From the NCBI GenBank assembly GCA_019192485.1, contig JAHCMJ010000003.1:1-41805 (forward strand): 41,805 nucleotides of DNA. Reading direction: 5' to 3'. This DNA is from Cyclobacteriaceae bacterium HetDA_MAG_MS6. GTDB lineage: Bacteria; Bacteroidota; Bacteroidia; Cytophagales; Cyclobacteriaceae. Positions within the stretch are counted from its first letter, which is position 1; each line of letters opens with the position of its first letter. Below, in pieces: positions 1-41,805 of this stretch. The position numbers and the translations under genes were made by a program. The notes beneath the pieces are model-generated. The model did no database searches, had not been told where the DNA came from, and saw only the letters and a program-made list of their open reading frames with translations.

Positions 1-94
1 ATTTGGCCGCCGCAACCATCTTCATTGCTTTCGTGATCTGCTGTGTGGAGGTCACCGAAGCAATACGCGCTTTTACTTCTTTAAGGTTTGCCAT
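1..94 (-). CDS. atpG: ATP synthase gamma subunit, N-terminal part only
   Basis: Only the first 31 codons are inside the window; the gene runs off the left edge. The peptide starts MANLKEVKARIASVTSTQQI and continues with TKAMKMVAAAK, which is the classic N-terminal helix of the F1 gamma subunit (the conserved I-x-S-V-x-x-T-x-Q-I-T-x-A-M-x-M-V-A pattern). This helix forms part of the rotor shaft inside the alpha3beta3 ring. The ATG lies 15 nt downstream of the atpA stop codon, as expected for the next gene of the atp operon. Confidence is high despite truncation because the motif is nearly invariant. Confidence 0.93.
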   Translation of the reverse strand, partial: MANLKEVKARIASVTSTQQITKAMKMVAAAK

Positions 95-109
95 TTGCCT
101 GCGTAGGTT

Positions 110-1687
110 TTAAGCGAATCTTCCGGCCAAGTCCTTAGCCACTTCTTCAATCTTCGAGGTTACCTCTTCAGTCAGTTTACCCGCTTTGAGTTGCTTGAGT
201 ACATCCTCGTGTTGGGTAGACATAACCGTAGCAAACTCTTCTTCAAACTCTTTCACTTTGCTTTCGGAAACCTTATCCAAGAATCCTTTAGTGGAAGCAT
301 AAATAATGGCCACTTGTCGCTCTACCGGCTCCGGAGAATACTGAGCTTGCTTGAGGATTTCCTGGTTTCTTCTTCCTCTATCAATCGTTCTCTTGGTTGC
401 AGCATCAAGATCGGAGCCAAACTTGGAAAATGCCTCAAGTTCGCGGAATTGTGCTTGGTCCAATTTCAATGTACCCGCCACTTTTTTCATAGACTTGATC
501 TGAGCTGCTCCACCCACACGAGATACTGAGATACCTACGTTAATTGCAGGACGGATACCAGAGTTGAACAGATTTGTCTCAAGGAATATCTGACCGTCGG
601 TAATAGAGATCACATTTGTAGGGATATATGCCGATACATCTCCTGCCTGAGTCTCAATAATCGGAAGTGCCGTTAATGATCCTCCACCTTTGACTTTATC
701 CTTTAGGGTATCAGGTAGATCATTCATCTGCGCTGCTATCTCATCATTGTCAATGATCTTGGCGGCACGCTCAAGAAGTCTAGAGTGTAGGTAGAATACA
801 TCTCCCGGATATGCCTCTCGTCCTGGAGGTCGTCTTAGGAGCAAGGAAACCTCTCGATAAGAAACAGCTTGCTTGGAAAGATCATCGTATACAACCAATG
901 CCGGACGTCCGGTATCTCTAAAAAATTCACCTATTGCTGCTCCAGTAAATGGTGCAAAGAATTGCATGGGAGCTGGATCAGAGGCGGATGAGCTCACAAT
1001 CACTGTATACGGTAGGGCTCCTGCCTTTTCCAAAGTCGCTACAATACCTGCAACTGTAGAAGCCTTCTGACCGACTGCCACATAGATGCAGTAAACAGGA
1101 TTTCCAGCATCGTAAAATTCTTTCTGGTTGATGATGGTGTCAATCGCTACTGCAGTTTTTCCAGTTTGTCGATCACCAATAATCAATTCGCGCTGGCCAC
1201 GGCCGACAGGAATCATTGAGTCAATCGCCTTGATGCCAGTTTGCAGTGGCTCATTTACCGGTTGACGATAGATTACACCAGGAGCTTTGCGCTCAATCGG
1301 CATTTCAAACAATTCACCCTCCAGTGGTCCTTTGCCATCAATAGGGGTACCTAAGGTATCCACCACACGACCGCACATGCCATCACCTACTTTGACGGAT
1401 CCAATTTTACCAGTTCTCTTGACCGTATCGCCTTCTTTGACATCGCTTGAGTCTCCCAACAATACTGCTCCGACATTGTCCTCTTCCAGGTTAAGTACCA
1501 ATGCATTCAGCCCATTTTCAAACTCTAAAAGCTCTCCTGCCTGTGCATTAGATAGTCCGTAAATCCTAGCCACACCATCACCTACCTGTAGTACCGTGCC
1601 TACTTCCTCAAGTTCTGCTTCTGACTTGTAGCTGGAGAGCTGCTCTCTCAAAATCGCCGAAACCTCGTCTGGTCTAACGTCTGCCAT
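110..1687 (-). CDS. atpA: F1F0 ATP synthase subunit alpha
   Basis: Subunit alpha of the F1 head, 525 residues, a normal length. It forms the non-catalytic nucleotide-binding partner of beta. The N-terminal beta-barrel (about 25-95) is followed by the nucleotide-binding domain with P-loop GDRQTGKT at 171-178 (Lys177). The segment [20 protein letters not shown] around 270-290 and the C-terminal helical domain fit the family. Upstream in the mRNA there is an unusually clear AAGGAG about 15 nt before the ATG, inside a small imperfect palindrome (about 1704-1717). The gene sits 33 nt after atpH and 15 nt before atpG. Confidence 0.98.
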
Positions 1688-1720
1688 AGTATTATAATTT
1701 ACTCCTTACGTAAAGGGATA

Positions 1721-2269
1721 TTATGAATTATTTTCTTTTTGAAATTTCAATTTTATATCTCTGATAGAGCCACTGATACTCTCGTCAATCTGACGGTCAT
1801 CTAGCTGGAGGGTATATCCTCCTATAATATTTTCATCTACCTGCTCTTTGAGCACTGGTTTCTTACCAGTAACGTCTTTCACAAGTTTTTCGAAGGATTT
1901 TCTGAGGCTGGCATCTAAGGCAAAAGTGGTGGTAACAGTCGCTTGTTGAAATCCCATCTTTTCATTGTACAACCGAACAAACTCCGTAGCTACCTCAGGA
2001 AGGACTGACTCCCTGTTTTTGCGAGAAATCAAGTCAAAGACACTCATCGTCAACTCATTGACTTTCCCTTTAAAAACTGCCTTTAACACCTCTGCCTTCT
2101 TCAAATGAGCAATAATGGGACTCTTGAGCAATAGTAAAAAATCGCGATTCGATGTGCAGATACTGGAAAACAACTCCATATCTGCCTTGACTCCATCAAG
2201 TACTTTCTTCTCTTCTGCAAGCTCTAGCAAAGGCCTGGCGTATCTCGTCGCGATCCTACCGGTAGACAT
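1721..2269 (-). CDS. atpH: F1F0 ATP synthase subunit delta (OSCP)
   Basis: Subunit delta, 182 residues, the flexible link between the top of F1 and the peripheral stalk. The N-terminal helical domain begins STGRIATRYARPLLELAEEK, the typical OSCP start (R-Y-A-x-x-L-x-E-x-A). The C-terminal part contains the conserved IIGGYTLQLDDRQIDESI signature around residues 148-165. It begins 2 nt after the atpF stop, so the two stalk genes are very probably translationally coupled. The sequence is diverged, as usual for this subunit, but the family is certain from motif and position. Confidence 0.96.
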   Translation of the reverse strand: MSTGRIATRYARPLLELAEEKKVLDGVKADMELFSSICTSNRDFLLLLKSPIIAHLKKAEVLKAVFKGKVNELTMSVFDLISRKNRESVLPEVATEFVRLYNEKMGFQQATVTTTFALDASLRKSFEKLVKDVTGKKPVLKEQVDENIIGGYTLQLDDRQIDESISGSIRDIKLKFQKENNS

Positions 2270-2271
2270 CG

Positions 2272-2766
2272 TTAGTTTACTTTTATTTCTTTTAGGAATT
2301 TATCCACCAAACCCTTCTGGGCCTTATCGTCAGACAGTTTCTCTCGGATCAGTTTTTCAGCGATATCCAGAGACAATGTAGCTACCAAGTCCTTTACCTC
2401 GGCTAAAGCGGCTTTCTTTTCATTCTCGATACTCACTTTGGCATCAGCTATCATTTTCTCGGTGATGCTAGATGTTTCATTCTTGGCGTCTTCCTTGATC
2501 TGATTAGCTACTGTCATCGCTTCCTTCAGCATCTGGTCTCTCTCGACTCTGGCCTCCTGCAGTAAGTACTCATTGTCGGCTTTCATCTGGGCCATCTCTT
2601 CCTTGGCAATGTCAGCTGCCTTTAACGAGTCTTCTATCATTCCCTCCCTTGCACGCAATGCACTGGCGATAGGCTTCCAAACGAAAGTCGCCAACACAAA
2701 GAAGACAATAAGGAATACTACCAACTGCCAGAAAATAAGGCCAATACCAGGTGTTAATAATTCCAT
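2272..2766 (-). CDS. atpF: F1F0 ATP synthase subunit b
   Basis: Subunit b of the peripheral stalk, 164 residues. One N-terminal membrane helix (about 10-30, FWQLVVFLIVFFVLATFVW followed by KPI) is followed by a long charged, Ala/Glu/Lys-rich coiled coil to the C terminus, which binds delta. The W-KPI boundary motif after the membrane helix is diagnostic of bacterial b subunits. It is separated from atpE by 78 nt that hold a 10-bp hairpin (see separate entry), the largest gap in the atp gene string. Confidence 0.97.
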   Translation of the reverse strand: MELLTPGIGLIFWQLVVFLIVFFVLATFVWKPIASALRAREGMIEDSLKAADIAKEEMAQMKADNEYLLQEARVERDQMLKEAMTVANQIKEDAKNETSSITEKMIADAKVSIENEKKAALAEVKDLVATLSLDIAEKLIREKLSDDKAQKGLVDKFLKEIKVN

Positions 2767-2797
2767 TTTATACTATTGAAGTTTTGAATCAAATTGA

Positions 2798-2834
2798 AAG
2801 AGCTTGCCAGACCAAATGTCAATTGCAAGCTCTT
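2798..2834 (-). promoter_or_regulatory. Intercistronic hairpin between atpE and atpF
   Basis: A perfect 10-bp inverted repeat: 2798-2807 (AAGAGCTTGC) pairs with 2825-2834 (GCAAGCTCTT), leaving a 17-nt loop. In the direction of transcription it begins about 10 nt after the atpE stop codon. There is no run of U after it (the mRNA continues UCAAUUUG), so a strong intrinsic terminator is unlikely. An mRNA-stabilising or processing hairpin that favours the c subunit is a reasonable inference, since c is needed in many copies per enzyme. The repeat itself is directly visible; its role is not. Confidence 0.55.
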
Positions 2835-2844
2835 GAGAAGGTCA

Positions 2845-3096
<252 letters not shown>

Positions 3097-3128
3097 TTAT
3101 CTAAATATAAAATTGAACATTCAAAGAT

Positions 3129-4145
3129 CTAATGATGCTCTTCTACTGCCATGCCAATATATAGCGAAGAAAACATCGTAAATACATATGCCTGTATAGT
3201 CGCTACCAACAACTCAATGAAGTTGATAAATGTAACCACCAGGGTAGATCCAATCCCTACTAGGTAAGAATGGAAAATAAATGTCAGACTCAGTAAGCTT
3301 AATATCACAATGTGACCGGCAGTGATCGCAACAAACAACCTGATCATCAGCGAAATCGGCTTTGTAAATATGCCGATAATTTCAACCGGGACAATGATCG
3401 GCTTCAACGCAAACGGCACACCTGGTGTATTGAAGATATGCCCCCAGTAGTTTTTGTTGCCACTGAATGTCGTGATGACCAAAGTTAACAGGGCCAGCAC
3501 TAGCGTTACTGCAATATTTCCGGTCAAGTTTGCAGCCCCGGGCAATAATCCAAGCAGGTTACCAAACCATATAAAGAAAAACAGAGTGAGCATATACGGA
3601 AGGTAACGCTCATACTTGGGTCCGATATTAGGCTTGACGATCTCATCCCTTACAAAAATGATAATTGGCTCAAAAAAAGACTGAATGCCTTTTGGTGCCT
3701 TGCCCACATTCTTCTTGTAACCTCGTGCAACTGCAAAGAATATCAGCAGTAGTAAACCAGCATCTATAAATAGAAACAAAACGTTTTTAGTAATAGAGAA
3801 ATCCAATACATGATCTCCACTTGCAAGCGTTATGTGATCATGATCCATGACATATCCATTATAGGGTATAGCATTGTGATCTGCGTCAAAGAAATTAGCG
3901 GATGAGAATGACTCGATACCTTTTTCTTCGGAGTAGATGATCACCGGCAGATAAACATTCATTCCATGCCATATCTCCCATACGTGCGAATCCATGATAT
4001 GGTGATTGATCATTTCACCTGGATTGAACTCTTCACTATCATCACTTGCTACCGATTCAACTGTGACCGCAGATGCTATTGCAAAAACCAGTAAAACTTT
4101 GATTTTCAAGTGCTTGGAAAGCTGACTCAAGAGTGATTTTATCAT
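3129..4145 (-). CDS. atpB: F1F0 ATP synthase subunit a
   Basis: Subunit a, the stator half of the ion channel. Here it is 338 residues from the ATG at 4145; an ATG at 4160 and a TTG at 4166 (overlapping the upstream stop as TTGA) are also possible. I prefer 4145 because it gives a clean signal-like start (MIKSLLSQLSKHLKIK followed by VLLVFAIASAV). A long non-membrane N-terminal segment rich in His and Asp (about 35-115) precedes the membrane core, as is usual in Bacteroidota. The essential arginine lies in LMIRLFVAITAGHIV (Arg269). It is the first structural F0 gene after the two small accessory membrane genes. Confidence 0.96.
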   Translation of the reverse strand: MIKSLLSQLSKHLKIKVLLVFAIASAVTVESVASDDSEEFNPGEMINHHIMDSHVWEIWHGMNVYLPVIIYSEEKGIESFSSANFFDADHNAIPYNGYVMDHDHITLASGDHVLDFSITKNVLFLFIDAGLLLLIFFAVARGYKKNVGKAPKGIQSFFEPIIIFVRDEIVKPNIGPKYERYLPYMLTLFFFIWFGNLLGLLPGAANLTGNIAVTLVLALLTLVITTFSGNKNYWGHIFNTPGVPFALKPIIVPVEIIGIFTKPISLMIRLFVAITAGHIVILSLLSLTFIFHSYLVGIGSTLVVTFINFIELLVATIQAYVFTMFSSLYIGMAVEEHH

Positions 4146-4162
4146 GTTGATTGGTTCCATCC

Positions 4163-4525
4163 TCAATTCGGCCGCAAATTAGCTAATACGACAGTCAATT
4201 CAAATATTAAATAAGACAAATAAACAGCCATAAACTGGATCACTAGTGGGACAGGATCTTCCAGGCCTACGACGAAAAAAATCATTAAAAACAATATGCC
4301 ACTAACAAATCGCAAGACTACAGAACCCAGGGCGTAGATTGGAAATCTACTGCGGTCTCTTTCTCCTTCCGAAAGCATCCACGATATTCCAATCGACTGC
4401 AAAAAAAAGAATCCTATTAACCATGGAAAATACTGATGGAACTGCCACGGCAGGAAGCTATCAATCGAATAAAGCAAGACAAATACCCCTGTGAGTCCGA
4501 GCGATAATAATAGGTATTTTCTCAT
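4163..4525 (-). CDS. Small four-helix membrane protein in the atp operon
   Basis: A 120-residue integral membrane protein with four predicted helices (about 5-22, 31-48, 68-88, 93-113) and almost no soluble part. It lies between atpZ and atpB, overlapping atpZ by 4 nt and reaching to within the atpB start region. This is the place where AtpI/AtpR-type accessory proteins sit in other atp operons. I cannot recognise a specific family motif, so a role in F0 assembly or as a partner of AtpZ is inference from position only. Confidence 0.85.
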   Translation of the reverse strand: MRKYLLLSLGLTGVFVLLYSIDSFLPWQFHQYFPWLIGFFFLQSIGISWMLSEGERDRSRFPIYALGSVVLRFVSGILFLMIFFVVGLEDPVPLVIQFMAVYLSYLIFELTVVLANLRPN

Positions 4526-4758
4526 GAAGACAGCCTCTTAATCAGGTAGTAGATGGTGCCTACTACAGCCAGAAGTGCTCCCAGGATAATCATCCAAGGT
4601 ATCTCAAACTCAAAATACTCATCCAGCTTGTATCCTGCCCAAACCATCAACAGGTTGTAGGCGACGAGCTCAAAGGCAATTCCACTATGTTTTAGATAGT
4701 CTGGTCCGGACTTAGGACTGGGCTTTGAGGAGAGTTGGGGCTTCTTCTTTGACTCCAA
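4522..4758 (-). CDS. atpZ: AtpZ/AtpI-family ATP synthase accessory protein
   Basis: A 78-residue protein with two transmembrane helices (about 28-44 and 54-74) joined by a short loop containing GYKLDEYFEFEIPW. The G-x-x-L-D-x-x-F motif after helix 1 followed by P-W is characteristic of the AtpZ/AtpI family, which helps c-ring assembly or Mg2+ supply. No in-frame ATG precedes helix 1; the only usable start is a TTG at 4758, which places the first 47 nt of this gene inside the 3' end of the bactofilin gene in another frame. Family assignment is firm; the start is inferred. Confidence 0.87.
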   Translation of the reverse strand: MESKKKPQLSSKPSPKSGPDYLKHSGIAFELVAYNLLMVWAGYKLDEYFEFEIPWMIILGALLAVVGTIYYLIKRLSS

Positions 4759-5131
4759 TTTTGATCTCTTTGCTTTTCACGCCCATCTGACATTTCCCAT
4801 TGAATGCTGCGCCAGACTCCACAATAAGCTTGTTTGTAATGATGTCTCCGTCTATCACAGCGGTAGACTTCAACACGAGTTGCTCAGTGATCTCAACTTT
4901 ACCAACGATATGCCCTTCGATATCAGCATTCTGCGCTAGTATGTTGCCTTCTACCTGCGAAGAATGCCCTAGGGCCGCCTTTGATTTCGTTTTGATATTA
5001 CCGACGACTTTGCCCTCTATTCGAATATTGCCATAGGCCTCAAGATTACCCTCAATCAAAGTTCCTTTGCCAATGGTATTGCTAGAGCTACTCATCTCCT
5101 CCACTTCTTTTGCGTCCTGTTTATTAAACAT
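4712..5131 (-). CDS. Bactofilin (polymerising cytoskeletal protein)
   Basis: A 139-residue bactofilin. After a short charged N-terminal tail the core (about 18-120) shows the regular right-handed beta-helix repeat: NTIGKGTLIEGNL, GNIRIEGKVVGNI, SSQVEGNILAQNADIEGHIV and ITEQLVLKSTAVIDGDI. Bactofilins form membrane-associated filaments that position cell-wall enzymes. The ATG at 5131 (MFNKQDAK) is the natural start; an upstream TTG at 5149 is less likely. The gene follows an M23 peptidase by 28 nt, a recurring partnership, and its 3' end overlaps atpZ by 47 nt. Confidence 0.93.
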   Translation of the reverse strand: MFNKQDAKEVEEMSSSSNTIGKGTLIEGNLEAYGNIRIEGKVVGNIKTKSKAALGHSSQVEGNILAQNADIEGHIVGKVEITEQLVLKSTAVIDGDIITNKLIVESGAAFNGKCQMGVKSKEIKIGVKEEAPTLLKAQS

Positions 5132-5159
5132 GCCTTGTTTTTTTTCCAATCCAATCGTT

Positions 5160-6020
5160 CTAAAAAGTGATGTAATCCTTGGGGTTTACCGGATTGCTTT
5201 TGTGCCACAACTCAAAGTGTAAATGTGGCCCTGAAGTCAGCTCACCAGTATTTCCAATAATGGCAATTATCTCACCACTGGTGACAAAATTACCAACGTT
5301 TTTTAATAATTCCGAATTATGCTTATATACCGAAATGAGGTTGCCTCTATGTTGAACTCCAATGACATAACCGCTATCTAGTGTCCACGAAGCAAAGATG
5401 ACGACACCATCAGCAACACATAAAATTCCCTCATTTTCTTTGGCTACAATATCGATTCCGAAGTGATCTTCCTTAGGGTTGAAGCCCTGGGTAACAATGC
5501 CGGAAACAGGGCTAAACAAATACAGCTCGCGCAATTCGTCTCCGGCATTGTCAACGAAAGTCAGTAGCCCCAGATCACTTTGTTCATATTCGGCTCTAAA
5601 CTGTGAATCTATAGGTGTGATATCGTCTCTCAATAGCGCACCAGGAGATGTTGTTTCTATTTCTTCCGGAACGAGTTCGGTGATTGCATCCGCACCGCCT
5701 TCAAAGAGCATCTTTACGTTATTGATGTACTGATCTTTTTCACGAACCTCGTTTTCCAAAGAGTCAATACTCATGGATAATCTGATCACCTGTCTGTTTG
5801 CCATCATCTCAGCATGACGCGGATCCAGCCATTGGTCAAATACTGATGTAACCAAATAGACAGAGATGGCTAATGTGATGATAAAGCCTAAAGTCATGAT
5901 CAGGATGACCCGAGCATAATTGAAACTAACGGTTGTTTTTTCTGCAAAATTCTCCTCATTTCGAATGATCAGCAGATATCGGTTGGTGAGCCAACCAGAA
6001 AGTGTCTTTTTCGGTCCCAA
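5160..6020 (-). CDS. Membrane-anchored M23 (LytM) peptidoglycan endopeptidase
   Basis: A 286-residue peptidase with a cytoplasmic N-terminus (about 1-36), one transmembrane helix (about 37-58), a coiled-coil stretch (about 75-105) and a C-terminal M23 domain (about 165-286). The zinc and catalytic residues are all present: His186 and Asp190 in HFGID, His234 in YKHN, and His266/His268 in HLHFE. It therefore should cut peptide cross-bridges of peptidoglycan in the periplasm. The reading frame is closed by a stop just upstream, so TTG at 6020 is the only sensible start. It is divergent from porW and heads the bactofilin/atp gene string; M23 plus bactofilin suggests a cell-shape module. Confidence 0.93.
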   Translation of the reverse strand: MGPKKTLSGWLTNRYLLIIRNEENFAEKTTVSFNYARVILIMTLGFIITLAISVYLVTSVFDQWLDPRHAEMMANRQVIRLSMSIDSLENEVREKDQYINNVKMLFEGGADAITELVPEEIETTSPGALLRDDITPIDSQFRAEYEQSDLGLLTFVDNAGDELRELYLFSPVSGIVTQGFNPKEDHFGIDIVAKENEGILCVADGVVIFASWTLDSGYVIGVQHRGNLISVYKHNSELLKNVGNFVTSGEIIAIIGNTGELTSGPHLHFELWHKSNPVNPKDYITF

Positions 6021-6037
6021 TCGTTAACCATTAAATG

Positions 6038-6073
6038 TTTGCAAATATATCAAACCCCTCTGGTTTATCTTTG
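6038..6073 (+). promoter_or_regulatory. Putative Bacteroidota promoter for the porW operon
   Basis: In the 113-nt divergent region, TATCTTTG at 6066-6073 matches the Bacteroidota -7 consensus TAnnTTTG exactly, and TTTG at 6038-6041 can serve as the -33 element; the 24-nt spacing is slightly longer than the usual 17-23. The element lies 60 nt before the porW start. On the opposite strand TATATTTG (6049-6042) matches the same consensus and could drive the M23 gene, but no -33 partner is visible for it. Sequence match is direct; activity is inferred. Confidence 0.4.
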
Positions 6074-6133
6074 TGCTATATTAACCCTTGTATTTTTTTC
6101 GTTATTACAGTCAATTAAGTCAATTCGAATCCC

Positions 6134-8707
6134 TTGAAGCTCTATTCTTTAGCATGTTTGGTTGTTCTGGCATCCCTTCTGGGTTGTGCACCAGAGTCTT
6201 CAGGTCCTGTTAGTGCGGCATATCACAATATGACTGCACACTACAATTCGTATTTTATTGCTAAAGAACGAATAAAGGAAATCGAGACTAACCTGAACAC
6301 CCAGTACCAATGGAATTACTCCAAGATACTGCCCATATACCCCCAGTACGATACGACTTTCAGCAATTCACAAAAAGATGCATTAGAGGACTGTATCAAA
6401 AAGGCATCTCTTTCGATTCAGCGACACCCAGGATCCAAGTGGGCAGATGATGCTTACATTTTGGTAGGGAAAGCCAGAATGTATGGATCAGAGTTTCCTG
6501 AAGCAATTGAGACCTATAAGTACGTAAATACCAAAGGTGAGAGTAAAAATGCCCGTCATGAGGGATTAGTTCAACTGCTTAGGACCTTTGTTGAATCGGC
6601 GGACTTTAATAATGCGGTAGCGGTCTCCGACTATCTCAAAAAAGAATCCCTTTCGTCGGCAAACACCAGAAACCTCTATCTCAATCGAGCCTATATGCAC
6701 CAAAAACGCAAGGAACTAAATGAGATGGTTAAAAACCTGGTCCTGGCAGAAGAGCTCATGAATAAAGGAAAAGAGCGAGCTAGAATAGACTTTATTATTG
6801 GTCAGGTTTACCAATCGCTAGGCTTTGATGCAGAGGCTTACAATTACTATCAAAAGGCTTTGAAAAAGAACCCTCCCTATGAGCTTGCATTCTACACAAA
6901 ACTTAATATGGCTCAAGTCACCCAGCTAGCAAATACAAGTGACCTGAAGAAAGTCTCAAAATACTTCAAGAGGTTGCTCAACGATCCTAAGAATCTGGAA
7001 TACAAAGATCGCATCTATTATGAGATGGGTGATTTTGATTTTAAACAGAGCAAGCTTGCAGAGGCCATAGCCGACTACAAGCTGTCCGTAGCATCCAGCA
7101 CTAAAAACCAACGCCAAAAAGCGTACTCTTATCTCAAGCTAAGTCATATCTACTTTGACAGCCTCAAAAATTTCAAACTCGCCAAAAGATACTACGATAG
7201 CACTGTCAGTACGCTCCCAAGAGATGAAGAAAACTATGAAGCAATCAAAGCCAGACAGGAAATATTGACGGAGTTTGTCACTTACGTCACGACTATCCAG
7301 GAAAATGACAGCCTACTTGCTTTGAGTGTGATGGATGCCGACTCATTAGATCAATTACTGACCGAGGTTGTTCTTGAAAAAGAAAGGCTTGCTAAAGCGG
7401 AAAAAGAACGAAAGAAGAAACAAGAACGAAGAGAGAGAGCGGCAGCGACAGCCGGCACATTCGCGCAAAACCAAGAAGCAGCTACCATATCCACCGCCAC
7501 TACCGGGACTTGGTATTTTTATAACCCTACGGCCGTGAGCAAAGGACAATCAGAATTCCTCCGGACATGGGGAGATCGATCATTGGCAGACAACTGGCGA
7601 ATCCAAAGCATTTCAGCTGTCTCCGATGACAACAAAGAGGAGCAGAATGCAGAGTCCAACACGAAGAAGGAGCCAACGGAAGAGGAAGAGGTTGGGTTTG
7701 ATGTCGAAGGCGAAAAAAGCGCGCTCATGGCTACCATACCTAATACCGAAGAGCAAAAACAAGGACTATTGACAGAAGTTGAAGAGGCTCATTACGGACT
7801 AGGCAACTTGTATAATTTCCGCCTACATGAACGTGAAAATGCTATTTCAACCTTTGAGACAATGATCGACAGGTTCCCGGAGTCCGGATACAAACCTGAA
7901 GTTCTTTATCAATTGTACTTGCTTACCAAAGAATTAGACTCCGCCAAGTCCGCCAAAGCCGCGGGCATATTACTTGCCGAATTTCCAGATGAGATTTACG
8001 CTAAGCTGATCGTCAATCCTAATTTCAGAGAAGACAATCTGGCACTTACCAAAAAGCTACAAGTTGTCTACGATTCCGCCTATCAATATTATGTCAATTT
8101 CCAACATGAGATTTCCAACAGAATTATTGACAGCATCACCTATATACACCCAGAGTCTGATCTCAGTGACAACTTTGCACTACTTAAGGCTATGAACCTT
8201 GGCAGAATCGAAGGCGTCTATAAGTACCAGTATGAACTCAACAACTTTATAAATGAATATGCATCGAGCGAACTAGCAGACTATGCAAAAATCTTAGTGA
8301 AGGCCTCTGAAGACTATCAAATTAACCTTTTCAGCAGTTCTAAGGGCAAGTACATCAAAAACTTTAATGTTCCACACTATTTTATACTAACATACGAGAC
8401 CAATCAGGAACTCTCAGAAAAACTTCCAATCGATGTCAAAGCGATGTTGGATCGTAGAAACTTTCAATTAAAATCAGGAAATCTGGTTTTGGACGAAAGT
8501 TATGCCATGGTACTTGTAGAGTCCTTGCCCGGTAAAGGAACGGCTAATTCCTTTGCAAAAGCATTTGCACAAGATGTTGATCTAACTGAAAAGTATAAAG
8601 GAGAAAAATTTTATAGCTTCGTAATAACTAAGGAGAATTTTGAGATTCTTTATCAGACGAAAGACTTGCAGTCTTATCTTACATTTTACGAAAAAAATTA
8701 TCCATAG
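6134..8707 (+). CDS. porW: PorW/SprE-type T9SS lipoprotein with TPR repeats
   Basis: An 857-residue lipoprotein. The start MKLYSLACLVVLASLLGC has a clear lipobox ending at Cys18, and the mature N-terminus contains AYHNMTAHYNSYFIAKERI, the hallmark of the PorW/SprE family, which is required for T9SS secretion and gliding. Many TPR-like helical repeats (about 60-380 and 550-700) are interrupted by a Lys/Glu/Arg-rich coiled segment (about 410-440) and an acidic linker (about 500-540). Length is close to the usual ~870. A TAA stop lies a few codons upstream and the next ATG falls after the lipobox, so the TTG at 6134 must be the start. The stop codon abuts the PBP start. Confidence 0.88.
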   Translation: MKLYSLACLVVLASLLGCAPESSGPVSAAYHNMTAHYNSYFIAKERIKEIETNLNTQYQWNYSKILPIYPQYDTTFSNSQKDALEDCIKKASLSIQRHPGSKWADDAYILVGKARMYGSEFPEAIETYKYVNTKGESKNARHEGLVQLLRTFVESADFNNAVAVSDYLKKESLSSANTRNLYLNRAYMHQKRKELNEMVKNLVLAEELMNKGKERARIDFIIGQVYQSLGFDAEAYNYYQKALKKNPPYELAFYTKLNMAQVTQLANTSDLKKVSKYFKRLLNDPKNLEYKDRIYYEMGDFDFKQSKLAEAIADYKLSVASSTKNQRQKAYSYLKLSHIYFDSLKNFKLAKRYYDSTVSTLPRDEENYEAIKARQEILTEFVTYVTTIQENDSLLALSVMDADSLDQLLTEVVLEKERLAKAEKERKKKQERRERAAATAGTFAQNQEAATISTATTGTWYFYNPTAVSKGQSEFLRTWGDRSLADNWRIQSISAVSDDNKEEQNAESNTKKEPTEEEEVGFDVEGEKSALMATIPNTEEQKQGLLTEVEEAHYGLGNLYNFRLHERENAISTFETMIDRFPESGYKPEVLYQLYLLTKELDSAKSAKAAGILLAEFPDEIYAKLIVNPNFREDNLALTKKLQVVYDSAYQYYVNFQHEISNRIIDSITYIHPESDLSDNFALLKAMNLGRIEGVYKYQYELNNFINEYASSELADYAKILVKASEDYQINLFSSSKGKYIKNFNVPHYFILTYETNQELSEKLPIDVKAMLDRRNFQLKSGNLVLDESYAMVLVESLPGKGTANSFAKAFAQDVDLTEKYKGEKFYSFVITKENFEILYQTKDLQSYLTFYEKNYP

Positions 8708-10990
8708 ATGAGCAAGAATCGGGCAATAAAGATCATAATAGTTATAGTTTGGCTACTGTTTGTCCTGGGTGTCGTGGGTATACCCGGTCTTTTTTCAATG
8801 GTGAAAAATAATGCCTTCGGGTGGTTCGGTGGCCTTCCTAGCTTACGCGCTTTAGAACGACCCGATCCCGACCTCTCGTCAGAGTTGATCAGTGCAGATG
8901 GCGAATCCCTTGGTAAGTACTATAGAAAAAATAGAACGCCAGTTACCTACGAAGAATTATCTCCTCAATTAGTGAATACCTTATTGGTTACGGAAGACAT
9001 TAGATTCAAAAAACATGCTGGTATTGATCTAAAAGGTTTGATAAGGGCAATTGCAGGGAAACTTACTTTCCAGTTTCGTGGAGGAGGAAGTACTATCACC
9101 ATGCAATTAGCCGAAAACCTGTTTAGGACATCCACCGAAAACCAAGGGTCTCTATATGATATTAGAGGAGTTGGGCAACTGATCACTAAGTTGAAGGAAT
9201 GGATCATAGCTGTTCAGCTTGAGGAGTCTTATACCAAAGAAGAAATCCTAGCCATGTATCTCAATACAGTTGAGTTCGGATCGAATTCCTATGGTATCAA
9301 GGTGGCCGCTAAAACTTTCTTCAACAAGCTCCCCTCACAGCTAGATTATCAGGAGTCTGCTAGTCTCATCGGATCTATCAATGCTCCTACCAGGTGGAAC
9401 CCAGTTTTCAATCCGGACAATGCGAAGAGAAAAAGGACTGAGGTACTTCACAATCTACTGAAGTACAGTGTCATTGATCGGGAACTCTTTGACAGTCTCA
9501 AAAATCAGCCATTAGCGTTAAACTACAAAGTTGAAAGTCATAATGAAGGCCTTGCAACCTATTTCCGCTCAGTTGTTAGAGATTTTCTTCTCAAGTGGTC
9601 AAAAGAAAATGGACATGATCTATACGAAGATGGCCTGAAAATCTATACGACTATTGACAGCAGAATGCAACAATATGCAGAGGAGGCCATGAGTGAGCAC
9701 ATGGACACTTTACAACAGATCTTTGAGACACATTGGGGAGACGACAACCCCTGGATAGGCGGCGATGGCAATGAGTTGGAAGGTTTCATCGAGGATGAAA
9801 TTAAAAAAACTCCGCATTATAAGGCACTTGCAAGAAACTTTGGTAAAGATTCTGATTCCGTTGCAGCAATCCTTAATCGCCCGAAAAAGATGACAGTCTT
9901 CAGTTGGGACGGTGAGAAAGATACTACCCTCAGTCCAATGGACTCGCTCCGATACTACAAACGTTTTTTGCAAGCGGGCTTTATGGCTATGGAGCCTAAA
10001 ACCGGTCATATCAAGGCTTGGGTGGGCGGTATTAATTATAGGTACTTTAAATATGACCATGTAATGAGGGGAAAGCGACAACCAGGATCTGTGATCAAGC
10101 CAATTGTGTACACAGCAGCTATTGACAATGGTTATTCACCTTGCCTTACGGCAGCAGATGTGCCATTTACCTTTTCCAGACCAGGGGAAAACCCACCAAC
10201 ATGGACACCAGACAATGCCAGTGGCAAGTTTAGCGGAGAGATCATGACTATTCGCCGTGCCATGGCGAGATCGATAAATAGTATTACTGCTTGGATGATG
10301 AGTAAAGTTCGTCCCAGAACCGTGGTAGACTATGCAAAGAGACTAGGTATAAAGAGCCCTTTAGCGCCAGTACCAGCACTGTGCTTGGGGGCCGGAGGGG
10401 ATGTATCCGTATATGAACTTGTCGGAGCCTATTGCACATTTATCAATAAAGGATCTTACACTGAGCCGTTTTTCATTTCCCGAATCGAAGATCAAAACGG
10501 CAATGTTATCCAGCAATTTGTCCCAGAGGTAAAAGAAGCTATCAACGAAGAAACAGCATACCTCATGCTTCATATGCTCAAAGGAACTGCTGAGGAACCT
10601 GGAGGTACAGCCACACCTCTAGACCTAAGACTCAGAACAAATAACGAAGTAGCAGGTAAAACAGGTACTACTCAAAACGCTTCAGATGGATGGTTTATTG
10701 GAGTGACCAAGGATTTGGCTGCTGGTGCTTGGGCTGGAGGAGACAATAGGAGTATTCGTTTTAGAAATGGTTATTGGGCATTGGGACAAGGAGCCAGAAC
10801 AGCCATGCCCATTTGGGAAAAGTTTATGCTCAAGGTGTACGACGATCAAACACTTCCCTATTCCAAGGGTAAATTCGACCCTCCTTTAAAGCCTCTGTCC
10901 GTAGAACTTGACTGTTCTCTCTATGGTGAAACTCAATTCGAATCTGATACTGTTGACTTTGAAGTCATAGAGGAGGAGGATATTTTCTAG
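8708..10990 (+). CDS. Class A penicillin-binding protein (PBP1A-like)
   Basis: A 760-residue bifunctional peptidoglycan synthase: glycosyltransferase plus DD-transpeptidase. One N-terminal membrane helix (about 8-30) is followed by the GT51 domain with the catalytic TEDIRFKKHAGID (Glu96) and GGSTITMQLAENL. The transpeptidase domain has the SxxK pair Ser461/Lys464 in PGSVIKP, the SxN motif Ser522-Ile-Asn524, and KTGTT at Lys651. All motifs are intact. It starts directly after the porW stop codon and ends 3 nt before uvrC, so the three genes are probably co-transcribed. Confidence 0.96.
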   Translation: MSKNRAIKIIIVIVWLLFVLGVVGIPGLFSMVKNNAFGWFGGLPSLRALERPDPDLSSELISADGESLGKYYRKNRTPVTYEELSPQLVNTLLVTEDIRFKKHAGIDLKGLIRAIAGKLTFQFRGGGSTITMQLAENLFRTSTENQGSLYDIRGVGQLITKLKEWIIAVQLEESYTKEEILAMYLNTVEFGSNSYGIKVAAKTFFNKLPSQLDYQESASLIGSINAPTRWNPVFNPDNAKRKRTEVLHNLLKYSVIDRELFDSLKNQPLALNYKVESHNEGLATYFRSVVRDFLLKWSKENGHDLYEDGLKIYTTIDSRMQQYAEEAMSEHMDTLQQIFETHWGDDNPWIGGDGNELEGFIEDEIKKTPHYKALARNFGKDSDSVAAILNRPKKMTVFSWDGEKDTTLSPMDSLRYYKRFLQAGFMAMEPKTGHIKAWVGGINYRYFKYDHVMRGKRQPGSVIKPIVYTAAIDNGYSPCLTAADVPFTFSRPGENPPTWTPDNASGKFSGEIMTIRRAMARSINSITAWMMSKVRPRTVVDYAKRLGIKSPLAPVPALCLGAGGDVSVYELVGAYCTFINKGSYTEPFFISRIEDQNGNVIQQFVPEVKEAINEETAYLMLHMLKGTAEEPGGTATPLDLRLRTNNEVAGKTGTTQNASDGWFIGVTKDLAAGAWAGGDNRSIRFRNGYWALGQGARTAMPIWEKFMLKVYDDQTLPYSKGKFDPPLKPLSVELDCSLYGETQFESDTVDFEVIEEEDIF

Positions 10991-10993
10991 ATC

Positions 10994-12775
10994 ATGCAGT
11001 TTCATCGAATTCAGAAAAGTGAGTATCGAACCCTACCCACTGAACCTGGTATCTATAAATTTTTTGATAAAGAGAAAATTATATACGTTGGAAAAGCGAA
11101 GAACCTCAAAAATCGAGTGTCAAGTTACTTCAGCAACACCAACCAATCTAATTACAAGACCACCAAACTTATCAGGGAGGTAGTTTATATTGAAATTACC
11201 ATTGTCAACTCAGAGTTTGATGCACTACTTCTTGAAAATAGTCTTATCAAGGAAAATCAGCCTAAATACAATATCCTACTTAAGGATGACAAAAGCTTTC
11301 CTAGCATTTGCATCACTCATGAGCGTTTCCCAAGAATCTACTCCACCCGTCGAATAGATAAATCTAAAGGTCAATACTTCGGACCTTACACTAGCGTCAA
11401 AGCTATGAATAGTGTTTTGGACCTGATCCGCAAATTGTATAAGATAAGAACCTGCAACTACCTACTCAGTGAGGATAACATTCGGAAGAAAAAATTCAAA
11501 GTATGCCTTGAATATCATATAGGCAATTGCCTGGCTCCATGTGAGGGGTTACAACGAGAGCATGAATACCTAGAAGAAATTGACCAGGCAAAAAAAATAC
11601 TTCAAGGTGATATCCCTTTGGTTAAGTCACATTTCAAAACTGAAATGGACCATGCTTCCAAAGACCTCAACTTCGAACTTGCTCATGAATACAAGATCAA
11701 GCTAGATTATCTGGAAAAATTCCAGGTAAGGTCATTAATAGTCAGTCAGAAAATAACAGATACCGACGTATTCGCAATCCTTGTAGAGGACAAAATTGCT
11801 TTTGTTAATTACCTCAAAATTCAAATGGGCAGTATCAGAGTCTCCGAAACTGTTGAAGTAAAAAGGCGACTTGATGAAAGTGAAAAAGACATATTGAGTT
11901 ATTCTATTATCGAACTGCGACAGAAGTATGAAAGTGACAACAAAACCATACTCACCAATATCCCCATTGGTGACTGGCCACATCTCGACACTTATGTACC
12001 CAAAATTGGAGATAAGAAAAAGCTGGTGGATCTATCCGTCAAAAACGCATTGTACTCTAAGAAAGAGAAAACGACCAAAAACGCCGGAACCCCCAATGAA
12101 CGAATTCTTACACAGTTGCAGGAAGACCTTCATTTGAAAGAGCTACCTGTCCACATCGAATGCTTCGATAATTCAAATTTTCAAGGGTCTAGTCCCGTGG
12201 CTTCGATGGTTTGTTTTAAAAACGCTAAGCCCTCGAAAAAAGACTATCGTAAGTTTAATATCAAAACCGTAGAAGGGCCGGATGACTTCTCATCTATGAA
12301 AGAGATAGTAGGACGGAGATATTATAAACTAAAAACAGAAGGATTGCCTTTACCCAATCTAATTGTAATAGATGGTGGCAAGGGTCAATTAAGTGCCGCC
12401 TCAGAGGCGCTGAGAGCGTTAGACCTATATGGTTCAATCCCTATTATCGGTATCGCAAAAAAGTTAGAAGAGATATACACACCCAGTGATTCCATTCCTC
12501 TCTATATCAATAAAAAGTCTGAATCTCTTAAACTAATCCAGAGACTACGAGACGAAGCACATCGCTTTGCTATTACATTTCATCGTCAGAAAAGAAGTAA
12601 AAAATCGATTGGGTCAGTCCTGGACAATATTCCCGGAATTGGTCCATCCTCAAAAGAAAAGCTACTATCTCACTTCAAGAGCGTAGAAAGAATAAAAAAA
12701 ACAAGCCCTGAAGAGCTTGCTCAATTTCTTGGTCCATCAAAAGCTAAGCTGATAGACAAATATTTTTCATCTTAA
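10994..12775 (+). CDS. uvrC: Excinuclease ABC subunit C
   Basis: UvrC, 593 residues, makes both incisions in nucleotide excision repair together with UvrA-UvrB. The GIY-YIG nuclease domain is at the N-terminus (GIYKFF and IIYVGKAKNLKNRV, about 19-45). A cysteine cluster follows (CNYLL to CLAPC, about 153-180), then the UVR-type UvrB-binding segment (about 200-235), the RNase H-like C-terminal nuclease with IECFDNSNFQG (about 387) and VIDGGKGQL (about 458), and a helix-hairpin-helix (IPGIGPSSKEKLL, about 548-560). Length is normal. The 3' end overlaps the convergent FISUMP gene by 4 nt. Confidence 0.97.
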   Translation: MQFHRIQKSEYRTLPTEPGIYKFFDKEKIIYVGKAKNLKNRVSSYFSNTNQSNYKTTKLIREVVYIEITIVNSEFDALLLENSLIKENQPKYNILLKDDKSFPSICITHERFPRIYSTRRIDKSKGQYFGPYTSVKAMNSVLDLIRKLYKIRTCNYLLSEDNIRKKKFKVCLEYHIGNCLAPCEGLQREHEYLEEIDQAKKILQGDIPLVKSHFKTEMDHASKDLNFELAHEYKIKLDYLEKFQVRSLIVSQKITDTDVFAILVEDKIAFVNYLKIQMGSIRVSETVEVKRRLDESEKDILSYSIIELRQKYESDNKTILTNIPIGDWPHLDTYVPKIGDKKKLVDLSVKNALYSKKEKTTKNAGTPNERILTQLQEDLHLKELPVHIECFDNSNFQGSSPVASMVCFKNAKPSKKDYRKFNIKTVEGPDDFSSMKEIVGRRYYKLKTEGLPLPNLIVIDGGKGQLSAASEALRALDLYGSIPIIGIAKKLEEIYTPSDSIPLYINKKSESLKLIQRLRDEAHRFAITFHRQKRSKKSIGSVLDNIPGIGPSSKEKLLSHFKSVERIKKTSPEELAQFLGPSKAKLIDKYFSS

Positions 12776-13350
12776 TACTCTTTGATACATCGACAACTGT
12801 TTCTATGCCAGTTACCGATCACCCCGTGAAAGATTTCAGGGGAACCTTCTTGGACAGTGATCAACCCCGCAGTTTCCTCAGATTTAAGTTCTGAATCCCA
12901 GTAATTACCACTAATTCCAACGTTTTTAAACACGCTACCCGGATCACCGAAGCCTCCGAGTTGCAAATTCATTCCTGAATCACCACCTTTAATCAGGAAG
13001 GTTCCAGCTTCTCTTATACCACCGTACTTACTAAACAACAATGTCCAATCCTTTATCGAAGGCATCTTCCATCCTTCAGGACACGAACTCTTTGCGGACT
13101 CGTAGGTATACAACTTACCAAAAGCCTCACAATATGCTGGCTCATCCAGGTAACAATAAGAACCTTGGACATCATACCTTAAATTCTCTGCCATCCATGT
13201 TCGTTTAACACTTACACCACCTGGCAGGGGTATCTCAAAAGTTAAAATCTTATATACGGTTCCGTCTCTGGGATCAGTGAACTCACCTTCTTGGGCCTTT
13301 AATGCAAAAGTGATACATACTAAAGCTGAAAAAAGTAAAAATTTTCTCAC
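12772..13350 (-). CDS. Secreted FISUMP-domain protein
   Basis: A 192-residue exported protein with a signal peptide (MRKFLLFSALVCITFALKAQ). The rest matches the Fibrobacter succinogenes major paralogous domain: a T-V-Y-K-I repeat, W-M-A-E-N-L-R-Y, Y-x-Y-x-x-A, CPEGWKMPSIKDWTLL, and a Cys-Arg-Cys-Ile ending. There is no recognisable T9SS C-terminal sorting domain. It follows gldN by 36 nt in the same direction, so it is probably part of the gld transcript. Its function is unknown; an envelope or surface role is inferred from export and neighbours. Confidence 0.85.
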   Translation of the reverse strand: MRKFLLFSALVCITFALKAQEGEFTDPRDGTVYKILTFEIPLPGGVSVKRTWMAENLRYDVQGSYCYLDEPAYCEAFGKLYTYESAKSSCPEGWKMPSIKDWTLLFSKYGGIREAGTFLIKGGDSGMNLQLGGFGDPGSVFKNVGISGNYWDSELKSEETAGLITVQEGSPEIFHGVIGNWHRNSCRCIKEY

Positions 13351-13386
13351 AATGATTAGGAATAAAATGATTTACAAAGTTAACAC

Positions 13387-14241
13387 TTAATACTCCCATA
13401 GCTCGCTTTCAAACTCCATTAAATCATAATCATACTTCTTCTGAATGATCAGGGCATTTATAGGATCTTGTGCAATCAGGTCTTGATACTCCTGACGGAT
13501 ATCCAAATCCTCCGGGTTTGATAATTTTATAATAGGGGCATGAAAGAGTCTCAATTCAAAAGCATCACCAAAGTTCATATGCGCTGCCTGATTCTGGTAA
13601 TTGTACCATACGGCTTCCTCCGACAAGGGTCCTCTAAACAAATTGGAAACATCCTCATACTTGAAGTGAGCAACTATTTTCTCAAACCCAGCTGGATTCC
13701 AGTCAGTCCCTGCACTTGCCGGCAGGGCTACAGATATAGATCTAATATAGTTGTACATTCTAGACCTGTTCCTATCAAAAATGACATCCTCTCTAATGTA
13801 TATTACAGAGAACAAATCTGCCGGTATGGCCAACAATTTCTCTTGTTCTCCAGATTCCTCCTGTTGACCGGAAGAAGAGTCATCATTGCCAAAACCGCTA
13901 TCAAAACCACCAAACCCTCCTCCAACAAAGGGGTTGTCTTCTTGTTCGACGGATATATTCGACACGAAAATAATATCCGGCATAAAATTGATACAAGAAT
14001 CTGATCGGTATGGTTTCAATAATCCGTTATCTACAGCCTCAAACATTAATCTACTTATCTCCCTGTTCCTTGAAAAGAAGGGTCGATTCTGCTTCTCTCT
14101 GAGGTCCATTCTTCTCCATACCGTCTTCTTAAACATGGAATATTCATCCGGGACCTCCGGTTTTATAATAGGATTTGCTTCCTGTGAATAAGACATATTC
14201 ACCAGTAGTACAAATCCAATAACATAAACAAATCTTCTCAT
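13387..14241 (-). CDS. gldN: T9SS/gliding motility protein GldN
   Basis: GldN (PorN), 284 residues, is the periplasmic partner that with GldK forms a ring under the outer membrane and is needed for T9SS secretion. A signal peptide (about 1-19, ending SYSQ) precedes the family core: VWRRMDLREKQNRPFF, LYNEIxxL-like ISRLMFEAV, IREDVIFDRNRSRMYNYIRSI and WYNYQNQAAHMNFGDAF. Between about 100 and 135 there is a Gly/Asp/Ser/Glu low-complexity insert that looks like a flexible loop. It is the last of the four adjacent gld genes, 24 nt after gldM. Confidence 0.94.
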   Translation of the reverse strand: MRRFVYVIGFVLLVNMSYSQEANPIIKPEVPDEYSMFKKTVWRRMDLREKQNRPFFSRNREISRLMFEAVDNGLLKPYRSDSCINFMPDIIFVSNISVEQEDNPFVGGGFGGFDSGFGNDDSSSGQQEESGEQEKLLAIPADLFSVIYIREDVIFDRNRSRMYNYIRSISVALPASAGTDWNPAGFEKIVAHFKYEDVSNLFRGPLSEEAVWYNYQNQAAHMNFGDAFELRLFHAPIIKLSNPEDLDIRQEYQDLIAQDPINALIIQKKYDYDLMEFESELWEY

Positions 14242-14265
14242 AACATTAACACACTTGTTTGCTTC

Positions 14266-15909
14266 TTATTTGAGGGAAATATTGATGAATTTCGTATGAT
14301 TGCGAAACTCCTCTACTTGCCCTCTAAAGTTCTGCCTTTGAACTTTCTTGATCTCTATCACTAACTGATCTCCCTTTCGAGCTCTTGCTGCAATAGGCTC
14401 TAGGTTGGCTTCTTGGCCTACTCGAATGGTTTGGCGGCCGATACCACCACTAACCAATGTTATCTCAGCTTCTGCCACCCTGAATTTCGCATCATCAGGC
14501 AAAAACTGTTGAAAACTTTCGTCAGGTATTGCCCTAAGATAAAGTTTTGGTGACTTTGCAGAGATACCCGTCTTAAGGTTCACTTCTCCTCGATCCGTAA
14601 ACGCCTTGATTTCAGGTGCTGGAATTCTTCTTACCCCAAATTTCCTATTTCCAATAGTATTACCATTACTTGAAACGGTTAAGCTCACATTGGCTGAGTT
14701 TGGCACTACGGTAACTTGCCCCCTCGCCTGTCCTTTCAATGCATAGCCGCCTTTTGCCGTAAAAGCAGGGTTATATGCATTACCTAATGCTGGCACTTGC
14801 ACGTCTAGTTTGTTTCCACAGTTTAAATAAAGTGCATTTACTGACTGCGATTGAATCTGAATAACTGGCTTTACCACATAGTACTCTATAGTATTGGTAT
14901 ATGTAGTGTCACCTCCACCTGGAACAGGCACTGTAATAGCTGCTTCAAATGTTTTTCTGGCGTTCCCCTGAGCATCATAGTTTCCTGGTGTAGCCGTAAA
15001 CTCTACTCTACCTGTACCATTTTCAACAGGGATCGCATTGCCATTATAAGTCATGGTAGGGGTAATTCCCGAAGCCGAAGCAGCTATAAACATGTCAGCT
15101 GCATACTTGGTACCAGCAGCAACATATTTAGATTCAGGTTTTACCATTGCTACGATCTGGTCAAAACTTATATCACCGGCACCTACTTTCTTGCTAAGAA
15201 AATCCATCGCCCTGGTCTCATAGCCCAAAACTCTAGACTGAAATTCACTCATAGTAGCCAAACTTGCCGGGGTAGGCGAACTTTCGAAAGCCAGCTGCGA
15301 AAATTTCTTGCCAGCCTGGTTCGGGTCGCGTTGATAAACAGGATCATCTACAGCATCTACTGCTATGTCACCATAGTGCTCTAACTCTGTCTCTTTGGCA
15401 CCGTGCTTACCTAATAAATCTTTTACGTACTGGCTGTAACCATTCAATAGATCTCGTAGCTCAGTTCCATGACCATCTCCACCTTCTTCAACAGGCATCA
15501 TGTAGTTGCCTATCTTATCGTAATCAGTCTTTCCAGTAAGATATTTGGCATCTCCTACGTACTCCGGTTCATGACCTTCTTCATAGTTACCAGTCATTTC
15601 GATCATTGCTTTCTTTATCTCGTTCAGCTCTGAAATAACCCGCTTGGTTTCAGCCCGAAGCTCTTCTGATGATGTCATTACCGCAACATCAGCATCTCTA
15701 TTGCCAGTATCATCTACTGCTTTCTTTATTCCAACTAGTGTTTGCGCATTTCTCTCTCCGCTCTCATTATTAGCCCTAACCAAACTTTCATTAATGAAAA
15801 CGAATTTGTCAATGACTGTGGAGCTTACATTCAGTGCTAGCAATGCTGTTAGCACCAAATACATCATTCCAATCATTTTCTGACGTGGGGTTTCCTTTCC
15901 TCCTGCCAT
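14266..15909 (-). CDS. gldM: T9SS motor stator protein GldM
   Basis: GldM (PorM), 547 residues. It begins MAGGKETPRQKMIGMMYLVL, the strongly conserved cytoplasmic start and single transmembrane helix that packs into the GldL helices to form the proton-driven motor. The long periplasmic part has an N-terminal helical region (to about 240) and then beta-rich domains, including GNAIPVENGTGRVEFTATPG and the repeated PVIQIQSQSVNALYLNCGNK. It transmits motion to the GldK/GldN ring. It follows gldL by 39 nt in the expected order. Confidence 0.96.
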   Translation of the reverse strand: MAGGKETPRQKMIGMMYLVLTALLALNVSSTVIDKFVFINESLVRANNESGERNAQTLVGIKKAVDDTGNRDADVAVMTSSEELRAETKRVISELNEIKKAMIEMTGNYEEGHEPEYVGDAKYLTGKTDYDKIGNYMMPVEEGGDGHGTELRDLLNGYSQYVKDLLGKHGAKETELEHYGDIAVDAVDDPVYQRDPNQAGKKFSQLAFESSPTPASLATMSEFQSRVLGYETRAMDFLSKKVGAGDISFDQIVAMVKPESKYVAAGTKYAADMFIAASASGITPTMTYNGNAIPVENGTGRVEFTATPGNYDAQGNARKTFEAAITVPVPGGGDTTYTNTIEYYVVKPVIQIQSQSVNALYLNCGNKLDVQVPALGNAYNPAFTAKGGYALKGQARGQVTVVPNSANVSLTVSSNGNTIGNRKFGVRRIPAPEIKAFTDRGEVNLKTGISAKSPKLYLRAIPDESFQQFLPDDAKFRVAEAEITLVSGGIGRQTIRVGQEANLEPIAARARKGDQLVIEIKKVQRQNFRGQVEEFRNHTKFINISLK

Positions 15910-15948
15910 AGTACTTTGTTATAGTTTAGATTGGTTCACAATCAATCA

Positions 15949-16752
15949 TTAACCTTTCATGGCGGTAAGCATATTACCGTACACCTTGTTAAGGTTTGCG
16001 ATATTCGCCGTAAGCTTATTCAGCTCACCTTGGAAAACTGCTGTTTCTTTTCCTGCTTCGGCCATGCCTTCTAGGGCTGCCGTTACATTAGTATAGAATT
16101 TATTCAGTGCTTTTGTATGACTTTGAGAATCTTTCAATTCCATTTCATACAGTGCATTTAAAGCACTCAAGCTCTTAGTTACGTTCTGTACTTGGCCGTG
16201 ATACTCTTTGGCATCTTTAGTGGCATCAGCCATAGCGGTCATTGCCTCCATTGATACATTGTACGATTTATTCATATCAACCAAAGTCTTGGATGCTGTT
16301 CGGACATTGTTGGCATACTCATTGGTAGCAACTGAAGCGTCTCCTAATTTCGACATTTTATTGGCTGAGTCCGCCAAGGTCTTCATACCCTGCCCTAAAC
16401 TACTAATCAACTCGGGACCTACCTTTGCATCCGCCAAAACTTTGTCTAGTTGAGCAGAAGTTCCTTGAGGCGCAGATGAAGTCACCCTTTTAGGTGCACT
16501 AGGTCCATCATAATCGTCGGCCAACTCTGGGTAAACCTTAGCCCAATCCGGGTCCTTATGTTTGGGCTCAAAAGCACTCAGAAAGAAGATTACTGCTTCC
16601 GTAGTCAGACCAATACCTAACATAGGTCCAGCACCTGGTAAGTGAAGGATTTTAAACATTGCCCCCACAATTACAATAGCGGCTCCAATACCATAAATCT
16701 TTGGCATTATAGTGGAGAAAAGTAACTCTTGAAATCCGCCTTTTTTACTCAT
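15949..16752 (-). CDS. gldL: T9SS motor protein GldL
   Basis: GldL (PorL), 267 residues, the inner-membrane rotor/stator ring protein of the T9SS motor. Two transmembrane helices at the N-terminus (about 17-34, IYGIGAAIVIVGAMFKIL, and 43-61) are joined by a loop with HLPGAGPMLGIG. Then comes FEPKHKDPDWAKVYPEL and a long cytoplasmic coiled domain of Ala/Leu/Lys/Asn repeats with recurring NVTKSLSALN-like units. The glutamate in helix 2 (TTEAVIFFLSAFEP) is the proposed proton-path residue in the family. It lies 38 nt after gldK. Confidence 0.95.
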   Translation of the reverse strand: MSKKGGFQELLFSTIMPKIYGIGAAIVIVGAMFKILHLPGAGPMLGIGLTTEAVIFFLSAFEPKHKDPDWAKVYPELADDYDGPSAPKRVTSSAPQGTSAQLDKVLADAKVGPELISSLGQGMKTLADSANKMSKLGDASVATNEYANNVRTASKTLVDMNKSYNVSMEAMTAMADATKDAKEYHGQVQNVTKSLSALNALYEMELKDSQSHTKALNKFYTNVTAALEGMAEAGKETAVFQGELNKLTANIANLNKVYGNMLTAMKG

Positions 16753-16789
16753 TGTAGTATATTTTAGGTTAGTAATTTATTCAATCTAA

Positions 16790-17827
16790 TTAAAATTCAA
16801 ATCCAGCTGACCTACCAAAGTAGTCCATCACACATCTAAGGACAATAGAAGATCTAGCGGTGTCTTGATGTTCGTAGCTACGAGTTCCCGTCTCCAGGAA
16901 GTAAGCAATATCTTTCCAGGATCCACCTCTAACTACCTTATGCTCAATTCGATCGTCGTTGTAAGTAGGATTTAAATCCCAAACCAAAGGTACCGCTGAA
17001 GGATTATAAGCATCTTCGCACCACTCAGCTACATTACCAGACATATCATATAGCCCATAGTCATTGGCAAAGAAAGTAGCAACTGGAGCCGTATATGGAA
17101 ACCCATCATCAAAGTAGTTGCCACGGCCAGGTTTGAAATTGGCTAACAAACAACCTTTAACATTTCTAATATATGGATTACCCCAAGGGTATCTATTCAT
17201 ATCCCGGCCACCTCGCGCGGCATATTCCCATTCGGCTTCGGATGGAAGTCTAAACCCAGGCATAATAGGCAGACCAACTTCTTGTCTAAAATCGTTTAAG
17301 TGCTGACTTCTCCACTGGCAGAAATATTTAGCAGCCTTCCAATCTACACCCACAACTGGAAACTCATCGAATGCGGGGTGAGACCAGTAGTAGTTGAGCA
17401 TTGGATCTCCATAGTGATGGGTAAAATCTCTAATCCAGACAGTCGTATCGGGAATAAGATCTGCCACTGAAAGTCCTGCAGGTATATCTACTTCGGAGCC
17501 TTCTGTAAGCTCTTCAGTAAATTGCCGATATTCATTATTGGTGATCTCAGTCTCATCCATGAAGAATGCACTGATAGTAACCTGTTTGTTAAAATTGATT
17601 TGGGTAGCGGCAACGTCCTCATCGGCTTGCCCCATATGGAATGTTCCTGACGGGACTGCCACCATACCGAAGGGTCTGGTCATTTCCCATCCTTGTCTGT
17701 TTTGAGCTCCTATCAATTCTCCATTATCCGAGGAGGCTCCCCCCCCAAATAATCCACAGCCCTGGAGAACAACCCCTGCAACGAGGCAATAGAGAGCAGT
17801 TCGCTTAGTAACACGCATATTATTCAT
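16790..17827 (-). CDS. gldK: T9SS/gliding lipoprotein GldK
   Basis: GldK (PorK), 345 residues, an outer-membrane lipoprotein of the formylglycine-generating-enzyme-like fold that forms the T9SS ring with GldN. I start at the ATG at 17827 (an AAAGG lies just upstream; 17818 is an alternative), which gives a signal with lipobox VVLQGC. The FGE-sulfatase fold shows VPSGTFHMGQ, FFMDETEITNNEYRQF, FRLPSEAEWEYAARGG, WGNPYIRN, YDMSGNVAEWCEDAY and VVRGGSWKD. A TATTTTTG on the coding strand (17959-17952) matches the -7 promoter consensus about 125 nt upstream, without a visible -33 partner. Confidence 0.95.
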   Translation of the reverse strand: MNNMRVTKRTALYCLVAGVVLQGCGLFGGGASSDNGELIGAQNRQGWEMTRPFGMVAVPSGTFHMGQADEDVAATQINFNKQVTISAFFMDETEITNNEYRQFTEELTEGSEVDIPAGLSVADLIPDTTVWIRDFTHHYGDPMLNYYWSHPAFDEFPVVGVDWKAAKYFCQWRSQHLNDFRQEVGLPIMPGFRLPSEAEWEYAARGGRDMNRYPWGNPYIRNVKGCLLANFKPGRGNYFDDGFPYTAPVATFFANDYGLYDMSGNVAEWCEDAYNPSAVPLVWDLNPTYNDDRIEHKVVRGGSWKDIAYFLETGTRSYEHQDTARSSIVLRCVMDYFGRSAGFEF

Positions 17828-17984
17828 AACACCTTTATTGATCTTGCAAGTATGTAAAATAAACAAACTTTCCCAAAAATTATTGTGTAATAAACAGCTT
17901 AAATATATAATCTTAATTCAATACTGTACAAATATTGTCCTAATTAATGGTCAAAAATATGGCCGTAACAGAACCGCAGTAAAT

Positions 17985-18947
17985 CTAAAAAGTAAATCGA
18001 GGTGTTTTGACTTCTTTTTTGCCGCCGAATACAAAACCTGACAAGTTGTATCTAATGTATACTTCCTGAGAGGTAGCCTGCTTTGCTTCGCGCTCATTTA
18101 AGATATAATCCAACGCATAGCCAACCTTTAACCTATTATTGGGCAAAAAGCTGTAACCCACAAGAAAAACTAAAGCTTCTGCTCGGCGATAAGAGAGCCC
18201 TCCCCAAGCACGTGATTGAATATCTGCCAAAAGGCTGATGTCAAAAGTATATGAGTCAAGATCTGTTCTAACGAGAACTGAAGGCTTGAAGACTATATCC
18301 TGATTGAAATAATAGTTGAATCCGCTTATAGCGGCAAATGAAGTTTCTAGTGTATTGTCCGAAGACTCTAAAGCAAAATCAAAAGCCGGGCGAAGCAGAT
18401 TAGACGCCGATACTCCTATGAAAAAATTTCTGTCCGAATTGAAAACAAACCCCGCTCCTAAATTGGCATTAGTCAGTGACTCCCTATTTTGAGTTATGCT
18501 CCCATCAATAGGATTATTGGGTCTGAGGTCATCTCCATTTAAAGTTCGATGGATAAATCCGGGCATCAAGCCTACCGAATATTGACCACGTCTGGTACGG
18601 AATGAATAGGATATTGGAAATTGTATATTGAGATCATTGACCGGACCAATATTGTCATTGACTATAATTGCTCCAAGTCCGGAAACAATGCCTTTCACAG
18701 GAACAATTGCTGAAACCAACTGCGTATTAGGCGCCCCACCTGACCCATCAAAAGTACTAGAGTAACCAAGCCATTGGCTCCTAAACTGCATAGTGACGCT
18801 TGCCTGAGGCTCTGTACCTACCCAGGCGGGATTGTAAAATGAGGGGTTTAGCATGTAGTGGCTGAACAAAATATCATTTTGCCCAAAAGAGCTAACGCTT
18901 AGGATCAAAAAGGCAATGCGTATCGACCAGAACTTCATCGTTTTCAT
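17985..18947 (-). CDS. porP: PorP/SprF-family outer membrane protein
   Basis: A 320-residue outer-membrane beta-barrel of the PorP/SprF family, which anchors secreted or surface T9SS products and adhesins. It has a signal peptide (about 1-22, ending SFGQ) and the hallmark ILFSHYMLNPSFYNPAWVG, followed by RSQWLGY. Later strands (YSFRTRRGQYSVGLMPGFIH, GLSYRRAEALVFLVGYSF) and an aromatic C-terminal end fit a barrel. It lies upstream of gldK by 157 nt and downstream of hemD by 34 nt, the standard porP-gldKLMN arrangement. Confidence 0.93.
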   Translation of the reverse strand: MKTMKFWSIRIAFLILSVSSFGQNDILFSHYMLNPSFYNPAWVGTEPQASVTMQFRSQWLGYSSTFDGSGGAPNTQLVSAIVPVKGIVSGLGAIIVNDNIGPVNDLNIQFPISYSFRTRRGQYSVGLMPGFIHRTLNGDDLRPNNPIDGSITQNRESLTNANLGAGFVFNSDRNFFIGVSASNLLRPAFDFALESSDNTLETSFAAISGFNYYFNQDIVFKPSVLVRTDLDSYTFDISLLADIQSRAWGGLSYRRAEALVFLVGYSFLPNNRLKVGYALDYILNEREAKQATSQEVYIRYNLSGFVFGGKKEVKTPRFTF

Positions 18948-18981
18948 TGATACGAATATAACTGCCTATCGGTTGGATTCC

Positions 18982-19770
18982 CTAATCCAACCCGTTTGCT
19001 TTTTTGATATACAATTCCAACGCCCCAGTCATCGAAGGGGCATTTGGGAGAGGCGCCTGGACATCAAGTATAAGCCCCGCATCTTTTACAGCTTTTGCTG
19101 TAGTGGGGCCGAATGCAGCTATTCGTGTGTTGTTTTGCTCAAAATCAGGGAAGTTAGCAAATAAAGAACTTATCCCTGAAGGGCTAAAAAAAGCGATAAC
19201 ATCATAATTTACATCAGCTAAGTCTGAAAGATCGCTAGCTACCGTTTTGTATATTACTGCTTCCGAAAATGTGAATTCATTCTCTGAGAGAAAATTAGGT
19301 ATTTCATCTTTTCTGATGTCGGAACAAGGGAAAATGTATTTTTCATCCTTGTGCTTTTTGATGATCTCGATAAGATCTGCAGCAGTACGTTCTCCTGTGA
19401 ATATTTTCCTTTTCCTAATGACAATATATTTCTGTAAATAATTGGCCGTTTGCTCGGAAACGCAGAAATACTTCATGTCTGTAGGTATCTCCACTTTGCT
19501 CTCTGTGGCAAGCCTGAAGAAATGATCCACAGCATTTCTACTGGTAAAAATCACCGCAGTATGATCTAAAATATTAATCTTCTGCTTCCGAAACTCTTTG
19601 ACGTCTACAGGATCTATTTGAATAAATTTCCTGAAGTCAATTTTTAAATTATATTTTTCCGAGAGTCCAAAATAAGGAGATTGCCGATTCTCTGGCTCTG
19701 GCTGAGAGACCAAAATGCTGCTTACTTTGTTTAATCGACCATTATCGGCAAAAATTACATCTTTGCTCAT
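18982..19770 (-). CDS. hemD: Uroporphyrinogen-III synthase
   Basis: HemD, 262 residues, closes hydroxymethylbilane to uroporphyrinogen III with inversion of ring D. The two-lobed alpha/beta fold is visible from the repeated strand-helix pattern. Diagnostic pieces are VSSILVSQPEPENRQSPYFG at the start of lobe 1, AVIFTSRNAVDHFF (about 73-86), YDVIAFFSPSGISSLF in lobe 2 (about 194-209) and RIAAFGPTTAKAVKDAGL (about 221-238). The family is poorly conserved overall but these motifs are specific. It lies between DUF4271 and porP; adjacency of DUF4271 and hemD recurs in Bacteroidota. Confidence 0.92.
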   Translation of the reverse strand: MSKDVIFADNGRLNKVSSILVSQPEPENRQSPYFGLSEKYNLKIDFRKFIQIDPVDVKEFRKQKINILDHTAVIFTSRNAVDHFFRLATESKVEIPTDMKYFCVSEQTANYLQKYIVIRKRKIFTGERTAADLIEIIKKHKDEKYIFPCSDIRKDEIPNFLSENEFTFSEAVIYKTVASDLSDLADVNYDVIAFFSPSGISSLFANFPDFEQNNTRIAAFGPTTAKAVKDAGLILDVQAPLPNAPSMTGALELYIKKANGLD

Positions 19771-19806
19771 ACCTAAATCCTTCTGTAATTTTTAAAGAAA
19801 ATTATA

Positions 19807-20883
19807 TTATTTCAAGAATAAATACGCAACGTAGTAAGCAGGTATTAATTCTGTGGTGCAAAGGTAGGAAATAATATGGAGTTTTTTACTTAGACCAAAG
19901 CCCGTAAGCTTTACAAACAAGATGAGTCCGAATACCAAAACAAAGATTGGAAAGTAATATCTCCAACCATCGGAAATGACCCTACTTGGATAAAAGTCCA
20001 GCCAATATTGTGTAAGAAAGAGAATCGATAAAAAGCCGGATATCATAACCAAAAAGTCTAGATATGCTAGATGCTGGATATTTCGCAGGTTGCTAAATGA
20101 GAACAACGTTGAGAACAAGTACAAACCCAGATACTTCAGTACTACCAGCGCCACGAACACCAGAAAAACGTTAAACCAGGCTAGCGAAACTCCCCAGAAT
20201 GAGGTGAACGCTGAAGGTATAATTTCTACGCCAAAAATACTCAGGTAAGTGACATCAAAGGCAACCAAAATACCCGCTGTCACCAAAGCAACGACACCCT
20301 CCTGTGAAAAAAAGGAAGTAGAGGATGCCGCCTCATTATAAACTGATGCTCGGAAATAGTTTCTCAGTCTCGTTAGTAGCAAAATCGCATTGCTTCTTAG
20401 CATTACAAAATGCAAGATCATCAATAGCATAAAGATGATTACAAAATTATGCGTTGATCGGTCTTGAGCTCTTTTCAGGTTTTCCTGGGTAAGCATCAAT
20501 GGACTTTCAACAGCCATCAAGGTCGCTTCAAAATTGCCTTGATCAAATGCACTTACAGAAACGAATAGGGTGTCCTTTCCGGCAAAAGCAAACAGATCTT
20601 GTAACTCCATGGCTTCGCAGGGACTTGGTGCCTGACTATACAACCTGCCATCAACCCAGATATATATTTCTTGCTTTCCACAGATTTTTAATAATTGAGC
20701 TCGACCGTCATTGAATATGAAAAAGCCGCTGTTATCCTCTCTCCCCTCATCCAGGTTCTGGTTGATACTGCCATCAGATTCGATTTTCATCCACTTAAGT
20801 GAAAGATCCTCGACCACCACTGTGTCCTGACCTAACACATTGATCGAAAAGAACAAGAAAATCAAGAATAGAAGTCTTTTCAT
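19807..20883 (-). CDS. DUF4271 membrane protein
   Basis: A 358-residue membrane protein. It has a signal peptide (about 1-18), an extracytoplasmic beta-rich domain (about 20-140) with two cysteines, then six to seven transmembrane helices (from about 145 to the end), with FNVFLVFVALVVLKYLGLYL and LAYLDFLVMISGFLSILFL as clear examples. The multi-helix part fits DUF4271, which is regularly found beside hemD. The start ATG comes right after the stop of the upstream Omp85-like gene, so the two are translationally coupled. Function is unknown; no catalytic motif is visible. Confidence 0.82.
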   Translation of the reverse strand: MKRLLFLIFLFFSINVLGQDTVVVEDLSLKWMKIESDGSINQNLDEGREDNSGFFIFNDGRAQLLKICGKQEIYIWVDGRLYSQAPSPCEAMELQDLFAFAGKDTLFVSVSAFDQGNFEATLMAVESPLMLTQENLKRAQDRSTHNFVIIFMLLMILHFVMLRSNAILLLTRLRNYFRASVYNEAASSTSFFSQEGVVALVTAGILVAFDVTYLSIFGVEIIPSAFTSFWGVSLAWFNVFLVFVALVVLKYLGLYLFSTLFSFSNLRNIQHLAYLDFLVMISGFLSILFLTQYWLDFYPSRVISDGWRYYFPIFVLVFGLILFVKLTGFGLSKKLHIISYLCTTELIPAYYVAYLFLK

Positions 20884-22539
20884 TTAAAATAGGGCCTTGT
20901 AGCCTAAATGGATTTTTACCTCAGATAAGGAGATTGAGTTATCAGGTAGCTGTCCAAGCGCAAAAATAAAGTCAAATTGTCCATTACCGGTATCTAACTT
21001 AATACCACCTCCAAAACCTCGGGGCCATGATCGTGAATCTTGGATATCATTACCTACAAATCCTTGATCAAAATATACCATAAGATAGGATCGATCTTCA
21101 AAAAAATATCGCCACTCCAATTGGTTTACCATAAAGTACTGAGCAAAGAAGAAAGCTTCGTTGAACCCGCGCAACGTCCTCAGTCCCCCGATCCGATAAA
21201 ACTCATTTTCTACCAGCGTATTGCTCCTGATCCATCCAAAGGATAAACTATTTGCAATGGTATTACTCTTGCCCAGGATCTTTTGCAAACTCAAACCTCC
21301 GGTAAGTTCAAAGCTCAAGGTTTCGAGATCTAGTCCTTCGTATGTTTCGGGATCCAGGCGGTTATTTTTCAGAATGTCTTTTTGACCTACACCGAAACCA
21401 ATAGCTGCATATTTGTAGTCCCTGAAAGACTGAACAGCAGGTTGCAATCCATGATGTAAGCTGACTTTGTACCAGTCCAATTGATAGTCTAATGGCAAAA
21501 ACCCTGTTGCCAGACCCTCAGGATCTAACAAGTCGCTCGCCTCTGACTCATAGCTAAACTGAATGCGCAAGTGCTTGGATAAAAAAGAGCTCAATGAAAA
21601 TGAAAAATTTCTTTTTGAAAAGGAAGAATCTTGACGAGCAAGATTTAGATCAAAAGCTAAGGATACATTCTCACCCAATAGGAACGGGTGCTTATAGGAC
21701 AAATCCAACGTCTGAGATTCCACATCAAAGCGCTTCCATTGCAGGTGAAGCTCTTTTCCGGCTCGAAAGAGGTTAAACAGGTCCAGATTAAGAAAACCTG
21801 TAACCAATGTCCCTCCGTCACTTTGGTTGGGAAGAATGCCAATGATGCCCTCAAAGCTGCTAATTCTCTCCTGCTTTAAATCCAAGAAAGTTTTAGCCTT
21901 ACCCTCCTCGAAGGAGATGTCTTTCTCTGACTGCAGCCTTAAAAATGGTATTCTTTGTAGCGTTGACTCTAGGTTTTGATAGGCATCTTCGTCGAAAGGT
22001 TCTCCTATTTCTAATCCTAGCACAGCGCTCAAATAGGATGGATTGACCGGAACCTGCTCCTTAAGTAACAAAGAGTCATTTTCTACCTTGGGTCCACGAT
22101 CTATACTGATCCGAAACAGTAGGTTTTTATCCAACAAATGCAAAGAGTCAAATTGAATGGCGGCAAAGGGATATCCTTGGCGTCCCAAAGCTTTGACTTC
22201 TGCTTCTGCCCATTGGAAAGGCCTTTTAGGAGGACGGCTACTATAAACCTGTCCGCTTGAACTTACCTGTAAAGCCTGTAAGTCATATGACTTACCCCTA
22301 TGTATATACACGCGAATACCAATACTGTCCCTAACAATAGAGTCGACGGCCGAAAATATGTAACCCTCTCGGATTCTGTCAACCAATTCCTCCCTGACAC
22401 CTGCTGCAATATCAAGTGTATCTACGGATTTCCACGTTTTGAGAGATCTGCCTTCCTCTATGATTTGCACCACCTCCTGCGCTTGAACAGCCAAACAAGC
22501 TGTAGCAATAAAACAAAAAGATAGTAGTGCTCTTATCAT
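20884..22539 (-). CDS. Omp85-superfamily outer membrane protein (BamA/TamA-like)
   Basis: A 551-residue exported protein with a signal peptide (about 1-20, ending VQAQ). Residues 70-215 show POTRA-like beta-alpha-alpha-beta-beta units (LQALQVSSSGQVYSSRPPKR, RQGYPFAAIQFDSL, SYLSAVLGLEIGEPFDEDAY). The second half is a 16-strand-type barrel with the Omp85 lid-lock motif variant LRGFNE (about 456-461) inside GGLRTLRGF and a final aromatic residue. It probably inserts or exports proteins at the outer membrane. It is shorter than BamA, so TamA-like or a dedicated translocator is more likely. It is the first gene of the string running to gldN. Confidence 0.88.
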   Translation of the reverse strand: MIRALLSFCFIATACLAVQAQEVVQIIEEGRSLKTWKSVDTLDIAAGVREELVDRIREGYIFSAVDSIVRDSIGIRVYIHRGKSYDLQALQVSSSGQVYSSRPPKRPFQWAEAEVKALGRQGYPFAAIQFDSLHLLDKNLLFRISIDRGPKVENDSLLLKEQVPVNPSYLSAVLGLEIGEPFDEDAYQNLESTLQRIPFLRLQSEKDISFEEGKAKTFLDLKQERISSFEGIIGILPNQSDGGTLVTGFLNLDLFNLFRAGKELHLQWKRFDVESQTLDLSYKHPFLLGENVSLAFDLNLARQDSSFSKRNFSFSLSSFLSKHLRIQFSYESEASDLLDPEGLATGFLPLDYQLDWYKVSLHHGLQPAVQSFRDYKYAAIGFGVGQKDILKNNRLDPETYEGLDLETLSFELTGGLSLQKILGKSNTIANSLSFGWIRSNTLVENEFYRIGGLRTLRGFNEAFFFAQYFMVNQLEWRYFFEDRSYLMVYFDQGFVGNDIQDSRSWPRGFGGGIKLDTGNGQFDFIFALGQLPDNSISLSEVKIHLGYKALF

Positions 22540-22597
22540 CCAGCTAAATTTAGACCACTTTTACCAAGTCCATGTTTTTACAAAATGATAACGTACG

Positions 22598-23725
22598 ATG
22601 AGCGGGGTTTATGTGCATATCCCCTTTTGCAAGCAAGCTTGCCACTATTGCGATTTTCATTTTTCTACAAATCTGAAAAAGGTAAATCAGGTCGCAAAGA
22701 GTCTTGTCAAGGAAATCAGTTTGAAAGCTGATAGATTACCTGCTGACCTTGATACCATTTATCTGGGTGGAGGCACTCCTTCTATATTAGATCCTTTGGC
22801 AATTGCCAATATACTTGAAACGATTAGCTCCTCAACGCGACTGTCGCCTAATGCCGAGATTACCATCGAAGTAAATCCGGATGATATCACAGCAGAAGGA
22901 TTAACGGCTTACCAGGACATGGGCATCAATAGGCTGAGTATCGGGGTGCAGTCTTTCGATGAGTCTAGGCTGAAATATGTCAATCGCGCGCATAATGTAG
23001 CTGAAGCATTAAGCTCTATTGAGCTGGCAAAGCTTGCCGGTTTCAACAATTTCTCGATCGATCTGATCTATGCCATCCCTCCTGAGGAAATGTCTTACTG
23101 GAAACGTGACCTGCAAACCGTCATGGAACTTGAAATTCCTCATATCTCATTGTACGGCCTCACGATTGAGGAAAAGACCGTATTTGGCAGATGGCAACGT
23201 GCTAAGAAGCTTGCCGAGGTCTCTGAAGAAATGAGTGAGAGGCAATATCGATTAGCCATTGATTGGCTGACCCAAAAAGGTTATCGGCATTATGAAGTCT
23301 CTAATTTTGCGCTACCTGGACATGAGTCGAAACACAATGGAGCTTACTGGCGTCAAAAACCGTATGTGGGCATTGGGCCAGGTGCACACTCTTACAACGG
23401 CGAAAATCGTTGGGCAAATGTGAGAAGTAACCAACGATATATAGACAGCATCAACCAGGGAACGATTCCAGAAGAGGTGGAGCAACTATCCGCTACCCAA
23501 TTGACCAACGAATACATCTTAACAAGACTTCGAACCTTTGAAGGTATTGATTTGAATGACTTGACCATAAAATATCAAGTCAATCTCATAGCAGACAAGG
23601 GAAGTGATATAGAAGTGTTTTTAGGTGAGGGGCTTTTAGCAAGAAAGGATGACAGATTGGTACTGACCCAAGATGGACTGATGCTTGCGGATGAAATCGC
23701 CCTACAATTATTTTATGATGAATAG
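22598..23725 (+). CDS. hemW: Radical SAM heme chaperone HemW
   Basis: A 375-residue radical SAM protein starting GVYVHIPFC with the 4Fe-4S motif Cys11-x3-Cys15-x2-Cys18 (CKQACHYCDF), which is specific for the HemN/HemW family. LGGGTPSIL (about 56-64), EVNPDDIT, RLSIGVQSFDESRL and IDLIYAIP follow in the usual order. HemW is a heme-binding chaperone rather than a true coproporphyrinogen dehydrogenase; the short length and absence of the HemN N-terminal extension favour HemW. It is divergent from the Omp85-like gene with 58 nt between starts. Confidence 0.95.
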   Translation: MSGVYVHIPFCKQACHYCDFHFSTNLKKVNQVAKSLVKEISLKADRLPADLDTIYLGGGTPSILDPLAIANILETISSSTRLSPNAEITIEVNPDDITAEGLTAYQDMGINRLSIGVQSFDESRLKYVNRAHNVAEALSSIELAKLAGFNNFSIDLIYAIPPEEMSYWKRDLQTVMELEIPHISLYGLTIEEKTVFGRWQRAKKLAEVSEEMSERQYRLAIDWLTQKGYRHYEVSNFALPGHESKHNGAYWRQKPYVGIGPGAHSYNGENRWANVRSNQRYIDSINQGTIPEEVEQLSATQLTNEYILTRLRTFEGIDLNDLTIKYQVNLIADKGSDIEVFLGEGLLARKDDRLVLTQDGLMLADEIALQLFYDE

Positions 23726-23759
23726 AATATCGTTATTTTAGGATTCGCTAACCGAAGCA

Positions 23760-24125
23760 ATGGATCAAGAAACCAAAAAAGCCATCATTTTGCTGCGAGC
23801 ATTGATCTTTCATTATCATGGCCTGGACCAGGATGAAAAAGAGCTGCTTGAGAAAATTGTAAAGGACCTGAAAGCTCCTGAGGAGTATGACTGGGCACTC
23901 TCTTTTATATCAAGTGATTACATGTCAGCCTTTGATCGGTCTAAGGAATTTTTGTCAAAGGTTTTTCATCGGATGTCTGAGAAAGAACGATTAAAACACC
24001 TCCTGGCCACCTGGGAGGACAATCATAAAAAAGGCTACGTAACCGAAATGGAAACGACGGCAATGATCAACATCGCCAAGGATTTCGAAGTGGAAAAGGA
24101 ATTTATCCTCAAAATCAACCAATAA
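23760..24125 (+). CDS. Small helical protein, possibly TerB-like
   Basis: A 121-residue soluble, all-helical, charged protein with no signal peptide or membrane helix. It follows hemW by 34 nt on the same strand and converges with the response-regulator gene (6 nt between stops). The pattern of paired helices with acidic positions (GLDQDEKELLEKI, DYMSAFDRSKEFLSKVF) and a helix ending in a late M-E-x-x-A-M-I-N-I-A segment recalls the TerB-like fold, but I see no decisive motif. Treat as a hypothetical protein with a weak fold suggestion. Confidence 0.75.
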   Translation: MDQETKKAIILLRALIFHYHGLDQDEKELLEKIVKDLKAPEEYDWALSFISSDYMSAFDRSKEFLSKVFHRMSEKERLKHLLATWEDNHKKGYVTEMETTAMINIAKDFEVEKEFILKINQ

Positions 24126-24131
24126 ATCAGC

Positions 24132-24854
24132 TCAGAGGCTCATCTTTTCCTTAAACTTAGAAGCCTGCCGTCTGCTCACCTCCACTTTTTCTCCACCTTT
24201 TAATTGTACTAATAGTCCCCCATTAAACCAGGTTTCTATCGTCTCGACCCAGCCAAGATTGATGATATGCTTTCGACTGGCCCGGAAAAATGTCCGATCA
24301 TCCAATCGCTCATCCAAAGCATTGAGTGATTTGTGGATCATAGGTTTGAAATTCTGGAAATATACTTTGATGTAATTGCCGTCTGATTCAAAAAGCCGGA
24401 TATCTTCCAATCTGACAAACCAACATTTGTCGCCATCTTTGACAAAGACTTGATCATTTCCCACTAGCTTTCTTTTTGCAGATGGATCTTCTGTTTGTGC
24501 AATTTGTGGCTTAGCTACCAGCTTTTGTACGCAATCAGACAGACGCTCCGGTTGGATAGGCTTCAATAAGTAGTCCAATGCGTTATAATCGAAGGCCTTC
24601 AAGGCAAACTCATCATAGGCAGTAGTGAAAACTACCTGTGGTACAGTCTCCAGCTGCTCCAACAACTCAAAACCCGTCTTGCCGGGCATTTGTATATCCA
24701 GAAATAGGACTTCCGGGTTGAGCTTATTGATTTTTTCGATGGCATCATCAACATTGATCGCTTCGTCTACCACCTCTATTTCCTTGTGTTCGTTCAAGAG
24801 CTTGATCAATTCAGTCCTCGCTAGTCGCTCATCATCAATTACTAGTGCTGTCAT
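24132..24854 (-). CDS. LytTR-family response regulator
   Basis: A 240-residue two-component response regulator. The receiver domain (1-118) has the acidic pair Asp7-Asp8, phospho-acceptor Asp53 in LFLDIQMPG, Thr77-Thr78 and Lys98 in LLKPIQ. The C-terminal LytTR DNA-binding domain (about 135-240) contains FVKDGDKCWFVRLEDIRLFE, GNYIKVYF, FFRASRKHIINLGWVETIE and VEVSRRQASKFKE. Its 5' end overlaps the 3' end of the histidine kinase gene by 20 nt, so the pair is a LytS/LytR-type system. Target genes cannot be inferred. Confidence 0.95.
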   Translation of the reverse strand: MTALVIDDERLARTELIKLLNEHKEIEVVDEAINVDDAIEKINKLNPEVLFLDIQMPGKTGFELLEQLETVPQVVFTTAYDEFALKAFDYNALDYLLKPIQPERLSDCVQKLVAKPQIAQTEDPSAKRKLVGNDQVFVKDGDKCWFVRLEDIRLFESDGNYIKVYFQNFKPMIHKSLNALDERLDDRTFFRASRKHIINLGWVETIETWFNGGLLVQLKGGEKVEVSRRQASKFKEKMSL

Positions 24855-25875
24855 AAAATTCTGGAATAATTATTTCGGTCAATACTGTTTCGTTTTCTTC
24901 GTTGACTATCTTAAAGGTAGCACTATCTCCATAAACGAGTTCTAGCCTTTTACGGGTGTTCAACAACCCATAGCCTATACCGGTGCTTTTGCCGTTATGA
25001 AACTTCCCGCTATTTCGAATCTGTATCCTCAAGCCTTCTGCTACTTTCTGTGTAGTTACGCTGATCTGACCCCCGTTTTTAAGGTTTGCAATACCATGCT
25101 TAATCCCATTTTCGACAAGAGTTTGTATCATAAGAGGCGGTATGTAATAGCTATCGGATTCCGAATCCAGGTCAAATATTGTTTTCAATCTCTCCTCGTA
25201 ACGAATAGACTCCAGTGCAAGGTAATCTTTGACAGTTGCAATCTCTTCGGGCAGGGAGACCAGTTTTTTTCGATCCAACATAAGTGAGTTACGAAGTATA
25301 CTGGAAAGTTGAGTAATGGCCTCTTTCGATTTAGAAGGGTTTTCATCTACAAGTGCCCGTATGCTATTCAATGCATTGAACATGAAATGCGGATTGAGTT
25401 GCGCTTTTAGATTGTTCAGTTCTATCTCTCTGATAGCCGCATCATATTTTAGAGACTTATTATATCGCTCAAAATAGTGGAAGATAAGGTATAGCAATGA
25501 CCAAAGTATATAAACAAAAGCCGACAATGACACATTGATCAGGATCGCCATCAGTGTGAAGTCCTTTTGAAAATTGATAGAACCAATAATGAACGAAATC
25601 AGCAGTAAAAACACATAATTGAAAAGACTGAGTACTACTGTCCCTGCTATGATCCTGGGTATCAATTTGGGCCACTTATAGGCCAGCCAGCCAAACTTGA
25701 TAATGCTCGTACGGAAAAAATGAGAGGATAGAATGTAGAATCCTACCTGAAAAAACTCGCCAACAATCTGACGAAGATCTAGCCCTTGCGCAATGGTATA
25801 TAAGATGACCTGCAGGATGCCATAAACTGACCAACCTCCAAGTTGACAAATCCAGTATAATTTACGTTTGTTCAT
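24835..25875 (-). CDS. LytS-type sensor histidine kinase
   Basis: A 346-residue membrane kinase. Four transmembrane helices (about 13-30, 42-58, 75-98, 110-133) have no large sensor loop, so sensing is probably within the membrane. The His_kinase domain follows: LNNLKAQLNPHFMFNALNSI with phosphorylated His163, then an ATPase domain with the N-box LVENGIKHG (Asn256) and the glycine-rich GIGYGLLNTRKRL. It starts 90 nt downstream of the uvrA stop and overlaps its cognate regulator by 20 nt. Confidence 0.94.
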   Translation of the reverse strand: MNKRKLYWICQLGGWSVYGILQVILYTIAQGLDLRQIVGEFFQVGFYILSSHFFRTSIIKFGWLAYKWPKLIPRIIAGTVVLSLFNYVFLLLISFIIGSINFQKDFTLMAILINVSLSAFVYILWSLLYLIFHYFERYNKSLKYDAAIREIELNNLKAQLNPHFMFNALNSIRALVDENPSKSKEAITQLSSILRNSLMLDRKKLVSLPEEIATVKDYLALESIRYEERLKTIFDLDSESDSYYIPPLMIQTLVENGIKHGIANLKNGGQISVTTQKVAEGLRIQIRNSGKFHNGKSTGIGYGLLNTRKRLELVYGDSATFKIVNEENETVLTEIIIPEFYDSTSN

Positions 25876-25965
25876 CTACATCTAACAAGCCAGTAAGCGG
25901 CTTGAGACAAAACAATAAAATTACGGATATTCGGAAAGTGCCGACCGAAACTTTTACGTGAACGG

Positions 25966-28830
25966 CTAAGCAAGCTCCGCTTTCAAAAATTTTCCAGTAT
26001 ATCCCTTGGTACTTTTAGCAACCTGCTCTGGAGTGCCCTCTGCTACAATCTCGCCTCCACCAGAACCGCCCTCAGGTCCAAGGTCTATAATATGATCCGC
26101 AACCTTGATTACGTCCAGATTGTGCTCGATGATAAGTACAGTATTGCCTTTGTCTACCAGCTTGTTTAGCACAAGAAGCAGATGCTCAATGTCCTGAAAG
26201 TGTAATCCCGTAGTAGGCTCATCTAAAATGTACATGGTCTTACCTGTATCTTTCTTGGAAAGTTCCGTGGCCAGCTTGACGCGCTGAGCCTCACCTCCCG
26301 AAAGAGTCGTGGCATGCTGCCCAAGTGAAATATACCCAAGGCCTACATCGTCCAATGTTTTGATCTTACGTACGATCTTAGGTTGGTGCTCAAAGAACTC
26401 TACTGCCTGCTCAACAGTCATCTCTAGTACGTCAGAAATGGACTTACCTTTGAACCTAACCTCCAGCGTCTCGCGATTGTAGCGCTTTCCCTTACAAGTT
26501 TCGCACGGTACCCATACATCTGGCAGGAAGTCCATCTCTATCAGCCGCATCCCACCTCCCTGGCAGGTTTCGCACCTTCCACCTTTCACATTAAAGGAAA
26601 ACCGACCTGGTTTATATCCTCGTATCTTGGACTCAGGTAGTTCCGCAAAAAGCGATCTGATATCTGAAAAAACCCCAGTATATGTCGCTGGATTAGACCT
26701 TGGCGTACGTCCGATAGGCGACTGATCCACCTCGATGACCTTGTCAATCTTATCTAGACCGGTAATCTTTTTGTGTGGCAGCGCGTCTTTTCGAGACTTG
26801 TAAAAGTGCTTGCGAAGGACAGGATACAAAGTCTCATGAATAAGTGTAGACTTGCCGCTACCAGATACCCCGGTCACGCATGTCATTTTACCCAGTGGTA
26901 AGGTTAATTTGACAGACTTCAGGTTATGGCCACTTGCTCCAGTTAGCACCAAGGCATCTCCACTGCCAGCCCTACGGTTTTCAGGAACGGCAATTTTTTT
27001 TGCTCCATTCAGGTAGTCAGAGGTAAGGGTGTGGTTATTAATAAAGGTAGAGGGCTCACTACTGGCCACAATTTGACCTCCATGTCTACCTGCGCCTGGT
27101 CCTATATCGACAATAAAATCAGACTCCAGCATCATGTCTTTGTCATGCTCCACTACAATGATTGTATTGCCCAGGTCCCTCAGATCCTTCAATGCTTGGA
27201 TCAGCTTGACATTATCACGCTGATGTAACCCAATGCTAGGTTCATCTAAAATGTAAAGCACGTTTACCAGCTGTGTGCCAATCTGTGTTGCTAATCTGAT
27301 ACGTTGTGCTTCTCCACCGGAAAGGGTCTTCAGGGGTCTATTTAGACTTAGGTAATCCAAACCCACATCGAGCAGAAAACCAATACGTTTTCGAATCTCT
27401 TTCAATATCTCAGTGGCAATCAGGTTCTGCTTATCGTTAAGTCGATCCTCCACATGTTCGAACCACTGACCCAATTGAGCGATATTAAACTCCGCTAATT
27501 CGCCAATATCTTTGTCAGCAATTTTGAAGTGCAGTGATTCCTTACGCAATCTTTTGCCGTTGCAGGACGGGCATATCTTACTGTCTGTAAAATCTCTGAT
27601 CCATTGCTGCGTTTTTTCAGTGCCGTAGTCCTTTTGTTTTTCCAGAAAGTTGATAATGCCTTCGAATTTGGTTTGCCAATCCGTACCAGGGTATTTGACA
27701 GAACTCACCTCAACAGGCACACTGTCTCCATAGAGCAGGATATCTACAACTTCGTCCGGAATATTTTTCAGAGGGGTCGTGAGGTTGAATTTATTTTTTT
27801 TCAAGATGGCCTCGATCTTCTTGAAGATCCAGATGTCCCGATACTCTCCCAGCGGTGCAATGCCTCCTCGGCTGATACTCAGTGAAGTATCGGGTATAAC
27901 CGCTTCCCGGGATATCTCCTCGATAGTCCCCAGTCCATTACAATCCGGGCAGGCACCATAAGGTGAGTTGAAAGAGAAAGTATTAGGAGCTGGCTCATCA
28001 TAAGCAATGCCAGTCTCCGGATCCATCAAGTTTCGCGAGAAATAGGCCACCTCTCCTGCTTCCTCAAGTGCCATCATCACGCCATTACCATGTTTCAGAC
28101 ATGTAGATATGGAGGATGCCACCCGGCTTCTGTCTTTGGGTTGGGGGACGATTCGATCAATTACCATCTCGATGTCATGGGTTTTGTACCTATCTACCTG
28201 CATCTTGGGTTCCAAATCAAGTACCTCACCATCTACCCTTACCTTACTAAAACCCATTTTTCTGATCTGCTGAAACAGCTCTCGGTAATGACCTTTTCTC
28301 CCCTTTACAACCGGAGCCAATAGCACAAGTTTCTTTCCTTGGTACTGCCCTATGATCAAATCAAGTATTTGGTCCTCAGATTGCTTCTCCATTGGCTTGC
28401 CACTGAGATACGAATACGCTATACCCGCTCGCGCATACAGGAGTCGCAAAAAATCATATATTTCCGTAACGGTCCCTACCGTGGATCGCGGGTTTCTGGA
28501 GGTGGTCTTTTGCTCAATGGAAATAACCGGACTCAGTCCATTAATCTTATCAACATCCGGACGCTCCATATCTCCAATAAAAGATCTCGCATAGGCTGAG
28601 AAGCTTTCCATGTATCTCCTTTGACCTTCGGCGTAGATGGTGTCAAAGGCAAGAGAGGACTTACCACTACCGCTGATCCCGGTAATGACGATAAGCTTAT
28701 TTCTTGGCATGGTCAAAGACACGTTTTTGAGGTTGTGCTCTCTAGCACCGATGACCTCTATCACTTCTTGCTCCTCTTTGGCCTTTTTGTTTTCCTCTTC
28801 TTTTTCTAATAAAGCGCTTGCTGTAGACAT
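25966..28830 (-). CDS. uvrA: Excinuclease ABC subunit A
   Basis: UvrA, 954 residues, the damage-sensing ATPase of nucleotide excision repair. It has two ABC modules: Walker A GISGSGKSS (51-59, Lys57) and GVSGSGKST, each with a LSGGEAQR signature. The zinc modules are complete: CPDCNGLG with CPSCNGKR, and CETCQGGGMRLIEMDFLPD with CETCKGKRYN. A charged, Lys/Glu-rich N-terminal extension of about 22 residues precedes the first ABC domain. uvrC is elsewhere in the window (10994) and uvrB is not seen. A degenerate copy of codons 57-73 lies about 150 nt upstream of the start. Confidence 0.98.
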   Translation of the reverse strand: MSTASALLEKEEENKKAKEEQEVIEVIGAREHNLKNVSLTMPRNKLIVITGISGSGKSSLAFDTIYAEGQRRYMESFSAYARSFIGDMERPDVDKINGLSPVISIEQKTTSRNPRSTVGTVTEIYDFLRLLYARAGIAYSYLSGKPMEKQSEDQILDLIIGQYQGKKLVLLAPVVKGRKGHYRELFQQIRKMGFSKVRVDGEVLDLEPKMQVDRYKTHDIEMVIDRIVPQPKDRSRVASSISTCLKHGNGVMMALEEAGEVAYFSRNLMDPETGIAYDEPAPNTFSFNSPYGACPDCNGLGTIEEISREAVIPDTSLSISRGGIAPLGEYRDIWIFKKIEAILKKNKFNLTTPLKNIPDEVVDILLYGDSVPVEVSSVKYPGTDWQTKFEGIINFLEKQKDYGTEKTQQWIRDFTDSKICPSCNGKRLRKESLHFKIADKDIGELAEFNIAQLGQWFEHVEDRLNDKQNLIATEILKEIRKRIGFLLDVGLDYLSLNRPLKTLSGGEAQRIRLATQIGTQLVNVLYILDEPSIGLHQRDNVKLIQALKDLRDLGNTIIVVEHDKDMMLESDFIVDIGPGAGRHGGQIVASSEPSTFINNHTLTSDYLNGAKKIAVPENRRAGSGDALVLTGASGHNLKSVKLTLPLGKMTCVTGVSGSGKSTLIHETLYPVLRKHFYKSRKDALPHKKITGLDKIDKVIEVDQSPIGRTPRSNPATYTGVFSDIRSLFAELPESKIRGYKPGRFSFNVKGGRCETCQGGGMRLIEMDFLPDVWVPCETCKGKRYNRETLEVRFKGKSISDVLEMTVEQAVEFFEHQPKIVRKIKTLDDVGLGYISLGQHATTLSGGEAQRVKLATELSKKDTGKTMYILDEPTTGLHFQDIEHLLLVLNKLVDKGNTVLIIEHNLDVIKVADHIIDLGPEGGSGGGEIVAEGTPEQVAKSTKGYTGKFLKAELA

Positions 28831-29132
28831 GTAGACAGACTCCGACTAGTGGATGAGTTTTAGAATAACCTCAAATAAAGTAAAGTCTATTTACTATATT
28901 TTAGTTTAAGTTTTTATGAAAATTTGTTGTCCGATAGTGATTCCATTGATCTATATCCCAAAAAAAATCTCATCAGGTATGTTCGTTTACCTTTGACGTA
29001 GATGGCATCAAAGACAAGTGAAGACTTTTTATAACGTTAAAACGTTTTATGTGAATATATTATGACTTATAAATAAACTATCATAAAGGTCTTAAACTAA
29101 CGATTGGATAAAACACTGTAAGCTAAGAACTA
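28831..29132. other. 302-nt AT-rich gap with a uvrA scar
   Basis: This is the longest stretch without an intact gene. It contains the degenerate uvrA-like segment at 28978-29027, a double AACGTT element at about 29034-29049 (TAACGTTAAAACGTTTTA) and very AT-rich sequence on both sides. I see no tRNA, no clear terminator with a T-run, and no full TAnnTTTG promoter on the uvrA strand. The uvrA promoter presumably lies here but cannot be pinned down. Confidence 0.6.
28978..29027 (-). pseudogene. Degenerate fragment of a uvrA gene (Walker A region)
   Basis: Aligned without gaps to 28613-28662 in uvrA, 39 of 50 positions are identical. Translated on the minus strand it gives KSSLVFDAIYVKGKRTYL, against KSSLAFDTIYAEGQRRYM at UvrA 57-74. 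It is in the same orientation as uvrA, 365 nt away from its match. There is no start codon, no P-loop glycines upstream and a stop just before it. Seven of eighteen residues differ, so it has drifted without selection or derives from a uvrA paralogue. It is a scar of partial duplication or of a lost second uvrA-like gene. Confidence 0.7.
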
Positions 29133-29855
29133 TTACCCTCTCATCTTATATAATATGAGAAGATCCAGGAAATAGCTTGAGGTGTCTTCTAAGTCATTGA
29201 TGAAAATCTCAATCTTATGCTTGAGATAGTTGAAAAATAGCTGAAGGACAACTGCGATGATAAGCCCACTCACAGTTGTGATTAATGCGACCTTAATCCC
29301 GGAAGCTACCACACCAGCATTCATCCCTTGACTCGCATCTAACAGGGCTATGGCATTGAATGCCTGTATCATACCCAGTACTGTGCCCATAAACCCTAAC
29401 ATGGGAGCCAGAGAGATGAAAAGTGTCAGCCAGGGTAACCCGTCTTCGAGCCTACCTCTTTGCACTGAAATATGGGATTCTATATTCTCTTGGACCTTGT
29501 TAAAACCTCTTGGTAATGCATCAAGGCTTTTTATAAAAATGCTAGCCGCGATCCCTTTGTGCTCCTCGAGACTTTTGGGAATTCCTGAAAGGTTGCGGTC
29601 GGAAAGTATCTCTTCAGTCTTCTTAAGTATTTTGGTATGATCCCCATTCATTTGATGTAAATGAATCAATTTTTTCAGGAAGATCATCAATCCTAATACC
29701 AGGCAGATCAAAGTAAGCGTCATAAACTGCCAACCACCTTCAAAAAATTTTTCCTTAATCTGACTATGGAATGAAGATACTGGTGGCACAGTATTTTGAG
29801 CATAGATCATATTGTTGAGAAGAAAAAGAAGAAACATTGAAATGGGCTTTTTCAT
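29133..29855 (-). CDS. MotA/TolQ/ExbB-type proton channel protein
   Basis: A 240-residue membrane protein of the ExbB/TolQ family. From the ATG at 29855 it has a signal-like helix ending MIYAQ, then a transmembrane helix (about 45-63, FMTLTLICLVLGLMIFL) and the family core: RGRLEDGLPWLTLFISLAPMLGFMGTVLGMIQAF, then ASGIKVALITTVSGLIIAV. The conserved G-x-x-G-T-V and T-T-x-x-G motifs are intact. Such proteins form proton-driven motors with ExbD/TolR, but no such partner gene is adjacent. A longer frame to 29942 would run into the divergent gene, so the shorter start is preferred. Confidence 0.87.
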   Translation of the reverse strand: MKKPISMFLLFLLNNMIYAQNTVPPVSSFHSQIKEKFFEGGWQFMTLTLICLVLGLMIFLKKLIHLHQMNGDHTKILKKTEEILSDRNLSGIPKSLEEHKGIAASIFIKSLDALPRGFNKVQENIESHISVQRGRLEDGLPWLTLFISLAPMLGFMGTVLGMIQAFNAIALLDASQGMNAGVVASGIKVALITTVSGLIIAVVLQLFFNYLKHKIEIFINDLEDTSSYFLDLLILYKMRG

Positions 29856-29898
29856 TATTTTTTCTTTCAATTGTAGATTGTTTATAGCCTCTAAGTCA

Positions 29899-31338
29899 AT
29901 GAAAATGGGTAAACGACATATATCCATGGCAAACAACATCACGATCTATGCGCAGGTGAAGAGATTGGTCAGCTCCAATAGACAAGCTTACCCTCTCATA
30001 GCAGCTTTTTTTGTTTTTTGGGGGTACGATCTACATCAGATGATTTTAAATTCCTCCTCAGTATCAAGTCGAAAGTTTGAGTACTGCCAATCTTGCTCTT
30101 CACAAAATGCCTTTGGACAAGGTATATGGGACAAGCAAAAACCTGACGCTGAGCATTACTGGATTAGGACGGAGATAGCACTTGGGGAAGGTGAGAAATG
30201 GGATCATCTACTGATGAGATATCCTGGGCAATATCGCCTATTTTGGGACGGGTATCCGATAGGTACAAAACAAGGGAAAAGCCCTTTTAATGTAAGTGCC
30301 ATATTCAATATTGACAAGCAATTACTTACTGCAGGGAATCATCACATTCTCCTGGAGGTACTAGATGAAGTCGAAGTATTACCTGGCTTATTCAGGCCAG
30401 AGGTAAAACTGTCTTCTGAAAAGTTATTGATAAGTAGCTATCACCAAAAAGCCTTCCAATTGTTGCTTTTATTCGGATTACTTGGTTTGGCACTTACGTA
30501 TTGGTTTTTTAATCATTCGCGTCACAAGTCCCTGCTAATTGCTATTTGTATCACTTTACTAGGCTATATCTGCATCTCCTGGATAGCACTTGTCCATGAT
30601 CAACCTCTTGATTGGTCTGGGACCAATATTGTCCTGGTCATGATGCTTATGTATCTAGCTCTATTTTATAAGGTAGGTACCTGTTTAAACAAGCCCCAAT
30701 TCAAACTCTTTTTCTGGATCTTACTTTTTTCATTTGCACTTGTTTATGTGATGTTTTCCCGTCCAATAGAACATCTTTTTCTCGCTACTATCATTGTCAT
30801 TGTAATCCCCCTGACAACGCTGGTCTATCTTCAAAATATTCGATACTTCCTAATTGGCTTTAGTATGCTGGTGATCCCCTTCACAGGACTGTGGGAGATA
30901 GGCTCATGGATAGTCATCACCTCGGGCATAATATACGCTCTGCTCAGTGAATTGAAGTCCGAACCTGCCCGGAAGCAACATACCCCTAGACCAGCTAAGA
31001 AAACACATACCATAGCAAAATACTTACTGGTCAACAGCAAAGGAGAGAAGAAAATGGTACGATTAGATGATGTCGCCACCATCAAAGCAGCTAATAACTA
31101 TTCGGTAATTGTCATGTCAGATGGCGAGCGATTTCTACATGACAAATCCTTGAGTAAACTATCCCCTGGCTTACCCAGAAGCTTTCGTAGAGTACACAAG
31201 TCTTACATCGCTAACTTTGACCATGTCCAATCCGTACATGCTAAACCTGGCGGGGGAAAATACCTATCACTCGAAAACAGGGAACATATCCCGGTAGGCA
31301 GAGTCTTCGCAAAGGAGCTAGATGTGGTCTTGGCCTAA
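29899..31338 (+). CDS. Membrane-bound LytTR-family regulator
   Basis: About 479 residues from the ATG at 29899 (29905 and 29926 are equally possible). One N-terminal helix (about 26-44) is followed by an extracytoplasmic beta-sandwich-like domain (about 50-175, with a C-x-x-C pair and LTAGNHHILLEVLDE, reminiscent of 7TMR-DISMED/galactose-binding domains), seven transmembrane helices (about 180-370) and a C-terminal cytoplasmic LytTR DNA-binding domain (about 382-479, RLDDVATIKAANNYSVIVM, FRRVHKSYIANFDHV). This is a one-component sensor that would act on DNA from the membrane. It is divergent from the ExbB-like gene by about 43 nt, suggesting a shared control region. Confidence 0.87.
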   Translation: MKMGKRHISMANNITIYAQVKRLVSSNRQAYPLIAAFFVFWGYDLHQMILNSSSVSSRKFEYCQSCSSQNAFGQGIWDKQKPDAEHYWIRTEIALGEGEKWDHLLMRYPGQYRLFWDGYPIGTKQGKSPFNVSAIFNIDKQLLTAGNHHILLEVLDEVEVLPGLFRPEVKLSSEKLLISSYHQKAFQLLLLFGLLGLALTYWFFNHSRHKSLLIAICITLLGYICISWIALVHDQPLDWSGTNIVLVMMLMYLALFYKVGTCLNKPQFKLFFWILLFSFALVYVMFSRPIEHLFLATIIVIVIPLTTLVYLQNIRYFLIGFSMLVIPFTGLWEIGSWIVITSGIIYALLSELKSEPARKQHTPRPAKKTHTIAKYLLVNSKGEKKMVRLDDVATIKAANNYSVIVMSDGERFLHDKSLSKLSPGLPRSFRRVHKSYIANFDHVQSVHAKPGGGKYLSLENREHIPVGRVFAKELDVVLA

Positions 31339-31342
31339 AACT

Positions 31343-31430
31343 TCACTCCTCTACCAACAGTAAATCAATCGTTCGGCGATCAATATCTGCCAGACGCACC
31401 ATACCCTCGCATTTGGTTTGGATGATTTCT
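31343..31430 (-). pseudogene. Truncated copy of the rnr 3' end with internal deletion
   Basis: 31353-31389 is identical over 37 nt to 33471-33507, and 31390-31430 matches 33622-33662 at 37 of 41 positions. The 114 nt between (33508-33621 of rnr, 38 codons) are missing, and both deletion ends in rnr carry the same 7-mer ATATCTG. Translated, the fragment reads EIIQTKCEGMVRLAD joined to IDRRTIDLLLVE and ends at a TGA at 31343-31345, 4 nt past the stop of the convergent LytTR gene. All four substitutions are synonymous. It has no start and is not an active gene; it is the tail of a second rnr allele. Confidence 0.9.
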
Positions 31431-31534
31431 AAGAAAGGACGTCATAGGATTTCAAGCTATTGTTCCTGATTCTATCTACCAAGTCGAGAGACTTCTATTA
31501 CTTTCTAAAACGATTTACTCTAAATTTGATACCG

Positions 31535-31930
31535 ATGAATGCAATAGTAAATAAGAGGATATTAGTAAGTTCAAGAATCATACTCCTAGGAATTTTTTCA
31601 TGGACTATCATAACTTTTGCATCAAGAAACATTCTAGACTTATTTTTTCCAGGATCTTTGCACGCTCTTCTTGGGGGCATGACTATCTGTGCATTTCTGA
31701 ATTCTTTTTTCCTTGTTGCTTCTTTAAAATTTCAATTCTCAAGAAAAAAGATTCTTCTGTCAATTGCGATGTATTCATTAATAACGGTTTTTATACAACT
31801 ACTTTACGAAACACAAGTTCTGCTTTTGAGAAGACCAGTTCCTATTTCCCGCTATTTAACAACGGCATGTTACTTGTTCACGACCAGTATAATTTTCAGT
31901 CTCTTAATCAGAAGGTTTATTCGTGAATGA
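31535..31930 (+). CDS. Small four-helix membrane protein (cassette gene 1)
   Basis: A 131-residue hydrophobic protein with four predicted membrane helices (about 11-30, 37-58, 68-88, 100-124) separated by short basic loops. I do not recognise a family. The ATG at 31535 is preferred over an in-frame TTG at 31460. TAAATTTG (31521-31528) matches the -7 promoter consensus only 6 nt before the ATG, which would make the transcript nearly leaderless; no -33 partner is visible, so this is weak. The 3' end overlaps the next gene by 8 nt (GTGAATGA), which argues for translational coupling. Confidence 0.72.
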   Translation: MNAIVNKRILVSSRIILLGIFSWTIITFASRNILDLFFPGSLHALLGGMTICAFLNSFFLVASLKFQFSRKKILLSIAMYSLITVFIQLLYETQVLLLRRPVPISRYLTTACYLFTTSIIFSLLIRRFIRE

Positions 31931-32618
31931 AACGATGCTATATCTATTTGTCTCCCTAATATATTTAGCTGTATTAGCACCAGACTTGCTCAAGCTTTTC
32001 AAGCTAATTCAAAGGCCATCAATTGAAACCAATCTTAGTCGATATCTAAAGAATATCTATCTTATTTTAATTTTCAAAGGTTTTACGCTTTCAATCATTT
32101 TGATTGTTTTCAAAGTAAATATTTTTCATTACTCTCACCCTATAAGTTACTCTGATCATAATAAGATTACTTTTTCCGATTTTAAAGGATTGAAAACTCC
32201 CGGGCAGCAGCATCAAGGAACTGATGATTTTGCATTTATCAAGACAAATATTGAAATAAAGTGGCATGATAATGCGGTTAGCGTCATCTCCTACTTTCAT
32301 CCGTCAAGGTCCTACGTATACTTTGATGATCTTGAAAACGAGGCGCTTCTGACACATGAGTTGTACCATTTCCATATCACAGAACTCTTCGCTAGGAAGA
32401 TAAGAAAGAAAATATCTGACATGAGAGACAAATCAGATAAATCGCAGATAAATGAATTATATTGGCTTCTTCTAAAGGAAGAAGATTCGATGCAATTGAA
32501 TTACGATTACGAAACTAATCATAGCCAATTGCTAGGCAAGCAACTGAATTGGCAAAAGAAAATTGATAGCCTATTGCTAAATCTTGGATTGTTTGAAAAA
32601 ACATTGGTTGAGTTTTAA
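31923..32618 (+). CDS. Membrane-anchored DUF922-like HExxH protein (cassette gene 2)
   Basis: A 231-residue protein with two N-terminal membrane helices (about 5-27 and 44-66) and an extracytoplasmic domain. That domain has KITFSDFKG (81-89) and then LLTHELYHFHITELFARKIR (142-161), containing the zinc-protease motif His145-Glu-x-x-His149. The order of a W/F-x-DFKG motif, a central beta region and HExxHF-x-x-T-E-x-x-A-R resembles the DUF922 family of putative metallopeptidases. The start is GTG at 31923 or ATG at 31935. Proteolytic activity is inferred; the substrate is unknown. The middle gene of a three-gene cassette, overlapping gene 1 and 23 nt before gene 3. Confidence 0.78.
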   Translation: MNETMLYLFVSLIYLAVLAPDLLKLFKLIQRPSIETNLSRYLKNIYLILIFKGFTLSIILIVFKVNIFHYSHPISYSDHNKITFSDFKGLKTPGQQHQGTDDFAFIKTNIEIKWHDNAVSVISYFHPSRSYVYFDDLENEALLTHELYHFHITELFARKIRKKISDMRDKSDKSQINELYWLLLKEEDSMQLNYDYETNHSQLLGKQLNWQKKIDSLLLNLGLFEKTLVEF

Positions 32619-32641
32619 ATTAGCGAATTGTTGTAAGAACT

Positions 32642-33382
32642 ATGAAAACAAAAACATTTTACGTCATTGTTTCTTGTATATCAATCCTAAGTTGTAGTGA
32701 TGATAGCAACTCAAGATATCCTATGCAGAAGAGATATTGGAATACTCAAGATTATGACCAAGTGATTCGTCAGATAAAGTACCATAACCCTAAAGAAGAA
32801 AGGTATCCTGAATTTAGCAACCCCAAAACCGCGCCAGTAATTCAGAAACTAGTTGATGTTCAAAACTTTCTCGTAGTTCTGACAGACGACCAATTAGGAG
32901 TAAACCACAGGAGCAAGCAAGCAACAGATTTTTTTGAAGAATACAAACAGCTGTCTAACGCTTATTATGTCATCGATCGACAGGATAATTTTGTTTATGG
33001 GGAAGAGCTTATTGCTATAATGAAATTTGGATTGGAATTGCAATTGCACTATTTCAAATTAGGCAATGATGATATATTGAAGGATGCTGATGACCCGAAT
33101 GCCCCTGAGATACAGAGGCTAGTAAAATCGAATGAAAGAACTATTACCAAAAATTTCAACCGTTATCTAGATTTTGTGAATAAGGAAACCGGTCTTGACG
33201 AAAAAACTTTGCGATCCTATTGTGATGGGATAAGTGTCTACTTTAATAAGTTGTACTCGAATTTCTCTAATGCAGATCCTCAAATAACCATAAAAAAAGC
33301 AGAACTAATGCTAAATAAAACCAAGAACGATAGTGTGCGAGACTCATTGACAGAACTGTTATCCATGTTAAAAAAAGTATAA
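32642..33382 (+). CDS. Lipoprotein of unknown function (cassette gene 3)
   Basis: A 246-residue lipoprotein: signal MKTKTFYVIVSCISILSC with the lipobox cysteine at 18, followed by an Asp/Ser-rich linker (SDDSNSR), which may favour a defined membrane location. The mature part is helical and charged, with paired helices around 75-110 and 140-200 and no membrane helix. No family is recognised. It follows the HExxH gene by 23 nt on the same strand and converges on rnr. Its base composition, like that of its two partners, looks more AT-rich than the flanking genes. A cell-envelope complex with the other two proteins is an inference from order and localisation. Confidence 0.78.
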   Translation: MKTKTFYVIVSCISILSCSDDSNSRYPMQKRYWNTQDYDQVIRQIKYHNPKEERYPEFSNPKTAPVIQKLVDVQNFLVVLTDDQLGVNHRSKQATDFFEEYKQLSNAYYVIDRQDNFVYGEELIAIMKFGLELQLHYFKLGNDDILKDADDPNAPEIQRLVKSNERTITKNFNRYLDFVNKETGLDEKTLRSYCDGISVYFNKLYSNFSNADPQITIKKAELMLNKTKNDSVRDSLTELLSMLKKV

Positions 33383-33454
33383 AGGTTCATAATTGCAAAA
33401 AGAGATTGTGGGCTCTATTACCCTCAGTCTTGGTTCTGAGACGTAAAGGTGGTT

Positions 33455-35629
33455 TTATGGTTTTGATTCCACCAACAGTAAATCAATCGTTCGGCGATCA
33501 ATATCTGTTTTGACAACCTGCACTTTCACTTCGTCACCTAATGAAATGATCCGGCCGTGTCTTTTCCCAATCACTCGAAATTGCTTCTCGTCAAACTCAT
33601 AATGATCATCGTCCATATCTGCTAGACGTACCATACCCTCGCATTTGGTTTGGATTATCTCTACGAAGACGCCCCACTCCGTGACACCAGAGACGATCCC
33701 TTGAAATTCCTCACCTAACATGCTGGTCATGAATTCCACCTGCTTGTATTTTATCGAGGCACGCTCTGCTTCTGCGGCTCTTTTCTCTCTCTCGGAGGAG
33801 TGGACACACTTCTTTTCATAAGATTCACGATCAGGAGACTTGTTGCCTCCGAGGTACTCCCACAGCAATCGGTGTACCATGACATCGGGATAGCGACGTA
33901 TCGGGGATGTGAAATGCGTATAATGCTCAAAAGCCAATCCGAAGTGTCCCCTAGGATCGGTGGTATATCTTGCTTTTGCCATAGAGCGTATAGCTAGAGA
34001 CTCCAATACATTTTGCTCAGGTCTGCCTTCTATATCGTTCATCAGCTTATTCAGGCTCTTGGAAACAGCGCCGGTTACTGTCAGTTTATGACCAAACTTG
34101 GCGGCAAATTGAGAAAAGGACTCCAACTTTTCCGGATCTGGATCGTCATGTGTCCGATAAACAAATGTGGATGACCCCTCTGGTTGTTTGCCTTCCTTTC
34201 TTTTGTAGATAAAGGTGGCAACCTCCCTGTTAGCAAGTAGCATAAATTCTTCGATCATCTTATGGGCATCCTTACGTTCCTTTGGCACCACCGCCAATGG
34301 CTTTCCTTGCTCATCCAGTTGGAACCGTACCTCAACTGTTTCGAAGTTCACTGCCCCGTCTTTGAATCTTTTATCTTTTAGCTGCTTTGCCAGGCTATTC
34401 AAAACCTCTAGTTCCCCAGCAAAATCTCCCTCCTTCTTTTCAATCCTCTCTTGCGCTTCTTCATAGGTAAAGCGACGATTGGACTTGATAATGCTCCGAC
34501 CAAAACTCTTTTTGGTAACTTTTGCCTTACTATCCATCTCGAAAATAGCGGAAAAAACAAGTTTTTCTTCATCAGGTCGCAGCGAACAAAGTCCATTAGA
34601 AAGCTTCTCAGGCAGCATAGGAATGGTCCGGTCAACTAAGTAGACCGAAGTAGCTCGCTCCAGTGCTTCGATGTCTAGAATAGTCTTGGGCTCGACGTAG
34701 TGCGATACATCGGCTATGTGCACCCCGATCTCATACTTGCCTTTGCCAATCTCCTGGATGGATAGTGCATCATCAAAGTCTTTGGCATCAATGGGATCTA
34801 CTGTGAAGGTGGTTATTTCCCTGAAGTCACGTCGATACTTCAACTCCTCGGGATCTATTTGATCCGAGAACTTATTGGCTGCTTGTTCTACCTTGTCCGG
34901 AAACTCAAAGGGTAATCCGAACTCCGCCATGATCGAATGAATCTCGGTCTCATTCTCTCCAGCTGCACCAAGTACCTGAATTACCTCTCCCAAGGGACTC
35001 TTGTTCCCTCTATCGTGCCACTTTTTGATGGTCACGATCACTTTATCATTGTGTTTGGCTTTGAGGATTTTCTCCGGGTATACGAATACATCAAAATGTA
35101 AATTGCGATTGTCCGGTACCACAAAAGAGTACTTTTCCGATATCTCGATTCTTCCGACAAAATCTGTCTTATGGCGAGATATTATTCGAAGGACTTTTCC
35201 TTCCGCTCTAAAGCCATCACTCGCAGGCCGAATAACCTGAACCTCCACACGATCTTTGTCTATCGCAAAATTCAAGTCTTCGGTCCGAACCCATATATCT
35301 TCCTCTACTTCGTCGCAAACGATATAGGCAAACCGTGCGTTGACGTGATCAACTGTGCCTTCATATGCTTCGGTTTCGACAAGGCTAACAAACCTTCCAT
35401 CACTTTTTCGCCGGATTTGATCTTTGGCCTCCATCCCGAAAAGCATGTCTTTTAGGGCATCCTTTGACTTCATGTCACGTAGGCGAAGCAACTTGATCAG
35501 TTGCCGGTAGCTATAGCTTTCGCCTGGGTTGGCGATAAATATCTCCTTCAATCTACGCTGTAAACCTCCTATTGGAATTTTTCCATTCTTTTTCCCCTTC
35601 GGTGGTTTCTTTTTCTTCTTTCTACTCAT
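33455..35629 (-). CDS. rnr: Ribonuclease R
   Basis: RNase R, 724 residues from the ATG at 35629, a processive 3'-5' exoribonuclease that degrades structured RNA. It begins with a Lys-rich stretch (MSRKKKKKPPKGKK), then a winged-helix-like N-terminal domain, cold-shock domains (about 80-240), the RNB catalytic domain with TVDPIDAKDFDDALS and the conserved HFGLAFEHYTHFTSPIRRYPD, and a C-terminal S1 domain (GIVSGVTEWGVFVEI, CEGMVRLADM). The frame stays open to 35731, but that would overlap the upstream gene by about 94 nt. The start lies 8 nt after the exonuclease stop, so it is the last gene of the manA operon. A partial copy of its tail lies at 31343-31430. Confidence 0.97.
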   Translation of the reverse strand: MSRKKKKKPPKGKKNGKIPIGGLQRRLKEIFIANPGESYSYRQLIKLLRLRDMKSKDALKDMLFGMEAKDQIRRKSDGRFVSLVETEAYEGTVDHVNARFAYIVCDEVEEDIWVRTEDLNFAIDKDRVEVQVIRPASDGFRAEGKVLRIISRHKTDFVGRIEISEKYSFVVPDNRNLHFDVFVYPEKILKAKHNDKVIVTIKKWHDRGNKSPLGEVIQVLGAAGENETEIHSIMAEFGLPFEFPDKVEQAANKFSDQIDPEELKYRRDFREITTFTVDPIDAKDFDDALSIQEIGKGKYEIGVHIADVSHYVEPKTILDIEALERATSVYLVDRTIPMLPEKLSNGLCSLRPDEEKLVFSAIFEMDSKAKVTKKSFGRSIIKSNRRFTYEEAQERIEKKEGDFAGELEVLNSLAKQLKDKRFKDGAVNFETVEVRFQLDEQGKPLAVVPKERKDAHKMIEEFMLLANREVATFIYKRKEGKQPEGSSTFVYRTHDDPDPEKLESFSQFAAKFGHKLTVTGAVSKSLNKLMNDIEGRPEQNVLESLAIRSMAKARYTTDPRGHFGLAFEHYTHFTSPIRRYPDVMVHRLLWEYLGGNKSPDRESYEKKCVHSSEREKRAAEAERASIKYKQVEFMTSMLGEEFQGIVSGVTEWGVFVEIIQTKCEGMVRLADMDDDHYEFDEKQFRVIGKRHGRIISLGDEVKVQVVKTDIDRRTIDLLLVESKP

Positions 35630-35637
35630 TATTGGGG

Positions 35638-36363
35638 TTAAGACACAAAGGTAGTATGAGCTTCGGTGATGAGCGGCAAGTTTTTGAGTTGCAGATACAA
35701 CTGGGCCGTTACCACCACATCTCGCTCGCAATATCTTGCAATTCTCTCTAATCCGCTTTCCTCCTGATAATAAACCGGATTGACCTGAGACCCATCAATA
35801 TCGTCTTTGCTTGACGGGATATCAAACAAATTTGCCAATAAATCTAGCGAGGTGAAGCTTTTGCGGTCTCCAAATTTCCATAGCTCCATGGTGTCAATAT
35901 GCTGAACTTCCCATGGCTTTCGGCCAGAGATATCTAATGTGTAAGGTAGTCCTAATCGATTTACAAACATCCGTCGACTTAGGTAGGGGAAGTCAAACTC
36001 TTTGCCATTGTGAGCGCACAGTTGCAGGGTTTCCTGGTCAAACTTGGTTTCCAGAAAAGTCTTGAAGTCGTTCAAGAGTTGCTTTTCATCATGGTTGGCG
36101 AAGGACATCACCCGAAGTCCAATTTCACCCTGTTCTACCTGGTGGAAAATGCCTACAGCGATGACTATCACTTTACCAAACTCTGCGTAAATAGCAGCGC
36201 GATCAAAATAGAGCTGCTCGGCAGAAAGCTCATCATCATTTTTGATGAAAATGGACTTTCGCTGCCAGTGTTTTTGCATGGCTGGAGATATCTCTTCCAA
36301 ATGCTCCGAGGCTGAGACTGTTTCGATGTCAATAACCAGGATATTCTTGAGGTCCCTGATCAT
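35638..36363 (-). CDS. DEDD-type 3'-5' exonuclease, PolB exonuclease-like
   Basis: A 241-residue protein with an RNase H-like DEDD exonuclease fold. Exo I is VIDIETVSASE (DxE, about 10-20), Exo II is LCAHNGKEFDFPYLSRRM (about 116-133) and Exo III is ARYCERDVVVTAQLYL (about 209-224), with YCxxD typical of DEDDy enzymes. All metal-binding acids are present. It matches the stand-alone family similar to the DNA polymerase B exonuclease domain (predicted 3'-5' exonuclease); DNA or RNA substrate cannot be decided. It overlaps the upstream gene by 4 nt (ATGA) and precedes rnr by 8 nt. Confidence 0.88.
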   Translation of the reverse strand: MIRDLKNILVIDIETVSASEHLEEISPAMQKHWQRKSIFIKNDDELSAEQLYFDRAAIYAEFGKVIVIAVGIFHQVEQGEIGLRVMSFANHDEKQLLNDFKTFLETKFDQETLQLCAHNGKEFDFPYLSRRMFVNRLGLPYTLDISGRKPWEVQHIDTMELWKFGDRKSFTSLDLLANLFDIPSSKDDIDGSQVNPVYYQEESGLERIARYCERDVVVTAQLYLQLKNLPLITEAHTTFVS

Positions 36364-36752
36364 GGATGCAAAACCCCTTCTAGCTTTAGCTCTTCAATGA
36401 AACTAAGATTTTCTTCTCGGATACTGTCCGGTACGAAGATGTATTTCTTGTCGTAAAGCTGCCCATTAATAAAAAAGCTCACCCAATATTCATTATTGAG
36501 ATGGAAGACTCCGGGGTCAATCGGCTCGATCAATGCATATTCACCAGCGTCAAGGTAAGGGATCGCATGTCTCAAGGTAGATGTCGCCTGCCTGTTTTCA
36601 TCTTTAGAGCCATAGCCTTTGGAAGTAATCATCAAGTTATCCATCTTCTTTTGACCTCGATTGATGATATAGACTTTCCAAAACTTATCGTCTGTCTTGG
36701 CGATGGTCAGATAGACTTCCTCAACCTCGGGGAATTGAATATCCTTTTTCAT
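36360..36752 (-). CDS. Conserved hypothetical protein in the lipB-rnr operon
   Basis: A 130-residue soluble protein without signal or membrane helix. It looks mainly beta-stranded (VEEVYLTIAKTDDKFWKVYI, MITSKGYGSKDENRQATSTL, YWVSFFINGQLYDKKYIFV), with a short C-terminal helix. I do not recognise the family. Both ends overlap the neighbouring genes by 4 nt, so it is clearly an expressed member of the manA-lipB-x-exo-rnr operon. No catalytic motif is visible. Confidence 0.8.
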   Translation of the reverse strand: MKKDIQFPEVEEVYLTIAKTDDKFWKVYIINRGQKKMDNLMITSKGYGSKDENRQATSTLRHAIPYLDAGEYALIEPIDPGVFHLNNEYWVSFFINGQLYDKKYIFVPDSIREENLSFIEELKLEGVLHP

Positions 36753-37462
36753 GTAAATAATGTCATTTCAAATTGGCGAGCCAGATATGTTTTAAGCTTC
36801 TCCTCAACCTCTGGCATATTCGGCATGTAGCCGAGTTCTTTGTGCAGAGAAGTTACAGCCTTATCTGCTATTCCGCAAGGAACAATGTAGCCGAAATAGT
36901 CCAAGTCTACATTTACATTGAATGCAAAGCCGTGCATGGTGACCCATCTACTCGATTTTACCCCCAAGGCGCATATTTTTCGGGCCTTATCATCATCTTC
37001 AAAGTCGATCCAAACTCCAGTCAGGCCCTCAATTCTCCCTGCGGAAATACCATAGTCGGCTAAAGTCAATATTACGGCTTCTTCCAGATATCGTAAATAT
37101 CGATGAATATCAGTGAAAAAGTTATCCAGGTCAAGAATCGGATAACCAACAATCTGACCGGGTCCATGATAAGTGATGTCTCCTCCGCGGTTGATCTTGT
37201 AAAAGGAGGCTTTTTTATCTGTGAGCTCTTGATGGGATAGCAGCAAGTGACCCTGATCTCCACTTTTTCCTAAGGTGAAGACATGAGGGTGATAACAAAA
37301 TATCAAGTAATTGTCAGTTGCGACCTGCTTCTCAGGTGGATGCTTTCTATTGGTTATCTTCCGGTCTACGGTACGTTGAAACAAACTTTCCTGATAGTCC
37401 CATGCCTCTTGATAATCTTTTATGCCTAGATGCACGAACTTGGTTTTTCTATTTTGGATCAT
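36749..37462 (-). CDS. lipB: Octanoyl-ACP:protein N-octanoyltransferase
   Basis: LipB, 237 residues, moves octanoyl from acyl carrier protein to the lipoyl domains of 2-oxoacid dehydrogenases and the glycine cleavage H protein. Visible motifs are RGGDITYHGPGQIVGYPILD (about 91-110), GLTGVWID, and the catalytic pair: Lys in ALGVKSSRWVTMHGFAFNV and Cys in YIVPCGIADKAVTSL. It overlaps manA upstream and the hypothetical gene downstream by 4 nt each. LipA is not in the window. Confidence 0.96.
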   Translation of the reverse strand: MIQNRKTKFVHLGIKDYQEAWDYQESLFQRTVDRKITNRKHPPEKQVATDNYLIFCYHPHVFTLGKSGDQGHLLLSHQELTDKKASFYKINRGGDITYHGPGQIVGYPILDLDNFFTDIHRYLRYLEEAVILTLADYGISAGRIEGLTGVWIDFEDDDKARKICALGVKSSRWVTMHGFAFNVNVDLDYFGYIVPCGIADKAVTSLHKELGYMPNMPEVEEKLKTYLARQFEMTLFT

Positions 37463-38439
37463 TCGATATACGACTCTAACAATGTCGTATCAGTGGAAGT
37501 TTCCAACGTATATTGTTTAATACATGCGGGGATGAGCACCACCTGCCCCTTTTTCAAGGACGAGTTGTTTCCCAAAGCCCTCAGGGTCACTTCACCGTCT
37601 AGCACCATATAGATCTTGAATGAGTCCAGGGAAGTCAGACTCACTTCAAAAGGTTTTGTCAGGTTGAGTTTGTTCGTAGTGAAATAAGGACTTTTCACCA
37701 ACTGTACCCTGGAATCTTTCTTATCGGAATACTGGGTTTTGTAGTCATCATAATATCCATAGTCAATAGCATCTAGTGCTTCTTCTACATGTAGCTCCCG
37801 CTTATTCCCCTGAGCATCGACTCTGTCGAAATCGTAGATTCGGTAGGTGATATCTGAAGTTTGCTGGATTTCTGCGATGAGTAATCCTTTTCCAATCGTA
37901 TGAACGCGACCCGCCGGAAGGAAAAAGACATCTCCATCGTTCACCTCCTCCTGGTTGAGAATATCGGTGAGCTTTCCTTTCTTAAAATGCTCAACATAAG
38001 TTTCCTGATCCACTTCCTGATTGAATCCTGATATCAGCGAAGCTCCCGGGTCGGCCTGTACGGCATACCACATTTCGGTTTTGCCAAAAGAATTATGTCT
38101 ACTTCGAGCAAGTTCATCATTCGGATGGACCTGGATGGACAAATCTTGATTGGCATCTATAAATTTGATCAGCAATGGGAACTCATCTCCAAACTGCTCA
38201 TAAACTTTCTCACCTACTAGTTCTGATTTGAATTCCTGAACCAGTGATTTTAAGTTTTGACCATGAAAAGGACCATTAACTACTTCTGATATGTCTCCTT
38301 CAACACCAGATATTTCCCATGTTTCACCGCAATTGGGTAATGGAGAAAATTCTTTCCCCAGGACTGTTTTGATTTTGTTACCGCCCCAGATCTTATCTTT
38401 AAAAATGGTCTTGAAAACTAGTGGATAAAGTGCACTCAT
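37459..38439 (-). CDS. manA: Class I mannose-6-phosphate isomerase
   Basis: ManA, 326 residues, interconverts mannose-6-phosphate and fructose-6-phosphate, feeding GDP-sugar and glycan synthesis. The cupin fold has KDKIWGGNKI near the start, metal-ligand motif LSIQVHPND (about 98-106), a GKTEMWYAVQ strand with the metal-binding Glu, and the later FFLPAGRVHTIGKGLLIAEIQQTSDITYRIYDF. This is the short Bacteroidota/Firmicutes type. It heads the operon to rnr; its start is only 12 nt from the divergent yraN start, so its promoter must lie within yraN. Confidence 0.94.
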   Translation of the reverse strand: MSALYPLVFKTIFKDKIWGGNKIKTVLGKEFSPLPNCGETWEISGVEGDISEVVNGPFHGQNLKSLVQEFKSELVGEKVYEQFGDEFPLLIKFIDANQDLSIQVHPNDELARSRHNSFGKTEMWYAVQADPGASLISGFNQEVDQETYVEHFKKGKLTDILNQEEVNDGDVFFLPAGRVHTIGKGLLIAEIQQTSDITYRIYDFDRVDAQGNKRELHVEEALDAIDYGYYDDYKTQYSDKKDSRVQLVKSPYFTTNKLNLTKPFEVSLTSLDSFKIYMVLDGEVTLRALGNNSSLKKGQVVLIPACIKQYTLETSTDTTLLESYIE

Positions 38440-38451
38440 AGAAACGAATTC

Positions 38452-38799
38452 ATGGATCGCAAAACTAAAGGAAAATATGGGGAAGACTTGACGGTGGCTT
38501 TCCTAGAATCACGGAAAATTGAGGTATTGGAGAAAAACTATCGCCATGGTCGAGGGGAGATTGATCTAATTGGTTTGTGGAAAAACCAGACCCTTCTTTT
38601 CATTGAGGTCAAATATCGAAGTAACTCCAATTTTGGATACCCAGAAAGCTTCGTTTCCATGAACCAACAGAAAACCATCATAAGTACTGCTGATCAATAC
38701 ATACACGATATCAACTGGCAGAAAGACATCCGCTTTGATATCATGGCGATTAACGAATCAAATGGTAGTATTGAATATTTTGAGGATGCTTTCCACTAG
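38452..38799 (+). CDS. YraN family (UPF0102) nuclease-like protein
   Basis: A 115-residue protein with the YraN/UPF0102 signature: GKYGEDLTVAFLESRKIEVL at the start, then NYRHGRGEIDLIGLWKNQTLLFIEVKYRS, i.e. the G-E-I-D-L and E-V-K motifs of the PD-(D/E)xK-like nuclease fold. Length is typical. It is divergent from manA (12 nt between starts) and ends 1 nt before the stop of the opposing DUF456 gene. The biological role of the family is poorly known. Confidence 0.93.
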   Translation: MDRKTKGKYGEDLTVAFLESRKIEVLEKNYRHGRGEIDLIGLWKNQTLLFIEVKYRSNSNFGYPESFVSMNQQKTIISTADQYIHDINWQKDIRFDIMAINESNGSIEYFEDAFH

Positions 38800-38800
38800 T

Positions 38801-39307
38801 TTATCCAAAGATTGAGCTAATAGTAAAAGACCCTAATTTGATAGATACAACGATGCCAATGGCAATAGAAACCAGCACTTTGGCTAGGGTAGCCGTCACG
38901 AAGCCCAGGAAAGATCCGAAACCAGACTTGAGTGCAGCACGCCACTGATTGCCGCCGATGAGGTCTCCAATGATTGCACCCAGCAATGGACCTAGGATAA
39001 TGCCAAAGGGAATCGGCAATAGGACTCCTGCCACTGTACCTATGATGCCACCGTAAATACCTGCTTTTGTCCCTCCAAACTTTTTTGTGGCCATGACCGG
39101 AAGCATATAGTCTAGTATGGTAATCCCTAGTGCTAGGAGGGTCCAAAAAATCCACCAACCAACAGAGATCTGATTTTCTATCGCGCTAAAGTGTGTACAC
39201 CAGAGTGCTCCATACGCCAGTATTGGTCCTGGCAAGGGGGGTAAAACAGAAAAAATGATACCCGCAGCAACTAAAAGAAAAGCCAAAACAATTAGAAAAT
39301 AGATCAT
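38801..39307 (-). CDS. DUF456 membrane protein
   Basis: A 168-residue integral membrane protein. The N-terminus has ILVLAFLLVAAGIIFSVLPPLPGP-like sequence (about 5-30) with the PPLPGP loop, and the middle contains a glycine-rich hairpin (KFGGTKAGIYGGIIGTVAGVLLPIPFG followed by GPLLGAIIGDLIGG), which defines DUF456. Four to five membrane helices are likely. It converges on yraN. TAGCTTTG on its strand (39360-39353) resembles the -7 promoter element 46 nt upstream, without a -33 partner. Confidence 0.88.
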   Translation of the reverse strand: MIYFLIVLAFLLVAAGIIFSVLPPLPGPILAYGALWCTHFSAIENQISVGWWIFWTLLALGITILDYMLPVMATKKFGGTKAGIYGGIIGTVAGVLLPIPFGIILGPLLGAIIGDLIGGNQWRAALKSGFGSFLGFVTATLAKVLVSIAIGIVVSIKLGSFTISSIFG

Positions 39308-39543
39308 AATAAAGTCAATTAAGCTGACTGCTACAACTTATTTCCAGCAGCTCAAAGCTAAGATTTATCATCTATTTGCCTACTGATTTAAGTCTTTAGC
39401 TCTCAAAATCAACAAATTCGGACGCACTTGAAGTGTAGGATTTCCACCCATGGTTCGGAAGTCCAGCTAGTCGGAAAATAATGAATGGAATCAGAGAAGG
39501 GTCGAAAGTCTATGTAACTGGATATTGCTGTTAGTTTGGTGGA

Positions 39544-40161
39544 CTATTTCCTTGCTAAAGACATGGCATAGTACATTTCAGTTGCAATCTGGCGACATCT
39601 TTCATCATATCGTGAGGTTTCTTCAGGTGTACCATCCGCTACTTTGGGGTCCTCATAGTGTAGGCCAATACGTTTGGCGGAACCCATCACAATTGGGCAT
39701 TCGGCATCGGCCTCAGAACAGGTCATCACTGCACAAAAAGGACTATGATTGACGGTGGCATCATAGCGTTTCGAAAATGATTTAACAGTAACACCTTCAG
39801 CAAAACTCACCTGATAACACGGGTTACTTCCCCCTGGATCATCTATCTGAAATCCTGCTCTACGCATAGCGGCTACTGCGCGTGAATTAAAGGCAGTAGC
39901 TTCGGTCCCGCCGGAAAAAGTTCTCACCTCAGGTATATCAAAATGAAAGGCGGCAGCAGCAGCCCAAAGCTGACTAAGGTGACTTCTTCTACTGTTGTGC
40001 GTGCATATAAAATTCAGATTCGCTACTTCCCCTGATCGCTTTCTCCCTGTAACGTATTCAGCTACTTCACTCAAAAGGGCTTTCCTATTCGGGGATAAAT
40101 CCTGTACATCAATCTGAAGCTGATTTAGGTAATCTTGAATCGCTGGATAAAGTCTGTTCAT
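39544..40161 (-). CDS. arsC: Thioredoxin-type arsenate reductase / LMW phosphatase-like protein
   Basis: A 205-residue protein from the ATG at 40161 (a TTG lies at 40182). A helical N-terminal extension of about 45 residues precedes the LMW-PTP-like domain. The phosphate loop is FICTHNSRRS with nucleophile Cys53 and Arg59 (CX5R). TCSEADAECPIVMG supplies the redox pair Cys148 and Cys155, spaced seven apart as in the thioredoxin-coupled ArsC of Staphylococcus aureus. The Asp-Pro acid is in HYEDPKVADG (Asp171). It therefore should reduce arsenate to arsenite. It is the last gene of the ars string, separated from arsI by 93 nt holding an operator-like site and a hairpin. Confidence 0.85.
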   Translation of the reverse strand: MNRLYPAIQDYLNQLQIDVQDLSPNRKALLSEVAEYVTGRKRSGEVANLNFICTHNSRRSHLSQLWAAAAAFHFDIPEVRTFSGGTEATAFNSRAVAAMRRAGFQIDDPGGSNPCYQVSFAEGVTVKSFSKRYDATVNHSPFCAVMTCSEADAECPIVMGSAKRIGLHYEDPKVADGTPEETSRYDERCRQIATEMYYAMSLARK

Positions 40162-40185
40162 GACCGTTCGTTGTTTCTGCAAATG

Positions 40186-40220
40186 AATAAACCAAACCGA
40201 AGCATCAGTTTGGTTTATTG
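40186..40220. repeat. 12-bp perfect inverted repeat upstream of arsC
   Basis: 40186-40197 (AATAAACCAAAC) and 40209-40220 (GTTTGGTTTATT) are perfect inverted repeats with an 11-nt loop. The structure lies 25 nt before the arsC ATG and touches the operator-like site 40221-40233. Neither strand shows a T-run after it, so an intrinsic terminator is unlikely. A leader hairpin controlling arsC expression, or a binding site for a dimeric protein, are both possible. Confidence 0.6.
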
Positions 40221-40233
40221 CAATATTACGATC
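40221..40233. promoter_or_regulatory. Putative ArsR operator upstream of arsC
   Basis: GCAATATTACGAT is identical over 13 nt to the palindromic element at the aqpS start (41726-41738). Here the left half is less symmetrical (ATTGC-AATATT-ACGAT instead of ATCGC). It lies between arsI and arsC. The exact repetition inside one ars locus with an arsR gene makes it a good candidate for ArsR binding; binding itself is not shown. Confidence 0.55.
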
Positions 40234-40254
40234 AAAAGAAATAAAAAAAGAGTT

Positions 40255-40671
40255 TTAGCAGCAAGGTGATGCTGAATACTTTTTCTCCTTTTGCTCCACA
40301 TCTTCTTTGAAGTGATATACCTCCCAAGCATATCCATCGGGATCGTTTACCCAAAATTTGTCTTGTTTAGCATAGCAGCACGCGGTATTATCTTCCTCCA
40401 GGGCTATTTCCAATCTTTTTTCAATCGCCTGCTTCTTGTCTCTCAAATGTTGGGTTGAGTTGACGCGGAGGCCCAGATGGCCAAATAGCGGCAAAATATT
40501 CTCAGCAGGAGATTGAATGAAGGAGATTACCAATCCGGGATTATCCAATTCAAACTTGGCATAGTCAGTTTTGACTTTTACCGGTTCGACCCCAAACAGA
40601 TCTTGGTAAAAGACCACAGTCCGCTCGATATCTGAAACATGTAAGCCAATGTGAAATTTGTTTTGTTCCAT
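40255..40671 (-). CDS. arsI: ArsI/CadI-type glyoxalase-fold protein
   Basis: A 138-residue vicinal-oxygen-chelate (glyoxalase/dioxygenase) protein. Metal ligands fit His7 (NKFHIGLHV), His65 (FGHLGLRV) and Glu117 (AWEVYHF), and the vicinal cysteine pair Cys98-Cys99 in NTACCYAKQDKFWVNDPDG is the hallmark of ArsI C-As lyases and CadI. ArsI splits the carbon-arsenic bond of trivalent organoarsenicals. A second cysteine pair ends the protein (SPCC). It lies 70 nt after arsR and before arsC. A simple metal-induced CadI role cannot be excluded. Confidence 0.87.
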   Translation of the reverse strand: MEQNKFHIGLHVSDIERTVVFYQDLFGVEPVKVKTDYAKFELDNPGLVISFIQSPAENILPLFGHLGLRVNSTQHLRDKKQAIEKRLEIALEEDNTACCYAKQDKFWVNDPDGYAWEVYHFKEDVEQKEKKYSASPCC

Positions 40672-40741
40672 TTGTTTATTGTTTAGTTAAGATCATTCAT
40701 CTATAATGACGCAGCATTGAAAAATTGATGATGCCACTCGA

Positions 40742-41071
40742 TTAGCAACAACCAGGTGAGGACGGTAGCTTTGCAAAGAGTGCTTCAAATCGGCCTCTTA
40801 ATGTATGCCAAACCACTTTGTCGATACAGTAGCTCATGGCGGTGCCCTCTATTGCTCCCATAATGATACCTAGCGACTTCAGTTCTTTCAGGTGTTGTGA
40901 GATGGTCGCCTGTGCCAGACCCAGCTCATTTACCAAATCACTATTAATACATTGGTCTGCTTTGAGCAAATGTTCCAATATGGCTATTCGAGCAGGATGG
41001 GCAAGTGCCTTCGCCATTCCTGCTAGTTCGTTTTGATCCGCGGTAAAAAGGTCTGTCTTGGTGATACCCAT
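40742..41071 (-). CDS. arsR: ArsR-family metalloid-responsive repressor
   Basis: A 109-residue winged-helix repressor. KALAHPARIAILEHLLKADQCINSDLVNELGLAQATISQHLKELKSLGII covers the helix-turn-helix (about 21-70). Cysteines are at 41, 82 and a C-terminal pair 108-109 (SPGCC). The ELCVCDL motif of E. coli ArsR is absent, so As(III) sensing would use a different cysteine set, probably Cys41/Cys82 or the C-terminal pair. It starts 2 nt after the aqpS stop, hence is coupled to the channel gene. Confidence 0.93.
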   Translation of the reverse strand: MGITKTDLFTADQNELAGMAKALAHPARIAILEHLLKADQCINSDLVNELGLAQATISQHLKELKSLGIIMGAIEGTAMSYCIDKVVWHTLRGRFEALFAKLPSSPGCC

Positions 41072-41073
41072 TT

Positions 41074-41724
41074 CTAATTTGTTTTAAGTAAAAGAATTCC
41101 TCTTTTAGATATGACTGCCGCTAACATGCCAGCGATAGGTACGAAGATGTATACCCAGATATATTGAAGATTCCCTGAGATAATAGCTGGTCCTATAGAT
41201 CGGGCTGGGTTCATAGATGCGCCAGTATATGGACCTGCTAAGTAGGCCAGTAGAAATACCACAAATCCTACAACGATACTCGTCAACCATAGTTTTTCGA
41301 AAGTGATGATCCATAAGATACTGAGCATCAGTAAAAATGAGATGGTAAATTCAATCCAGCACAGTTTCAAAAAACTGACGGCGGGAAGTGTTTCACCAAG
41401 GGTGGTGGTATTGGGGAAGATCTCCAATAGAAGCCAACTTGCTAGAGTAGCGCCTATGACCTGTACCAAAAAGTAAATGATAGCTGATTTGCGTTCAATG
41501 ACTCTTTCCATATACAAAGCTATCGTGACTGCCGGATTGATATGAGCCCCTGATATGTTCCCGAGCAATACAATCATTATGGTCACAGTTAAGCCAAAGG
41601 CTATTGATATCCCCAATGCCCCTATTGACGGAAAATAATTATTGAGGATCACTGCCCCTGTCCCGAAAAAGACCAAATTGAAAGTCCCTACAAACTCAGC
41701 AAGATAAGCTTTGACATTCATCAT
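41074..41724 (-). CDS. Aquaglyceroporin-like channel (AqpS-type) in the ars locus
   Basis: A 216-residue MIP-family channel with six membrane helices and both half-helices: GAHINPAVTIALYMERV (NPA 1, about 60) and TGASMNPARSIGPAII (NPA 2, about 175). It is the first gene of the arsenic locus, as aqpS is in Sinorhizobium meliloti, where the channel lets arsenite made inside the cell flow out. The start is one of two adjacent ATGs (41724 or 41721). The operator-like palindrome overlaps this start. Substrate preference for arsenite is inferred from context. Confidence 0.9.
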   Translation of the reverse strand: MMNVKAYLAEFVGTFNLVFFGTGAVILNNYFPSIGALGISIAFGLTVTIMIVLLGNISGAHINPAVTIALYMERVIERKSAIIYFLVQVIGATLASWLLLEIFPNTTTLGETLPAVSFLKLCWIEFTISFLLMLSILWIITFEKLWLTSIVVGFVVFLLAYLAGPYTGASMNPARSIGPAIISGNLQYIWVYIFVPIAGMLAAVISKRGILLLKTN

Positions 41725-41738
41725 CGCAATATTACGAT
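41723..41738. promoter_or_regulatory. Putative ArsR operator at the aqpS start
   Basis: ATCGCAATATTACGAT is a near-perfect palindrome (ATCG-n-AATATT-n-CGAT; only the bases next to the core differ from symmetry). It overlaps the first ATG of the channel gene, so a bound repressor would block initiation or early elongation. Thirteen of its bases recur at 40221-40233 before arsC. The symmetry and repetition are directly visible; assignment to ArsR is inferred from the arsR gene in the same operon. Confidence 0.6.
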
Positions 41739-41805
41739 GATTAAAGCAAATGAGTTACCTGTTTTTATAAAAGCCTGGTTCGGCACTTTTCAACACTACT
41801 CCGGA

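Follow-up and report, generated by a model that had tools for sequence, protein, structure and literature searches.

The window, by which we mean the whole 41,805-nt stretch analysed here, carries a three-gene module (g1, g2 and g3) between a gene for a LytTR-domain membrane regulator and the gene rnr for RNase R. A second, partial rnr 3′ end, referred to below as the scar, lies at the far end of the module, beside the LytTR gene (Table 1). The LytTR gene forms a pair with an ExbB-like gene (window 29133-31338), and G093 (L076) has this pair as well. No close relative of the LytTR gene was found in 295 genomes of the family or in the GTDB scan; the best full-length match (32%) is in G093.

Table 1. 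Features of the locus, with the integron-like arrays discussed in the text; positions refer to the window unless another locus is named.
Feature	Position	Strand	Evidence
LytTR-domain membrane regulator gene	29812..31338	+	Pfam LytTR, E=1e-16
Scar, decayed second rnr 3′ end	31343..31441	-	alignment to working rnr; own stop (VEE-stop)
Scar-operon junction, no recognisable homology	31442..31534	.	sequence inspection
g1, 131-aa multi-pass membrane protein	31535..31930	+	ORF; equivalent in L086, 25% identity
g2, 231-aa membrane-anchored DUF922-like HExxH protein	31923..32618	+	Pfam DUF922
g3, 246-aa helical lipoprotein, module marker	32642..33382	+	ORF and homologue search
Spacer from g3 to rnr stop, without attC-like site	33383..33454	.	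covariance-model search
Working rnr, RNase R, 724 aa, ends VESKP-stop	33455..35629	-	Pfam RNB, E=9e-112; CSD2; S1
rnr tail segment 1, matches scar	33468..33507	-	alignment
rnr tail segment 2, matches scar	33612..33671	-	alignment; intervening 114 nt absent from scar
Integron-like arrays	L231 2159-13407; L232 1338-16810		attC-type sites
Further integron-like array loci	L233, L234, L236, L237, L238, L127, L141, L143, L168, L176		

The three open reading frames of the module (31535-33382) are as the sequence-only reading gave them. Small membrane ORFs similar to g1 occur in several Cytophagales copies of the module (L087, L088, L125). G2 resembles Pfam DUF922 (PF06037) in a score just above the cut-off (27.5 bits, gathering cut-off 27) and in a conserved HExxH motif, whose H145, E146 and H149 are invariant in the alignment of 28 homologues. 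It differs from DUF922 by its N-terminal membrane helices, and about 60 residues of the model are matched, no more. The predicted structures of g2 and g3 have pLDDT values of 86 and 89, respectively; a fold search with both models returned no significant PDB match, and none of the three proteins matched a known defence family. Our guess is that the module acts at the cell envelope, through a membrane metalloprotease-like protein and a lipoprotein, possibly in competition or immunity. The GC content of the module is 0.32-0.37, below the 0.43-0.47 of rnr. The absence of an integrase, claimed earlier, is upheld: the sole trace is a sub-threshold Phage_int_SAM_1 match (E=0.001) for one of six g3 homologues.

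The scar has the same orientation as the working rnr. The sequence-only reading had placed this copy at 31353-31430, with 74 of 78 bases identical and all four differences synonymous. Re-alignment reproduced the identity and the nature of the differences, and the repeat is real, but its extent had been drawn too short, since it runs from 31343 to about 31441. Within the window it appears as two blocks, 31350-31389 against 33468-33507 (39/40 identical, E 6e-12) and 31380-31435 against 33612-33667 (89% over 56 nt, E 4e-14). The extended alignment covers 28 codons and holds six differences, every one of them synonymous; by chance this is expected with P=6.4e-4, the expected synonymous fraction being 0.29 even with strong transition bias. 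The C-termini also differ, LLLVEE in the scar and LLLVESKP in the working gene, and each has a separate stop codon, that of the scar being the reverse complement of 31343-31345. Synonymous-only differences together with different ends indicate that the two tails are two alleles which diverged under selection as working genes, as had been proposed. A hand estimate puts their synonymous divergence very roughly at 0.3 per site, a distance as between related species, not within one clone.

One of the two alleles is decaying. At about 100 nt the scar is short; it lost 114 nt of rnr by an in-frame deletion between two copies of the 7-bp repeat CAGATAT, and a 2-nt insertion near its upstream edge shifts the frame, with homology continuing beyond it. 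In agreement with the earlier claim, the working rnr has remained intact and the second tail is a scar. The scar is a decayed tail that had diverged earlier as part of a working gene.

In relatives the rnr protein continues for a short stretch past the DIDRRTIDL motif and then ends, for example with VTEE-stop or VQE-stop. Downstream of rnr, most of the 12 relatives inspected (L064-L075) have a polyprenyl-synthetase-like gene, often with a rhomboid-like gene too. The LytTR gene lies behind rnr (window 31336-33455) where most relatives have the polyprenyl-synthetase-like gene, showing that the region has been rearranged. The search for the rnr tail covered 245 family genomes and gave a match in 135; a tandem copy occurs in the source genome (G000) alone among them, and the rnr end as an insertion hotspot was rejected on this count. 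No comparable repeat pair or gene-tail duplication was found elsewhere in 528 kb of the source genome, window included. Its contig C9 (L187) holds a 127-nt intergenic repeat (8577-8703 and 10583-10709, 90% identical) flanking 1.9 kb, which might be another cassette. Contig C15 (L193, 10691-13365) holds three tandem genes with a conserved C-terminal part in common and different upstream parts.

The module itself is sporadic. Homologues of g3 are present in 7/195 other family genomes, scattered across genera, and at 54 GTDB loci in Cytophagales and Flavobacteriaceae. G2 precedes g3 at every GTDB g3 locus, and the g1-g2-g3 operon order is also present in other genomes. The neighbours mostly differ between loci, and none of the other copies adjoins rnr. 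This patchy occurrence with mostly different neighbours supports horizontal mobility of the module. Some copies have been inherited, as a few Aquimarina copies occupy one common site. Searches of plasmids, phages and viral contigs yielded no g3. Direct repeats surround g2-g3 in about a third of the g3 loci; at the stand-alone loci the flanking repeat differs each time and is non-homologous.

The same anatomy is found at a second gene. In G154 (L087/L124) the module lies directly behind a gene of the sodium-solute-symporter type, and the last 60 nt of this gene (8749-8808) are repeated at 6807-6866, across the module. The copies differ at nine positions, seven of them synonymous (P=0.0017), and the stop is kept in the copy. 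A search of 12 genomes gave no close orthologue of the symporter gene. This locus is the sole clear parallel to the rnr case, which brings the cases to two in total. A third gene-tail scar was considered at L146 in Aquimarina algicola and rejected, the repeat there belonging to a second, tandem lipoprotein paralogue that is split by g2-g3; the N- and C-fragment of one paralogue are both kept around g2-g3 (L146 5320-9578). In a second Aquimarina species, g2-g3 likewise lies among tandem lipoprotein paralogues (L156 6198-10103). In Mangrovivirga, L089 3492-4208 contains tandem 243-nt repeats that by eye resemble the tail of a REP-associated (RAYT-like) transposase.

The explanation we find the most probable, with some confidence, is that the module arrived together with a foreign tail of rnr, one flank being integrated by homologous recombination within rnr and the opposite flank by an illegitimate join. 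A three-gene module with the rnr 3′ end of a related lineage would have entered between the LytTR gene and rnr. Homologous recombination inside rnr would have left a working gene that probably consists of the resident body and the donor tail, ending in VESKP-stop. The other end of the incoming DNA would have been joined illegitimately inside the resident rnr tail, and the severed tail, ending in VEE-stop, would then have become the decaying scar. The same product would arise equally well from a single crossover of Campbell type, in which a circle brought in the module plus an rnr tail. We infer the donor, the joining route and which of the tails is foreign. The layout favours the scar as the resident tail and the VESKP-stop end as the imported one: the stop of the scar is 4 bp from the LytTR stop, as in an old convergent pair, and the working end faces the newcomer. 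With these 4 bp to spare, an insertion behind the stop could hardly have left the LytTR gene unharmed, and this is perhaps why the joint came to lie within the tail.

PMC3240628 documents integration in which one end recombines by homology and the other is joined illegitimately. The rnr locus resembles the homology-facilitated illegitimate recombination treated there in its one-sided homology, the illegitimate joining on the other side and the partial gene duplication, and the duplicated segment here is of independent allelic origin. It differs in that the event is read back from a natural, decayed scar and was itself unobserved. The scar gives a clear snapshot of a module devoid of a recombinase that was fixed beside a housekeeping gene, with the displaced allele still readable.

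Synonymous-only divergence would likewise arise from an ancestral tandem duplication of rnr, both copies working for a while before the module replaced most of the downstream one and left its tail. The L146 locus, where g2-g3 split a tandem paralogue, shows that a like process occurs. However, no rnr N-terminal fragment is seen by eye across the module, and each relative searched gave one rnr match, whereas the L146 lipoprotein forms arrays; we regard such a duplication as unlikely. Another possibility is that the rnr tail was duplicated locally as a dead fragment, while the module inserted or later. The sequence-only reading held a local duplication to be more likely if the scar matched this rnr better than any other allele. 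Literally this is so, the scar being closest to this rnr among the alleles compared, but all of these come from other genera, with no congeneric allele among them. A dead fragment would not be expected to show six substitutions that are all synonymous (P=6e-4), nor a different stop and different last codons, and we rate this origin as highly improbable.

Some genomic islands with a tyrosine integrase rebuild the 3′ end of the gene they enter, and the module locus is like them in having the intact gene on one side and the leftover tail on the other. The rnr tail could accordingly be the att site of a non-autonomous element served in trans by a site-specific integrase, and it is of note that the cassette form of g2-g3 adjoins a recombinase in Flavobacteriaceae. 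The module, however, contains no integrase gene, neither the window nor the source genome has an attC-like site, the target differs from locus to locus, and the repeats of the stand-alone loci are non-homologous. In the 245 family genomes searched the rnr end is not reused as a site, and its repeat is imperfect coding sequence. The site-specific, self-restoring mode suggested earlier is not borne out, and we hold it to be very unlikely. Finally, the assembly comprises 460 contigs and the repeat includes an exact stretch of 37 bp, conditions under which two strains in one metagenome bin might be joined into a chimera. Such a join would not create the deletion, the frameshift and the stop that the scar has of its own, and other genomes keep the same operon order; a chimera is the least probable of these accounts. 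We continue to prefer acquisition of the module with a foreign rnr tail, through homologous recombination at one flank and an illegitimate join at the opposite one.

At many Flavobacteriaceae g2-g3 loci the flanking repeat is not a gene tail. It is a site of 130-220 nt, and it follows almost every gene in an array of genes that all point the same way. These sites have AAC and GTT ends, an asymmetric unpaired spacer (3 vs 6 nt), unpaired stem bases and a variable top, and thereby match attC hallmarks described in PMC2727003. The stem has 18 predicted pairs, ten of them with compensatory changes. The bases before the AAC of a site are complementary to those after the GTT of the preceding site, which form the start of the same cassette. 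Complementarity of at least 6 nt was found in 59/81 adjacent pairs, against 2.4% of random pairs and 5/97 comparisons within one site. The ends of the g2-g3 cassette are identical (GTT/GTAGGT ... ACCTAC/AAC) in Algibacter, Gaetbulibacter, Polaribacter, Flavobacteriales ALC-1 and Wocania loci, and a single mobile cassette would be expected to give this pattern; the ends can be seen at L127 7286-8768, L137, L142, L143, L149 and L151. A covariance model of the sites identified them in 106/120 Flavobacteriaceae genomes sampled, many with at least 20 where the scoring stopped at 26, and a few array-type sites in several Cytophagales.

A tyrosine recombinase adjoins the array in seven genomes, reading in the same direction as the cassettes where the sites are resolved. 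Its open frame spans 381-416 codons in the six genomes with full alignments. Positions of about 2-181 and 239-315 of the IntI model are matched, about 181-239 are unmatched, and the score falls below the IntI cut-off; among its relatives of solved structure, XerC/XerA-type recombinases and IntI4 are the closest. The Flavobacteriaceae g2-g3 arrays are like integron cassettes and CALINs (PMC9024848, PMC2727003) in their AAC/GTT ends, their folded, covarying stem with an asymmetric spacer and their complementary cassette ends. They differ in the adjoining recombinase, which is extended at its N-terminus and is without the additional domain of IntI. The window copy differs further: neither the window nor the source genome gave an attC-like site in the covariance-model search, and integron insertion of the window module was rejected for this reason.

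In Bacteroidetes, the IntegronFinder 2.0 paper lists only In0 (integrase-only) elements and a complete Salinibacter integron (PMC9024848). We found no description of the array system in the open literature, subscription papers and preprints being outside the search, and its novelty is provisional. Tentatively, and at slightly less than even chances in our estimation, most Flavobacteriaceae may possess a class of Bacteroidota integrons that is as yet undescribed, that carries the module as cargo and whose integrase has the N-terminal extension but lacks the IntI insert. The copy behind rnr and the other Cytophagales copies that stand alone would then be relatives of such cassettes, fixed elsewhere by ordinary recombination. 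The module in this way points to a gene-capture platform across the Flavobacteriaceae, and standard integron surveys appear to miss such arrays. If the recombinase works as its sequence suggests, the IntI-specific domain is dispensable for capturing folded attC sites, which would bear directly on the origin of integrons from Xer-type recombinases. In G154, a small attC-like array is present, and elsewhere in it a single site lies near an IntI-like recombinase of 294 residues (contigs C80 3163-9615 and C91 80-2937).
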